From assembly GCA_030679035.1 (NCBI GenBank), contig JAUXTH010000150.1, forward strand, positions 1 to 64,000: a stretch of 64,000 nucleotides of DNA, in the 5' to 3' direction. The notes below the pieces were generated by a model that was given only the letters and a program-made list of their open reading frames with translations, made no database searches and was not told the DNA's origin. Of the stretch, positions 1 through 64,000 are shown in pieces (the stretch's first letter is position 1; each line of letters opens with the position of its first letter). This stretch comes from Methylobacter sp. (GTDB lineage Bacteria > Pseudomonadota > Gammaproteobacteria > Methylococcales > Methylomonadaceae). Made by a program: the position numbers and the translations under genes.

Positions 1-68
1 TCGAGGGTCAGCAGAAGGGGCTCCTGCCCCTCTGCTGACGTGCGGCATCCATGCCGCCCCCCTGGCGG
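1..68. repeat. Hairpin-rich intergenic repeat (GTCAGCAGAAGGGGC-TCCT-GCCCCTCTGCTGAC, then GCGGCATCCATGCCGC)
   Basis: Near-perfect inverted repeats read directly in the sequence at the window edge. Confidence 0.6.
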
Positions 69-140
69 GCTATTCTCGACAAAAGCTCCGGTGCTCGGCG
101 CGGCAAACGGGAGAAGTACCGTCCGTGCGTAACATCAGTT

Positions 141-215
141 ACTAAGATTCAAAAAATCGTTATCGAACATCAACAACTTTTACTGGAGGCTTGGTATGCT
201 TACTTCAACGATTGA
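141..215 (+). pseudogene. Possible C-terminal remnant of a DUF4160-like protein (TKIQKIVIEHQQLLLEAWYAYFND*)
   Basis: Hand translation of the frame ending at TGA 213-215; overlaps the start of the DUF2442-like ORF, the usual DUF4160-DUF2442 order; no recognisable N-terminus upstream. Confidence 0.45.
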
Positions 216-504
216 ATTCACAGTACCGACAGCAGAAAACGTAACCATTACTTATGACGCCTTAACGGTTGATTTGAGTGATGGTCGTTCTATTACGGTT
301 CCGCTTGCATGGTATCCGCGACTTATCAATGCAACAAAGGCAGAGCTTGATAATTGGCGACTCGTTGGCAAAGGTTATGGTATCCATTGGGAAGACATTG
401 ACGAGGACGTTAGCATTGAGGGCTTATTACTCGGCAAGCCATCGGGTGAAAGTCAAACGTCTTTTAAGAAATGGCTATTGAGCCGGGCTTGCCAATCCGC
501 CTAA
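196..504 (+). CDS. DUF2442 domain-containing protein
   Basis: 102 aa; motif ITYDALTVDLSDGRSITVPLAWYPRLINAT typical of DUF2442. Confidence 0.8.
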   Translation: MLTSTIEFTVPTAENVTITYDALTVDLSDGRSITVPLAWYPRLINATKAELDNWRLVGKGYGIHWEDIDEDVSIEGLLLGKPSGESQTSFKKWLLSRACQSA

Positions 505-537
505 CTTAACCTGTTACCTTAATTTAAGGAATATCTC

Positions 538-2970
538 ATGATCTGGTTAATCTCATTAGTTATTATCGCTGGCGTTCTGGCTTATGGCCGGGCGACTTTA
601 CGCTGGACTACATTGGTTTTAGCCGGATGGTTAGGGCTTTATTCCTTGGCGGCGGGGGGCGGTTTTTTTGTGTTGCTGCTCTGGCTTATTTTCGACGCTG
701 TTTTTATCGCACTCAATTTCCCTGCTATCCGCAAAAAATTATTCAGCAGCGTGGTTTTCAAGATCATGAAGCAGATGCTGCCGCAGATGTCGCAAACCGA
801 ACGCGAAGCGCTGGAAGCGGGTAATACCTGGTGGGATGCCGAGCTGTTTTCCGGTAACCCCGACTGGAAAGTGCTGCTTGATTTGCCCGCCGCGAAATTG
901 AGCGCCGAGGAACAGGCCTTCATTGACGGCCCGGTAGATACCTTGTGCAGTATGTTGGATGACTGGGACATTACCCGCAACCGCTTTGATCTGCCGGTCG
1001 AAGTCTGGGACTATATCAAGGTGCATAAGTTTTGCGGCATGATTATACCCAAGCAATACGGCGGCCTGGAGTTTAGCGAATACGCGCATTCCGAAGCGGT
1101 GATGAAAATTTCCAGCCGCAGCAGTACCGCAGCCGTCACGGTCATGGTACCCAATTCCCTAGGCCCCGCCAAATTATTGCTGGCTTACGGCACCGAGCAA
1201 CAGAAAAACCATTATCTGCCGCGTCTGGCAGCCGGACAGGAAATTCCCGCGTTTGCGCTAACCGGCCCTCATGCAGGCAGCGATGCAGGGGCCATGCCCG
1301 ATACCGGCGTGGTCTGTTACGGCAAGTTTGAAGGCAAGGACAAGGTGCTGGGCATACGTCTTAACTGGGACAAGCGTTACATCACCTTAGGCCCGGTCGC
1401 CACGGTGCTGGGCCTGGCATTCAAGCTTTACGACCCGGAACACCTGATCGGCGACAAGGAAAACATCGGCATTACCGTCGCGTTGATTCCCACCGATACC
1501 CAAGGCGTCTCCATAGGCAGACGCCACTTCCCGCTGGATTCCGCGTTCCAGAACGGCCCGAACTGGGGTAAGGATGTGTTCATCCCGATGGACTGGATCA
1601 TCGGAGGTATCGAGCAGGTCGGCAACGGCTGGAAAATGCTGATGCAATGCTTGGCTACCGGCAGGGCGGTGTCCTTGCCTGCGCTCAGCACCGGCGCGTC
1701 AAAAATGGTCAGCCGCAATTCCGGCGCTTATGCCCGTATCCGCAAGCAATTCAACCTGCCGATCGGCGAGTTTGAAGGCATTGAAGAACCGCTGTCGCGC
1801 ATAGCAGGGCAAACCTATATCATCGATGCCGCGCGCAAGGTGACCGCCGCCGCGCTGGACGACGGGCAAAAGCCGTCGGTTATTTCCGCGATTATCAAAT
1901 ACGAGCTTACCGAAAGAATGCGCCGTGTCGTTAACGACGGCATGGACATTCAAGGCGGTTCCGGCATTTGCATGGGGCCTAAAAATTATCTCGGACGGAT
2001 GTACCAAGTGATTCCGGTCAGCATTACCGTCGAAGGCGCAAACATCCTGACCCGCACCATGATGATTTTCGGTCAGGGCGCGGTGCGGTGCCATCCCTAC
2101 ATCCAAAAAGAAATGGAAGCTTTAGGCCAGGACAATCCGGAATTGGCTTTGCAGCAGTTCGATCAAATCCTGTTTGAACATATCGGTTCGGTGCTGCACA
2201 ATCTGGCGGCAGGTTTTTGGTTGGGATTGACCAACGCCCGTTTTGTCGAGGTGCCGGGCGATCAAAACACCCAAAGGTATTTCCGGCAGATTGCCAGACT
2301 CAGCGTCAGCTTTGCGTTGGTTGCAGATTTTGCGCTGCTGACGCTGGGCGGCTCGCTTAAACGCAAGGAACGCATTTCCGGGCGTTTTGCCGATGTGCTG
2401 AGTAATCTTTATCTGTGTTCCTGCGTGCTTAAAAATTACCAGGATCAGGGTAGTCCCAAAGACGACTTGCCGTTGCTGCACTGGGCCTGCCAACAAACTC
2501 TGCACCGTGCCCAGCAATCTTTGCTGGCTATTTTTCATACCTTGCCCATGCGCATCCCGGCTTATCTGTTGAGAGCCGTGCTGTTCCCCAGTGGCAAGCC
2601 CTACTCGCCGCCCGCCGATCATTTGGTTCACGAAACTGCGGCGCTGCTGCTGAAAAACTCCCCGACCCGTGACCGATTGACCCACGGCATATACATCAAC
2701 CATAAGCCCAATGACGTCACCGGCAGGATTGAAGTGGCCTTCCAGGCCGTACTTGCCGCGACGCCCGTGGAAGCCAAAATCCAGGCCGCACAAAAGCAAA
2801 AACAGCTGCCGAAAGGCGCGATCTTGGATGTGCTTGATGCGGCGTTAAGCAAGGCCATTATTAGCAAAAAAGAAGCCGAACTGATAGTGGACGCCGAAAA
2901 GGCGCGGTTTTCAGTTATTAGCGTGGATGATTTTAGCCCTGAGCAGTTAGGCAATGGTGGTGGTAAATAG
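538..2970 (+). CDS. fadE: Acyl-CoA dehydrogenase, FadE-like
   Basis: 810 aa with N-terminal TM segments and acyl-CoA dehydrogenase motifs (FALTGPHAGSDAGAMPDTG, MDIQGGSGICMGPKNYLGRMYQ). Confidence 0.92.
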   Translation: MIWLISLVIIAGVLAYGRATLRWTTLVLAGWLGLYSLAAGGGFFVLLLWLIFDAVFIALNFPAIRKKLFSSVVFKIMKQMLPQMSQTEREALEAGNTWWDAELFSGNPDWKVLLDLPAAKLSAEEQAFIDGPVDTLCSMLDDWDITRNRFDLPVEVWDYIKVHKFCGMIIPKQYGGLEFSEYAHSEAVMKISSRSSTAAVTVMVPNSLGPAKLLLAYGTEQQKNHYLPRLAAGQEIPAFALTGPHAGSDAGAMPDTGVVCYGKFEGKDKVLGIRLNWDKRYITLGPVATVLGLAFKLYDPEHLIGDKENIGITVALIPTDTQGVSIGRRHFPLDSAFQNGPNWGKDVFIPMDWIIGGIEQVGNGWKMLMQCLATGRAVSLPALSTGASKMVSRNSGAYARIRKQFNLPIGEFEGIEEPLSRIAGQTYIIDAARKVTAAALDDGQKPSVISAIIKYELTERMRRVVNDGMDIQGGSGICMGPKNYLGRMYQVIPVSITVEGANILTRTMMIFGQGAVRCHPYIQKEMEALGQDNPELALQQFDQILFEHIGSVLHNLAAGFWLGLTNARFVEVPGDQNTQRYFRQIARLSVSFALVADFALLTLGGSLKRKERISGRFADVLSNLYLCSCVLKNYQDQGSPKDDLPLLHWACQQTLHRAQQSLLAIFHTLPMRIPAYLLRAVLFPSGKPYSPPADHLVHETAALLLKNSPTRDRLTHGIYINHKPNDVTGRIEVAFQAVLAATPVEAKIQAAQKQKQLPKGAILDVLDAALSKAIISKKEAELIVDAEKARFSVISVDDFSPEQLGNGGGK

Positions 2971-3137
2971 CATTTAATTTAGTGAATAACTAAAGGACGG
3001 CTTCGGATACTCGTTATGTTTTATTGGGTGGGGTAAACTAATTGGATGTTAAATATCGTTTATGCCCCATGGTCATTTAACGAGCAATAGCCTATGCTTT
3101 AGGAAACCTCTGCCCAATTTGAAACGGCTTTTAATTT

Positions 3138-3608
3138 GTGAATATGCCCACCGCTAAAAATTACAGCTATTTTATTTTGCTGGTTGCAATAGTTTTGCTT
3201 TCCGGCTGCGCCAGCGTTCCGGAAACCGACTCTGCTGCGAATTATCCGCCGATGGTTAGCTATGCGATGAGTTTGCAGGGTGCGCCTTATCATTACGGTA
3301 AAAGTTCACCCGAGGAAGGTTTCGATTGCAGCGGTTTTGTGCAACATGTCTATAAGCATCAAGGCATAGCGTTACCGCGCACGGTTCAGGGCATGGCCCA
3401 GTCGCTGAGCCAAGTTCCTAAAGATGATCTTCATTCCGGCGACTTGGTTTTCTTCAATACCAACGGCAAGCCGTTTTCTCATGTCGGCATTTATGTCAAT
3501 AATGATAATTTTATTCACGCACCCAGCCAGCGTACCGGAAAGGTGATGATGTCTAGCCTAAAAAACCGTTATTGGGGTGAGCGGTTTAGTTGTGCGCGAC
3601 GTCCATAG
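3138..3608 (+). CDS. NlpC/P60 family lipoprotein
   Basis: Lipobox LLSGCAS and FDCSGFVQHVYKHQGIALPRT / HVGIYV motifs. Confidence 0.9.
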   Translation: MNMPTAKNYSYFILLVAIVLLSGCASVPETDSAANYPPMVSYAMSLQGAPYHYGKSSPEEGFDCSGFVQHVYKHQGIALPRTVQGMAQSLSQVPKDDLHSGDLVFFNTNGKPFSHVGIYVNNDNFIHAPSQRTGKVMMSSLKNRYWGERFSCARRP

Positions 3609-3633
3609 CGGCATTGCTCGGTTTTTAGATTTT

Positions 3634-3846
3634 TTAAGCAGCAAGCTTGGTGATAGCCGTTTTGACCAAGCCGCTTAATTCAGAGCCGTCTTCCTGGCAG
3701 TAGGCGATAATCGCTTTGCGCATTCTTGGATCCCATGATCTTAAAATGTGATTTTTTATGCCTTCCGCTGCGATTTCTTTGTCGGATTCCGAGTTAAAGA
3801 AATTGCCTATATCGTTGGCCATTTTGATCAGTCTTTCTATTTTCAT
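3634..3846 (-). CDS. fdsD: Formate dehydrogenase subunit delta
   Basis: 70 aa, KMANDIGNFF...HILRSWDPRMRKAI; 3' end of the fds operon. Confidence 0.88.
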   Translation of the reverse strand: MKIERLIKMANDIGNFFNSESDKEIAAEGIKNHILRSWDPRMRKAIIAYCQEDGSELSGLVKTAITKLAA

Positions 3847-3848
3847 CG

Positions 3849-4709
3849 TTAATCACACAGATAGTTGCTATGGGTTAAGCGTTGCGGATGGGTGTAAATC
3901 ACATGCTGGTCATCGCGGGCAAAACCGATTAAGGTCAGGCCCGCCTCATCAGCCAAACGTATGGCTAAACCGGTAGGTGCGGAAATGGCCGCAAGCAGCG
4001 TAATGCCGACCCACGCGGTTTTTTGCACCATTTCATAACTGGCGCGGCTGGTGACGATCACAAAGCCTGCGGATAAATCCTTGCCGGTACGCAGCAAAAA
4101 GCCGATCAATTTATCCAGCGCGTTATGCCGTCCTACATCTTCACGGATGTCCAAAATGCCCTGTCCGGGAACCGCCCAGGCGGCCGCATGAACGGCACCG
4201 GTTAACTGGTTCAGTTTCTGGTGCTGTTTGATGTCGGTTAACGCTGAACGCAACTCGGTCGCAGGCAGGATCAAGCCTCCGTTAACCGGGCCGGGCTGGC
4301 GGATGGCCTGTTTTAAGGTGCTGGCACCGCAAAGACCGCAACCGGTACGGCCGGTTAAATTGCGGCCTTTATCTGTCATGCATTGAGAACGCTGTTCAGG
4401 GATTTTGATCTGGACTTCAATGCCGTTCGACCGGTTATAAACCCGCGCCGATAATAATTCCTTCGGGTTTTTAATGATGCCTTCGGTAATGCTGAAACCC
4501 AGCGCAAATTCTTCAAGATTGGTCGGGGTTGCCAGCATGACGACATGCGGCACCCCGTTGTAAACCAGGGAAACAGGCACTTCTTCGGCAACAGTGTCTT
4601 GCCGTTGTTCGTGCTGTCCATCTCTCCAGCGATCAACAGTGATTTGTTGATAGCTGGGCCAGCCTAATTCTAAGGGTAACGACTCTGCGGTGGCAGCGTC
4701 GTTAGTCAT
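3849..4709 (-). CDS. fdhD: Formate dehydrogenase accessory sulfurtransferase FdhD
   Basis: GRTGCGLCGASTL, DVGRHNALDKLIG, VTSRASYEMVQKTA motifs; overlaps fdsA by 8 nt. Confidence 0.95.
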   Translation of the reverse strand: MTNDAATAESLPLELGWPSYQQITVDRWRDGQHEQRQDTVAEEVPVSLVYNGVPHVVMLATPTNLEEFALGFSITEGIIKNPKELLSARVYNRSNGIEVQIKIPEQRSQCMTDKGRNLTGRTGCGLCGASTLKQAIRQPGPVNGGLILPATELRSALTDIKQHQKLNQLTGAVHAAAWAVPGQGILDIREDVGRHNALDKLIGFLLRTGKDLSAGFVIVTSRASYEMVQKTAWVGITLLAAISAPTGLAIRLADEAGLTLIGFARDDQHVIYTHPQRLTHSNYLCD

Positions 4710-7551
4710 GGCTTATGCCTTGTTCCAACAGATCGAGCTGCTTTTCTGTAAACGCGCTGTATTCCTGCTGCCATTCGGAAGGCTGGCTGACCTTGGTGAT
4801 TTGCACGGCCGTCACTTTGTATTCCGGACAGTTGGTCGCCCAGTCGGAATTGTCGGTGGTAATTACGTTGGCACCGGACTCAGGGAAATGGAACGTGGTG
4901 TAAACAACGCCCGGTTGCACACGATCACTGACCAAGGCGCGCAATACGGTCTCACCGGCGCGGCTTTTAATGCCAACCCAGTCGCCGGTTTTCACGCCAC
5001 GGTCTTCGGCATCGTGCGGATGGATTTCCAGGCGGTCTTCACTGTAAAAAGCGACATTTTCGGTGCGGCGTGTTTGCGCGCCGACGTTGTATTGCGACAA
5101 AATCCGCCCAGTAGTCAAGATCAACGGGAACATCGGTGTGACTTTTTCGATAGTCGGCACATATTCAGTCAGCATGAACAAGCCTTTGCCGTTGTCACGC
5201 AAGAAATGCTCTGTGTGCATAATCGGCGTGCCTTCCGGCGCTTCGTCATTGCAAGGCCATTGCACGCTACCGAGGCGGTCAATCTTTTCATAACTGACGC
5301 CGGCAAAACTGGGTGTAAGCCGTGCTATTTCAGCCATGATTTCTGACGGATGGTTGTAATTCATCGGGAAGCCCAGCGCATTGGCCAGCATTTGGGTGAC
5401 TTCCCAATCCTGATAGCCTGCCAACGGCGACATGACTTTACGCACCGGTGAAATACGGCGTTCGGCATTGGTAAATGTGCCGTTCTTTTCCAGGAAAGAC
5501 GATCCAGGGAGGAAAACGTGGGCAAATTTAGCGGTTTCGTTCAGGAATATGTCCTGAACGATCACGCATTCCATAGCCCGTAACGCGGCGTGAACATGTT
5601 TAATGTCCGGGTCGGATTGGGCAATGTCCTCACCTTCGCAGTAAAGACCCATAAAGCTGCCGTCCAATGCCGCCTCGAACATGTTGGGAATACGCAAGCC
5701 CGGTTCTGCACTGAGCTTGGTCTGCCAGGCGTGTTCAAACAGTTGGTGGGTTACTGGATCGGAGACATGACGATAACCGGGGAACTCATGCGGAAATGAG
5801 CCCATATCGCAAGAGCCCTGTACGTTGTTCTGTCCGCGTAACGGATTAACGCCCGCGCCGTCGTGGCCCAAATTGCCCGTTGCCATGGCCAGATTGGCAA
5901 TGCCGATTACGGTGGTGGAGCCCTGGCTGTGCTCGGTTACGCCGAGTCCATAGTAAATCGCGCCGTTTTTGGCGGTGGCATAAAGCCGTGCGGCAGCCCT
6001 AAGCTCGGCGGCAGGAACGCCGGTAATTGACTCGGAAGCTTCCGGTGAATTATGTTCCTGCGCAACAAAGGTTTTCCATTTGGCAAAAGAGGCTACTTCG
6101 CAACGCTCATTAACGAAGGCTTCGTCAAGCAAGTTTTCGGTCACAACGACATGTCCGAGGGCATTAATCAAGGCGACATTGGTGCTGGGACGCAGCTTTA
6201 AATGATGGCTGGCTTTGACATGCGGCGATTTGATCAAATCAATTTCGCGCGGATCAATGACGATCAGCTTTGCGCCCTGACGCAGGCGTTTTTTCATTTG
6301 CGAACCGAATACGGGATGACCGTCGGTAGGGTTAGCGCCCATCACTAAAATGACATCGGCTTTCATGACCGAGTCGAAATCCTGGGTGCCGGATGACTCG
6401 CCAAAGGTTTGTTTCAATCCGTAACCGGTCGGCGAATGGCAAACCCGCGCACAAGTGTCGACATTGTTATTGCCGAAGCCCGCGCGTATCAGTTTTTGCA
6501 TGATGTAGACTTCTTCGTTGGTGCAACGAGAAGAGGTGATGCCGCCGATCGAGTCTTTGCCGTATTTAGCCTGGATGCGTTTTAATTCCGACGCGGCATG
6601 ATTGATCGCTTCTTCCCAGCTGACTTCTTGCCATGCATCTTTAATGCTGGCGCGGATCATCGGCTTGGTGATGCGATCTTTGTGCGTGGCATAACCGAAC
6701 GCGAAACGTCCTTTGACGCAGGAATGGCCGTGATTGGCCTTGCCGTCTTTGGCGGGAACCATGCGGATGACTTGTTCGCCCTTCATTTCCGCCCTGAACG
6801 AGCAGCCGACGCCGCAATAAGCGCAGGTTGTCACGATCGCGTGTTCCGGCTGACCGTTGTCGATTACCGATTTTTCCATCAGCGTCGCGGTGGGGCAGGC
6901 TTGGACGCAAGCGCCGCAGGATACGCATTCCGAGTCCATGAACGGCTGGTTCTGGCTGGGCGATACTTTGGAATCGAAGCCGCGGCCGTCGATGGTTAAC
7001 GCAAATGTGCCTTGGGTTTCTTCGCAGGCCCGTACGCAACGCGAACAAACGATGCATTTGCTGGGATCGAAACTGAAGTAGGGGTTGCTGTGATCTTTTT
7101 CGGCGTTTAAATGCGTTTCAATCGGGTTGTAACGTACCTCGCGCAAACCAACGGCGCCTGCCATATCCTGTAGTTCGCAATCGCCGTTGGCTGAACAGGT
7201 CAGGCAGTCCAGCGGGTGATCAGAAATGTACAGTTCCATGATGCCGCGACGCACATCGGCCAGTTTTTTATTCTGGGTGACGATTTTCAAGCCTTCCGCA
7301 ACTGGCGTCGTACATGACGCGGGCATGCCTCTGCCGCCTTCTATTTGCACTACGCAAAGCCGGCAGGAACCGAACGGTTCGATGCTGTCAGTTGCGCATA
7401 ATTTGGGGATTTCAATACCGATGCTTGCCGCCGCACGCATGACCGAGGTTCCTGCCGGAGCCGTGACCTTAAAACCATCAATTTCCAGCGTAACCATGTT
7501 TTCGCTGGTAGCGGCTGGTGTGCCAAAATCTTTTTCTTTACTTATGCTCAT
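4702..7551 (-). CDS. fdsA: NAD-dependent formate dehydrogenase alpha subunit
   Basis: 949 aa, N-terminal 2Fe-2S and 4Fe-4S motifs followed by a molybdopterin oxidoreductase domain. Confidence 0.95.
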   Translation of the reverse strand: MSISKEKDFGTPAATSENMVTLEIDGFKVTAPAGTSVMRAAASIGIEIPKLCATDSIEPFGSCRLCVVQIEGGRGMPASCTTPVAEGLKIVTQNKKLADVRRGIMELYISDHPLDCLTCSANGDCELQDMAGAVGLREVRYNPIETHLNAEKDHSNPYFSFDPSKCIVCSRCVRACEETQGTFALTIDGRGFDSKVSPSQNQPFMDSECVSCGACVQACPTATLMEKSVIDNGQPEHAIVTTCAYCGVGCSFRAEMKGEQVIRMVPAKDGKANHGHSCVKGRFAFGYATHKDRITKPMIRASIKDAWQEVSWEEAINHAASELKRIQAKYGKDSIGGITSSRCTNEEVYIMQKLIRAGFGNNNVDTCARVCHSPTGYGLKQTFGESSGTQDFDSVMKADVILVMGANPTDGHPVFGSQMKKRLRQGAKLIVIDPREIDLIKSPHVKASHHLKLRPSTNVALINALGHVVVTENLLDEAFVNERCEVASFAKWKTFVAQEHNSPEASESITGVPAAELRAAARLYATAKNGAIYYGLGVTEHSQGSTTVIGIANLAMATGNLGHDGAGVNPLRGQNNVQGSCDMGSFPHEFPGYRHVSDPVTHQLFEHAWQTKLSAEPGLRIPNMFEAALDGSFMGLYCEGEDIAQSDPDIKHVHAALRAMECVIVQDIFLNETAKFAHVFLPGSSFLEKNGTFTNAERRISPVRKVMSPLAGYQDWEVTQMLANALGFPMNYNHPSEIMAEIARLTPSFAGVSYEKIDRLGSVQWPCNDEAPEGTPIMHTEHFLRDNGKGLFMLTEYVPTIEKVTPMFPLILTTGRILSQYNVGAQTRRTENVAFYSEDRLEIHPHDAEDRGVKTGDWVGIKSRAGETVLRALVSDRVQPGVVYTTFHFPESGANVITTDNSDWATNCPEYKVTAVQITKVSQPSEWQQEYSAFTEKQLDLLEQGISHD

Positions 7552-7619
7552 GGTAGTTTCCTCGTGTCACAGGCTTATATCTGGTCGTTGTTGTCGCTTA
7601 AAGAAGCGGAACACAAAAT

Positions 7620-7844
7620 TTATGCTGCCATTGCTGGTCGTGGTTTCGATGCAGGTTCCGGCGGCTCTCGCCCCATTGCTGTCCACGCTTGCAGCCACGC
7701 ACTTATCGCGTCGTTCATTTCTTGTATCGCCTCAATCGGAGTATCCCCAAAGGCGCTGCAACCCGGCAAATCAGGAGCGATAGCGATATAACCATCGTCT
7801 TCATCACTCCAAAAAACTTCAATCAAGTATTTATTGGTTGCCAT
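7620..7844 (-). CDS. hicB: HicB-family antitoxin
   Basis: YLIEVFWSDEDDGYIAIAPDLPGCSAFGDTPIEAIQEMNDAISAWL; overlaps hicA by 14 nt. Confidence 0.88.
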   Translation of the reverse strand: MATNKYLIEVFWSDEDDGYIAIAPDLPGCSAFGDTPIEAIQEMNDAISAWLQAWTAMGREPPEPASKPRPAMAA

Positions 7845-8073
7845 ATTTTTTTACCATGTCTCGCAGCTGTCGAAGTTGATAGGGTTTGATAGTGCCATTC
7901 CGATTTTGGAAATTAAGCAGCTTGATTTCATCATCCTTCCCATAAACAATGTGAGAACCTTGTCCGCTTTTTCGAGAAAACCCAATCAGCTCGGCCACTT
8001 TACAAGCGTCTTCAAATCTTATCGAAACAGAGACATTAAAAACTGACTGCAACAACTTATCATGTTTTGTCAT
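7831..8073 (-). CDS. hicA: HicA-family toxin
   Basis: FEDACKVAELIGFSRKSGQGSHIVYGKDDEIK...IKPYQLRQLRDMVKKY. Confidence 0.85.
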   Translation of the reverse strand: MTKHDKLLQSVFNVSVSIRFEDACKVAELIGFSRKSGQGSHIVYGKDDEIKLLNFQNRNGTIKPYQLRQLRDMVKKYGNQ

Positions 8074-8087
8074 TTGACAATGCCATG

Positions 8088-9626
8088 TTACGCATTTACT
8101 CCAAAATCTTCAGGAAAATGATTTAAAGCGCTCAGTACAGGGTATGGCGTCATACCGCCTAATGCACAGAGGGAGCCGTTGAGTAAGGTGTCGCAAAGAT
8201 CACGTAACAAGGGGATGTTTTTATCGAGGTTGCGACCGTTGATAATGTCGTCCATGACTTCTACGCCACGGGTGGAGCCGATGCGGCAAGGTGTGCATTT
8301 GCCGCAAGATTCGATTTTGCAAAATTCCATGCTATAGCGAGCCATTTTTGCCATATTGACTGTATCGTCAAAAACGACAATGCCGCCATGTCCCAGTACC
8401 GTCCAGTTTGCGGCAAAGGCTTCGTAATCCAAGGGGGTGTCAAATTGCGATTCGGGCAGGTAAGCGCCGAGCGGGCCGCCAACCTGGACTGCCTTAATCG
8501 GTCGGCCGGAAGCGGAACCGCCGCCGAAATCATACAGCAATTCGCGCAAGGTTAAACCGAAGCCCAGCTCGACCAAACCGGGGCGCTTGATGTTGCCCGC
8601 CAGTTGCACCGGCAAGGTGCCGCGCGAGCGTCCCATGCCGAAATCGCGGTAATAATCGCCGCCTTTATCCAGGATAACCGGTACTGAAGCCAGCGAAATA
8701 ACGTTGTTAACGACAGTCGGTTGACCGAATAAACCGCTAATGGCAGGCAAGGGCGGTTTAAAGCGAACCAAACCGCGTTTGCCTTCCAGGCTTTCCATGA
8801 GTGACGTTTCTTCGCCGCAGACATAAGCGCCAGCGCCCAATCTGACTTCCAGGTTAAAAGTAAGGCCGCTGCCTTGGATATTGTCGCCCAGGTAACCTTC
8901 CTTGTAAGCGCTTGCAATCGCTGCATTGAGCACTTCTAAAGCGTGAGGATATTCAACGCGCAGGTAGATATAGCCTTGTGTCGCATCGACGGCCAAGCCT
9001 GCAATCGTCATGCCTTCGATCAATACGAACGGATCGCCTTCCATAACCATGCGGTCGGAAAACGTACCGGAATCGCCTTCATCGGCATTACAGATAATGT
9101 ATTTTTGCAGCGATGCGGTGTTGAGCACCGTCTTCCATTTAATGCCGGTTGGGAAGGCTGCGCCGCCGCGGCCGCGTAAACCTGAATCGGTTACCGCTTG
9201 GACGATTTGCTCCTGACTCATAGCCAGTGCATTTTTTAAGCCGCTGTAGCCGTCATTTTCAATGTAGTCAGTCAAGCTTGCGGGATCGGTTTTGCCGATA
9301 CGGGCAAAGGTCAAGCGCTGCTGTTTCTTGAAATAATCAATCTCTTCGGTCAGGCCCAAACCCAGCGCGTGTGCGCCACCGTCTGTGAAACCTGCATCGA
9401 ATAAGCCGGACACGTCCCCGGGCTGGACAGGGCCGTAAGCCACACGTCCTTTAGCTGTCGCCACTTCAACCAGGGGTTCCAGCCAGTACATGCCCCTTGA
9501 GCCGTTACGAACCAGGTTAATTTCAATGCCTCGTTTTGCCGCTTCCTGGCCAATTGCCTTGGCAACGCGCCCGGCGCCCAATGAAATAGCGCTGGAATCG
9601 CATGGAACATAAACAGTGATACTCAT
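8088..9626 (-). CDS. fdsB: Formate dehydrogenase beta subunit (NuoF-like)
   Basis: 512 aa with NuoF motifs ([28 protein letters not shown]). Confidence 0.95.
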
Positions 9627-10105
9627 GCTGATGCCTCCGTATTGGCGATAGTCGCATCAAAGCTGTCCGCTGTCACACGACCGTATATTTCCTTGCCGAT
9701 TTGCATAGCCGGTGAACAGGCGCAGTTGCCCAAACAGTAAACAGGTTCCAGGGAGAATTTGCCGTCCGCAGTCGTTTCATGAAAATCAATGCCCAGCTTG
9801 GCTTTAACATGTTCTTCCAGTTGTCTTCCGCCCATCGCTTGACAGGATTCCGCGCGGCAAAGATGAATGGTTTGTTTGCCCGGAGGCGTATCCCTGAAAT
9901 AATGGTAAAAGCTGATGACGCCATGCACTTCGGCGCGAGAAAGGCTCAGCGCTGTTGCGATGTCCGGGACGCTGCCCTCCGGAATATAACCTAAAGCATC
10001 TTGTACGCCATGCAGAATAGGTAAAAGAGCGCCGGGCTTGTCTTTAAGTGCGGCGATTATTTCTTGCACGGTTGTTTGCGTAGAGCCTGATTCTGTCATG
10101 GTCAT
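9623..10105 (-). CDS. fdsG: Formate dehydrogenase gamma subunit (NuoE-like)
   Basis: 160 aa, [11 protein letters not shown] / [13 protein letters not shown] 2Fe-2S cysteines; overlaps fdsB by 4 nt. Confidence 0.95.
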
Positions 10106-10445
10106 CTCAATATGGGGAATCCATCCGGATTAAAACAACGGCAGTTCCTGACTGTTGCGTATTTAAGTGTGCCGGGTAGCATAACATAAGATATTTTGGC
10201 TGTAAAAATGCTATAAAACGGATTAAAAAGGTAAGTGTTTTAATCACTATCGGCTATGTGGTTATTTATAATGAATATTTTTTAAATACAGTGCCTTAAA
10301 ATGATTTGCCTGTTTTTATGCAACAAACTGTTCACGAATAAGCCTATAGTGGTTACTTTTTGTTGGAACTACAAGGGGGCGGCCGACGATACACTAAACT
10401 TGTTCAGTATCAACTTCAGAAGGCAGGGAGAATCATGAACGGAGA

Positions 10446-10518
10446 CGCGACTTTAGTCGCGCATGAGCGATCATGCGTAAGCAGTGATGATGAGCTATCA
10501 CCGCGACTAAAGTCGCGG
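10446..10518. repeat. Paired palindromes CGCGACTTTAGTCGCG and CCGCGACTAAAGTCGCGG
   Basis: Two internally palindromic, mutually inverted segments in the intergenic region. Confidence 0.8.
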
Positions 10519-10597
10519 CTCCAAATGCCCTGGAGTTTAAAGCAGATACCGCTCTAATAGCACATTGTTAAATTAGCCACGTAGAAGAGAGGATTTT

Positions 10598-10945
10598 ATG
10601 CCGTATTTAAAATTAACAACCAATATTGCAATCAGTAAAGAGCAGTCGCCAAAATTATTGAGCCAATTTTCGCAACTGCTAGCCAAAGAAACCGGCAAAC
10701 CAGAGCGTTATGTGATGGTTGAGCTAGTCGGTGACAAAGACATGCTGTTTGGCGGCAGCAGCGAACCCTTAGCCTATGTCGAATGCAAAAGCATCGGCCT
10801 TAGCGCCCAGCAAGCCAAGTTGCTTTCGGCTTCAATTCCCCAATTGTTAGCCAGCGAGTTACAACTTTCAGCGGAGCGTGTTTATATAGAGTTTAGTGTG
10901 TGCCCGGCTGAATTCTGGGGCTGGAATGGTTCTACGTTTGGCTGA
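10598..10945 (+). CDS. Phenylpyruvate tautomerase / MIF-like protein
   Basis: 115 aa, MPYLKLTTN start with Pro after Met, FGGSSEPLAYVECKSIG, EFWGWNGSTFG C-terminus. Confidence 0.88.
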   Translation: MPYLKLTTNIAISKEQSPKLLSQFSQLLAKETGKPERYVMVELVGDKDMLFGGSSEPLAYVECKSIGLSAQQAKLLSASIPQLLASELQLSAERVYIEFSVCPAEFWGWNGSTFG

Positions 10946-11112
10946 ACGCGATAAAATAGGCTGCCGCTTTCTCATTGTTTAGACAGAGTAAAACCTATTC
11001 GTGTACGAATAGGGACTGTATCGTCACATTCAAAACACCTATCGATTTAGAGTCGATAAAAGACGCTTTAATAAGCGCTGGGCGATTCAGCTTAAATCAC
11101 CACGGTAATGCG

Positions 11113-14046
11113 TCAATCCACCCTCAATGACAAGGTGCTGATAATCTCGGCGCTCTTCCTTTCCGGATCGATCACCGTATCCAGTATAAATACCCGGTCG
11201 TTGGCGATGCCGCCTTTTTGCACGATATACTTGGCAATCGCTTGCGCTCTTTGGGCTGCCAGATCTTTTAGCCGCTGGGGTTCCGGCTGAATAATGGCTG
11301 ACAACTTCTCCTTGGCGACTGCATAAAACTTGTCGGTGCTGGTATCAGCTTGGCTATCGATCAAGCGCGTCTTTCTCAGCAATGATTTTTCCACCAGCAG
11401 CGGGAATTTTTCAACAAACAGTTGCTCCATCAAACGCCGGTAATCATCGTCGGAAATCTCAACATACTCCGCGCGTGTTTTTCTGCCGCCCTTCTTATTA
11501 ATCTCGGCGGCTTTGATTCTTTTAAGTTGGTCATATAACGCGTCGTCGCTGACCGCAGGCCAATCCTGCTCCTGAAAAGCCGCGCCTTTAATTTCCAACT
11601 TTAAAACCTCGCGCGTTTTTAGCGCCTTGGCCAAATCGTCCAACTTGCTGATTTGTTGCTTAGTTAATACAGCATCGCCAGCAGCAAAGCTGATCGTGCT
11701 TAAATCTAGTTCACTGCCTATCAGCGATGCCAGTGCGCGAAAAGGCGAGGTGATCACTTTGCTGATTGCATTAGCCAACGCATCGACAACGATATGACTC
11801 ACGCTGAATTTAGGGTCTTCCAGGCTACCGGTAATGGGCACGTGCATGTTTATTTTGCCGTCGGAATCCTTCATTAACGCTATCGCCAAGTCCAGCGGCA
11901 ATGACACGGCATCGGGGTTTTCAACTTTCTCGCCCAGTTCAAACTGGTCAATCAGGATATTATTGGATGCGGTCAATTCCTTGTCGGCAACCTTGTAATT
12001 GAGCTCCAGTGACATCTTGCCTTTTTCAACCTTATAGCCGGCAAACTGCACCATATACGATGAAATCAACGGCATCGGCATGCCGGTAAAATTCACCGAC
12101 ACATCGTAATTGCCCTGATAAGGACTGATTTCGCCCTTGACATCAACCGGCGCCAGATCATAAGCCGTACCCTTTAATTCAACCTTGATCGTTGATTTTT
12201 GCTCCGAGGAAATGCCGCTGGCGCCGCCATCCAGACTTTTGATTTGCGCGGCGAACGGCAAAATCAGCGAAAGGTCGGCAAAATCCGAAGAGCCGTCGAT
12301 GATTTTAATCTTGCCCAGCTTAAATTGGGGCTTAGGCGCTTCGGTGGATGCTTTTTTCGCTGCCGCATCGGGTTTGCTTTTTTCAGTGCTTTTGTCGGCA
12401 ATCATAATGTCGCCAAAATTAACCGTCGTGTCCTTTTTGATGATGACTCGGGCATAAGGCTTGTTAATCAGCAGTGCTTCCGCGCTGTATCGATTCGCAG
12501 GAAGATCGACATCGATGCCGCTAAGCGTTAAATTCTGCCATTTTATAAAGTCCTTGTTCTTCAACTGATCGCGGGTTAACAAATCAGCTATTTGGGTGTT
12601 GCCGGTAAACTTAAGCTCCAGTTTTCCCTCTGCCGGTTTGGCGACCAAGACCTTGCCGTCAACAGCCAGCAACCCATCAATGACATCCAGCCGGGCAAAT
12701 TTGTCGACATAAGCCTGGAAGTGTTCCAGCGCAATATCTTTGACAGCAACGGCTATCTGGGCGGATAAGGGTTCGATTATGGCATTGCCGTCCAGGGTTA
12801 TCGAACCTGTTTCGTTAACCTTGGCGCTGAGCTGAAAAGGTAGTCCCGCTCCGGCCAGATTGCTGAAATCTGTCAGCTTAAAATTGATCGGTTTGGCGGT
12901 AATGGTGATCGGCTTTTTTAGCGTATGGTCTTCAAAGGTAAGACCGCAATTGTTGAGAGCGATACTATTGACCTTGATGCTCCACGATGTTTTTTCCACT
13001 GACTCGCTGGGAGGGGCTTCAGCTTTTTCAATCGGCAATAGGGGCTGATAACTGAACACGCCGTCTGGATTCAACCATGCCTTAAAATCAGCATCATTTG
13101 CAGAAACCGATTCGACCGTCAGTTCATGCTTTTCAAGATTAAAACCGATTCCTTGCACAGCAAACTTAATCATTTTAACCAGCGCTTTATCCTGCGCAGA
13201 TGCCGAAACTTGAAGATCGTGCAGTTCAAACTGGCCCTGGCTGAGGTTTACGTTAAATTTATTATCAACATAATGAACCTTATAATCTGCCTCGAACAGT
13301 TCATAGCCTTGTAAATCCAGTTGCACAAAATCTTGCAAAGCCAGAGCCTGGATTCTCGGCAGTTGCACTTTCTCCAGCTTGATATGCCCGGATGAAGACA
13401 GAGGCTTGAGGCCGATAGCGCCTTGCCAATCGAGCTTGCCGCCTGAATTCAATTCCAGGGTTAAGCCGAAGTTGGATTGGTTGTCCGTTTGAGTCGTGAA
13501 GTTTTCAATAGCGAGATTGATCGGGTACACAGTCTCCTTTTCGGGACTGTTAAAATGCGCATCTTCCCAGTCCAGCTTCCCTTCGACTATCGACAGCTTT
13601 GCGACGTTTAGCGGGAAAATTTTGCCGCTTTCCTGCTTGGCTTCGTTGTTACCCTTAAGCAAGTCTTTAAAATTGAATGATCCGCCTTTATCTTTGGCAA
13701 TGCGGACAACCGGCTTATTCAGCGATACGTTATCAATAACCAGCGCCGCCTGAGTGATGGAGTGCAGTGCATTGATGTCGATAAAAAAATCATCAAAGCG
13801 GGCAAACGGCTGACCGCCCGGCTCTTGAAGCTCAAATCCCTGCATGCTTAACTGTAGTGAAAAGGGATTAAACCGAACCGTTGCAACAGATGCCTTCCTG
13901 CCGGTTTGCTGCTGGATCAGAGGCGGCAGTTTCGACTTGATCAGCGTCGGCAACACGAAAAACCCCAGCATGGTATAGATGCCGAGAAGGCCGCCCGCTA
14001 TCAAAGCAGCTATTTTGATTTTTGATGGTATGTGTGGAACTTGCAT
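11113..14046 (-). CDS. DUF748 / AsmA-like protein
   Basis: 977 aa, N-terminal TM, VRFNPFSLQLSMQGFELQEPGGQPFARFDDFFIDIN, C-terminal RAQAIAKYIVQKGGI. Confidence 0.85.
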   Translation of the reverse strand: MQVPHIPSKIKIAALIAGGLLGIYTMLGFFVLPTLIKSKLPPLIQQQTGRKASVATVRFNPFSLQLSMQGFELQEPGGQPFARFDDFFIDINALHSITQAALVIDNVSLNKPVVRIAKDKGGSFNFKDLLKGNNEAKQESGKIFPLNVAKLSIVEGKLDWEDAHFNSPEKETVYPINLAIENFTTQTDNQSNFGLTLELNSGGKLDWQGAIGLKPLSSSGHIKLEKVQLPRIQALALQDFVQLDLQGYELFEADYKVHYVDNKFNVNLSQGQFELHDLQVSASAQDKALVKMIKFAVQGIGFNLEKHELTVESVSANDADFKAWLNPDGVFSYQPLLPIEKAEAPPSESVEKTSWSIKVNSIALNNCGLTFEDHTLKKPITITAKPINFKLTDFSNLAGAGLPFQLSAKVNETGSITLDGNAIIEPLSAQIAVAVKDIALEHFQAYVDKFARLDVIDGLLAVDGKVLVAKPAEGKLELKFTGNTQIADLLTRDQLKNKDFIKWQNLTLSGIDVDLPANRYSAEALLINKPYARVIIKKDTTVNFGDIMIADKSTEKSKPDAAAKKASTEAPKPQFKLGKIKIIDGSSDFADLSLILPFAAQIKSLDGGASGISSEQKSTIKVELKGTAYDLAPVDVKGEISPYQGNYDVSVNFTGMPMPLISSYMVQFAGYKVEKGKMSLELNYKVADKELTASNNILIDQFELGEKVENPDAVSLPLDLAIALMKDSDGKINMHVPITGSLEDPKFSVSHIVVDALANAISKVITSPFRALASLIGSELDLSTISFAAGDAVLTKQQISKLDDLAKALKTREVLKLEIKGAAFQEQDWPAVSDDALYDQLKRIKAAEINKKGGRKTRAEYVEISDDDYRRLMEQLFVEKFPLLVEKSLLRKTRLIDSQADTSTDKFYAVAKEKLSAIIQPEPQRLKDLAAQRAQAIAKYIVQKGGIANDRVFILDTVIDPERKSAEIISTLSLRVD

Positions 14047-14129
14047 AAAACCCGGCGATCCAATCAGCTTTAACTTAAAGCCATTATATACTCAACACCG
14101 GCACGATTAGCCAACAAGCCAAATTTCCC

Positions 14130-16772
14130 TCACAACAACGCCTTGATCTCAGGAACACAAGAACCGCAGTTGGTTCCGGCTTTTAGGCAACGGCCGACTT
14201 CCTGATGGGTTTTCAGTCCTTTTTCCCTGATCGCGGCTAGTATGGTTTTTTCTCCGACATTAAAGCAGGCGCAAACGATAGTGCCGACATCGGCGACACC
14301 TATGGGTGGCTTGCCTGTCAATAAGGCCATACGTTCGGCTTGTTCCAATTCTGATTTTGCAAACAGGCTGCACAGCCAGTTACGCTCCGGTAACGCAGAT
14401 CCGGCGGCGATAAAAATCACGCTTTCCGGCTGATTGTTCACGATACGCGCGGCTCGGTAATTACCTAAGCCGGGATCTTGATATTCCTGCCACTGGGGCG
14501 TTCCGCCATTGCTGTCGCAGAGGTTATCTTTTGCCCAATCCTGCCAGTTTTCAGGCAACGTTAGCCCGGCCAGTTCGTAGCGGTAAAACTGTTCGCCTTT
14601 GATTTTTACCCAATAGTCCGGTGTGCTGATGCTCAACTCGCGGCGGGACAAGATAAAACCTTGCCAGACAGGCTGGTAAGCCTTGATGCGCGCCGGTGTG
14701 TGCTTGCTTTCCGGCTGCTTGGAAATCGGGTCGACTATCGGGTTGACTAACGCACCCATGCGTCCCCGGCTGGCGTATTGTTCAGTCCAATGCATCGGAA
14801 CGAAGAGGCTGCCCGGAAGCTGGCTGTCGGTAATCTGCACCCGCGCAAGCATAGTCCCCCAAAAGCTTTCTATGGCTGCCAGACTGTTTGCAATTAATCC
14901 ATAGCGCTCGGCATCAACCGGATGCACTTCGACAAAAGGCTCAGGCTTGTGCTGATTCAACTGTGCCGCAATAGCGGTGCGGGTCATGGTGTGCCACTGG
15001 TCGCGCAAACGGCCTGTATTTAAAATCAGCGGATAATCCTGATCCGGCAGATTGACAGGCGTGCGCGGCGTTATCGCAATAAACTGGGCTTTGCCCGATT
15101 CGGTAAAAAACCGCCCGTCATCAAACAGCCTTGCCCTGCCTTGCGGATAGGCCTGATTTACCGGCCATTGGGTTGGCTGCAAACAATCGTAATCATGCTG
15201 AGTGATGTCCGCAAACGCCGATATATCGAAATCGCGTGACCCGTTATTTTCAAAGCCGGAAAGCGCGGCGTGTTCGCGAAAAATCTCTACCGGACTTTGA
15301 TAATGGAATGCCTGTTCAAACCCCATGCGCCGCGCCACTTGGGTGATAATCCACCAGTCGGGTTTGGCGCTGCCCGTTGGTTTGAATAACGCCCTCTGAC
15401 GTGAAATCCGCCGCTCGGAATTGGTCACCGTGCCGTCTTTTTCGCTCCAGCCTTGCGCAGGCAACAGCACATGCGCCAGGGCGGTGGTATCGGTATCGGC
15501 GATGCAATCGGACACCACCACAAACTCACAGCCCTGCAAGGCCTGTTTGACTTTATTCGCATCGGGCAAACTAACTACCGGGTTGGTACCCATAATCCAT
15601 ACGGCTTTGACTTTGCCGGCGTAAATGGCATCGAACAGTTCAACAGCTGGATAACCCGGCTTTTTGGCAATATTTCGGGTGTTCCAAAAGCGTGCGACCC
15701 GATCAATGTCATCGGCGCTGGAAAAATCCATATGCGCGGCCAGCTGGTGCGACAATCCGCCGACTTCGCGCCCGCCCATCGCATTGGGTTGTCCGGTCAG
15801 CGAGAATGGCCCGCAGCCCTGTTTGCCTATGCTGCCGGTCGCCAAATGGCAGTTGATAATCGCGTTGACCTTGTCGGTGCCGGATGACGATTGATTGATG
15901 CCCTGGCTGTACAGGCTGATGACTTTTTTATGCCCGGCAAACCAGCCGTAAAAGCGGTGCAGGTCGTCTTTGTTCAGTCGGCAAACAGCTGCCACCAGTT
16001 CAGCATCGATACCGGCGGCAGCCAGGGCTTGCTCAAAGCCTTCGGTATGGGCTTTGATATAAGCCGAATCCAGCGCGTTTTGTTCGCTCAAAAAATGCAG
16101 CAGGCCGTTAAACAAGACCGCGTCGCTGCCGCTTGCCAGCGGCAGATGCAAATCGGCGATGTCGCAACTGACGGTGCGGCGCGGGTCGATCACGACGATT
16201 TTTAACGCCGGATTGGCTTCCTTGGCTGCGCGTATCCGCTGAAAACTGACCGGATGGCACCATGCGGCATTGGAGCCGATCAGCACGATCATCTCGGCCT
16301 GTTCGAAATCCTCATAACAGCCCGGCACGGTATCGGAGCCGAACGCGCGTTTATGCCCGGCGACCGACGATGACATGCACAAGCGGCTGTTGGTATCCAT
16401 GTTGCCGCTGCCGATAAAACCTTTCATCAGCTTATTGGCGACATAATAATCTTCGGTCAACAATTGCCCGGAGCCGTAAATCGCTACCGCATCCGCGCCG
16501 TATTTTTCGATAACGCTGATAAAGGAATCGGCGACCAAATCCAGCGCCTCCGTCCATCCGGTTTCGCGCCCGTAAACTTTCGGCTGCAACAGCCGGCCTT
16601 TAAGCTCAACGGTTTCGCCGAGCGCCGAACCTTTGGAGCACAGCCGACCGAAATTAGCCGGATGCGTGGTGTCGCCGCTGATTTTAAGGCGATGCTGTGC
16701 CGCATCGACCTTAGCGCTGATACCGCAGCCTACGCCGCAGTAAGGACAAGTGGTTAGTATGGATTTTGGCAT
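14130..16772 (-). CDS. nasA: Assimilatory nitrate reductase catalytic subunit
   Basis: 880 aa; N-terminal CPYCGVGCGI, molybdopterin domain, C-terminal BFD-like 2Fe-2S (VCACFNVGEKTI...GTNCGSCVPEIK). Confidence 0.95.
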   Translation of the reverse strand: MPKSILTTCPYCGVGCGISAKVDAAQHRLKISGDTTHPANFGRLCSKGSALGETVELKGRLLQPKVYGRETGWTEALDLVADSFISVIEKYGADAVAIYGSGQLLTEDYYVANKLMKGFIGSGNMDTNSRLCMSSSVAGHKRAFGSDTVPGCYEDFEQAEMIVLIGSNAAWCHPVSFQRIRAAKEANPALKIVVIDPRRTVSCDIADLHLPLASGSDAVLFNGLLHFLSEQNALDSAYIKAHTEGFEQALAAAGIDAELVAAVCRLNKDDLHRFYGWFAGHKKVISLYSQGINQSSSGTDKVNAIINCHLATGSIGKQGCGPFSLTGQPNAMGGREVGGLSHQLAAHMDFSSADDIDRVARFWNTRNIAKKPGYPAVELFDAIYAGKVKAVWIMGTNPVVSLPDANKVKQALQGCEFVVVSDCIADTDTTALAHVLLPAQGWSEKDGTVTNSERRISRQRALFKPTGSAKPDWWIITQVARRMGFEQAFHYQSPVEIFREHAALSGFENNGSRDFDISAFADITQHDYDCLQPTQWPVNQAYPQGRARLFDDGRFFTESGKAQFIAITPRTPVNLPDQDYPLILNTGRLRDQWHTMTRTAIAAQLNQHKPEPFVEVHPVDAERYGLIANSLAAIESFWGTMLARVQITDSQLPGSLFVPMHWTEQYASRGRMGALVNPIVDPISKQPESKHTPARIKAYQPVWQGFILSRRELSISTPDYWVKIKGEQFYRYELAGLTLPENWQDWAKDNLCDSNGGTPQWQEYQDPGLGNYRAARIVNNQPESVIFIAAGSALPERNWLCSLFAKSELEQAERMALLTGKPPIGVADVGTIVCACFNVGEKTILAAIREKGLKTHQEVGRCLKAGTNCGSCVPEIKALL

Positions 16773-16789
16773 TGGAAATAGTCGGTCTT

Positions 16790-16857
16790 GTAGGGTACGC
16801 TGTGCGTACCTTTTTTAAATTTATTGTGTTTGAAAAGGTACGCACAGCGTACCCTAC
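16790..16857. repeat. Long inverted repeat, 25-bp perfect arms (GTAGGGTACGCTGTGCGTACCTTTT / reverse complement)
   Basis: Arms 16790-16814 and 16833-16857; the right arm overlaps the nasB stop codon. Confidence 0.92.
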
Positions 16858-18074
16858 GAAGTAGCATAAGCTTTACCAAAAATCAGCGCATCCCTTATCT
16901 CGGCAATGTCTTCCCCCCGCTCCAGCAATTGCTGATACCAACTGCCATCGGCCGTGTCACCATACAGCACTGCGCCGATCAACTTATTGGCTTTAATGAC
17001 CAGCTTCTTATAAATGCCGACAGCGGGATCGGTAAAACAGATGCTTGAACAGTTTTCATCGCCTTGAAAATCGCCGACCGAAAACAGGTTAATGCCCGTT
17101 ACCTTAAGCTTGGTCGCGGTCGGCAAGGTGATATATTCCGCCGCGCCATGCGCGCTGAGATGATTGGCGCAGACTTTGGCCTGTTCAAACAGCGGAGCGA
17201 CCAGGCCGAAAGTATCCCCGCGATGCTGGATGCATTCGCCGACCGCGTAAATGCTGGGATCGTAACTTTGCAGGGTATCGTTGACCACGATGCCGCGCTC
17301 GCAATAAATCCCCGCTTGCTGAGCCAGTGCAATATTGGGACGTACGCCGATTGCGGTGATAAACAGGTCGCATTCCAGTTGGCTGTTATCGTCAAAGCGT
17401 ACCGCTGTGATATGCCCGTTTTCATCACCCAATAATTGCTTGAGCTTGGCGGCCATTTTAAATTTCAGGCCGCGTTGTTCCAGTTCCGTTTGCAGCATTT
17501 TAGCTGCTGGCTTGTCCATTTGCCGGTTCAGCAAGATTTCATGGTTATGGATTACGGTCACGTCCATGCCTCTTAAAACCAGCCCGTTGGCGGCCTCCAA
17601 CCCCAGCAAACCGCCGCCCAATACCACCGCTTTTTTGTGGCTGCGGCTGTAGCTAAGCATTTTATTCACATCGAAAATATCCCGAAAGCTGATCACGCCA
17701 TCCAGATCATTGCCGGGAATCTGCGGTATGACGGCTTTGGAGCCGGTAGCAATTAATAACCGATCATAGCCTGCAACTGTGCCGTCTTGCGCATAGACAT
17801 CTTTTTTTATCCGGTCTATGAACACCACGGCTTTGCCTTCACCCGCATGCAGCGTTATGCCGTTGTCGATGTACCACTGGCGGTTATTGATCACAATATC
17901 CTCAATGGTTTTCTCTCCGCACAGCACCGAGGACAGCATGATGCGGTTATAGTTGCCGTAAGGCTCGGCGCCGAACACGGTAATGTCGTATTTATCCGGC
18001 GCGGCGGTCAAAAGTTCCTCTACGGTACGCATACCCGCCATGCCGTTGCCGATCACGACCAAGCGTTGTTTCAT
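16854..18074 (-). CDS. nasB: Nitrite/nitrate reductase FAD-NAD(P)H oxidoreductase component
   Basis: MKQRLVVIGNGMAGMRTVEEL; NirB-like FAD domain only; start set at the internal Met at 18074. Confidence 0.85.
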   Translation of the reverse strand: MKQRLVVIGNGMAGMRTVEELLTAAPDKYDITVFGAEPYGNYNRIMLSSVLCGEKTIEDIVINNRQWYIDNGITLHAGEGKAVVFIDRIKKDVYAQDGTVAGYDRLLIATGSKAVIPQIPGNDLDGVISFRDIFDVNKMLSYSRSHKKAVVLGGGLLGLEAANGLVLRGMDVTVIHNHEILLNRQMDKPAAKMLQTELEQRGLKFKMAAKLKQLLGDENGHITAVRFDDNSQLECDLFITAIGVRPNIALAQQAGIYCERGIVVNDTLQSYDPSIYAVGECIQHRGDTFGLVAPLFEQAKVCANHLSAHGAAEYITLPTATKLKVTGINLFSVGDFQGDENCSSICFTDPAVGIYKKLVIKANKLIGAVLYGDTADGSWYQQLLERGEDIAEIRDALIFGKAYATS

Positions 18075-18106
18075 TGTGTGTTCCTTATGATTGAATGCCA
18101 GCAAAT

Positions 18107-18139
18107 CATGTTGTTTGCAATTCAATTGCAAACAACATG
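18107..18139. repeat. 33-bp perfect palindrome (CATGTTGTTTGCAATT-C-AATTGCAAACAACATG)
   Basis: 16-bp perfect arms with a 1-nt centre, 33 bp upstream of the nasB start. Confidence 0.85.
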
Positions 18140-18174
18140 CCGATTTCAATCCAGTAGGCAGGAATAAGCCAGTT

Positions 18175-18330
18175 CGAGCCTGTCCTGAGCTTGTCGAGGG
18201 GCGTCAGCACGAACTGGAGTTTCCGGCAACACGCTATCCAGCAAGCCGGGAACTGCTCTCGACAAGGCACTCCTAAGCGAAGCCGAAGGGCTCAGGACAG
18301 GCCGCTTCGACAAGCTCAGGACAGGCTTGG
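18175..18330. repeat. Cluster of TCCTGAGC-TTGTCGA / TCGACAAGCTCAGGACAGG repeats
   Basis: Same core in both orientations within 160 bp; related copies at 23311-23338 and 41168-41190. Confidence 0.85.
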
Positions 18331-18593
18331 GCGGTCTTGTTTCGGCCTATTTCTAAAATTTTCATGCTCTAAAATGGTGCGATAGCCCAGATATAAGGTC
18401 TTGAATTGTGCATGCTCAAGTTTTGTTTTAGATGAATACACAATGAAAAACCTACCTCCCTCCTCAGGTTTACATTGACAAGTGTTCTGATAAAGTTCAC
18501 ATTGAATATGTAACTAATTAAATACCCTTAATATCTAAGCAGTTGCAAGCCTAATAATAAAAATAACTACAACTACAACGAGGATTCCATTAC

Positions 18594-19085
18594 ATGAAAT
18601 TATTAAAAAGCGCTGTCGTAGCGACTACATTGGCACTTTCTTTAGGATCTTTTTCGGCTACTGCTGACATCTGTTTAGGTATGGCATGTATGTATAATAA
18701 AATGACTCCAGCTGAAGGCATTGATGCTACTGTAGGCCAAGTTACCAAGGCATTGATAGCTATCAATGACAATGCTGGTGTCGATGTCGTTATAAACGAT
18801 ATCAAAGAGGCATTAAAATTAAGTAAAGAAATCAATGCCAATGACAAACTTGATCGTAATCGTAACCGAGCTAATGATTATTTGAAAAAAGCTCGAGCAG
18901 CTGTACAAGAGGGTGATTCGGTTAAAGCAACAGAACTCCTAAAAGAAGCTGAGAACCGTTTTTCAGATCTTAAAGGTATGATCGAATTAACTCAAGCCGA
19001 TAGAAAATCACAACAGACCAACTTGCTAAACCGCATGACGGGCACGGTCGATACCGAAGCTGGTGCCCGATCTAGCGTTCGATAG
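18594..19085 (+). CDS. Secreted helical protein of unknown function
   Basis: Signal peptide MKLLKSAVVATTLALSLGSFSATA, then a charged helical region; RBS-like aacgagga upstream. Confidence 0.65.
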   Translation: MKLLKSAVVATTLALSLGSFSATADICLGMACMYNKMTPAEGIDATVGQVTKALIAINDNAGVDVVINDIKEALKLSKEINANDKLDRNRNRANDYLKKARAAVQEGDSVKATELLKEAENRFSDLKGMIELTQADRKSQQTNLLNRMTGTVDTEAGARSSVR

Positions 19086-19275
19086 ATAATACAGTCAAGG
19101 TCGGGTTACGCTACGCTAACCCGACCAGCCCGCTGCATGCGAACCTATATCCGTAGTTCGTAGGGTGCGCACCGCGCACCATTTACGAATGCCAAGCTAT
19201 TACAACAAGCAATCCGTTTCGAGCATCAGTATTTTCGGCATTGTTGGACACCGAGAAAGGCGCGCGATGCGCCCC

Positions 19276-19500
19276 CTACCTGGCTTCAGCTTCTTTCCAT
19301 ATTTCTTGTGGAGTGCGATCACTCACGCCGCTGGATTCGGCTTCATCAAGGATAAAACGAAGCTGAGTTTCTGCTTCCCGCTTTTCCTGATCTTGGCGTA
19401 GCAAATCCTGAAAATATTCACTGTCATTTTCATATTTACCGGAATCAACCTGCGACTTAACCCAACTTTCCATTTGATCGGTGATTGTTTTGCGCTGCAT
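19276..19500 (-). CDS. ParD-like antitoxin without an adjacent toxin
   Basis: QRKTITDQMESWVKSQVDSGKYENDSEYFQDLLRQDQ; repeat sequence lies where the toxin gene would be expected. Confidence 0.72.
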   Translation of the reverse strand: MQRKTITDQMESWVKSQVDSGKYENDSEYFQDLLRQDQEKREAETQLRFILDEAESSGVSDRTPQEIWKEAEAR

Positions 19501-19745
19501 GGACATAACAAGGCCGCAAGAGTAAAAATGTGCGTGAACTGACGTTATCATGCTTTGAGCTACATGATGCGAAAATTCTGTTGTCATTTATGGCTCGTAT
19601 TTCCAAAAGGAAAAGTACCCCCTTTTTTCACAGTTGCGTAGCCCGTATGCAGCGTAGCGAAATACGGGATGATCAAAGCTACGTAGCCCTGGACTCCATC
19701 CAAGCTACTTGCTGGGTTTCGCGTTGCTCTACCCAGCCGACGGCC

Positions 19746-20036
19746 CTATAACCTGTCTGTCCAGTACATCGGCCTTTGATGCAAATGGCTAACGGCGATA
19801 ATCAAAATCTCTTCGTCGCGGATTTGATAGATCACGCCATACGGAAATCAGCGAGTCAGGCAGCGCCGGGTTCGTTTACTTAGCGGCTGCCATGCTTCAG
19901 GAAAGTCGGTTATGCGCCCTACTGCGGCTTTTATCTTCGTAAGAAACTCATGCCCCAAGCCTTGTTTTTGCTGATTGTAGTAATCCATTGCGCATTGCAG
20001 GTCGCATTCCGCCGCTTCGAGAAAACCGACTTTCAA
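19746..20036 (-). pseudogene. ParE/RelE-type toxin interrupted by in-frame TGA
   Basis: 62-aa ORF ends at TGA 19848-19850; the same frame continues [33 protein letters not shown]. Confidence 0.88.
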
Positions 20037-20257
20037 TTTGATTCCAGTCGGCTGAAAACTTGGTCAACCGGTATTGAACGCATTTCGCCATTGTCGTAAG
20101 CATCAATTCGGCGTTCGGCTTCAATGGCTATTAATTCATCCATTTGCGGATCAGGTTGATCAAGACTGGCGAGCAGTTGCTCGGCTAAAGCCGCTCTATC
20201 CGCTAGCGGCAGGCTTAGCGCCTGATCAAATAACTGTTTTTGGTGCATAGTGTCCAC
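20033..20257 (-). CDS. Addiction-module antitoxin
   Basis: LFDQALSLPLADRAALAEQLLASLDQPDPQMDELIAIEAERRIDAYDNGEMRSIPVDQVFSRL; 4-nt overlap with the toxin frame. Confidence 0.85.
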   Translation of the reverse strand: MDTMHQKQLFDQALSLPLADRAALAEQLLASLDQPDPQMDELIAIEAERRIDAYDNGEMRSIPVDQVFSRLESN

Positions 20258-20387
20258 CTCACCATGCTGTTGTGTTGGGCCATATCATACAGAACTTCAG
20301 AGCAGAACAACTACCAACTTTAGCAGGTGGATGTTTCGATCAGGAAAATGCTCTATGCAAGACCCTAGGCTTGCCTTTAATCGAGTT

Positions 20388-20506
20388 TTCCTCGTTCCCA
20401 CGCGCTGCGTCCTCATGTTGATATACTCTGCATTCCGGCGCGCTAAACTCGACTCGCGGCGCAGCGCGCCTTGACTGCATTCCCATGCAACGCGTGGGAA
20501 CGAGAC
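20388..20506. repeat. Bipartite REP/BIME-like element (CTCGTTCCCACGC ... GCGTGGGAACGAG)
   Basis: Inverted ends matching the repeats flanking the RAYT at 30.9 kb. Confidence 0.8.
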
Positions 20507-20571
20507 ATATCATCAAGCCTACGGTCCTGGTCACGTGACTCGGTTATTGAAACTAAAAATTCAGCTTCACA

Positions 20572-20600
20572 GCGGGACGGGGCATGTTGCCCCGTCCCGC
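20572..20600. repeat. Palindrome GCGGGACGGGGCA-TGT-TGCCCCGTCCCGC
   Basis: 13-bp perfect arms; a related copy at 20942-21050. Confidence 0.88.
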
Positions 20601-20609
20601 TTGGAGTTT

Positions 20610-20833
20610 TCACTTCAAAGCTGCACGAGCTTGTGCGATCACTTCTTCGAAGGCATGCCAACAACCGTCCCACTCTCGATCTCGGCAACACGCCTTTCAA
20701 CTTCAACAGCCCAAGCTGATTCGATTTCGTTATCTTCATCAAGGCTGGCGATAATGTGCTCCGCTAATAGCGCACGCTCGGCGGGTACAAGTTTTAATAC
20801 CTAGGCCTCTAAAATCTCAAATTGTGGTGACAT
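20610..20833 (-). pseudogene. Degenerate addiction-module antitoxin (amber stop plus frameshift)
   Basis: MSPQFEILEA*VLKLVPAERALLAEHIIASLDEDNEIESAWAVEVERRVAEIESGTVVGMPS, then frame change to EEVIAQARAALK*. Confidence 0.82.
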
Positions 20834-20941
20834 TACATACCCTCCAAACGATAAGTTTGAATTGTAGCGCGAGTAAGGTTTTCTGATCTCGATTTTTCAC
20901 ATGTCCATCTTTTAAATAATTTTGGAAAAACGGAGGCTTAC

Positions 20942-21050
20942 GAGCCGGACGGGGCATGTTGCCCCGTTCGAAACGTTTTAAGTTGGGTAACTTACCTCAA
21001 ACACAAAAAAAACGTTAGGGACGGGGTTGCAAACCCCGTCCCGCTTGGGA
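20942..21050. repeat. GGACGGGGCATGTTGCCCCGTTCG ... GGGACGGGGTTGCAAACCCCGTCCCGC repeat
   Basis: Two hairpins related to 20572-20600; ends where the transposase remnant becomes recognisable. Confidence 0.75.
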
Positions 21051-21051
21051 T

Positions 21052-21198
21052 TACATTCATTACAATCCGGTAAAACACGGTTATGTGGCAAAAGTTGCGG
21101 ATTGGCCGTATTCGTCTTTCCATCGTTGTGTAAAACGCGGAATTTATTCGCCGGATTGGGCCGCACCTCCAGCTATTGTTGAACAATCCTGGGAGTAG
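21052..21198 (+). pseudogene. C-terminal remnant of a REP-associated tyrosine transposase
   Basis: Frame reads YIHYNPVKHGYVAKVADWPYSSFHRCVKRGIYSPDWAAPPAIVEQSWE*, a Y1_Tnp/RAYT C-terminal motif. Confidence 0.85.
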
Positions 21199-21210
21199 CG
21201 TGTGATACCG

Positions 21211-21289
21211 GTAGGCTGGGTTGAATGCAATGAAACCCAGTATTGGCCGCCATCGAAAGCTGGGTTTCGCGTTGCTCAACCCAGCCTAC
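21211..21289. repeat. Imperfect inverted repeat GTAGGCTGGGTTGA ... TCAACCCAGCCTAC
   Basis: Outer arms are reverse complements; a partial relative lies near 19704-19739. Confidence 0.8.
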
Positions 21290-21298
21290 GGGCTGCGC

Positions 21299-21547
21299 AG
21301 CAGCCAATCGGCGCTGGGCGCGTATTTTCGCAGGCTGTGCGCACGCATGGACAAACCCAAGGCAGTCACTGCGGCGGCGCACAAATTAGCTCGACTAATC
21401 TACACGATGCTCACCAAGGGTGAGGAATACACCGATCAAGGTCAGGACTACTACGAGGAACGCTACCGCGAACGGGTGCTGCGGCAACTATCCCAGCGCG
21501 CCGAAAAACTGGGGATGAAACTCGTTGCTACCGAACAACCAGCTTGA
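21299..21547 (+). pseudogene. C-terminal remnant of an IS110-family transposase
   Basis: SQSALGAYFRRLCARMDKPKAVTAAAHKLARLIYTMLTKGEEYTDQGQDYYEERYRERVLRQLSQRAEKLGMKLV. Confidence 0.8.
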
Positions 21548-21566
21548 TAACACCTTTACAAGTCAA

Positions 21567-21938
21567 TTACTTGGGATGTGTTTCTTGAGAGGAATGCGAT
21601 TTGTCATCACGGCGCGAAAATATAAGTCCATTATCTGGACTGAGTGAGAGGATGACATTTGTAGAACTCAGTTCAATTAGCCGCCCAGCTTGGTTGTATG
21701 CAAATCGAACCTCACCACCACCATAAAACTTAATAAAGTGCGATCTTGAACCTACAACAGTGTTGATACTATGGGTTTCTACATCGATAACATTTTTAAT
21801 ACCAACAGACTCGATTTTTTCCAAGTCAATTGAGATTCCATTCTCCCCCATGGTAATGACGGCACCAGAAGAGGACTTAACGGAAAGTGTGCCGTCTGGA
21901 TTTGTTTTTATAGTAGAGCCAAATTTCTCGAATTCCAT
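21567..21938 (-). CDS. Hypothetical protein
   Basis: 123-aa ORF with plausible composition; no family recognised. Confidence 0.5.
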   Translation of the reverse strand: MEFEKFGSTIKTNPDGTLSVKSSSGAVITMGENGISIDLEKIESVGIKNVIDVETHSINTVVGSRSHFIKFYGGGEVRFAYNQAGRLIELSSTNVILSLSPDNGLIFSRRDDKSHSSQETHPK

Positions 21939-22136
21939 TTGTATTCCTAACGTTAAGTAGACACCTAAGCAGGTGCAGATTAATTTTCAATTACCGGCGT
22001 ATAACGCAACTCCTGCAATCCGTTAGGCAAGATACTATAGATATTCAATTATTGATAGCTACCTTTTTATGCAAATCAAAAACACGGCTCTAAAACTATT
22101 TGCTCCAGCCAGCGACCCTATTCGCGTTTAATCGAG

Positions 22137-23057
22137 TTACCAATCAGGAATATTCATAACCCCCTCAGCCACCATCACCGCCGCGCCACCGACCCGGATA
22201 GTCAGCGTGTCGCTACCTTTATTATCCATTTCCAGATTCAGCACACTGCGGCGGTTGCGTTCATCGCCGCGATCCACGGCAAAGGTGTAGGTACCTTTTT
22301 GCATGAATTCAAATGAGCACAAATACGAAGCAAACGCAGGCATCGCGCTGCCGACAGGCGGGTCTTCGTGGATGCCGATACGCGGGCCGAGCAGGCGGGC
22401 GTTAAAATCCGCATCCGCAAATGGCGTTTTCGGGGCGAACAGCAAGATTTCCTGGGCGGCGGTTTGCGGGGCGGTCGATTGGCTCCAGGCCGCGTAATTG
22501 AATTTTGCGGCTCTTACGCTTTCGTAACGCCAAACCGGAACGATTAAATACGGAACGCCGCAAGACACCAAGCGCGTGGCATATTTTTTATGGTCGAGTT
22601 CCGACTGCTGTATCGACAGGAAACTCGCCAACTCCTCATCGCTGGGGGTAAAGCGGTCGATGATGGACGTCACCTTGCGGGTGAATTGCACAAAGCTGGG
22701 TTGGCCGTTTTCAGCGGTAATGTTGACGTTGACTGGGCCGGTATTTTGCTCGAAAACCATCGGCGTAATCGCATCGCTTAACTGAATGTCTCCGCAATGC
22801 GCCAATACAAAGGCGGTGGCGATTATCGGGTGTCCTGCAAAATCGATTTCGCTTAGCGGCGAAAAAATCCGCATCACGCGGCTGGTGGTTTGCTTATCGG
22901 GATGAAATACAAACACCGTTTCCGATAGGTTCAACTCCCTGGCTACCAGCTGCATTTGCTCTTTGTTTAATCCCTCGGCATTTGGGAAAACGGCTATTTG
23001 TGCGCCGCTGAAAATCTGTTTGGTAAATACATCGGCGATGTAATAGTTGTATTTCAT
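22137..23057 (-). CDS. PhzF-family isomerase
   Basis: YYIADVFTKQIFSGAQIAVFPNAEGL, EIDFAGHPIIATAFVL, EDPPVGSAM; 4-nt overlap with nirD. Confidence 0.9.
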   Translation of the reverse strand: MKYNYYIADVFTKQIFSGAQIAVFPNAEGLNKEQMQLVARELNLSETVFVFHPDKQTTSRVMRIFSPLSEIDFAGHPIIATAFVLAHCGDIQLSDAITPMVFEQNTGPVNVNITAENGQPSFVQFTRKVTSIIDRFTPSDEELASFLSIQQSELDHKKYATRLVSCGVPYLIVPVWRYESVRAAKFNYAAWSQSTAPQTAAQEILLFAPKTPFADADFNARLLGPRIGIHEDPPVGSAMPAFASYLCSFEFMQKGTYTFAVDRGDERNRRSVLNLEMDNKGSDTLTIRVGGAAVMVAEGVMNIPDW

Positions 23058-23437
23058 AACGCTGGCTCTCCGTGATGCGGCAATGAGGAAAGATCGACTT
23101 GAACCTTGAGATTTTCAATGCGAATCGCATAAACGGGAATTTTCACGGTTTCATCTTCCAGGCAAACGCCGGTTTGCAGACTGAAATGTTGTTTGTATAG
23201 AGGCGACGCGACGACCGGCTGGCCGCCGATGTCGCCGATCAATCCGCGCGACAGGACATTGGCCTTGCCGAACGGGTCGTAATTGCCGACAGCATAAATT
23301 TTCGCGTCGGCCCCTTCGGCTTCGCTCAGGACAGGTCGCATCCAAAAAATCGCCACCTGCTCCCCATCAAGCAACGCGCAAACGCCGGAGTCGGGCTGCA
23401 AGTCATCGACCTTGCAAACATCTAACCACTTAGCCAT
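23054..23437 (-). CDS. nirD: Nitrite reductase small subunit NirD with a repeat-encoded insertion
   Basis: KIYAVGNYDPFGKANVLSRGLIGDIGGQPVVASPLYKQHFSLQTGVCL; insertion RPVLSEAEGA. Confidence 0.92.
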   Translation of the reverse strand: MAKWLDVCKVDDLQPDSGVCALLDGEQVAIFWMRPVLSEAEGADAKIYAVGNYDPFGKANVLSRGLIGDIGGQPVVASPLYKQHFSLQTGVCLEDETVKIPVYAIRIENLKVQVDLSSLPHHGEPAL

Positions 23438-25974
23438 TACGCAATCTCCATTAGTTTAAAATGTTTCCGCTCGTTTTCATCGGCAGGACGAATCTGACCG
23501 CGCTCTTCAACAAAGACTATATTGTCATCGGGCTGGTCGCTGTTGATGAAATGCCTGAAGCGTTTGAGCTTGGCTTCATCTTCAATCGCGGCTTTCCATT
23601 CGCATTGGTAGGTGTCGATCACATACTGCATTTGCTGTTCCAGCTGATCGCACAATCCCAGTTTGTCTTCAATGACCACCGATTTTAAGTAATCCAGTCC
23701 GCCTTCCATGTTTTCCATCCATACCGAGGTGCGTTGCAGACGGTCTGCGGTGCGCACATAAAAACTCAAAAAGCGGTCGATGTATTTAATCAGGGTTTCC
23801 TTGTCCAAGCCGGTGGCGAATAAATCCGCATGGCGCGGTTTCATGCCGCCGTTGCCGCAGACATACAAGTTCCAGCCGTTTTCGGTCGCGATAACGCCGA
23901 CATCCTTGCCCTGCGCTTCGGCGCATTCGCGGGTGCAGCCGGACACCGCAAATTTGATTTTATGCGGGGAGCGCAAGCCCTTGTAGCGGTTTTCCAGTTC
24001 TATCGCGAGCCCCACGCTGTCATCGACGCCGTAACGGCACCAGGTGCTGCCGACGCAGGATTTAACGGTGCGTAGCGATTTGCCGTAAGCATGGCCCGAT
24101 TCGAAACCGGCATCGATCAATTCTTTCCAGATATGCGGCAGTTGATCGACCCGCGCACCGAATAAATCCACGCGCTGGCCGCCGGTGATTTTGGTGTAGA
24201 GCTGGTATTTTTTGCCGACCTGACCCAACGCAATCAGCATGTCCGGGCTGATTTCGCCGCCGGTAATGCGCGGCACCACCGAATAAGTGCCGTCTTTTTG
24301 CATATTGGCTAAGAAGGTATCGTTGGTGTCCTGTAGCCCCAGATGGTCTTTTTCCAGAATATGCTCATTCCATTGCGAGGCCAGGATGTTGCCGACGGCA
24401 GGTTTGCAAATTTCGCAGCCGTGGCCTTTGCCGTGTTTGTGCAGCAAGTCGGCAAAGGTTTTGATTTGCTCAACCCGGATCAGATTATGAAGATCCTGCC
24501 GGGTATAGGCAAAATGCTCGCAGATGTCGGTATTGACTTCAAAACCCTGTTTGGACAGTTCCGAATCCAACACCGACTTAAGCAACGCCGAACAGCCGCC
24601 GCAACCGGTTGCGGCTTTGGTTTCCGATTTTAATGCTCCCATCGTCATGCAGCCGCCTTCAATCGCCGAACAAATCGCGCCCTTGCTCACGTCGTAGCAG
24701 GAACAGATTTGCGCCGAAGCGGGCAGGGCATCAGGGCCCAAACCGACCGAGGAATCGGAGCGGTGCGGTAATATTAACGCATCGGGATTTTCCGGCAGTT
24801 CGATACCGTTCAGGCAATATTGCAATAAGGTTCCGTAGCCCGATGCATCGCCGACCAACACCGCGCCCAGCAATTGTTTTTTGTCCTGGCTGACCACCAG
24901 GCGTTTATAGACTTCGCTTGCACCATTTTGGTAAGTGTAAACCATCGCGCCCTGGGTTTTGGCGTGAGCGTCGCCGATGCTGGCGACATCGACGCCCATC
25001 AGTTTCAGCTTGGTGCTCATGTCCGCGCCGGTAAAGCTGGCGTCATTGCCTGCCAAATCGGCTACGACGGTACGCGCCATCGTATAACCCGGCGCGACCA
25101 ACCCGTAAATCATGCCGTTCCACAACGCGCACTCGCCGATTGCATAAATGCTGGGGTCGGACGTGCGGCACTGGTTATCGATGACGATACCGCCGCGCTG
25201 GCCGACTTCCAGACCGGAAGCTCTGGCAAGATCGTCACGCGGTCGAATCCCCGCCGAAAACAGCACGATGTCGGTTTCCAGTTCTTCACCGTCGGCAAAA
25301 CACATTTTGTTCACGCACTGCTCGCCGTCGGTGATGACGCTGGTGTTTTTGCCGGTATGCACGGTCACGCCCAAATTCTCGATCTTGAGTCGCAGCATCG
25401 CACCGCCCGCGTCATCAAGCTGCACCGCCATCAAGCGCGGCGCGAACTCGACCACATGGGTTTCCAAGCCTAAATCCATTAACGCTTTGGCCGCTTCAAG
25501 CCCCAACAAGCCGCCGCCGACTACGGTACCGACCTTGCCGGTTTTGGCCGCAAGGGCAATCGCTTCAAGATCTTCAATCGTGCGGTAAACCAGACATTGC
25601 GCCCGATCATGCCCAGGAACGGGCGGCACGAACGGATAAGATCCGGTCGCCAACACCAGTTTATCGTAGGCTATGGTCAGGCCTTTTGCCGAAGTGACGG
25701 TTTTATCGGCTCTATTAATAGTGGCGGCTTTATCGCCCAGATGAAGGGTAATGCCATGCTGTTCGAAAAAGCCGTCTTCGACTAAAGACAATTCCTGCGC
25801 AGTCGTGCCGGTGAAAAAGGCCGATAAATGCACCCGGTCATAGGCTGCTCTGGGTTCTTCGCAAAAAGTGATAATTTCATATTGCTCTTTAATGGTGCTT
25901 TCGACCAGGCTCGCCAGAAAATGCTGCCCGACCATGCCATTACCAATAACGACCAATGTTTGTTTTGTGCTCAT
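23437..25974 (-). CDS. nirB: NADH-dependent nitrite reductase large subunit
   Basis: MSTKQTLVVIGNGMVGQHFLASL; sirohaem region VSGCTRECAEAQGKDVGVIATENGWNLYVCGNGG; start moved to 25974 because the longer ORF enters the promoter. Confidence 0.95.
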   Translation of the reverse strand: MSTKQTLVVIGNGMVGQHFLASLVESTIKEQYEIITFCEEPRAAYDRVHLSAFFTGTTAQELSLVEDGFFEQHGITLHLGDKAATINRADKTVTSAKGLTIAYDKLVLATGSYPFVPPVPGHDRAQCLVYRTIEDLEAIALAAKTGKVGTVVGGGLLGLEAAKALMDLGLETHVVEFAPRLMAVQLDDAGGAMLRLKIENLGVTVHTGKNTSVITDGEQCVNKMCFADGEELETDIVLFSAGIRPRDDLARASGLEVGQRGGIVIDNQCRTSDPSIYAIGECALWNGMIYGLVAPGYTMARTVVADLAGNDASFTGADMSTKLKLMGVDVASIGDAHAKTQGAMVYTYQNGASEVYKRLVVSQDKKQLLGAVLVGDASGYGTLLQYCLNGIELPENPDALILPHRSDSSVGLGPDALPASAQICSCYDVSKGAICSAIEGGCMTMGALKSETKAATGCGGCSALLKSVLDSELSKQGFEVNTDICEHFAYTRQDLHNLIRVEQIKTFADLLHKHGKGHGCEICKPAVGNILASQWNEHILEKDHLGLQDTNDTFLANMQKDGTYSVVPRITGGEISPDMLIALGQVGKKYQLYTKITGGQRVDLFGARVDQLPHIWKELIDAGFESGHAYGKSLRTVKSCVGSTWCRYGVDDSVGLAIELENRYKGLRSPHKIKFAVSGCTRECAEAQGKDVGVIATENGWNLYVCGNGGMKPRHADLFATGLDKETLIKYIDRFLSFYVRTADRLQRTSVWMENMEGGLDYLKSVVIEDKLGLCDQLEQQMQYVIDTYQCEWKAAIEDEAKLKRFRHFINSDQPDDNIVFVEERGQIRPADENERKHFKLMEIA

Positions 25975-26014
25975 ATACAACCCCGATAACGTTGTTTGTT
26001 GATTGGAGTTATAG

Positions 26015-26030
26015 AGCAATGGCTATGCCA
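26015..26030 (-). promoter_or_regulatory. sigma54 -24/-12 element of nirB (TGGCATAGCCATTGCT)
   Basis: Matches TGGCAY-N5-TTGCW upstream of nirB. Confidence 0.8.
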
Positions 26031-26308
26031 GAATGATCAAGCAAGTGATTTTAAAAGGTTCTTTCATTATCAAGTTGAAAAAAAAGATTAATGATGAGCC
26101 GATATGGTGCATGCAAATAAACAATGCCCGTTATTTGTGCAATGCAGGCCTCATTTTAAACACGGTTTGATAATGTCCGGTATTGCGACGGCATATCGTC
26201 AAGAGCTTGCGCAGTTTGTGCTGATGTTGGGTACTGTCCGCGAAAAGAACGATACTCAGAAAATATAGCTACAGAGCAACATGAATTTTTAAACTTCGCG
26301 ATCCATTC

Positions 26309-26345
26309 AGCACCACAATGATACGCATTGCATCATTATGGTGCT
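26309..26345. promoter_or_regulatory. Inverted repeat AGCACCACAATGAT-N9-ATCATTATGGTGCT upstream of narK
   Basis: 14-bp arms with one mismatch, containing GCACCA/TGGTGC half-sites. Confidence 0.65.
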
Positions 26346-26418
26346 TGCTATCCGCCTGGCAAGCCTTTTAATTCACTTCGCATCCTAAATAACTCCGCAT
26401 GATAGCGGTTCCGGCTTA

Positions 26419-26434
26419 TGTGGCATGCAATATG
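26419..26434 (+). promoter_or_regulatory. Possible sigma54 element of narK (TGGCATGCAATATGCT)
   Basis: GG-N10-GC spacing conserved; -12 region non-canonical. Confidence 0.5.
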
Positions 26435-26475
26435 CTGTTTCCAGTTTTAGTCGCATCAATAACTGGAAATCAATC

Positions 26476-27954
26476 ATGTCAGCTCAACACCTTAACCTGT
26501 TCTCTTTCTCGGGGAAAACAAAAATTCTCCACATGACGTGGATGGCTTTTTTTATCAGTTTTGTGGTGTGGTTTAACCATGCGCCCTTAATGATGGTGAT
26601 CGCTAAAACGCTGGGCATGAACAACTCGGAAATAAAAACCATCCTGATTTTAAACGTCGCCTTGACCATTCCGGCGCGGATTGTGATCGGTATTCTGGTC
26701 GATAAATTCGGTCCTAAACGCACTTATTCAACACTGTTGGCGGCGGGCAGCATTCCCTGTTTTATGTTCGCTTTTGCGACCAGCTTCGAACAACTGGCCT
26801 TGGCTCGCTTCTTATTGGGCTTTATAGGCGCCGGTTTTGTGATCGGCATCCGCATGGTCGGTGAGTGGTTTCCGGCCAAACAAGTGGGTATTGCCGAAGG
26901 TATTTACGGCGGTTGGGGAAACTTCGGTTCAGCTGCGGCGGCCGGAGCTTTACCTGCTCTCGCGCTGGTCTTTGGCGGCGATGAAGGCTGGCGATATGCG
27001 ATTGCAACGACAGGCGTTATTGCGTTGATTTATTCGGTTATCTATTTTTTCAGTGTATCCGATACGCCTAAAGGCTCGACTTATTTTAAGCCCAAAAAAG
27101 CCGGGGCGATGGAAGTCACCAGTATCTGGGACTTGTTTTTCTATATTCTGATGAGCGTTCCTTTGTATGCCACCTTGAGCCTGTTAACCTGGAAATTATC
27201 GCCAACCGGCGCAAATCTGTTATCGAACGTTGCCGCCATCTGTATTTACACCGCCATTTGGGCTTTATTTATCTATAACGTGTATAAAATAATCCACGTT
27301 AATGAAGAGCATTTGCAACACCCGATAGATGAAATTCATAAATACAAATTCAAACAGGTTGCGATTCTGGATCTGGCGTATTTCATTACCTTCGGCTCGG
27401 AATTAGCGGTGGTTTCGATGTTGCCGCTGTTTTTCTTCGATACTTTCCATGAGTCGCACGGCATTACCATGGTTGAAGCCGGTTTGCTGGGAGGCAGTTT
27501 TGCCTTTATCAACTTGGTTGCGCGGCCGGCGGGCGGTTGGATTAGCGATAAATTCGGCCGTAAATTGTCGTTAAGTATTTTTGTTTTGGGTCTGTCGGTA
27601 GGTTATTTCTGCATGTCGATGATTGATTCGGAATGGCCTATTGCGTTGGCGGTATTGATCACCATGGCTTGTTCCTGCTTTGTATCCGGCGGCTGCGGTG
27701 CGGTCTATGCAATCGTTCCGTTGATTAAACGGCGCATGACCGGCCAGATCGCGGGCATGGTCGGCGCTTACGGCAATGTTGGCGGCGTACTGTTTTTGAC
27801 CATATTATCGTTTGTTACACCGGCTGTATTTTTTACGATCATAGCGGCAGTGGCGCTATCGGTATTGATTGCAGTACAGTTTATCGATGAACCGAAAGGA
27901 CACATGGCCGAGGTTCAGGAAGACGGTACAGTGGAAATGATTGAGTTGAATTGA
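26476..27954 (+). CDS. narK: Nitrate/nitrite MFS transporter, NarK family
   Basis: Multiple TM segments, FIGAGFVIGIRMVGEWFPAKQVGIAEGIYGGWGNFGSA nitrate signature. Confidence 0.93.
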   Translation: MSAQHLNLFSFSGKTKILHMTWMAFFISFVVWFNHAPLMMVIAKTLGMNNSEIKTILILNVALTIPARIVIGILVDKFGPKRTYSTLLAAGSIPCFMFAFATSFEQLALARFLLGFIGAGFVIGIRMVGEWFPAKQVGIAEGIYGGWGNFGSAAAAGALPALALVFGGDEGWRYAIATTGVIALIYSVIYFFSVSDTPKGSTYFKPKKAGAMEVTSIWDLFFYILMSVPLYATLSLLTWKLSPTGANLLSNVAAICIYTAIWALFIYNVYKIIHVNEEHLQHPIDEIHKYKFKQVAILDLAYFITFGSELAVVSMLPLFFFDTFHESHGITMVEAGLLGGSFAFINLVARPAGGWISDKFGRKLSLSIFVLGLSVGYFCMSMIDSEWPIALAVLITMACSCFVSGGCGAVYAIVPLIKRRMTGQIAGMVGAYGNVGGVLFLTILSFVTPAVFFTIIAAVALSVLIAVQFIDEPKGHMAEVQEDGTVEMIELN

Positions 27955-28100
27955 ATCAGGTGAAATATTCAATCCATAAATGTAAGTAGATTAATTCACC
28001 ACGAACGACTGCATGGACAGATATATTGCTCCTGCAATATCTGCATTCCCCACATCCCTGTGGGTTATGCAGGAGGTAGAGCAACGCATGGAGCAGTTGC

Positions 28101-28342
28101 CGAGACACGAAGGACACGAAGAAAAAAACAAGATAAAACACAGCCGGACTGGGCATGCCGCCCAATCCGAAATGTTTTGCGTTGGGTTTAGCTCAACCAT
28201 CGCAGAAACGTTAGGGAGGAGTCACTCTGACCGCAGATTGGAGTTCAAAGCTAGCTTTGAACGATTTACGTACAAGGCCAGCCTTGTACTCCGACTTGGA
28301 AATGAAGCTTTCCTTGTTTTTTCTTCGTGTCCTTCGTGTCTT
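28101..28342. repeat. Composite repeat bounded by GACACGAAGGACACGAAGAAAAAA / TTTTTTCTTCGTGTCCTTCGTGTC
   Basis: Long outer inverted repeat with nested hairpins inside. Confidence 0.85.
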
Positions 28343-28384
28343 CGTGGTGATATGCCTTTTGTACTCGAATATAAACTATAAACC

Positions 28385-30115
28385 ATGTCCAAACCAACAC
28401 TCAAAATCAGCATCGGCTCTGCCAGCGATAAAGGCATCAAGCAGGATAATGAAGATTTTTTCGGTTCATTAATACCGGAAGGTTCGCAGCTGCTCCATAA
28501 AGGCATAGCCGTTGCCATTGCCGATGGCATGAGCGGCAGTGACGACGGAAAACAAGCCAGTCATTGCTGTGTGGTCAGTTTTTTAAGCGACTATTACAGC
28601 ACGCCCGATTCCTGGTCGGTCAAACATGCCGGGCAAAAGATTCTTTCCGCTACCAATTCCTGGTTATACAGTCAGGGGCAAAGCCGATATGAATCGACTA
28701 AGGGCATGGTCAGCACGCTCAGCATAATTATTCTGAAATCAACGACGGCACATATTTTTCATATCGGCGATTCGCGGATTTATCGTTTACGCCAAGGTAA
28801 TTTTGAGCAGATAACCCGTGATCACCGCATCTGGGTTAAAGAAAAAAATTATCTGAACCGGGCCATGGGTATAGAGCCGCATCTGGAAGTCGACTACCAG
28901 TCGAGTTCTTTGGAAAAAGGCGACCTGTTTTTAATGACGACGGACGGCATACACGACTTTATCGATGAAAAAACCTTAAAAAAGCTCGTCCAAGAGTGTG
29001 CGGATTTAACGCGGGTTGCCGCACAAATTATGCAACAGGCTAGTGATAATCACAGCGATGACAACCTGACCTGCCAGCTGGTCAGAATCGATGAATTGCC
29101 CGAAGCCAACGAAGACGAGGTTATTCGCCGCCATACCAACCTGCCTTTTCCGCCACCGTTGGAACCCGGCATGGTGATTGACGGCTACCGGATTGAGGCG
29201 GAATTGCATGCCAGTAAACGCACCCAGATTTATCGGGCATTCGATACAACAACCGACACCCCGGTTATTTTGAAGACGCCGTCCATCCTTTATAACGACG
29301 ACACTCATTACATAGAACATTTTCTTCATGAAGAATGGGCGGGAAAGCGTATTCATCACGAAAATGTGCTGAAAATTCTCAGTTCGAATCGAGAAAAAAG
29401 CTGCATTTATTATGTTACCGAGTTTCTCGAAGGTTCGACACTTAGGCAATGGATAGACGCAAATCCTAAGCCGGACATAAAAGAAACCCGGAAAATAGTC
29501 GAGCAAATCGCCAAGGGCTTGCGCACTTTTCATCGTATGGAAATGCTGCATCAGGATTTAAAGCCTGAAAACATCATGTTTGATAAAAACGGGACGGTTA
29601 AAATTATCGATTTCGGCTCGGTTAAAATCGCCGGTATCACGGAAATCACCCCGCTGGATCACGGCGAGGCGCAGAACATACTTGGCACCTTAAATTACAC
29701 CGCGCCTGAATATCACTTGGGGCAGCGCGGCACCCCAAAATCCGACCTGTTTTCATTGGGCGTCATTACTTATGAAATGCTTAACAACGCCCTGCCTTTC
29801 GGCCAGGATATGCCCGAAAAACCCAACAAAATGAATCTGGCAAAACTTCACTATGTGCCCAGTTTTCATCACAACGCAATGGTTCCTATCTGGATTGACG
29901 GCGCATTAGAAAAAGCCACCGCAATAACCCCGCAATTTCGCTACGACGACTTATCGGAGTTTCTGTATGACCTATCCACGCCCAATCCCAAGTTCCTGAG
30001 CGCTAAAGAGTCTATCCCTTTAATACAGCGCAACCCGTTATTATTCTGGAAAGGCTTATCGGCAATACTGCTGATCACAAACTTGGTTTTTATGTATTTG
30101 TTGTCGCATGGATAA
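28385..30115 (+). CDS. Fused PP2C phosphatase / Ser-Thr protein kinase with C-terminal TM
   Basis: PP2C motifs (VAIADGMSGSDDGKQAS, HIGDSRIYRL) and kinase motifs (HQDLKPENIMFDKNGTVKIIDFGS). Confidence 0.93.
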   Translation: MSKPTLKISIGSASDKGIKQDNEDFFGSLIPEGSQLLHKGIAVAIADGMSGSDDGKQASHCCVVSFLSDYYSTPDSWSVKHAGQKILSATNSWLYSQGQSRYESTKGMVSTLSIIILKSTTAHIFHIGDSRIYRLRQGNFEQITRDHRIWVKEKNYLNRAMGIEPHLEVDYQSSSLEKGDLFLMTTDGIHDFIDEKTLKKLVQECADLTRVAAQIMQQASDNHSDDNLTCQLVRIDELPEANEDEVIRRHTNLPFPPPLEPGMVIDGYRIEAELHASKRTQIYRAFDTTTDTPVILKTPSILYNDDTHYIEHFLHEEWAGKRIHHENVLKILSSNREKSCIYYVTEFLEGSTLRQWIDANPKPDIKETRKIVEQIAKGLRTFHRMEMLHQDLKPENIMFDKNGTVKIIDFGSVKIAGITEITPLDHGEAQNILGTLNYTAPEYHLGQRGTPKSDLFSLGVITYEMLNNALPFGQDMPEKPNKMNLAKLHYVPSFHHNAMVPIWIDGALEKATAITPQFRYDDLSEFLYDLSTPNPKFLSAKESIPLIQRNPLLFWKGLSAILLITNLVFMYLLSHG

Positions 30116-30245
30116 AACTAACGATTAGGGAAGGGCGTAACGGCTCATGAATAACGAGTGAAACTAAAAGTGCGAAAATATTCAAAAGAGATACAAAATT
30201 GTGAGTTGTCACCTAAAAGGTAACTGCAGGGCTAAATAGTTAAAA

Positions 30246-30821
30246 ATGAACGACTTAAAAGTATTGCTTATTGAAGATGGAACGGCAGACCAGTTATTGG
30301 GAAAAATACTGGTTTCTAAGGGCTATTCAGTCACCGGCACCGTAATGCTTGAAGGAAACATGCAATCCTTGGCGGTGAACAACAAAATCGACATTGTTAT
30401 CTTTAATATTGACAGCCCCAGAAAATATTTTCAGCACATCGATTTCCTTAGCCAGAATCATCCGCTGCCCATCATTATCTTTGCACCTGACGATACCGTC
30501 GACACCATCAATCAAATCGTTAAGGCCGGCGTCAGCGCCTATGTTGTTAATGGCCTGGAAACCGGTCGCATTGACAGCATCATCAATATCGCTGTGGCAA
30601 GATTTAAGGAACAGCAACGGCTTAAAACCGAATTGGAAAAAACAAAATCCAGGCTTGAAGAAAGAAAACTGATAGACCGGGCAAAAGGCATTTTAATCAA
30701 AACCCGCGGCTTTACCGAAGATGACGCTTATCACACCCTGAGAAAACTGGCGATGGATCGCAATATTGCCATCGGGGAAATGGCGAAAAACGTTATCGCT
30801 ATGGCGGAGCTGCTTAAATAG
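30246..30821 (+). CDS. ANTAR-domain response regulator (NasT-like)
   Basis: Receiver-like N-terminus and ANTAR C-terminus (LEERKLIDRAKGILIKTRGFTEDDAYHTLRKLAMDRN). Confidence 0.92.
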   Translation: MNDLKVLLIEDGTADQLLGKILVSKGYSVTGTVMLEGNMQSLAVNNKIDIVIFNIDSPRKYFQHIDFLSQNHPLPIIIFAPDDTVDTINQIVKAGVSAYVVNGLETGRIDSIINIAVARFKEQQRLKTELEKTKSRLEERKLIDRAKGILIKTRGFTEDDAYHTLRKLAMDRNIAIGEMAKNVIAMAELLK

Positions 30822-30837
30822 CCTTCCTTGGTATTTT

Positions 30838-30891
30838 ATCGTTCCCACGCACCGGCGTAGGAATGCAGTGTCAGACGCTCCAGCGTCGCCC
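30838..30891. repeat. REP-like repeat adjoining the RAYT 3' end
   Basis: ATCGTTCCCACGC...GACGCTCCAGCGTC, inverted relative to 31449-31505. Confidence 0.8.
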
Positions 30892-31422
30892 TTACCACGA
30901 ATCGATGTCTATTAACCCCGCCAGCCCGGAATAATTAGCGGCGCTGGAATAGCGCCAATGCTCAGGCAAGTTCACATAACCGCGTTTTACAGGATTGGCA
31001 TGAATGTATTGCAACTTCTCTCGCATCATAGCCTCGCTAAATATCAGCTCGGCATGAACGCCTTCTTGCCAGAATTGATACTCTCGGTCTGTTTTATGCG
31101 CTCGCTTGTAAAAACGCAATCGTGTTAATAGCCTCTCGACATGCTGTGCCTGCAAACAATCGATAATTTGCCGCGCAGTATATGACTTGAAACTGTGCGC
31201 GCATTTATTCAAGTCTTTCGCTTGGGCAATAAAATGCAAATGGTTTTCTAAAATGACGTAACCGTAAAGTCGTAAGTCTTCGTGTTCCCGTTGGTAACGC
31301 CAACTATCGAGCACGATTTGCACGGTTTCAGTTCGCGTGAAAACTGGTAGCCACTCCAGTACTGTACAGGTCATAAAGTGAGGCCTACCGGGTTCTGTTA
31401 TCAGGTAACGGTTTCTGCCCAT
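30892..31422 (-). CDS. REP-associated tyrosine transposase (Y1_Tnp)
   Basis: GRPHFMTCTVLEWLPVF, YGYVILENHLHFIA, LQYIHANPVKRGYVNLPEHWRYSSA. Confidence 0.93.
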   Translation of the reverse strand: MGRNRYLITEPGRPHFMTCTVLEWLPVFTRTETVQIVLDSWRYQREHEDLRLYGYVILENHLHFIAQAKDLNKCAHSFKSYTARQIIDCLQAQHVERLLTRLRFYKRAHKTDREYQFWQEGVHAELIFSEAMMREKLQYIHANPVKRGYVNLPEHWRYSSAANYSGLAGLIDIDSW

Positions 31423-31448
31423 ATTGACTTTTAATGTTGAGGTTTAAT

Positions 31449-31505
31449 GTGACGGGACGCTGGAGCGTCCCGAACTGCATTCCCACGCCGGAGCGTGGGA
31501 ACGAT
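31449..31505. repeat. REP-like repeat adjoining the RAYT 5' end
   Basis: TGACGGGACGCTGGAGCGTCCCGAACTGCATTCCCACGCCGGAGCGTGGGAACGA. Confidence 0.85.
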
Positions 31506-31512
31506 AAATGCT

Positions 31513-32436
31513 CTATTTTGCTAACTGCCGAATTTTTTTCAACCACTCTTTCACAACCGGCCAGCCGCGTGTCAGCCATTGCTCTGTTACAAAAGCCGCC
31601 GCCGGTTTAATCTTCTTCCCTAGCGTCTTAGTATAAAACCATAACCTGTCGGCAAATGAAGCATCGGTGCTATCTCGGTATTGCAAATAACGTGAGCCGA
31701 AGCCATCGATAAATACCGGCTTGAACAGCCACATTTCCAGAATTGCCGTTACCCACATAAACATGAACGAAACGCCCATGCCCATACCGGCAAAAATAAC
31801 CAGCCACGCAAACATCGGGTGAATCTTGGTTAGCCACCATGACAATATATCGGCTATCAGAAACGCATAGGGCATGCCGATGGCAATACATTTATATTGC
31901 GTTGTCGTCGTCTCCGCAAAACTGAAAATAAGCCCCACGAACATGAAAATGAAGCTGATCCCGAACAAGTGGATATGTGAAATACGGGTCAGTGAGGCGA
32001 ATGTAGCGCCGGTATCCTGCGCGGTTAAGGCTTTTAACGGCTCAAATTGGGTGAAATCCGGTATGCCGGACGCTTCCTTGTTATGGCACATCACACAACG
32101 GCTCTCAATGATTTTGTCGATACCGTCATCCTTGTAATCATCGCTATCCGCGCCATCCCTGACCCATTCCATGATCTTAAAGCGTTCCAGTTCCGGCGCG
32201 TTATCCTTCATCGAACCATTCAGTTTCTGCTCCAAAACAGTGCCTGAACGGTTCCCGTAATAACTGTAAACAATATCATCAACAGACAAGCCGAATTTGC
32301 CGTCCGCCATGCCGTGGGTAAACAAGATTTGGATTAATGCGAAAAGATAACCTATGCCAACCGTACACAAATAGCCGGTAAACAATACCTTGATAGGGGT
32401 GTCGTGGTCTTTTAGCGGGGTATATTTTGTTGTCAT
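31513..32436 (-). CDS. Multi-TM membrane protein with one CxxCH haem-c motif, function unknown
   Basis: SRCVMCHNKEASG; several hydrophobic segments downstream; start set at MTTKYTPL. Confidence 0.7.
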   Translation of the reverse strand: MTTKYTPLKDHDTPIKVLFTGYLCTVGIGYLFALIQILFTHGMADGKFGLSVDDIVYSYYGNRSGTVLEQKLNGSMKDNAPELERFKIMEWVRDGADSDDYKDDGIDKIIESRCVMCHNKEASGIPDFTQFEPLKALTAQDTGATFASLTRISHIHLFGISFIFMFVGLIFSFAETTTTQYKCIAIGMPYAFLIADILSWWLTKIHPMFAWLVIFAGMGMGVSFMFMWVTAILEMWLFKPVFIDGFGSRYLQYRDSTDASFADRLWFYTKTLGKKIKPAAAFVTEQWLTRGWPVVKEWLKKIRQLAK

Positions 32437-32607
32437 AATCTCGATTGATAATTTGTTGTGTGACGGGTTCAAGCTGAAGCCATGATTATACGATGCCTTG
32501 ATGACGTTGTTATTAACATTCCATATTCCAGCAGATTTTATGCCACAGAGCAGCTTTAGTCACCTTGAGCTACCAAGAGGCTTCGCGCCCACGCAAAAAA
32601 GACCGGA

Positions 32608-32638
32608 TTGGTGCAATACCCTGAAAATAGCGCACCAA
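32608..32638. promoter_or_regulatory. Dyad TTGGTGC-N17-GCACCAA, candidate activator site for the EAL gene
   Basis: 7-bp perfect inverted repeat about 95 bp upstream of a sigma54 element; similar site upstream of nrtA. Confidence 0.6.
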
Positions 32639-32733
32639 ATCGATGCGTTGCAGCCGCCAATGCCAATAATCATGCCGCCGCTGGTACGAGCTATAACCGT
32701 TTAAATCGGGCAAATAAAACTTACCCCCGGCTT

Positions 32734-32749
32734 TGGCACATCGATTGCT
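32734..32749 (+). promoter_or_regulatory. sigma54 -24/-12 element of the EAL gene (TGGCACATCGATTGCT)
   Basis: Matches TGGCAC-N5-TTGCW. Confidence 0.85.
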
Positions 32750-32763
32750 TTAGACAACACAGG

Positions 32764-32802
32764 GCTCCAGCGTCGGAGTGCTGCGGGTTCAATGACGAAC
32801 TC
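32764..32802 (+). promoter_or_regulatory. Candidate ANTAR-target RNA: two hexaloop hairpins
   Basis: GCTCC-AGCGTC-GGAGT and GGGTTC-AATGAC-GAACTC; both loops have A at 1 and G at 4. Confidence 0.72.
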
Positions 32803-32822
32803 CTTAAACAACTCATATCGAT

Positions 32823-33995
32823 ATGAATCAAGAAAAAATACTATTCCCTTATTTTCAGCCTATTGTCGGCGCTGCCAGCGGCACTATCATCGGTTATGAG
32901 GCATTAGCCAGACAACATGATGCAGAGGGCAGGGTTATTTCGGCAGGCGAATTGTTTTCTTCCGCGGATATTGCGCCCGATCAATTGATAGCTTGGGATC
33001 GCATGGTTCGGCGGCAAGCCTTGGAGCAATTCAGTCAATCGAATTCCAACGGTTATTTAACGCTCAATATCTCGGCCGCCTGGATCGACCGGATCGCCGA
33101 CTTTAATTCATTGCCGACCCTGCTGATGCTGGACGAGTTCAATGTTGACAGAAGCCGCGTCATTATTGAAATAACTGAATCGAAAGGCGATCTGGACAAG
33201 CTCGTTGAAATTGCCGCCGTGTATCGCAGGCACGGCTTGAAAATAGCGATTGATGACTTTGGCGCGGGTTTTTCCCAGTTGGAAAGAGTCATGGCTATAC
33301 AGCCCGACATCATCAAACTGGATATGCAGTTATTCCAGAATGCAGCCAAAGGCGGCATCGCCAGCGATATAGTGCATTTGATATCCCGGCTGGCGAAACG
33401 CACCGGTTGTCGCATCGTTTGCGAGGGCGTTGAAACCGCTGAGGACTTCCATTTCGGCTTAAGCTGCGGCGCCCAATATATGCAAGGCTACCTGTTTTCG
33501 CCGGCCACTGCGGAGTTTAAACAGCCGCTGCATTATCAACAACAAATCAGCTCACTCAGAAAAACCTTCCTGAAAAAGACCTTAGCCACCGAAGAACACA
33601 AGATTCAGTTTATCGCCAACATTAAGAGCTTGATCGAACTGCTGAAAAAAGCCCTGGAAACTGACTTCAACCTCAATAAATTATCAGCACACCCGTTTGA
33701 GGAAAGCGGCGTTCTACGGTTTTATTTATGCAATAACGACGGCGACCAAATCTCCTCCAATTTTAATTTTGCCGATGCCAGATGGTTCGAGGATTCGACG
33801 CAACTCGGCTATAACTGGGCATGGCGACCTTATTTTTATCAATTGCTGGCGCTGGAATCGGCGCAAGACAGCTATCGCATTGTAACGTCTGAACGTTACC
33901 GCGATTTTAATACCGACATGCTTTGCAAAACCCTGTCGCTGAGACTGGACGACGAGCGTATTTTATTAATTGATATTGCTGCCGAATGGGTATGA
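32823..33995 (+). CDS. EAL-domain protein (putative c-di-GMP phosphodiesterase)
   Basis: YEALAR, IEITES, IAIDDFGAGFSQLERV, KLDMQL, CEGVETAEDF motifs. Confidence 0.92.
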   Translation: MNQEKILFPYFQPIVGAASGTIIGYEALARQHDAEGRVISAGELFSSADIAPDQLIAWDRMVRRQALEQFSQSNSNGYLTLNISAAWIDRIADFNSLPTLLMLDEFNVDRSRVIIEITESKGDLDKLVEIAAVYRRHGLKIAIDDFGAGFSQLERVMAIQPDIIKLDMQLFQNAAKGGIASDIVHLISRLAKRTGCRIVCEGVETAEDFHFGLSCGAQYMQGYLFSPATAEFKQPLHYQQQISSLRKTFLKKTLATEEHKIQFIANIKSLIELLKKALETDFNLNKLSAHPFEESGVLRFYLCNNDGDQISSNFNFADARWFEDSTQLGYNWAWRPYFYQLLALESAQDSYRIVTSERYRDFNTDMLCKTLSLRLDDERILLIDIAAEWV

Positions 33996-34053
33996 ATTGA
34001 GGCATTCGACCTGACCCAAGCCACCATCAACCCAAAATAAAGGGAAATACATC

Positions 34054-36435
34054 ATGCCAAATGGTATTAAAAACTCGAATCGATTAACCATCAAAATGCG
34101 TTTTATGGTTATTGTGGCTTCTTTAATTATCGGCTTTGCGTTATTCGGCTTTGCGACCTTTAAAGCGATGAATATGCTCAATGTTAACGGTCCAATTTAT
34201 CAACGTATTGTTCAGGGCAAGGATATTATTGCCGACGTGTTGCCGCCGCCTGAATATATTATCGAATCTTATCTGGTTGCGCTGCAATTGACCCAAGTCG
34301 GCGACCCTGATGAAATCAGTGCCTTAGTGACGCGTTTTCAGTCGCTAAAAACGGAATACGAGTCCCGTCATAGTTATTGGTTAGGGCAGTCTTTGGAATC
34401 GGAACTCCATGTTTCTTTGCTTGAGCGCTCCTACCGGGCGGCACAAACTTTTTATGATGAAGCCGGCCAGCGATTTCTGCCAAGCATTCAGGCGGGCGAC
34501 CGCGAAGGTTCTCAGGCCAGTCTGCTGCAAATGCGCCACGCTTATGAAGATCATCGACTCGCTATTGATGAGGTAGTCAAGTTTACAACAACTCGTAATG
34601 TAAAAGATGAGGCACAGGCGCTGACGACCATACACGGGTACAAAATCGTTTTGATCGGCATTTTTATATTCAGCGTTGCGGTGGCTGTCGTGCTGACTGC
34701 ACTGATCAGCCGCGGCATATTACGCTCGCTCAAAACTGTCCAACAGGTAGCAGGCGCCATTGCCGAGGGTGATCTGAACTCCAATATTGACACCCATCAA
34801 AGAGATGAGATTGGCGATCTTTTACGCTCCATGAAAGCCATGCAACAACAACTGCTGGAGCGCATCACGGCGGATCGCAAAGCGGCAGACGAAATTTTGC
34901 GCGTCAAGATTGCGTTGGATAACGTCAGTACCGGTGTAATGATTGCCGATAATGACCGCAACATCATTTACGCCAATAAATCGGTAATCAATATTCTCGG
35001 TAAGGCTGAAGCTGAAATTAGTCGGCAATTGTCAAAATTCTCTCTCAATGGCCTGGTCGGAACCAACATGGATGATTTTCACGAAGATCCCTCGCATCAG
35101 GCAAAAATGCTTAACTCCTTAGCCGGCAGCTATGAGGCCGCCATGCTGGTAGGCGGCCGCTCGATGGTAGTGCTCGCCAATCCGGTCATCAATGAACAGG
35201 GTCAACGACTGGGTACGGTGGCCGAATGGCATGACCGCACCGACGAGGTCATCGCGGAAAATGAAGTAGCCGCGATTGTCGGTGCCGCAGCGATGGGAGA
35301 TTTCAGCATGCGCTTCGACCTGGATGGCTAGGAAGGCTTTTTGCGTCATTTGGGCGAAGAAATTAATCGGCTTATGCACACCAGCGAAACCGGACTGAAA
35401 GAGGTGGTGCGCGTACTCGGAGCGTTGTCCCGTGGCGACTTAACAGAAGAAATTACCCATGATTATTACGGCACTTTCGGACAACTGAAAGATGACTCCA
35501 ATTCCACAGTAGAAAAACTTACAGCTATTATCAGCCAAATCAAGGATGCCACCGACAGCATTAACACGGCGTCTAAAGAAATTGCAGCAGGCAACAATGA
35601 CCTGTCGCACCGTACTGAACAACAAGCCGCCAGCCTGCAACAAACCGCCGCCAGCATGGATGAGCTGACCTCTACCGTGCAGCATAATGCCGCAAACGCC
35701 CAACAGGCAAACCGGCTAGCCGCTGATGCCTCGGACATCGCGGGCAAAGGCGTCGAAGTGGTCAACCAAGTTGTCATGACGATGAATGAAATCAATGAGT
35801 CTTCGCACAAAATCGGGGATATAATTTCGGTGATCGACGACATTGCTTTCCAGACCAACATTCTCGCCCTCAACGCAGCGGTAGAAGCCGCACGGGCAGG
35901 AGAGCAGGGCAGAGGCTTCGCCGTGGTGGCAGTGGAAGTGCGCAGTCTTGCGCAACGCGCCGCGACGGCTGCCGGAGAAATTAAAAACCTGATTAATGAT
36001 TCGGTCAATAAAGTCGTAGGGGGCAGTAAACTGGTTGCCCAGGCGGGTCAGACCATGGAAGAAATCGTCAGCTCCATCCATGGCGTTACAAACATAATGA
36101 GCGAAATCACCGCCGCCTCTTCTGAACAAAGTTCCGGCATCGAGCAGGTCAATCAAGCCATTACCCAAATGGACGATGTAACCCAACAAAATGCCGCCTT
36201 GGTAGAACAAGCCGCAACGGCAGCAGAATCACTGGAAGAGCAGGCGCAAAATCTGGTGGTCACGATGAGCAGTTTTAAGGTGGCCGGCAACCCGAGTAAC
36301 TCAGGCAGTTCTTTTTATGTGCCACCCGTTCGAAAGGAAATAGCACAAACCAAAACAACTGCCGTTAACGTTTTATCTATCCGCCAAAAATCACAGCTGC
36401 AAGCTGCTGGTATTGATGATTGGGAAGAGTTTTAA
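34054..36435 (+). pseudogene. Methyl-accepting chemotaxis protein split by in-frame TAG
   Basis: ORFs 34054-35331 and 35341-36435 are in the same frame separated only by TAG 35329-35331; sensor/HAMP/PAS region upstream, MCP signalling hairpin downstream. Confidence 0.9.
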
Positions 36436-36507
36436 TCCTCCTGTATTAACGAATAAAAGCGGTAAAATTAAATTTTATTTTGCCGCTTAATTACCCCTTA
36501 TAGAGCC

Positions 36508-36897
36508 ATGGACATCACCATCACTACACCAGCCCTGTTATTCCCAGCCATTTCTGTTCTGTTCTTGGCCTATTCCAATCGTTTCCTGGCGATTGCCAGC
36601 CGGATTAGGGAACAGCATAACCTGTTAAACAAAACCCAAAGTCTGGTAGCTAAAAAACAGATCGACAGCTTGAGGCTGCGCATCCGCTTTATTGTGGCGA
36701 TGCAGGTGCTGGCGGTCGTTGGGATTATCTGTTGCATACTCGCTATGGGGCTGATTTTTTACGGACTGCAAAATTACGGCAACATTACTTTTGGCTTCAG
36801 TATGATCTTTATCGTTTTATCGTTGCTGGCCTCGGTCAGTGAGTTATTGCTTTCAACCAAAGCGCTCAATATCGAGCTTGAAGACATGGAAGGATAG
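36508..36897 (+). CDS. DUF2721-like membrane protein
   Basis: 129 aa, LFPAISVLFLAYSNRFLAIASRIREQHN, several TM segments. Confidence 0.8.
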   Translation: MDITITTPALLFPAISVLFLAYSNRFLAIASRIREQHNLLNKTQSLVAKKQIDSLRLRIRFIVAMQVLAVVGIICCILAMGLIFYGLQNYGNITFGFSMIFIVLSLLASVSELLLSTKALNIELEDMEG

Positions 36898-36926
36898 CCA
36901 AGCCTTTTGGGGTAATCAAATTGTCA

Positions 36927-37844
36927 CTAAAACAGGAACGTAACCACCGCTTTTAAATGCCCTGCATCTATGACAGGCATCGCAAGCATGGAATTCAAGC
37001 TCCCTTCCACCAAGGCAATTTTTGAATTATTTCTGATAACAGGAACTCCGGTCAGCCATACCCTGCCCAATAGTCCTTCGCCTTTGCGGACTGAAACGGT
37101 TTCAAAGATTTCCGCCAGTTCATCATTTTGTTTGCTGTATCCCGCCTGACACACCAACCGCTGACCGCTTTCATCCGGCACCCATATCTGTAACCGTTTG
37201 GCAATCGGCGTCGCTTTAGCCGACAGAAATGTCATGATATAAACTTGATTGGCAACAACCGAAACGGGAATGCCCAGCGCCGTAGTTATTCCTGCTTTTC
37301 TGGCATCCGCACTTCTGATGAACGCAGATGATGAACCCAGGTCTTCGATAAGCACAGGCATGGCTGTTTCCCATACCTGTCCGGGTAAACCGGCACCTTT
37401 GGTGAATGTTATGTTTCTGGACATGTCTTCAAAATCATCCAGCGTACCGTAATATCCGTCAATAACAGTCAACTCAGCGTGATTCTCCAAACGGTTACTC
37501 CACACTTCTATCGCACCTGCATGGTGCTGATCGTCTCCGCACAAAAAAACCACCACGGCCATTAAAAATTCGCCTGAAAAAACAGGTATGGCAATGCCGC
37601 AGGTCAAACCAGCCTTTTTGGCCGATTTTGTCCTTTTAAAATAAGAATGATCGAATTCAGTTAATACCACAGGATGACCGGCGGCCCATGCTTTGCCGGG
37701 TAAACCTTCGTCATAAGCGAAGGATTCCTTTTCACTGGCGCCCCGAAACTCATTCAAGTCGCCATACAATCCAGCGCTAAATTCCAAGCGGGTACGATCT
37801 TTTGTCGGTATCCAGATTTCCGTTACTTTAATAAACGTTTTCAT
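36927..37844 (-). CDS. Triple GAF-domain protein
   Basis: Three repeated units: DEGLPGKAWAAGHPVV, GAGLPGQVWETAMPVL, GEGLLGRVWLTGVPVI. Confidence 0.82.
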   Translation of the reverse strand: MKTFIKVTEIWIPTKDRTRLEFSAGLYGDLNEFRGASEKESFAYDEGLPGKAWAAGHPVVLTEFDHSYFKRTKSAKKAGLTCGIAIPVFSGEFLMAVVVFLCGDDQHHAGAIEVWSNRLENHAELTVIDGYYGTLDDFEDMSRNITFTKGAGLPGQVWETAMPVLIEDLGSSSAFIRSADARKAGITTALGIPVSVVANQVYIMTFLSAKATPIAKRLQIWVPDESGQRLVCQAGYSKQNDELAEIFETVSVRKGEGLLGRVWLTGVPVIRNNSKIALVEGSLNSMLAMPVIDAGHLKAVVTFLF

Positions 37845-38118
37845 ATCAAGTCGTTTTCTTTAATAGCCGAAAAATAGTTGGTTGATGGTCTTCGTATTCC
37901 TCAATAGCATTGAGATGATCCATTTTAGACATATCTAAGAAACCTGATAATTAATAATAACTATCCAAGCCGTAGCAGGTTTTATGCCGGATTGTAGAAA
38001 TGGCACAGACGTATACCGCTGGAGCTTGACCCCTTTCATATTCACGCCACTTGTCTACATGTCAAAAATCATCGCTTTAGGTTCAGCCATCGCTACCTTG
38101 CGCATCAAGAGGACTCAA

Positions 38119-38146
38119 TTGGTGCAACACGCAGGAAAATTGCACA
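38119..38146. promoter_or_regulatory. Dyad-like site TTGGTGCA-N14-TGCACA upstream of nrtA
   Basis: Similar in sequence and position to the site upstream of the EAL gene. Confidence 0.5.
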
Positions 38147-38254
38147 GATTCGATGCGCTGTTTTCAGGAACAAACCATCTCAGTCACACAAGACAAAAAC
38201 TATAACTAACTGTATTTATTATATAAGTCACATAAATAATCCATGTGATATTTT

Positions 38255-38270
38255 TGGCACAACGATTGCT
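38255..38270 (+). promoter_or_regulatory. sigma54 -24/-12 element of nrtA (TGGCACAACGATTGCT)
   Basis: Matches TGGCAC-N5-TTGCW. Confidence 0.88.
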
Positions 38271-38285
38271 CTAAACAATACAGAG

Positions 38286-38332
38286 GCTCCAACGATGGAG
38301 CGCTAAAAAAATAGGGGTTCAACGGCGAACCC
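38286..38332 (+). promoter_or_regulatory. Candidate ANTAR-target RNA: two hexaloop hairpins in the nrtA leader
   Basis: GCTCC-AACGAT-GGAGC and GGGTTC-AACGGC-GAACCC; both loops have A at 1 and G at 4. Confidence 0.85.
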
Positions 38333-38343
38333 AAACAGACAAA

Positions 38344-38398
38344 GGCGTCTACCCGGCTGAATACTCCATGTATTCCGTAAGGTGACGCTTTTTTTTTG
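38344..38398 (+). terminator. Leader terminator upstream of nrtA
   Basis: GCGTCTACC ... GGTGACGC stem with inner GAATAC/GTATTC hairpin, followed by a T run. Confidence 0.78.
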
Positions 38399-38427
38399 CT
38401 GATTTTTTCAAACCTGCTGAGGTCAAT

Positions 38428-39828
38428 ATGAAACAAACCGGACGATTTACCATTAAAAAACGGGTTGCGGCGCTCATTGCTGTGGCTGTGGTATCAACTT
38501 TATCTTTTGCCTCCAGTGCCTACGCAGCTGAAAAACTGGAAAAAGACAGCCTCAAGCTCGGTTTCATCAAACTGACCGATATGGCGCCTTTGGCGGTTGC
38601 TTTGGAAAAAGGCTATTTCGAAGACGAAGGTCTTTCCGTGCAGCTGGAAGCGCAAGCCAACTGGAAGGTCTTGTTGGATCGCGTCGTTAGCGGCGAACTG
38701 GACGGCGCGCACATGCTGGCAACCCTGCCTTTTGGTGCGGCCATCGGCTACGGCACCAAGGCCGATATTATCAGCGCCTTTACCTTAACCTTAAACGGCG
38801 ATGCGATTACCGTATCCAACGATGTCTGGAAGCAGATGAAGCCGCAGATTCCTATGAAAGACGGCAAGCCGGTGCATCCGATCAAAGCCGATACCTTAAA
38901 ACCGGTGCTGGAAAAATACAAAGCCGCGGGCAAACCGTTCAACATGGCGATGACCTTCCCGGTCGGCACCCACAACATGAAACTGCGTTACTGGCTGGCG
39001 GCCGGAGGCATCAAGCCCGGATTCTACGCGCCGCCTGAAGACACTTCCGGCCAAATCGACGCCGAAGCGATGCTGTCGGTCACGCCGCCCCCGCAAATGC
39101 CTGCAACGATGGACTCGGGCACGATCGTCGGCTACTGCGTCGGCGAACCGTGGAATCAGCAGGCGGTATTCAAAGGCATCGGCGTGCCGGTCATCAGCGA
39201 TTACGAGCTGATGAAAAACAGCGCTGAAAAAATCTTCGGCGTGAACAAGGAGTGGGCCGACAAGAATCCCAATACCCACAAGGCGGTCATCAAGGCGTTG
39301 ATTCGCGCCTCGATGTGGCTGGATGCGGAAAATAACAAGAACCGCAACGAAGGCGTGGAAATGCTGTCGCAAAAACAATATGTCGGTGCCGATTACGAGG
39401 TGCTCGCCAACAGCATGAACGGCACGTTCGAATATGAAAAAGGCGACAAGCGCGATCTGCCCGATTTCAACGTGTTTTTCCGCCATAACGGTTCTTACCC
39501 TTATTACAGCGATGCGGTCTGGAGCCTGACCCAAATGCGCCGCTGGGGGCAAATCAACGAATACAAACCTGATTCTTGGTACCTGGAAACCGCTAAAAAA
39601 GTGTATCGGCCCGATATTTACATGGCGGCGGCCAAGACATTGATTGCCGAAGGCAAGGCGAAAGCCGGCGATTTTCCGGCCGACAATGAAACCGGCATCA
39701 AGCCGCCCAGCGCTGACTTTATTGACGGTGTCAGTTTCGACGCCACCAAGCCCAATGATTATCTGAGTAAGTTTGCTATCGGCCTTAAGGGCAAGCAAAA
39801 AGTGGTCGGCGGGAAGGTGGTCGAATAA
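38428..39828 (+). CDS. nrtA: Nitrate ABC transporter substrate-binding protein (CmpA/NrtA family)
   Basis: [56 protein letters not shown]. Confidence 0.93.
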
Positions 39829-39830
39829 TT

Positions 39831-39901
39831 GTAGGGGCAATCCCTTGTGGTTGCCCCCTATACACCACGAATTTTGGGCAACCACAAGGGATTGCCCCTA
39901 C
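39831..39901. repeat. 71-bp palindromic element, copy 1 (26-bp perfect arms)
   Basis: GTAGGGGCAATCCCTTGTGGTTGCCC ... GGGCAACCACAAGGGATTGCCCCTAC. Confidence 0.95.
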
Positions 39902-39957
39902 GCGTGGGAACAATTGAATTAAACGTGTGAGTGCCTAGAAACAATGGACGTTGATTT

Positions 39958-39980
39958 GGTGCAAGGATGCACCTTTTTTT
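39958..39980 (+). terminator. Terminator/attenuator-like hairpin GGTGCA-AGGA-TGCACC-T7 upstream of nrtB
   Basis: 6-bp perfect stem, tetraloop and seven Ts. Confidence 0.68.
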
Positions 39981-40006
39981 ACCAACTGCTTTTAGAGGTA
40001 CCGACC

Positions 40007-41023
40007 ATGCATAACCGACTGATAAAATTTTTAAACATAACCGGCTTCACCTGGTTTGTTCCGCTGGTAAAAATAGCCGCCGGAGAAAATCCCTCGCTGC
40101 AAATCCGCCAACTTTGGCTGGTCATGGGCGTGCCGATACTCGCTTTTATGGTCTTCCTGGGGCTTTGGAGCTTTTCGGCATCCAAGGTCAACACCAGCCT
40201 GGGCGCAATTCCCGGCCCGGTCGCGGTGTGGCATGAAGCCGCCGGATTACTGGACGATCATTTCGCCGAACGAACCAAAGAAGCCGAGTATTACCAACGC
40301 CAGCAGGCCCGCAACGAGCAAAAACTTGCTGAAGATCCGGCCGCTGAAATCAAAGTCCGCCCTTATAACGGCCAAGCCACTTATCTGGACAAGATTTTCA
40401 CCAGTCTTTACACGGTGTTTGCAGGCTTTGTTATAGCCACCCTGATCGCCGTGCCGCTGGGCCTATTCTGCGGCATGAGTCCGGTTTTCAACACCGCAAT
40501 CAACCCACTGGTGCAGATTTTCAAACCGGTATCGCCATTGGCCTGGCTGCCTATCGTTACGTTGGTGGTCAGCGCGATGTACGCGGGCGGCAGTGATTCC
40601 TGGTTTGAAAAATCGTTCCTGACCTCCGCGATTACCGTCACGCTGTGCTCGCTTTGGCCGACCTTGATCAATACCGCAGTCGGCGTGTCATCGATAGACA
40701 AAGACCTGATCAATGTCGGCAAAGTGCTGCGCCTTGGCTGGAGTACCCAAATCAAGAAAATCATTTTGCCGTCCGCGCTGCCTTATATTTTCACCGGCAT
40801 GCGCTTGTCGCTCGGCGTGGGCTGGATGGTGCTGATCGCTGCGGAAATGCTGGCGCAAAATCCGGGGCTGGGCAAGTTCGTTTGGGATGAATTCCAGAAC
40901 GGCAGTTCCAACTCCTTAGGAAGAATCATGGTCGCGGTCTTTACCATCGGACTGATCGGCTTTGCGTTGGACCGCATCATGCAGTCCTTTCAAAACCTGT
41001 TCTCTTTCGGTAGAGCGCTTTAA
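40007..41023 (+). CDS. nrtB: Nitrate ABC transporter permease
   Basis: TM-rich; LRLGWSTQIKKIILPSALPYIFTGMRLSLGVGWMVLIAAEML; start set at MHNRLIKF. Confidence 0.92.
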   Translation: MHNRLIKFLNITGFTWFVPLVKIAAGENPSLQIRQLWLVMGVPILAFMVFLGLWSFSASKVNTSLGAIPGPVAVWHEAAGLLDDHFAERTKEAEYYQRQQARNEQKLAEDPAAEIKVRPYNGQATYLDKIFTSLYTVFAGFVIATLIAVPLGLFCGMSPVFNTAINPLVQIFKPVSPLAWLPIVTLVVSAMYAGGSDSWFEKSFLTSAITVTLCSLWPTLINTAVGVSSIDKDLINVGKVLRLGWSTQIKKIILPSALPYIFTGMRLSLGVGWMVLIAAEMLAQNPGLGKFVWDEFQNGSSNSLGRIMVAVFTIGLIGFALDRIMQSFQNLFSFGRAL

Positions 41024-41039
41024 TTATTTATTCACGCCC

Positions 41040-41108
41040 GTAGGGGCAATCCCTTGTGGTTGCCCTGATACACCACGAATTTTGGGCAACCACAAGGGAT
41101 TGCCCCTA
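41040..41108. repeat. 69-bp palindromic element, copy 2
   Basis: Same arms as 39831-39901, loop differs slightly. Confidence 0.95.
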
Positions 41109-41138
41109 CCGAATAATTATGTTTAACCAGGAGCCGAG

Positions 41139-43004
41139 ATGTCCGTCGTGAACCTTAACATTGTGAACCCTTCGACAAGCTCAGGACAGGTCAAGCGCCC
41201 CCTGAACGTGCCGCCTGCGCCATCGAATGACGCCCATCAACCCTTATTGGAATTAAAGGCTGTATGCAAAAGCTATGGCGCGACATCCATCCTCCACAAC
41301 ATCAACCTGAGCATTAAAGAAGGCGAATTTGTTGCCATTGTCGGTTTTTCCGGCAGCGGCAAAACCACGTTGATTTCAACCATTGCCGGGTTGATTCAGG
41401 CCGACAGCGGCGAGGTGCTGAAACAAGGGCAGCCGATTACCGATCCGGGGCCGGATCGCGGTGTGGTATTCCAGAACTATTCTTTGATGCCGTGGCTGAC
41501 GGTGTTTGAAAATGTCGCGCTGGCGGTAGACCAGATTTTTAAGCATTGGCCTGCCGAGCAACGTCGCGCGCATACCGAAAAATACGTCAGGATGGTTAAC
41601 CTCGGCGCGGCGATGGACAAAAAGCCCGCCGAACTGTCCGGCGGCATGCGGCAACGGGTCAATGTCGCCCGCGCCTTGGCCGCCAGCCCCGATATTTTGC
41701 TGCTCGACGAACCGCTCAGCGCGCTGGATGCGTTGACGCGCGGCAACTTGCAGGATGAGATCTTGCAAATCTGGGCGCAGGAGAAAAAAACCGTCATCCT
41801 GATCACCAACGATGTCGATGAGGCCATCTACATGGCGGATCGGGTTATCCCGCTTAATCCCGGTCCCGATGCGACTTTCGGCCCTGATTTTTATATCAAT
41901 ATCGAGCGTCCCAGAGACCGAACCGCATTAAACCATAATGCCGAGTTTAAACGGTTACGGGCCGAAATAACCCGTTATTTAATGGACATCGGCATTGAAA
42001 AAAACTTGGGTTCGACTGTTGATCAAATCGTCCTGCCCGATGTTAAACCCAATACCAGCAGCGACTGGAATCGCAACCAGCCGACCTTCGCCGCGCCTGC
42101 TCCCGGCAGGCTTGCGGCATACACACCATCCCTGGCGATCGCCGCGTCCGTTCCCGACGGACCTGCGGCATACACGCCATCCCTGGCGATAAAACCGGCA
42201 CCGGACGATTTGGAGCGCCCCCGTTACCTGGAGTTTTCGCAGCTGTCCAAAATCTACCCGACACCCGACGGCAACAGCTCGGTCAAGGTCGTGGACGGCT
42301 TCGACCTGAAAATGAAAAAAGGCGAATTCATCTCGATCATCGGCCATTCCGGCTGCGGCAAATCCACTGTGTTATCGATGACCGCAGGATTAAACAGCGT
42401 TTCTGAAGGCGTTATTATTTTGGATAACAAGGAAATTGACGGAGCGGGACCCGATCGCGGCGTGGTGTTTCAGGCGCCCAGTCTGTTTCCCTGGCTGACC
42501 GCATTTGAAAACGTGATGTTGGGCGTTGATAAGGTCTATCCGCATGCCGCCAAATCGGAACGCGACGACATCGTCGAATATTACCTGACCCGCGTCGGCT
42601 TGGGTGATTCGCTACGCAAAAAAGCCGGTGACATGTCCAACGGCATGCGGCAAAGGGTCGGCATCGCCCGCGCCTTTGCCTTATCGCCCAAACTGCTGTT
42701 GCTGGATGAACCTTTCGGCATGTTGGATTCTTTGACCCGTTGGGAATTGCAGGAAGTGTTGATGGAAGTCTGGGAAAGAACTCATGTGACGGCGATTGTG
42801 GTCACCCATGATGTCGATGAGGCGATCTTGCTGGCGGATAGGGTAGTGATGATGACCAACGGCCCACACGCCAAAATCGGCAAAATCGAAACCATCGATT
42901 TGCCCAGGCCGCGCAGCCGCAAAGCCCTGCTGGAGCATCCCGATTACTACAAATATCGGGAGAGCATCTTGAGCTTTCTGACCGAGTGCGACCATACCCA
43001 TTAA
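41139..43004 (+). CDS. Nitrate ABC transporter ATPase with two fused ATP-binding domains (NrtC/NrtD-like)
   Basis: Two Walker A ([18 protein letters not shown]), two signature ([16 protein letters not shown]) and two Walker B motifs. Confidence 0.93.
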
Positions 43005-43260
43005 CAATAAATACAATGGAACGCTGATGACGCAGATGATTATGATTGGATAAGATTTTTCGCATCTATTCAGCGCTAAGCACAACATCTCTCTCCATCA
43101 GGAGAGGAAGCAAGCTCTCAGCAACTTTCGGGTTTTCCGGTCCGCTGAATAGTTACGGTTTTTCTTGAATTATCCTGCGTTAATCATATTTATCTGCGTC
43201 ATCTGCGTTCTATTTTTTCTACTGGGTATTAACCCATTTTAACCATAAACAGGAGGCTTT

Positions 43261-44520
43261 ATGCCACTGAACAAAACCAAACTTTCTGTATCGTTGCTGG
43301 CGCTTTCTGTCGTAAGCGGCTCTTCGATAGCCGACATAACGCAGAACGTTGAAGATGCGCTTAACTTCTATCATTACGGCAAAAATGGCGCGGTCAAGGT
43401 CGACCTGAATTACCGTTACGAAAACGTCGATCAGGACCTGGGTGCACCAAGAACCGCCAATGCCAACACCGCCCGCTTACGGGCAGGTTTGCTGTCTCCC
43501 GTATTCCACGGCCTGCAAGGCTATGCTGAATACGAAGGCAATCTTGCGATGCAAGAGGATTTCAACAGTACGCGCAACAACAATACCGCTTACTCGACGG
43601 TTGCAGACCCTCAACAAAGCGAATTGAATCAACTATGGCTCAGCTATGCCGGCATCCCCGATACGGTCATTAAAGGCGGTCGGCAACGTATCAAGTTGGA
43701 TGACGACCGCTTCATTGGCAACGTCGGCTGGAGGCAAATGGAAACGACCTTCGATTCGGTGCTGGTTACCCACAACAATCAACAGATTTTCGGCCTGACC
43801 GTTAACGCAGGCTATATCGGCAATGTGCAAACATTTACCGCCACGACTGAAAACATCGAAGCCCCGATTTTGAACGTCAATTATAAAGTCGGCGATTACG
43901 GCAATCTGGTCGGTTACGCCTATTTGCTGGATTATACCGAGCGAGAGAATTACGAGAAATCCAGTCAAACTTATGGTTTGCGCATGAGTAATTTTCAAAA
44001 ACCGGGGGACACTTTTAAGCTCAGCGATAACTACGGTTTGGTTTATACCGCTGAATGGGATCGTCAGATTGATTACGGACACGGCCTGACCAAGTATGAA
44101 GCCGACCGCATCAATCTGATGGGCGGTTTTACCGCCTATAACTTTACCTTCCAAGGAGCAATGGAACAACTTGATGGTAAAGGGCTTAATAAAACCTTTG
44201 ATACGCCGCTGGGCACTAACCACGCATTCCAGGGCTGGGCGGACTTATTCCTGACTACTCCCGCCAACGGTATCCGTGATGTATTCGGCACAGCAATAAC
44301 CACGCTGGATCGTGGCAGTATTGTATTAACCGGGGTTTACCATGATTTTAGCGATGACACCGGCCGCTTTCATTACGGCAAGGAATATGATTTTTCGGCG
44401 TTGAAGAAATTCGGTAAGCATTATTCGGTGTTAGCCAAATACGCTTATTACGATGCGGATAGCTTTGGAGGAACAACCGATACCCAGAAAATCTGGGTGC
44501 AGGGGAATATAAGTTTCTAA
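43261..44520 (+). CDS. Outer-membrane beta-barrel porin-like protein
   Basis: Signal peptide, alternating aromatic/polar segments, C-terminal WVQGNISF. Confidence 0.78.
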   Translation: MPLNKTKLSVSLLALSVVSGSSIADITQNVEDALNFYHYGKNGAVKVDLNYRYENVDQDLGAPRTANANTARLRAGLLSPVFHGLQGYAEYEGNLAMQEDFNSTRNNNTAYSTVADPQQSELNQLWLSYAGIPDTVIKGGRQRIKLDDDRFIGNVGWRQMETTFDSVLVTHNNQQIFGLTVNAGYIGNVQTFTATTENIEAPILNVNYKVGDYGNLVGYAYLLDYTERENYEKSSQTYGLRMSNFQKPGDTFKLSDNYGLVYTAEWDRQIDYGHGLTKYEADRINLMGGFTAYNFTFQGAMEQLDGKGLNKTFDTPLGTNHAFQGWADLFLTTPANGIRDVFGTAITTLDRGSIVLTGVYHDFSDDTGRFHYGKEYDFSALKKFGKHYSVLAKYAYYDADSFGGTTDTQKIWVQGNISF

Positions 44521-44539
44521 GGCTTATTGCCAATAAACA

Positions 44540-44579
44540 AAAAAGGCGGTTCCCAGATTACTGAGAAGCCGCCTTTTTT
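44540..44579. terminator. Bidirectional terminator between convergent genes
   Basis: AAAAGGCGG...CCGCCTTTTTT. Confidence 0.82.
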
Positions 44580-44604
44580 AGCCGAATGAGACTAATGCCT
44601 AAAT

Positions 44605-45900
44605 CTATAGATCGAGATACCCGGTCTCTTCATGCAGCACGGTATCCAGACCCTGTACTTCTTCATCGGAAGTTACTCTCAGTCCTATCAGTTTGTCCAA
44701 ACATTTCAAAATCAGGAAACTGAACAGTGCGCTCCAGGCAGCAGTCACGACAATCGCCAAGGCCTGAACGCCGACCTGATCCATGATTGAAACGCCCTCG
44801 GCCAAACCGAGGCCGCCCAGGCTGCCGGCCGCGAAAATACCGGTCATTAATGAGCCGGTCACGCCGCCTACGCCATGAACGGAAAATACGTCCAGGGAAT
44901 CGTCGATTTTCAGGCTGCGTTTGACGTATTGGGTCGCGTAAAAACAGACGAAACCAGCGGTAATGCCGATCACCAGCGCGCCGAAGGGGCCGACAAAGCC
45001 GGAAGCAGGGGTGATGGTGCCCAAGCCTGCAACCATGCCGGTCACAATACCCAGTACGCTGGGTTTGCTAAAGCGCTTCCATTCTATGAACATCCAGGTT
45101 AAAGCGCCGGAAGCTGCACCGATATGGGTCACCAGCATCGCCATGCCTGCGCGTCCATCCGCGGTCAACGCGCTGCCGGCATTAAACCCGAACCAGCCGA
45201 CCCACAGCATGCCTGCGCCGGTCACCACCATGGTCATGTTATGCGGTGGCATGGCCGTGTTGGGGAAGCCTTTTCTTTTGCCCAATACCAACGCGGACAC
45301 CAAAGCCGCGACACCGGCATTAACATGGATGACGATACCGCCGGCAAAATCCATTGCGCCCATGTCAGCCAGCCAGCCGCCGCCCCATATCCAGTGACAG
45401 ACAGGCAGATAAACAATGACCAGCCATAAGCCGCTAAACCACAGCATCGCCGAAAATTTCATCCGCTCGGCAAAAGCGCCTACGATCAGCGCCGGGGTGA
45501 TAATCGCAAAAGTCATCTGGAACATGAAGAAAACGGATTCAGGAATGTCGCCTTTCAATGACGCCACGCCTATGCCCGGCAGGAATACCTTAGAAGCGCC
45601 GCCGATCAGCTTTTGCAGTTCTCCTCCGTCGGCGAAGATGAAACTGTAAACCCCGGCCAGCCAAAGTATCGAAACCATGCAGGTAATCGCAAAGCACTGC
45701 ATTAACACTGACAGCACGTTCTTGCTTCTGACCAACCCGGCATAAAACAGCGACAAACCCGGAATGGTCATGAACAAGACCAGGGCGGTCGATGTCAAAA
45801 CCCAGGCGGTATTGGCTTGGTTTAATTGATCCGCAACAGCAAGATCGGGTAACAGCAGGAGGCCTAAAAACAGCCTTCTATTTATTATTTTTAACAACAT
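44605..45900 (-). CDS. amtB: Ammonium transporter (second copy)
   Basis: PGLSLFYAGLVRSKNVLSVLMQ, DFAGGIVIHVNAGVAALV, DVFSVHGVGGVTGSL. Confidence 0.95.
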   Translation of the reverse strand: MLLKIINRRLFLGLLLLPDLAVADQLNQANTAWVLTSTALVLFMTIPGLSLFYAGLVRSKNVLSVLMQCFAITCMVSILWLAGVYSFIFADGGELQKLIGGASKVFLPGIGVASLKGDIPESVFFMFQMTFAIITPALIVGAFAERMKFSAMLWFSGLWLVIVYLPVCHWIWGGGWLADMGAMDFAGGIVIHVNAGVAALVSALVLGKRKGFPNTAMPPHNMTMVVTGAGMLWVGWFGFNAGSALTADGRAGMAMLVTHIGAASGALTWMFIEWKRFSKPSVLGIVTGMVAGLGTITPASGFVGPFGALVIGITAGFVCFYATQYVKRSLKIDDSLDVFSVHGVGGVTGSLMTGIFAAGSLGGLGLAEGVSIMDQVGVQALAIVVTAAWSALFSFLILKCLDKLIGLRVTSDEEVQGLDTVLHEETGYLDL

Positions 45901-45917
45901 TTTTTTCCCTTGCGCCT

Positions 45918-46268
<351 letters not shown>

Positions 46269-46364
46269 TTAGATAGCAAAAAGTGTGGGTAACATCGGCT
46301 GCAATCATAGTGAATTATCAAGCAACATACAATTAATAGACCGGATTAAAAAACCTAAATAACG

Positions 46365-46400
46365 CAAAAACGGGCGCACAATGAATGTGCGCCCGTTTTT
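46365..46400. terminator. Terminator AACGGGCGCACA-TGTGCGCCCGTTTTT
   Basis: Perfect GC-rich stem followed by Ts, next to the amtB end. Confidence 0.85.
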
Positions 46401-46427
46401 GCGGAAAACTTTATCTTCGAGGTTAAA

Positions 46428-47825
46428 TCAACTGTGATAAGCCGTTTCCCCATGTTCGGAAACATCAAGACCTATACGTTCAATCTCCTCGCTAACCCTC
46501 AGTCCGATCGTCATATCCACGATCTTGTAAGCTATAAAAGATACCGCGCCGGACCAGACGATACAGATCCCCACGCCCCAGGCTTGACTTGTGATTTGCC
46601 CGATCATGCTGTATTCGGCCACGCCGCCCGCTACATAATCCCAGACGCCGGTGCCGCCCAGCGACGGGCTGGCGACGATGCCTGTACCCAATGCACCGAG
46701 AACTCCGCCTACGCCGTGGACGCCGAAAGCATCCAAAGAATCGTCATAACCTAAAGCCGTTTTCAGCATAGTCACCGACCAGAAACAAACCGCACCGGCA
46801 GCGAGCCCTAAGAAAATAGCGCCCATAGGACCTGACCAGCCGCAGGCAGGCGTAATCGCAACAAGGCCTGCAATCGCGCCGGAAGCGCCGCCCAACATGC
46901 TGGGCTTGCCGCGCAACAGCCATTCCGCGCCTATCCAGGCAAGAGTCGCCGCCGCGCTGGCCAATAAGGTATTTACAAAGACCAAAGCGGCAAGGCCGTT
47001 GGCTTCCAGGTTGGAGCCGACGTTAAAACCGAACCAGCCTACCCATAACAGGGAAGCGCCGATCATGGTCATGGTGACGCTATGCGGCGCAAGCGATTCC
47101 TTTCTGTATCCGATACGCTTGCCTATCATCAAGCAACCCACTAAGCCTGCGATACCGGCATTGATATGTACGACCGTGCCACCGGCAAAATCCAGCGCAC
47201 CTTTTTGGAACAAGAATCCCGCCGTAGCGCCGGCCGCTTCAGCAGCCGATGCATCGGTATAGGCGTCGGGACCTGCCCAATACCAGACCATGTGTGCCAT
47301 CGGCAGGTAGGAGAACGTAAACCAGATGAACATGAACAACAATACCGCTGAAAACTTAACCCGCTCGGCGAAGGCGCCGATAATCAGCGCCGGCGTAATG
47401 GCGGAGAAAGTAAGCTGGAATGCAACGTAGATATACTCAGGGACGTAAACACCCTTACTGAAAGTGGCTGCAAGCGATTCCGGCGTGATTCCTTTAAGGA
47501 ACAGTTTGCTGAAACCGCCGAAGAACGCATTACCCTCGGTAAACGCGATGCTGTAGCCGTAAATCGCCCACAAGATGGCCATCATCGAAAAAATCACGAA
47601 TACCTGCATCAACACGGACAGCATATTCTTGGCGCGCACCATGCCGCCGTAAAACAGCGCCAATCCGGGTATGACCATCAGGATGACCAGCACTGTCGCG
47701 ACAATCATCCAAGCGGTATCGCCTTTGTCGGCTGTCGGTGGTACAGCCGCCGCAGTTTCCGCGAATGAAAGTCCTGAAAAACCCAGCAAAGCAAGCAGGG
47801 CGAAGGTAGTTAAAAGTTGTTTCAT
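46428..47825 (-). CDS. amtB: Ammonium transporter (first copy)
   Basis: PGLALFYGGMVRAKNMLSVLMQ, DFAGGTVVHINAGIAGLVG; start set at MKQLLTTF after a signal-like region. Confidence 0.95.
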   Translation of the reverse strand: MKQLLTTFALLALLGFSGLSFAETAAAVPPTADKGDTAWMIVATVLVILMVIPGLALFYGGMVRAKNMLSVLMQVFVIFSMMAILWAIYGYSIAFTEGNAFFGGFSKLFLKGITPESLAATFSKGVYVPEYIYVAFQLTFSAITPALIIGAFAERVKFSAVLLFMFIWFTFSYLPMAHMVWYWAGPDAYTDASAAEAAGATAGFLFQKGALDFAGGTVVHINAGIAGLVGCLMIGKRIGYRKESLAPHSVTMTMIGASLLWVGWFGFNVGSNLEANGLAALVFVNTLLASAAATLAWIGAEWLLRGKPSMLGGASGAIAGLVAITPACGWSGPMGAIFLGLAAGAVCFWSVTMLKTALGYDDSLDAFGVHGVGGVLGALGTGIVASPSLGGTGVWDYVAGGVAEYSMIGQITSQAWGVGICIVWSGAVSFIAYKIVDMTIGLRVSEEIERIGLDVSEHGETAYHS

Positions 47826-47838
47826 AGTTCCCCCTAGA

Positions 47839-48192
<354 letters not shown>

Positions 48193-48197
48193 TTAAA

Positions 48198-48542
48198 TTA
48201 ATGACTCAATGTTCTGTGCATCGTGGCCATACTTAGATTCGCCTCGGCGGCTTTTTCATAAGCATTAATCAGCGCCTCGCAATGTGCTTTAAAGTCTTGC
48301 GCCTGTCTGCCGTATAAATAGCTTTTGGCTTGATACTGGGTGAGAAGTTTCTTGTGTTCATCAACCTTGGCCTGCATTTCTGCCGCCGCCCCTTCGTAGT
48401 GCTCAGCCAATGCTTCATGATCGGCCTTGGAATTTGCGTTTTGTACAGCCTCGCTCATATCCATAGGATGAGGATTGGTGCCTTCGCAGCCATTCAGCGA
48501 GGCCAGTGTCAGGATCAAGGTGATAAGTAATTTAATTTTCAT
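48198..48542 (-). CDS. Small putative lipoprotein
   Basis: Signal peptide with LNGC lipobox; between porin and glnK. Confidence 0.72.
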   Translation of the reverse strand: MKIKLLITLILTLASLNGCEGTNPHPMDMSEAVQNANSKADHEALAEHYEGAAAEMQAKVDEHKKLLTQYQAKSYLYGRQAQDFKAHCEALINAYEKAAEANLSMATMHRTLSH

Positions 48543-48603
48543 AGGTTTTCTCTACCGTTTTTGTTGGTTCGGAATCAAAAGTGCAATTCTGGATATTTTG
48601 ATT

Positions 48604-49986
48604 TTAAAAGTTAACGTTGAAATCGCTAGAGAACAGGAATTGACTATCCCTGTTGTTATTACCGAAAGGTAGATACCGATTGCTGCCGTTTGCTTGTACT
48701 CCATCCGCCCAGTCATAACGAACATTCGGGCGAATATTCAGCCATTTCACCGGCTTCCAGTTCACACCCGCCGTGATTCCGTAATAGCTGGCGCCGCTGC
48801 CAAAATTACTGCCGCTATAGTTGCTATTCAGGCCGCCACTGGCGTAACTGTCCAGTCCATTACTGGAAGCTGCTGATACTCTCATCGGAGACCAGACCCT
48901 GAAACCGTTTTGATCGCGGAACCATTCGGTACGAATACCGGCGGTCAGGTTATCCTTGATGTCATAGGTTAAATGCATGTTGAGGCCATACCATTCGGTA
49001 TCTGTAGAAGCGTTATTTATTAAAACGCCATTTGCGTAGCCATGATCATGCTGTAGCATCAGATGGGTTTTATCGGTGATATTATGTTTGAGCACGATGC
49101 TGTACAGGCCCCATTTTTTACTGCTCTGTTCAGAAGTAGATCCAAAGGTGCCACTGATATTGGCTGAAGTATTCTTATCATCGCTGGTCCAGGTGGTACC
49201 GGCCAAGCCGCCCCAGTTGCCTAATTGTTTGTTGAAGCCGCCATCCCAACCGCCGGTCGCACTGCCGGTGGTCGCGCCGCCCATAACCGCCCAGTTCTTA
49301 TCGACGGTATAGTTACCCATCACGCCGGTATGGGTGAACGGTTCGCCATATTGCATGGTGTAAGCGTGGGTATAGAAAAAGTTATCCGGTGCAGGAACGG
49401 TCTCGTAACCAATCGGCGTATAAAAGTGACCAGCCTTGATATTCAAACCATTGCCGATAGGCGCATAAGCCTCTGCATAAGCCTGTGGTAGTGCAATGTC
49501 GTAAAAACGGTTGCTCTCGCTGCCAAGTAAATTAAGATCCCAATTGCCTCGATCTTTGGCAAGTCCGCTATTCACATCGAGTGCGGGGACGCCGTAAGCC
49601 TGGGTAAAAATAGAATCAGTACCGAACATCGCATCAACACGTCCGCCGAAGTCCCATGCATCGCCTTCTGCGGCCACCGCGCGTTGCGCGAATATGTTTA
49701 ATTGATTCAACTGGAATTCGCCGGAACGATCAGCGAAAGTAACCGGGCCGTTGAAGTTGTTATCCGGACTTGCCGCGTTGTAGGTGATTCCCGCGTTGGC
49801 CCAGCCGCCAATTTTCAAGCCAAGATCTTTCATGAACTTGCTTTCGTTGGGGTCTCCTACCGTTTCGAGCAAAGTGCTGGCTTCGGTCAAGCTTTTCGCC
49901 TGCGCTACACCAAAAACAGAAACCAGCGCTATGCCAAAAACTAAGGGCTTTAGCTTGAAACGATTATTGTTTATATGGTTTTTCAT
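48604..49986 (-). CDS. Outer-membrane porin (OmpL-like beta-barrel)
   Basis: LGLKIGGWANAGITYN, ALPQAYAEAYAPIGNGLNIKAGHFYTPIGYE, C-terminal FSSDFNVNF. Confidence 0.82.
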   Translation of the reverse strand: MKNHINNNRFKLKPLVFGIALVSVFGVAQAKSLTEASTLLETVGDPNESKFMKDLGLKIGGWANAGITYNAASPDNNFNGPVTFADRSGEFQLNQLNIFAQRAVAAEGDAWDFGGRVDAMFGTDSIFTQAYGVPALDVNSGLAKDRGNWDLNLLGSESNRFYDIALPQAYAEAYAPIGNGLNIKAGHFYTPIGYETVPAPDNFFYTHAYTMQYGEPFTHTGVMGNYTVDKNWAVMGGATTGSATGGWDGGFNKQLGNWGGLAGTTWTSDDKNTSANISGTFGSTSEQSSKKWGLYSIVLKHNITDKTHLMLQHDHGYANGVLINNASTDTEWYGLNMHLTYDIKDNLTAGIRTEWFRDQNGFRVWSPMRVSAASSNGLDSYASGGLNSNYSGSNFGSGASYYGITAGVNWKPVKWLNIRPNVRYDWADGVQANGSNRYLPFGNNNRDSQFLFSSDFNVNF

Positions 49987-50041
49987 GATTAAAGATCCTT
50001 AACTTAAATTGAACTTAAGACAAAATGCCTAAACAAACCAA

Positions 50042-50057
50042 AGCAAGTAAAATGCCA
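50042..50057 (-). promoter_or_regulatory. sigma54 -24/-12 element upstream of the porin (TGGCATTTTACTTGCT)
   Basis: Matches TGGCAY-N5-TTGCW on the minus strand, 56 bp upstream of the start codon. Confidence 0.82.
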
Positions 50058-50402
50058 ACTGCATTTGCGCTATGGGTTGCAAAGGGATGATCTTGAATAT
50101 ATGAATTAAACTTATTTATTTTCAATGGGTTGAAATACAAAAATAGAAGACGGGGCATTCAAAGCCCCTGATAAGCATCAGGTTGATGCAGCAAAGCAGA
50201 AACAATTTGCACAACTATTGGGCAATCCTAATTATCGCTGCACCATAACTAGGCGCTGGTTATCATTGTCATCCTCGCGCTAGAAAAGGTAGATTATCCA
50301 GTCCCGTTTTTTTAGTGGCTAATTCAGCAAAAAAAATGGTATCGTTACCCCGTTTGGCATAAAACACAGATTCCATATAACCCATCTCAGGAGACAAAAT
50401 AA

Positions 50403-51812
50403 ATGTCTGCAGCAAAAGTACTTAAATTGATCAAGGAAAACGACGTAAAATTCGTCGATTTTCGTTTTTGTGACACCCGCGGTAAAGAACAACACGTAAC
50501 ATTCCCTGCTCATTCTATTGATGAAGATACCTTTGAAGAAGGCAACATGTTTGACGGTTCTTCAGTTGCCGGCTGGAAACACATCAATGAATCAGACATG
50601 ATTTTGATGCCTGATCCATCTACAGCGGTTATGGATCCGTTCTTTGATGACAACACTTTAATCTTGCGTTGCGATATTATTGAGCCTAAAAACATGCAAG
50701 GTTACGAACGCGACCCGCGTTCTATCGCCAAACGCGCAGAAGCCTATTTGAAATCAACCGGTATTGCAGACACTGCATTCTTCGGTCCCGAAAACGAATT
50801 CTTTATCTTTGACGATGTCCGTTGGGGCACCGATATGAGCGGTTCTTTCTACAAAGTCGATTCAGAAGAAGCGGGCTGGAACTCAGAAAAAGTTTATCCA
50901 GACGGCAACACCGGTCACCGTCCAGGTGTTAAAGGCGGCTATTTTCCTGTGCCTCCAGTCGATTCTTTCCAAGACATGCGTTCTGCAATGTGCTTAACGC
51001 TGGAAGAAATGGGCATGATCACTGAAGTTCACCATCACGAAGTAGCAACTGCAGGTCAGTGCGAAATCGGCGTGAAGTTCAACACACTGGTTAAAAAAGC
51101 CGACGAAGTTCTGGAACTGAAATATGTCGTTGCCAACATTGCGCATGCATACGGCAAAACAGCGACTTTCATGCCTAAGCCTTTAGTTGGCGACAACGGC
51201 AGCGGTATGCATGTACACCAATCTTTAGCTAAAGACGGCGTTAACCTGTTCACTGGCGATTTGTACGGCGGCTTGTCTGAAACAGCACTGTTCTACATCG
51301 GCGGTATCATCAAACACGCTAAAGCATTGAACGCTTTCACCAACTCATCAACCAACAGCTACAAGCGTCTGGTGCCAGGTTTTGAAGCGCCCGTTATGTT
51401 GGCTTACTCCGCACGTAACCGTTCAGCTTCTATCCGTATTCCTTTTGTTAACAACCCAAAAGGTCGTCGTATCGAAGTTCGTTTCCCTGATTCAACTGCG
51501 AACCCTTATCTGGCGTTCTCAGCCATGATGATGGCCGGTTTGGACGGCATTCAAAACAAAATCCATCCTGGCGATGCTATGGATAAAGATTTGTATGACT
51601 TGCCTGCTGAAGAAGCGAGAAACATCCCGCAAGTTTGCCACTCATTCGACCAAGCGCTGGACTCTCTGGACAATGACCGTGAATTCTTGACACGCGGCGG
51701 TGTTTTCACTGACGATGCTATCGACGGTTTTATTGCATTGAAAATGGAAGAAGTGACTCGTCTTCGTATGAGCACTCATCCAGCTGAATACGATATGTAC
51801 TACAGCTTGTAA
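50403..51812 (+). CDS. glnA: Glutamine synthetase type I
   Basis: [47 protein letters not shown]-terminal [13 protein letters not shown]. Confidence 0.98.
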
Positions 51813-51843
51813 GCTTGATCAAAACCGATTAGGTTGACTAAGA

Positions 51844-51879
51844 ACCCCGCAAGTTATCTGACTTAGCGGGGTTTTTTAT
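51844..51879 (+). terminator. glnA terminator
   Basis: AACCCCGC...GCGGGGTTTTTT. Confidence 0.85.
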
Positions 51880-51983
51880 GGCTAATTATTATCAGTATAA
51901 GTTCGGTAGAGTAAATATTCTCATTGCGCTCAGGTCAACTGTGCGCATGATAAACCCCGCCAAAGTCAGGCAGGTATAAACAA

Positions 51984-55229
<3,246 letters not shown>

Positions 55230-55238
55230 GGATCAGTC

Positions 55239-56333
55239 ATGCCTACATCAGCAAACAAGCGTTCCACCATTTTGGTTGTGGATGATACGCCTGCCAACCT
55301 GACCTTGCTCGCCAATCTGCTTAAGGAGCAATACCGCATCAAGGTGGCCAACAATGGCATTAAGGCTCTTGAGCTGGCGGCCGCCGCGCCGCCGGATCTG
55401 GTGCTGCTTGATATCATGATGCCGGAGATGGACGGCTATGAAGTGTGTCGCCGCTTGAAGCTGGACGAAGCGACACGCAAAGTGCCGGTGATTTTTCTGA
55501 CCGCAAAGACCGAAGTTGAAGATGAGGAGTTGGGCTTTTCGGTTGGCGCGGTGGATTTTATTCACAAGCCGATCAGTCCGCCTATTGTCGCGGCGCGAGT
55601 CAAAATACACCTGGAAATCAAGTCCTGGCATGACTTCCTGCAAGACCAAAATGCCTGGCTGCAAAAGCAAGTGGAAAAGCGGCTGTCGGAAATCAATCAC
55701 ATGCAGGATGCTTCGATCTGCGTGATGGTGTCGTTGGCGGAATTTCGTGACGAAAGTACTGGCAACCACATTCGCCGCACCCAGGAATGTGTGCGTATGC
55801 TGGCCCTGGAGCTGGCCAAATTGCCGCATTACAGTGAGCTGTTGACGCCTAGCTATATCGAGCTGATGAGCAAATCAGCGCCTTTGCACGACGTAGGCAA
55901 GATCGCCATACCTGACCACATCCTGTTGAAGCCGGGCAAACACACTCCGGAAGAATTCGCCATTATGAAAACCCATGCCCAGCGCGGCTACGACATGCTT
56001 AAACGGGCTGGCGATCATATGGGCGAGCAGGGTGAATTTCTGACTCTGGCGATGGAGATCGCCGGCTGTCACCATGAAAAGTGGGATGGCTCAGGCTATC
56101 CCAACGGGCTGGTCGGGGATTCAATACCGCTGTCGGCCAGGCTAATGGCTGTCGCCGATGTATTTGATGCGCTGCTTGCCCGCCGCCCCTACAAGGAACC
56201 CATGAGTATCGCGCAAGCGACGGCGATCATCATGGAAGGGAAGGGCAAGCACTTCGACCCTGAGGTGGTGGAGGCATTCGTGGTGATTCATGATGACCTC
56301 AAGCGTATGGCCATCCAGTGGGCTGATGGCTAA
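55239..56333 (+). CDS. Response regulator with HD-GYP domain
   Basis: Receiver (LVVDDTPANLTLL, LDIMMPEMDGYEVC) and HDVGKIAIPDHIL / HHEKWDGSGYPNGL. Confidence 0.94.
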   Translation: MPTSANKRSTILVVDDTPANLTLLANLLKEQYRIKVANNGIKALELAAAAPPDLVLLDIMMPEMDGYEVCRRLKLDEATRKVPVIFLTAKTEVEDEELGFSVGAVDFIHKPISPPIVAARVKIHLEIKSWHDFLQDQNAWLQKQVEKRLSEINHMQDASICVMVSLAEFRDESTGNHIRRTQECVRMLALELAKLPHYSELLTPSYIELMSKSAPLHDVGKIAIPDHILLKPGKHTPEEFAIMKTHAQRGYDMLKRAGDHMGEQGEFLTLAMEIAGCHHEKWDGSGYPNGLVGDSIPLSARLMAVADVFDALLARRPYKEPMSIAQATAIIMEGKGKHFDPEVVEAFVVIHDDLKRMAIQWADG

Positions 56334-56618
56334 TGGGTTTTCTTGAGCGGTAAATCCCGTCCAAATGTTTACATGCTCTTAGGACACTGTGCACGTTATG
56401 CCAATCGATCAAAGCCGAAGCCCTTTTCTTCGCGTCGTGGTGATGTTTACCTTAAACTGATTTTTGCTGCCTGATACGAGAGCATTTCTACCAAATTGCA
56501 AACAATGTCTCTTTTAGAGGATAATATGCGGCTATGCATAGCTTTACTATGCTTTTGATTGCCCCGTAACACGCCATACGCTCAATATAGAGCCGGTATG
56601 CAAGCTTTGGAATACGCT

Positions 56619-58016
56619 ATGAAAAAGACCATGTACGAAAAAATCTGGGACAGCCATCTTGTCGTTGACGAGGCAGGACAAGCTCCCTTGCTTTATGTTG
56701 ATAGACATTTGATGCATGAAGTCACCAGCCCACAGGCCTTTGAAGGTCTGCGTTTGTCCGGTCGCAAGGTGCGCAATCCGCACAGCATTCTTGCCACGAT
56801 GGATCACTGCGTACCGACCAAAAATCGCAACCTGCCGATTGCTGACCCCATTGCTAAAAAGCAGATAGAAACCATGGCTGAAAACTGCCGCGTGAACGGC
56901 CTGAAGCTGTATGACATGACTGACCCGAACAACGGTGTGATTCATGTTGTTGTGCCTGAGCATGGCTTTGTTCATCCCGGCATGGTGGTGGTGTGCGGCG
57001 ACAGTCATACCGCGACGCATGGCGCTTTCGGCGCGCTGGCCTTCGGTATCGGAACTTCCGAGGTCGAGCATGTGATGGCGACCCAAACGCTGCCGCAGAA
57101 AAAATCCAAAACCATGCAGGTGGTGGTTAATGGCTCGTTATCCAAATTCGCTTCTGCAAAAGATATTGCCTTGGCAATTACCGGCAAAATCGGCACGGCG
57201 GGCGGTACCGGCTATGTAATCGAATATACCGGTTCGGCGATCAGGGAACTGTCGATGGAAGGCCGGATGACGCTGTGCAACATGGCGATTGAAGCCGGAG
57301 CCAGGGCAGGGCTGGTTGCTCCAGACGAAAAAACTTACGAATATATTAAAGGACGCGAGTTTGCGCCATCCGGTCAATACTGGGATCAGGCGCTGGCTTA
57401 CTGGAAGAGCCTGCCCAGCGATGAAGGCGCGGTGTTTGATGCAACCGTCACACTGGATGCGGCCGATATTGCCCCGCAAGTTTCTTGGGGAACGTCGCCG
57501 GAACAAGTGGTTGGCGTCGACAGCGTTGTGCCTGCACCGGAAAGCTTTAGCGATGAAATAAAACGCCAAGCCTGTGAAAACGCCTTGGCCTATATGGGCT
57601 TAACGCCGAACACCAAAATCACCGACATTCCGATAGATTATGTTTTTATCGGCTCTTGCACCAACGGCCGTATCGAAGATTTCAGGATCGCCGCCGAAAT
57701 GGCAAAAGGCACAAAGGTTGCAACAGGCGTCACCGCGATTGCAGTCCCAGGCTCTTATCACGTCAAGAAGCAGGCTGAAGAAGAGGGCTTGGATAAAATC
57801 TTTATCGATGCCGGCTGGGAATGGCGCGAACCCGGATGCTCCATGTGTCTGGCGATGAATGGCGATGAATTGACCAAAGGCCAACGTAGCGCTTCGACTT
57901 CAAACCGCAATTTTGAAGGTCGTCAGGGCAAAGGCGGACGCACGCACCTGGTTTCGCCTGCAATGGCGGCGGCCGCAGCGGCGGCAGGCCATTTTGTCGA
58001 TATTCGCAAACTATAA
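56619..58016 (+). CDS. leuC: 3-isopropylmalate dehydratase large subunit
   Basis: [55 protein letters not shown]. Confidence 0.97.
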
Positions 58017-58030
58017 GATCGGAAAGAATT

Positions 58031-58642
58031 ATGGAACCGTACAAAAAACATGAAAGTATCGCGGCATTGATGAACCGCAGCAATGTCGATACCGACCAGA
58101 TTATCCCCAAGCAGTTCCTGAAAAAAGTGGAACGCAGCGGCTTTGGTCAGCACCTTTTTCACGATTGGCGTTTTAACGACGACGGCAGCGACAACCCGGA
58201 ATTCGAGTTGAACAAGCCTGCGTTCAAAGGCGCTAAAATCCTGGTGGCTGGCGACAACTTCGGTTGCGGCTCGTCACGGGAACATGCGCCCTGGGCGATT
58301 GCCGACTATGGTTTTAACACCATTATTTCCACCAGCTATGCCGATATTTTCTATAACAACTGTTTTAAAAACGGCATCCTGGCGATCAAAGTCGATAAAG
58401 CTCAGTTGGACAAATTGATGGCCGAAATTGCCGCCAACGAAGGCGTGCGCTTTGTCGTTGATCTTGAAAACCAGCAGGTAACCACGCCCGGCGGCAATGG
58501 TTTTAGCTTTGAGATCGACCCGTTCCGCAAAGGCAACCTGTTGAGCGGACTGGATGACATCGGCTTGACCTTAAAGCATGTCGATAAGATTACGGAGTAC
58601 GAGCAGCAGCACAAGAAAAACTATCCTTGGCTCTGGGCTTAA
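58031..58642 (+). CDS. leuD: 3-isopropylmalate dehydratase small subunit
   Basis: RSNVDTDQIIPKQFLKKVERSGFG, GDNFGCGSSREHAPWA. Confidence 0.97.
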   Translation: MEPYKKHESIAALMNRSNVDTDQIIPKQFLKKVERSGFGQHLFHDWRFNDDGSDNPEFELNKPAFKGAKILVAGDNFGCGSSREHAPWAIADYGFNTIISTSYADIFYNNCFKNGILAIKVDKAQLDKLMAEIAANEGVRFVVDLENQQVTTPGGNGFSFEIDPFRKGNLLSGLDDIGLTLKHVDKITEYEQQHKKNYPWLWA

Positions 58643-58658
58643 GCATTTCGCCTCTTTA

Positions 58659-58750
58659 CGCTAGTTCCCAAGCTGGAAGCTTGGGAACTAGCGTAAACAC
58701 AGGACGCAGTGCGTCCACCTGCGTTCCCACGCAGCGCGTGGAAACGAGAT
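58659..58750. repeat. REP/BIME-like element in the leuD-leuA intergenic region
   Basis: ACGCTAGTTCCCAAGC-TGGAA-GCTTGGGAACTAGCGT, then GGACGCAGTGCGTCC and GCGTTCCCACGCAGCGCGTGGAAACGAG. Confidence 0.85.
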
Positions 58751-58783
58751 AACCTGCTTACATTGAGAACACAGGCAACAATC

Positions 58784-60328
58784 ATGTCCACCGATTCAAG
58801 ACACATCCAGCTGATGGACACCACCTTGCGTGATGGCGAACAAACCCAAGGCGTTTCGTTCACGCCCGTGGAAAAAGTCAGCATCGCCAAAGCCCTGTTG
58901 CAATCGCTACGGGTTGACAGGATTGAGGTTGCCTCTGCCCGCGTCTCCCAAGGCGAAAAAGAAGCGGTCACCAGCATTAATGAGTGGGCGAAACAGGAAG
59001 GCTTTGCCGGACGCGTGGAAGTCCTGGGCTTTGTCGACCACGCGCGTAGCGTCGACTGGATACTGGAAACCGGCGGCGAAGTCATCAACCTGCTGATCAA
59101 AGGCAGCGAAAAGCATTGCCGCGTGCAGCTCGGCAAAACGCTCTCTCAACATACCGCCGATGTGCTGCAAACCGTCAATTACGCGCTGGAAAAAGGCCTG
59201 AAAGTCAACGTCTACCTGGAAGACTGGTCGAACGGTTATCAAGACAATCCGGACTATGTTTTCGGCCTGATGGACAGCTTGCAGGACGCGGGCATCAGCC
59301 ATTTCATGCTGCCCGATACCCTTGGAGTTTTGTCGCCTGACGAAGTATTCTCAAGCTTCAGCGACATGTGCAACCGCTATCCGAAGCTGCAATTCGATTT
59401 TCATCCGCACAACGATTACGGACTGGCAACCGCCAACGTGATGGCCGCAGTTCGCGCTGGCGTAAATGCCATCCACTGCACCGTCAACTGCCTTGGCGAA
59501 CGCGCAGGCAATGCCTCAATGGCTGAAGTGGCTGTGGTATTGCGCGACAAAATGAACATGCAGCTGTCTATCGATGAAAGTCATATTGTCCGCATCAGCG
59601 CGATGGTCGAAAACTTTTCCGGCAAACGCATCGCCGCCAATGCGCCGATCGTCGGGGCCGACGTTTTCACCCAGACCGCAGGCATCCATGCCGACGGCGA
59701 CCAAAAAGGCGGACTGTACAAAACCAAACTGGGGCCGGAACGCTTCTCCCGCACCCGAAGCTACGCCTTGGGCAAAATGAGCGGCAAAGCGTCGCTGAAA
59801 AAGAACCTGGAAATGCTGGAACTCGACCTGTCGGAAGAGAACCAGAAAAAAGTGCTGGCCCGGATCGTCAGCCTCGGCGATTCAAAACAGACTATCACCA
59901 CCGACGATCTGCCTTTTATCATTGCCGACGTACTGGAAAGCAAGAATTACCAGCATATCAAACTGCTTAACTGCTCGATCACCAGCGGTCTGGATTTGGA
60001 ATCGACGGCCAGTCTGCGGATCAAAGTAAACGGCACGACGCATGTTGCCTCAGGCTCCGGAAACGGCGGTTTTGATGCCTTTGTCGATGCCACTAACAAG
60101 GTCATGAAGCAGCATGACTACACCCTGCCAGCGCTGGCCGATTTTGAAGTGCGGATACCCAGAGGCGGACATACCAGCGCCTTAACCGAGTGCGTCATCA
60201 CCTGGGATTGCGGCGGCGAACTGCGCAAAACCCGCGCGGTGCATTCCAACCAGGTTTTTGCTGCGGTTTTGGCGGCGCTTAAAATCATCAACATGCAATT
60301 GCACGAGCTTAAATTGCATCAGGCTTGA
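58784..60328 (+). CDS. 2-isopropylmalate synthase/citramalate synthase family protein
   Basis: LMDTTLRDGEQTQGVSF, FHPHNDYGLATAN, CTVNCLGERAGN; start set at 58784. Confidence 0.92.
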   Translation: MSTDSRHIQLMDTTLRDGEQTQGVSFTPVEKVSIAKALLQSLRVDRIEVASARVSQGEKEAVTSINEWAKQEGFAGRVEVLGFVDHARSVDWILETGGEVINLLIKGSEKHCRVQLGKTLSQHTADVLQTVNYALEKGLKVNVYLEDWSNGYQDNPDYVFGLMDSLQDAGISHFMLPDTLGVLSPDEVFSSFSDMCNRYPKLQFDFHPHNDYGLATANVMAAVRAGVNAIHCTVNCLGERAGNASMAEVAVVLRDKMNMQLSIDESHIVRISAMVENFSGKRIAANAPIVGADVFTQTAGIHADGDQKGGLYKTKLGPERFSRTRSYALGKMSGKASLKKNLEMLELDLSEENQKKVLARIVSLGDSKQTITTDDLPFIIADVLESKNYQHIKLLNCSITSGLDLESTASLRIKVNGTTHVASGSGNGGFDAFVDATNKVMKQHDYTLPALADFEVRIPRGGHTSALTECVITWDCGGELRKTRAVHSNQVFAAVLAALKIINMQLHELKLHQA

Positions 60329-60414
60329 TTGCCTATCGGTGCTTAGGCTATTCCTGACAGCAGCCTGGATCCGAGTTCAGAGGATCCAAGCTGAAAGCAC
60401 GAACCTGAGCCTGA

Positions 60415-62358
60415 CTATCCGATTGCTTTCTTTTGCTGCATGCTTTCGTTATAGAAGGAAATCCCATGCTTTCCCTGCTTTGCGTGATACATTGCCGTAT
60501 CGGCAAAATGAACCAGAGTTTCGCTGTTGCTGGTATTATGAGGGTAAACCGCAATGCCGATACTGCCGCCCAGCGTAAACTCCAAGTCATCAAAAATATA
60601 AGGTTCCCGTAATTTTTTTAGGATTTTTTCGGCAACCGGTGTCGCGCCAGTTGCATCGGTTTCCGGTAGTAATAGAGCGAATTCATCGCCGCCAAGGCGG
60701 GCGGCTATATCGGAATCGCGCAGAGTGGAGGAAATTCTTCTGGCCGTTTCTTTTAGTACTTCGTCACCAACAGCGTGCCCCATAGTGTCGTTGACAAACT
60801 TGAAGCGATCCAGATCCAGGTAAAAAAGTGAAACCGACTTGTTGGTGCGATGCGCCATATTGATAACATGCTGAAGTTGATCGGCAAATAATCGGCGATT
60901 AGCCAGACCGGTTAACTCATCGTAATAAGATAGCCAGATTAAGCGATCATCAGCTTGTTTGCGTAAAGTGATGTCATGCACAATGCCATCAACGCCTATA
61001 CAGTTGCCGTATTCATCATAAACAGGGGTGTCTGTTACTTCAAGCCAGTGGATACTTTTCTGCGCATCGTATATTTCTAACTGGTAAGGTGAATTGTGTA
61101 TGTCTTGGTTACACGGTTTGATGAGCTCATCAATTTTAAGGTTTATCGGGTTATCAGTTAGATATTCATGGGAATGAGTCATAAATTCATCCACAGTGTA
61201 TCCGAGTATATTAGTTATTGACGGGCTGATATAAGTGAATATACCTTCGCAATCGCGCTGATAAAAAATGTATTCATTACGCAAATTTTCAACCAGACTA
61301 CGAAATTTATGTTCGCTGGAATGCAGTTCGGCGGTGCGCTTTAAGACCAGATGTTCAAGGTCGTCTTTTAATGACAGCAGGATGTTGTTGGTGGTTTGAA
61401 CTTCGGTTTTTGACAGTTTGATTTTTTTGTTTTGTCTGCGAACGCGGGCAATCCATAGTAGTAATAAGACCAGTACGCTTATGAACGCGGCTACAATTTT
61501 CCAAATCAGTTCGTAGTCAATTGAGGGTTTAATGCTGGGAACCCATTTGGCGTGGATATTCTGCATTTCCTCTTCACTTAGGGTGACCAGCGCTTTTTGT
61601 AAGATGTCTGCCAGAATCGGCCAGTCATTACGTACGGCAATGCTCTCATTAATGCTTTCATTGGCGCTATTGAGATCATAGAAGGCTGCAATTTTCAGAT
61701 CAGTCAGAAGGTATTTTGTTTGCAGATAACTGGCTGTCGCCATAAAAGTAATGGCCGCATCGGCCTTTTCTGTACTGACCGCTTTTAGCCCGTCCAGCAT
61801 AGAGCCCACAAAATAGGGCGTGACTGAAGGCAGTTCTTTAGTAACCCTGTCGGCAAATTGGTAACCCTTAACCATCGCGACCCTTTTTTTCGCAAGATCG
61901 GTTTGGTTTTTAATCGTGACGTTATCCCTTTTGCTGATGATAACCAAGGATTTTCTCAGGTAGGGTTGTGTGAATTTAAACCACTGCCTGCGATCCGGTC
62001 GATTGACCATCGTAGCGACTACATCAACTTTATGTGTTGTAGCTGCTTCGTATAATTTGTCCCAGTTGGTATTGGGGTAAGTTTCAAATTTAACCCCTAA
62101 TCGTTTGCTCAGGGTGTTCATGACTTCGATGGCAATACCTTCAAGCTGCCCCGAATCATTGACAAAACTATAGGGCGGAACCGAGCCGTCAAAAGCAATT
62201 CGGATCCTCTTATGATTCGATAACCACTCCCGTTCTATAACGGTTAACTGCACGACGGGATCAGGTTTAGTTCTGTTTGCAGTTATGTCACTAAAGTCAT
62301 CGGCCGCAGCAACATTTAACAAAAAAACGAAAAAACACAATGAAATTAAATAGGGCAT
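60415..62358 (-). CDS. Sensor diguanylate cyclase: periplasmic binding domain, TM, PAS, GGDEF
   Basis: SBP_bac_3-like N-terminus, PAS region, YDELTGLANRRLF and RLGGDEFALLLP. Confidence 0.94.
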   Translation of the reverse strand: MPYLISLCFFVFLLNVAAADDFSDITANRTKPDPVVQLTVIEREWLSNHKRIRIAFDGSVPPYSFVNDSGQLEGIAIEVMNTLSKRLGVKFETYPNTNWDKLYEAATTHKVDVVATMVNRPDRRQWFKFTQPYLRKSLVIISKRDNVTIKNQTDLAKKRVAMVKGYQFADRVTKELPSVTPYFVGSMLDGLKAVSTEKADAAITFMATASYLQTKYLLTDLKIAAFYDLNSANESINESIAVRNDWPILADILQKALVTLSEEEMQNIHAKWVPSIKPSIDYELIWKIVAAFISVLVLLLLWIARVRRQNKKIKLSKTEVQTTNNILLSLKDDLEHLVLKRTAELHSSEHKFRSLVENLRNEYIFYQRDCEGIFTYISPSITNILGYTVDEFMTHSHEYLTDNPINLKIDELIKPCNQDIHNSPYQLEIYDAQKSIHWLEVTDTPVYDEYGNCIGVDGIVHDITLRKQADDRLIWLSYYDELTGLANRRLFADQLQHVINMAHRTNKSVSLFYLDLDRFKFVNDTMGHAVGDEVLKETARRISSTLRDSDIAARLGGDEFALLLPETDATGATPVAEKILKKLREPYIFDDLEFTLGGSIGIAVYPHNTSNSETLVHFADTAMYHAKQGKHGISFYNESMQQKKAIG

Positions 62359-62372
62359 CGTTTGGGATTGGG

Positions 62373-62546
62373 CTAGTTTTCAATGTGAGAAAAAATAAGA
62401 CGGAAGTCACTCATTTTGTGGTTTTCCCTGACTTGATTTAAGTCATTCGTATCTGGTCTGAGTTTATGAGACGAGCTAATAAGGGCTGCTTCAAAAAATA
62501 CAGGGTAAGGCCGCAAACAAACATGCCAATTCAGTTGGTTTTTCAT
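62373..62546 (-). CDS. Possible 57-aa small ORF ahead of the GGDEF gene
   Basis: Hand translation MKNQLNWHVCLRPYPVFFEAALISSSHKLRPDTNDLNQVRENHKMSDFRLIFSHIEN*; GGAGG 7 nt before ATG; below the ORF-track cut-off. Confidence 0.45.
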   Translation of the reverse strand: MKNQLNWHVCLRPYPVFFEAALISSSHKLRPDTNDLNQVRENHKMSDFRLIFSHIEN

Positions 62547-63140
62547 GATATTACCTCCAATACATAAAACTATTGCATGGGGCGCTCAATGTCTCTGTTT
62601 TATAGCGCATTGAATTATATGTAAAACTCACAAATATCGTGAAGTGCCTTCTAATTCATTCGTGCGATATGATTTCTATCAACCTTGCATAAAGTGTAAT
62701 GCGGAAAAGTCACGAAAAATGTGACTAGTCCCAAATTTAACCTATGCTGATGGAAAAATACGGAACTCGTGATGTATTTCCATTTAATGTATGTGAAATT
62801 TCTTCTAAATAACTCGCTAAAAAAATAAAGCGAAATACATGCCATTTTTTAAAATAGCAATAACAATCACATGTTAACGCATTGATTTAGATTTTAATTT
62901 GATTAATGTCATGATATTGACATCACAAAGCGGCAAGAAATTGCTGGTGAGCGGCTTAAGCGGTGGTTCTGTTCGGCTATGTTTAATTTTTGATCACTTG
63001 GCATGCTGTGCGTTTACTCATACTTTATTTAAAGGCTGCGAAATAAGGGCAATTAATTGTTAGCTAATTCATAAGTTTCCTATGCAAATACTTACCTGTA
63101 AAATCTGCTGTTTTATTATTATCGTTGGAGCAGCAGCAAA

Positions 63141-63857
63141 ATGGGTAGAGCCTATCAAAACCGTAAAGTGTCTATGGCCAAAACATCCGATGCCAAGGCA
63201 AAGGTTTACAGCAAATATGGCCGGGAAATATATGTAAGTGCTAAATCGGGAGGCGTTGACCCGGCTGGAAATTTAGCCTTGCGGGGCTTGATTGAGCGCG
63301 CCAAGAAAGACCAAGTCCCTACCCATGTGATTGAGAAAGCCATCGACAAAGCTAAAGGTGGCGGTGGTGAAGATTTCGCACCTGCGCGCTATGAAGGTTA
63401 CGGCCCCGGCGGTTGCATGGTGATTGTCGAGTGCCTGACCGACAACCCTAACCGTACTTTTGGCGACGTGCGTCAGTGTTTTACCAAAACCAAATGTAAA
63501 ATCGGCACTCAAGGCACGGTCAGCCACATGTTTGATCATGCCGCTATTTTGGCATTTAAAAATGATGACGAGGATGCTGTTCTTGAGGCGTTGCTTTCGG
63601 CCGATGTCGACGTGACCGATATTGAAAGCGATGATGGAAAAGTCACCGTGTTCACGCCTCAGACCGACTATTTTAAAGCCAAACAAGCTTTATCGGACGC
63701 TTTGGGCGAGATTGATTTTGAGGTGGACGAGATTCAATTTTTGCCCAAAGGCAGCACACCGATCGGCGGCGATGATGTCGCGCTGTTTGAAAGGTTTTTA
63801 GACCTGTGTAACGATCTGGACGACGTGCAGAATGTTTATCATGATGCCGAGTATTAA
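63141..63857 (+). CDS. YebC/PmpR-family regulator (YeeN-like)
   Basis: [48 protein letters not shown]. Confidence 0.94.
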
Positions 63858-63877
63858 TTTTAAACAGCAACGCAAAG

Positions 63878-64000
63878 ATGAGCCCAATTAACAGCATCTG
63901 CATCTATTGCGGCTCCAGTCCTGGGCGACTCGATGCCTACGCCTCAGCCGCTTATTCGCTTGCCGAATCATTGGTCAGCCGAAACATCAGGCTGGTTTAC
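63878..64000 (+). CDS. LOG-family (TIGR00730-like) Rossmann protein, truncated by window end
   Basis: MSPINSICIYCGSSPGRLDAYASAAYSLAESLVSRNIRLVY. Confidence 0.82.
   Translation, partial: MSPINSICIYCGSSPGRLDAYASAAYSLAESLVSRNIRLVY

Follow-up and report, generated by a model that had tools for sequence, protein, structure and literature searches.

How does a gene for a c-di-GMP phosphodiesterase come to stand behind an RNA leader that resembles the targets of ANTAR proteins, and does this leader tie it to nitrate uptake? Most of what is known of regulation by ANTAR RNAs concerns genes of nitrogen metabolism. The question is raised by a Methylobacter contig, of which a stretch of 64 kb (the window) carries, in front of an EAL gene, a sigma54 promoter followed by two hexaloop hairpins, and, some kilobases downstream, a similar leader in front of nrtA (Table 1). 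A literature search conducted mostly outside the subscription journals yielded no paper linking ANTAR RNAs to EAL genes. A close parallel is the NasR target in the nasF leader of Klebsiella oxytoca, a dual hexaloop with A at position 1 and G at position 4 (A1/G4) in a nitrogen-gene leader controlled by nitrate antitermination (PMC3369931). The dual A1/G4 hexaloops are common to both systems, as is the overlapping terminator in the case of the nrtA leader of the window; here, however, the target is a c-di-GMP phosphodiesterase, the EAL copy of the window has no terminator, and the regulator is a pseudo-receiver-ANTAR rather than a NIT-ANTAR protein.

Table 1. Features of the window bearing on the EAL and nrtA leaders (all on the plus strand).
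Feature	Positions	Strand	Details
ANTAR protein gene, presumed regulator	30246..30821	+	degenerate receiver domain; Pfam PF03861, E 1e-19
Dyad TTGGTGC-N17-GCACCAA	32608..32638	+	arms TTGGTGC 32608-32614 and GCACCAA 32632-32638; from sequence
sigma54 (–24/–12) promoter of EAL gene, TGGCACATCGATTGCT	32734..32749	+	exact match to TGGCAC-N5-TTGCT
P1 hairpin gctcc-AGCGTC-ggagt	32764..32779	+	hexaloop, A1 and G4
P2 hairpin gggttc-AATGAC-gaactc	32785..32802	+	hexaloop, A1 and G4
Palindrome tcat-ATCGAT-atga around EAL start codon	32813..32826	+	possible weak third hexaloop of AnnGnn type, speculative
EAL-YkuI_C gene, predicted c-di-GMP phosphodiesterase	32823..33995	+	Pfam EAL and YkuI_C; ATG at 32823; 390 residues
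Methyl-accepting chemotaxis gene	34054..36435	+	directly 3' of EAL gene; in-frame TAG 35329-35331
nrtA sigma54 promoter	38255..38270	+	exact consensus match
nrtA leader, three hexaloops	38286..38350	+	P1 38286-38301, P2 38315-38332, P3 agac-AAAGGC-gtct 38337-38350
nrtA intrinsic terminator	38344..38397	+	5' arm overlaps P3
nrtA-type nitrate-binding protein gene	38428..39828	+	other regulon member in window

Promoter and hairpins of the EAL gene

The dyad, the promoter and the two A1/G4 hairpins described in an earlier note on this DNA are all present in the sequence. The EAL gene itself is intact and predicted to encode a c-di-GMP phosphodiesterase; its product aligns over the full length with B. 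subtilis YkuI and, in the alignment, has the EAL motif and the metal and catalytic residues of the active enzyme YahA. The sigma54 promoter has GG at –24 and GC at –12 at the correct spacing, and exact matches to the consensus occur only twice in the 64 kb, before the EAL gene and before nrtA. The usual distance from the –12 GC to the transcription start is 12 nt, so the EAL transcript is predicted to begin near 32760, with P1 about 4 nt into the RNA. The dyad, which lies about 100 bp 5' of the promoter, is a candidate enhancer-binding site whose half-sites suggest an NtrC-like protein, and a similar dyad (TTGGTGC-N16-GCAC) also precedes the nrtA promoter. The stems of P1 and P2 have 5 and 6 bp, with one G-U pair in each, where a dual hexaloop calls for at least 3 bp under six-base loops, and both loops (AGCGTC and AATGAC) carry A1 and G4. 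The linker between them, of 5 nt in the window and 11 nt in three relatives, falls in the window within the range of 5–12 nt that works in E. faecalis eut (PMC3369931).

A scan of the window for tandem AnnGnn hexaloops returned the EAL and the nrtA leaders only. Shuffled windows yield about 0.5 tandem hexaloop pairs each, some of them scoring equally high, so that the EAL pair, taken by itself, has only mild significance; the significance of the leader comes from its rank with an nrtA-only model, from the promoter geometry and from its conservation in relatives. A covariance model built on nine nrtA leaders, that of the window included, was run on the whole genome (4.79 Mb): the nrtA leader came first (E 3.5e-15), the EAL leader second (E 0.0035) and the third match had an E of 3.9. 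With a wider model, which has the EAL leader in its seed, the EAL leader reached E 2e-7 and the next match in the genome 3.3. Rfam returned nothing in the window at gathering scores, and weak unrelated matches only in a permissive search. The sigma54 element, which the models do not contain, is found 29–35 nt before P1 in each of the 38 aligned leaders. In this 38-leader set, whose alignment was fitted to the model, both sides change in 7 of the 11 pairs, and none of 500 shuffles was as high in pairing or covariation score; a MAFFT alignment of 16 leaders points in the same direction, more weakly.

The leader in Methylobacter and in other genera

Orthologous upstream regions, to which the earlier note had looked for conservation of the hairpins, carry the same leader before the EAL gene in several Methylobacter relatives. 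The wider model gave 33 matches at E<=0.001 in 23 Methylobacter genomes, which the downstream DNA assigns to nrtA (17), the EAL gene (9), a chemoreceptor gene (5), an EAL remnant (1) and a contig end (1). The chemoreceptor gene behind these five leaders is the one that directly follows the EAL gene in the window; its homologue in relatives thus carries an ANTAR leader of its own. Figure S3 of Ramesh et al. 2012 (PMC3369931) had shown, as a single prediction, an ANTAR RNA that overlaps the beginning of a gene for a methyl-accepting chemotaxis protein; it resembles the present case in being a predicted target before a chemoreceptor gene, whereas here several Methylobacter species have sigma54-hexaloop-terminator leaders in that place. 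Within the genus, leader matches were found in 17 of the 18 genomes with an ANTAR gene vs 1 of the 5 without it (Fisher p 0.0027). Family- and order-wide searches found the EAL-linked leader in Methylobacter only; the few matches in other genera stand before nrtA, nirB, an alginate-export-type porin and another chemoreceptor. Taken together, the EAL leader is very probably an ANTAR target that shares a regulon with nrtA, and we read the distribution as placing c-di-GMP turnover and chemotaxis in the nitrate-uptake regulon.

Several single leaders may be recorded here. On a separate contig of M. tundripaludum OWC-G53F (L117:463-507), an ANTAR leader with a terminator precedes the EAL-YkuI_C remnant, which is followed by a PAS-rich gene ending in a GGDEF-like start. 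The leader before the Alginate_exp-family outer-membrane protein (L102:219-264) comes from a different genus within the family. In the window, nirB has a sigma54-like element with one mismatch at its start (26015-26030, minus strand) and no hexaloop pair after it, although in L104 and L106 nirB does carry a hexaloop leader.

Leaders with and without a terminator

As the earlier note had remarked, and unlike in nrtA, the EAL leader of the window has no intrinsic terminator in the stretch from P2 to the ATG, nor one that overlaps the last hexaloop. The EAL genes of M. tundripaludum SV96 and other relatives are preceded by the sigma54 promoter, P1 and P2, after which comes a third hexaloop (gac-AAAGGC-gtc type) that lies within the 5' arm of an intrinsic terminator. 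In six further Methylobacter EAL copies, of which five are clear and one is weaker, the hexaloops lie farther upstream, and most of these copies also have a terminator. ANTAR antitermination involves competition between the last hexaloop and the terminator (PMC3369931, PMC8934654), and the layout of the terminator-type EAL leaders is the expected arrangement of a classic ANTAR attenuator. A third AnnGnn hexaloop in addition to P1 and P2 is present in most leaders; its sequence (gac-AAAGGC-gtc) is very constant, and it overlaps the terminator.

The terminator-less EAL leaders are those of the window, L034, L038 and L040, in which P2 ends 20–21 nt before the ATG. Because the sequence that follows P2 in the window (GAACTCCTTAAA...) resembles the stretch just 5' of the EAL start in the terminator-type paralogue L115, the terminator may have been lost by a deletion between two copies of GAAC. 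The promoter spacer ATCG, common to the terminator-less group, vs AACG, argues for one old event; in the EAL gene tree the four copies are not resolved as one clade. Without a terminator, the established ANTAR antitermination cannot operate in the EAL copy of the window.

The hairpins that are left might therefore be decaying, functionless remains of an ANTAR attenuator, the EAL gene being governed since the terminator loss by sigma54 and its activator alone. Besides the missing terminator, the loss or degradation of the hairpins in several related EAL copies that have a promoter of this type speaks for it; recognisable hairpins are missing in about half of 20 Methylobacter EAL copies, so hairpin control is evidently dispensable. 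The four terminator-less genes, however, are only 58–66% identical at four-fold degenerate sites, and yet their leaders keep 41 of 44 pair cells and A1/G4 in 16 of 16 positions, where a perfect hairpin pair drifting neutrally to the same divergence would be expected to keep about 30 of the 44 cells. In a neutral simulation, run on the assumption of a single old deletion and a star phylogeny, this joint state of pairing and A1/G4 has a frequency of about 1e-5, or 0.009 if the neutral identity is set at 0.8. A1/G4 is retained in L034, L038 and L040 alike, the P2 loop of L038 having one extra base, and P2 holds its distance from the ATG while the P1–P2 linker varies. Since pairing and A1/G4 are kept beyond the neutral expectation, continued use of the terminator-less hairpins is favoured, and we regard functionless remains as unlikely.

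The hairpins could also be in use for a purpose of their own, independent of any ANTAR protein, such as keeping the 5' end of the message from being degraded. Hairpins at the 5' end are known to stabilise messages, and P1 and P2 lie where the RNA is predicted to begin. Stabilisation of this kind seems improbable given that the A1/G4 loops are kept, that the leaders track the presence of the ANTAR gene and that the same model matches only nrtA, EAL and chemoreceptor leaders. As to hairpins arising by chance beside a sigma54 promoter, the yield of the shuffled windows is what might suggest it, but the second rank in the genome by an independent model and the conservation in relatives with fixed promoter spacing have already largely refuted it, and we give it hardly any weight.

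Presumed regulator and signal, and proposed mechanism

The ANTAR protein that the earlier note had pointed out is confirmed by its Pfam match (Table 1), and its gene, 2 kb upstream of the EAL gene, is the only ANTAR gene found in the genome of the window. In its receiver domain, a pseudo-receiver, Asn takes the place of the Asp that is phosphorylated in EutV; the same replacement is seen in most of the Methylobacter ANTAR orthologues examined. With the NasS–NasT systems of the nas and nos leaders in Paracoccus and Bradyrhizobium it has in common a receiver-ANTAR protein and nitrogen-gene leaders (PMC3795266, PMC6759348). They differ in that the target here regulates c-di-GMP and that an NrtA/NasS search of the Methylobacter genome found no separate cytoplasmic NrtA-like NasS partner; the sole NrtA/NasS-like protein begins with a signal-peptide-like stretch and looks like the exported NrtA itself. 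The Asn for Asp and the missing NasS-like partner are why we assign no sensor to the ANTAR protein. The neighbouring PP2C-kinase gene (28385-30115) is, only by its position, a candidate activator.

The genomic setting includes nirB, narK, nrtA and nrtB, with the NarK family confirmed, and supports a link to nitrogen oxides, while the sigma54 promoter with its upstream dyad supports nitrogen limitation; nitrate as the signal is what we infer. Of the earlier proposal that c-di-GMP turnover is directly controlled by nitrogen or nitrate status, what stands are the sigma54 promoter, the hairpins resembling ANTAR targets, the regulon shared with nrtA, the conservation in relatives and the single ANTAR gene nearby; direct control by nitrate is a reasonable inference for the genus.

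The explanation that we prefer for the EAL leader, and consider probable as a whole, runs as follows. Under nitrogen limitation, sigma54 RNA polymerase would start about 4 nt before P1, and the dual hexaloop would form at the very 5' end of the EAL message, as in nrtA. The ANTAR protein would bind this RNA and so bring the EAL phosphodiesterase, together with the chemoreceptor encoded behind it, into the nitrate-uptake regulon. In several relatives this would occur by antitermination, through the third hexaloop that overlaps the 5' arm of the terminator. In the lineage of the window, the putative deletion would have taken out the terminator and brought P2 up to the sequence just before the start codon; through the retained hairpins the ANTAR protein might now influence the initiation of translation or the stability of the message.

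That the EAL leader acts at translation or stability is close to an even call, if on the doubtful side. In Actinobacteria, as outlined in a paper citing mycobacterial work (PMC8164766), terminator-less ANTAR RNAs overlap the ribosome-binding site or start codon and the bound ANTAR protein represses translation, which makes a translational role plausible here. Both have a dual hexaloop near the start codon without a terminator, but the present leader is from a gammaproteobacterium, follows a sigma54 promoter, has hairpins that end 20 nt before the ATG, and has sister genes that keep the terminator. At the EAL leader there is no good Shine-Dalgarno sequence for the hairpins to mask. The palindrome around the start codon pairs weakly without protein; as the main mechanism it was downgraded on this ground and for its incompleteness in one of four species. 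More tentative still is the fuller proposal that one ANTAR regulon joins nitrate uptake, c-di-GMP hydrolysis and chemoreception, and that a terminator deletion switched one of its targets from antitermination to translational control at the start codon, perhaps with a third hexaloop newly formed around the ATG.

Conserved ANTAR leaders on the EAL and chemoreceptor genes would amount to a link, at the level of RNA, between nitrogen supply and the decision between motile and sessile life in methanotrophs, one RNA-binding regulator probably tying the former to the switch between swimming and settling. Sister species with and without the terminator allow a direct test of the passage from an attenuator to a translational switch.

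As for the surroundings of the EAL gene, the TAG in the chemoreceptor gene of the window splits it into two open stretches in the same frame; as the homologue in L038 has no interruption, this stop codon may have arisen recently by nonsense mutation or stem from an error in the assembly. In L032 (5795-6000), with counterparts in L033, L062, L044 and L047, a short frame just 5' of the EAL gene matches the C-terminal ~28 residues of the ANTAR protein and is followed by a duplicated EAL N-terminus. Between the ANTAR and EAL genes of the window, the reading frame at 30892-31422 on the minus strand looks, judged by eye, like a REP-associated (Y1-type) transposase.

Follow-up and report, generated by a model that had tools for sequence, protein, structure and literature searches.

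The locus raises the question of why two genes of one Methylobacter genome, one for an EAL-domain protein and the other nrtA of a nitrate transporter, carry upstream regions of such similar make-up. Both genes lie within the 64-kb stretch of DNA analyzed here (the window). The answer favored below, which is considered probable, is that the control regions in front of EAL and nrtA are paralogues as old as the genus, and that EAL captured an NtrC/σ54/NasT leader, which later became terminator-less and left EAL under nitrogen control without attenuation. The features on which the argument draws are as follows.

30246..30821, + strand: nasT-like ANTAR regulator, the sole ANTAR protein found in the window's genome
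32606..32648, + strand: EAL enhancer-like element, TTGGTGCA...GCGCACC...ATGCG, one of two such pairs in the window
32733..32749, + strand: EAL putative sigma54 -24/-12 promoter, TTGGCACATCGATTGCT, a consensus match
32764..32779, + strand: EAL hairpin 1 (H1), GCTCC(AGCGTC)GGAGT, hexaloop with A1/G4
32785..32802, + strand: EAL hairpin 2 (H2), GGGTTC(AATGAC)GAACTC, hexaloop with A1/G4
32797..32808, + strand: deletion junction, GAACTCCTTAAA, from alignment with the second EAL copy of L034 and the remnants in L032, L033 and L062
32823..33995, + strand: EAL + YkuI_C protein, 390 aa (PF00563, PF10388; YkuI 2bas, E = 1e-47), no Shine-Dalgarno sequence seen
34054..36435, + strand: chemotaxis receptor downstream of EAL, possibly in the same operon
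38117..38158, + strand: nrtA enhancer-like element, TTGGTGCA...TTGCACAGATTCGATGCG, the other such pair in the window
38254..38270, + strand: nrtA putative sigma54 promoter, TTGGCACAACGATTGCT, with the TGGCA...TTGC that is invariant in 21 leaders
38286..38301, + strand: nrtA H1, GCTCC(AACGAT)GGAGC, hexaloop with A1/G4
38315..38332, + strand: nrtA H2, GGGTTC(AACGGC)GAACCC, hexaloop with A1/G4
38337..38350, + strand: nrtA hairpin 3 (H3), AGAC(AAAGGC)GTCT, missing from the EAL copy
38343..38397, + strand: nrtA intrinsic terminator with U tract, from folding, missing from the EAL copy
38428..39828, + strand: nrtA, nitrate ABC-transporter binding protein (NMT1_2), followed by nrtB and nrtC

Similarity of the EAL and nrtA leaders

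The first-pass annotation had regarded the two regions as paralogous copies on account of matching blocks in the same order, and these blocks are indeed present in both leaders (32606-32648 and 38117-38158, 32733-32768 and 38254-38290, 32784-32802 and 38314-38333). The pairwise alignment that it had proposed as a check bears out the resemblance. Local alignment of 32480-32825 with 38030-38428 gives a score of 43.5, well above that of dinucleotide shuffles (11.0 ± 1.5, maximum 18.5, n = 1000), and local alignment found nothing near this score in the rest of the 64-kb window. Scores relative to shuffles were used in place of gapped global percent identity, which was dropped as uninformative due to its baseline of ~70%. 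The similarity peaks in the core reaching from the -24 element to hairpin 2 (z ~24). It is still distinct between -150 and -3 (z ~8-11), and weak farther upstream than -150 (z ~3.5).

The order of elements common to both leaders is TTGGTGCA…GCAC, a σ54 promoter of the form TTGGCAC-N5-TTGCT, and two A1/G4 hairpins with six-base loops. The paired TTGGTGCA…GCAC element is located 126 bp (EAL) and 136 bp (nrtA) upstream of the promoter. Both this pair (0.10 expected) and tandem pairs of A1/G4 hexaloop hairpins (0.08 expected per strand) occur just twice in the 64-kb window, at EAL and nrtA. The enhancer-like element probably comprises two NtrC sites, in each of which a single half is strong; such a pair precedes most leaders and its half-sites are conserved 126-136 bp upstream, the NtrC assignment coming from the consensus only. 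The -24 GG and -12 GC of a sigma54 promoter are present in the sequence (TGGCAC-N5-TTGC), and use of RpoN is predicted. Beyond EAL and nrtA, no further ANTAR leaders were found in the genome. A third promoter-like match of near-identical type (L070 1500-1515, G000:C201:1790) lies upstream of a gene that by eye is nitrogenase-cofactor-like (nifE-like); this site was rejected as an ANTAR leader because it has no hairpins.

The leaders differ downstream of hairpin 2. The nrtA copy contains the full set of parts of an ANTAR/NasT antitermination leader, with hairpins 1, 2, and 3 and an overlapping terminator with a U tract; H3 and the terminator are mutually exclusive, and H3 folds if the transcript ends before the terminator. 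The EAL leader is ~62 nt long with hairpins 1-2 at its 5' end, and these two tandem A1/G4 hexaloop hairpins (loops AGCGTC and AATGAC) have the form of an ANTAR target. Hairpin 3 and the terminator are missing, and the AUG, which has no Shine-Dalgarno sequence, follows 20 nt past hairpin 2. The earlier observation that the EAL copy lacks the terminator stands, as no terminator-like site is present on the EAL strand. The overlapping intrinsic terminator has been deleted, and the window EAL leader is therefore not an antitermination leader now. It has no match among the Rfam default families. Two other elements were considered in this leader. An upstream ORF starting at the ATG in the hairpin 2 loop was rejected as it is not conserved (by eye, L040 has no ATG there), and a start-codon stem (TCATA-TCGA-TATGA), which folds in the window, was given no weight because it is broken in L034.

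Origin and spread of the leaders

Similarity of this kind could in principle reflect two independent sigma54/ANTAR leaders that are alike through common protein-binding constraints, since the core elements are functional and are conserved in other genera too. Independent evolution was tested with a covariance model (R2) trained on nine Methylobacter nrtA leaders only. Held-out nrtA leaders of the genus score 79-105 bits, apart from that of G150, a genome with a foreign-type NasT (53 bits), and those of NasT-less genomes, in which the leader has decayed. EAL leaders of the genus with hairpins kept score 52-81 bits, and leaders of chemotaxis-receptor (MCP) genes score 34-80 bits. For other genera, whose nrtA leaders are the genuine orthologues of those used in training, the range is 31-48 bits, the exceptions being L153 (69 bits) and the truncated locus L154 (71 bits). 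The EAL copies thus score above most of the distant nrtA orthologues, a result that fits duplication within the lineage better than independent origin. The likeness also extends to the -24/-12 spacer and to the stretch between -12 and H1, and full, terminator-bearing copies exist at EAL in relatives. In three other genera EAL lies 7-17 nt behind nasT, and what immediately precedes these nasT-EAL pairs is a σ54-like promoter without an ANTAR leader. Against this evidence, independent origin of the two leaders is very improbable.

Across 200 genomes of the family, the leaders located outside the genus are all at nrtA, and none was located at EAL outside Methylobacter, so the direction of transfer is from nrtA to EAL. 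The shuffles, the R2 scores, and the nrtA-only leaders of other genera all support the first-pass proposal that a whole control region was duplicated and captured by a signalling gene. The capture is as old as the genus and not a recent event in the window genome. The leader tree does not settle whether there was a single duplication.

Capture was not confined to EAL. An MCP gene with its own full leader is found in L032, L033, L062, L042, and two more genomes, and those in L032, L033, L062, and L042 are homologues of the receptor behind EAL in the window. The gene that comes after the GAF-adjacent leader differs between loci, being nrtA in the window, an MCP gene in L032, and EAL in L034. Over -150 to -3, the MCP and EAL leaders of relatives score 39-56 against the window nrtA leader, and these together with GAF-adjacent nrtA leaders are far closer to it than are the nrtA leaders of L032, L033, L034, and L062. 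The best match to its core is provided by the nrtA leaders of these same four loci. As the upstream part and the core match different leaders, the leaders have evidently recombined with each other, and the window nrtA control region (upstream part, 38000-38255) is a mosaic between paralogous leaders.

Comparison across genomes also suggests that leader and NasT tend to travel together. A Pfam search found no ANTAR protein in G180, G156, and G174, and their nrtA loci (L141, L142, and L143, respectively) keep the enhancer and σ54 promoter, with hairpin 2, hairpin 3, and the terminator all gone. G168, a genome that is 86% complete, is an exception, with an intact nrtA leader and no ANTAR protein detected. 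In G150 the NasT is divergent (33% identity), and the leader groups with those of genus g15, where NasT is also divergent. In loci of other genera (L156, L158, L165), nasT is followed by a gene for a triple-GAF protein and then by the leader and nrtA (compare 36930-37844 in the window). This arrangement suggests that NasT may have the GAF protein as its nitrate-sensing partner instead of an NrtA-like NasS.

Deletion of the EAL terminator

The account of the capture can be refined further. The captured copy at first possessed a terminator, which is still present in relatives; terminator and nasT remnant were lost later by deletion. In L032, L033, L062, and L047, as well as at one of the two EAL genes of L034 (the second), the complete leader including its terminator is followed by a 3' remnant of nasT and then by EAL, and in L032 this remnant reads …IGEMAKNVISMAELIK. 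In the shorter form, found in the window, L038, L040, and the first copy of L034, the 5' arm and loop of H2 lead into a nasT-like tail and then the ATG. Alignment of the first and second EAL leaders of L034 reveals a single long gap, flanked on either side by GAAC. This indicates that the deletion took the whole stretch from hairpin 3 through the terminator to the nasT remnant, and that the 3' arm of H2 consists of nasT codons. Recall that GAACTCCTTAAA marks the junction; these final codons of the nasT remnant (E-L-L-K) now form the 3' arm of H2. Paralogy, junction, and terminator loss can all be read from the aligned leaders.

In the history proposed, an nrtA-type control region would have been copied in front of a nasT-EAL pair in the Methylobacter ancestor, and the nasT copy beside EAL would then have decayed to a 3' remnant. 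A deletion from the GAAC of hairpin 2 to the GAACTCCTTAAA end of the remnant would subsequently have eliminated the remnant itself along with hairpin 3 and the terminator. Six other genomes also have no terminator at EAL and have degraded hairpins, most of them with a CAT variant of the -24/-12 spacer. The terminator-less leaders that keep their hairpins form one group in the leader tree (97/85). The EAL tree, in which deep branches are poorly resolved, does not unite the hairpin-keeping genomes. Taken together, the two trees are compatible with a single ancient loss of the terminator, after which hairpins were lost separately.

Two further rearrangements were observed in this region. The EAL ORFs at L032 7899-9173 and L062 7884-9173 contain an N-terminal stretch in duplicate, which looks like a piece of a second EAL copy that was fused to the first. 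In the window, a transposase-like ORF, possibly of the REP-associated type (by eye), lies at 30892-31422 between nasT and the EAL region. A plasmid origin of the EAL gene was rejected, as no match was found.

Fate of the EAL hairpins and possible regulatory consequences

The nearest named homologues of the EAL protein are from Methylobacter tundripaludum SV96 and others, and the active-site motifs of the catalytic EAL fold are present. Bacillus subtilis YkuI (PDB 2bas, 2w27), likewise composed of EAL and YkuI_C, is a full-length homologue. Where YkuI has DNIG in the alignment, the Methylobacter protein has kept DDFG, suggesting that it may be an active phosphodiesterase. It is expected to function as such, with lower c-di-GMP as the output. 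The receptor gene downstream is split by an in-frame TAG (35329-35331) into ORFs 34054-35331 and 35341-36435, and the homologue in L038 reads through.

As the consensus sites suggest, nitrogen limitation would be the condition in which transcription is initiated by NtrC and σ54. At nrtA, NasT would stabilize the hairpins in the presence of nitrate and so stop termination. Prevention of termination by NasT in response to nitrate is established in NasT systems (PMC3795266). The EAL leader has nothing to antiterminate, and EAL expression is therefore expected to follow nitrogen limitation. EAL in the window, and probably also the receptor behind it, would thus be under NtrC/σ54 nitrogen control without attenuation, while hairpins 1-2 would either be relics or serve as NasT-binding sites that influence translation or stability.

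Conservation was examined in the four terminator-less genomes with hairpins, using segments that were picked after seeing the data and the 4-fold sites of EAL as the baseline (36/108 invariant). Hairpin 1 is invariant at 11/14 sites (p = 7e-4) and the 5' arm and loop of hairpin 2 at 9/12 (p = 0.004), while the flanks are less conserved (-12-to-H1 stretch, 3/13; linker, 1/6; promoter spacer, 15/69). A1 and G4, the loop positions shown to be important for ANTAR binding (PMC3369931), are invariant in all eight EAL loops, and the remaining loop positions vary; hairpin 2 of L038 has a 7-nt loop. Conservation of the hairpins after terminator loss is moderate evidence for retained function.

Two explanations of the hairpins have to be weighed against these results. 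The hairpins may be decaying relics, such that NasT binding is without effect after loss of the terminator and EAL is simply driven by NtrC and sigma54. The missing terminator agrees with this, as do the already degraded hairpins of L035, L036, L037, L039, L042, and L045 and the spread of hairpin losses across the EAL tree. In at least three lineages of Methylobacter the hairpins are decayed or gone, and NasT is retained in several of these lineages, so that the hairpins are dispensable there. The four hairpin-keeping genomes speak against decay, for their hairpins are conserved above 4-fold sites and spacers with every A1 and G4 kept, and the relic explanation is judged to have slightly under an even chance. 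Alternatively, NasT may bind the EAL hairpins and act without termination, for example by hindering or favoring the access of ribosomes to the AUG that has no Shine-Dalgarno sequence or by protecting the 5' end. The conserved hairpins and leader-to-AUG stretch, the presence of one ANTAR protein in the genome, and the translational repression by actinobacterial ANTAR RNAs that lie over the RBS or start codon (PMC8164766) are in keeping with such an action. Hairpin 2, however, stops 20 nt before the AUG and covers no RBS, and sister lineages lost their hairpins independently, so that action of NasT without termination, while a serious possibility, is somewhat doubtful.

A broader proposal is offered tentatively, and we lean toward doubting it: a nitrate-responsive NasT leader, captured by c-di-GMP phosphodiesterase and chemotaxis-receptor genes, would have become a termination-independent ANTAR switch in a proteobacterium, acting on translation or stability by way of an H2 arm made from the regulator's last codons, and would couple nitrate sensing to c-di-GMP and chemotaxis. 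Nitrate sensing is probably tied to motility or biofilm signalling in methane-eating Methylobacter. The loci offer a readable sequence record of the spread of a riboregulatory region, duplicated to signalling and chemotaxis-receptor genes, and of a deletion that reuses coding sequence as a hairpin arm. They lead to the prediction that nitrate and nitrogen status feed c-di-GMP and chemotaxis in methane-oxidizing bacteria, and leaders with a terminator, without a terminator, and without NasT provide natural comparisons for termination-independent ANTAR action outside actinobacteria. In the literature, no paper was found that joins ANTAR, c-di-GMP, EAL, and antitermination for such a case.

The closest known systems are the NasT/NasR leaders of nitrate assimilation, which combine tandem A1/G4 hexaloop hairpins with an overlapping terminator (PMC3369931, PMC3795266). 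The leader at nrtA, and those at EAL in relatives, are similar to these, with a hairpin overlapping the terminator and nasT in the genome. In contrast, the window EAL copy has neither terminator nor hairpin 3 and drives a c-di-GMP/chemotaxis gene rather than one of nitrogen metabolism. The Rfam narK RNA (RF03032) and Pseudomonas P11 (RF00625) are alike in the sigma54-like GGCACA...TTGC, the CAACG loop, and the GACAAAGGCGUC block, which is also found in the H3 region of nrtA; the nrtA leader scores 26.9 bits against narK RNA and 22.1 bits against P11, below the gathering scores of 43.2 and 70, respectively. The actinobacterial ANTAR RNAs located by the RBS or start codon (PMC8164766) resemble the EAL copy in having hairpins near the start codon without a terminator. 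They belong to a different phylum, however, and the EAL hairpins differ from them in ending 20 nt upstream and in having arisen by deletion of an ancestral terminator.
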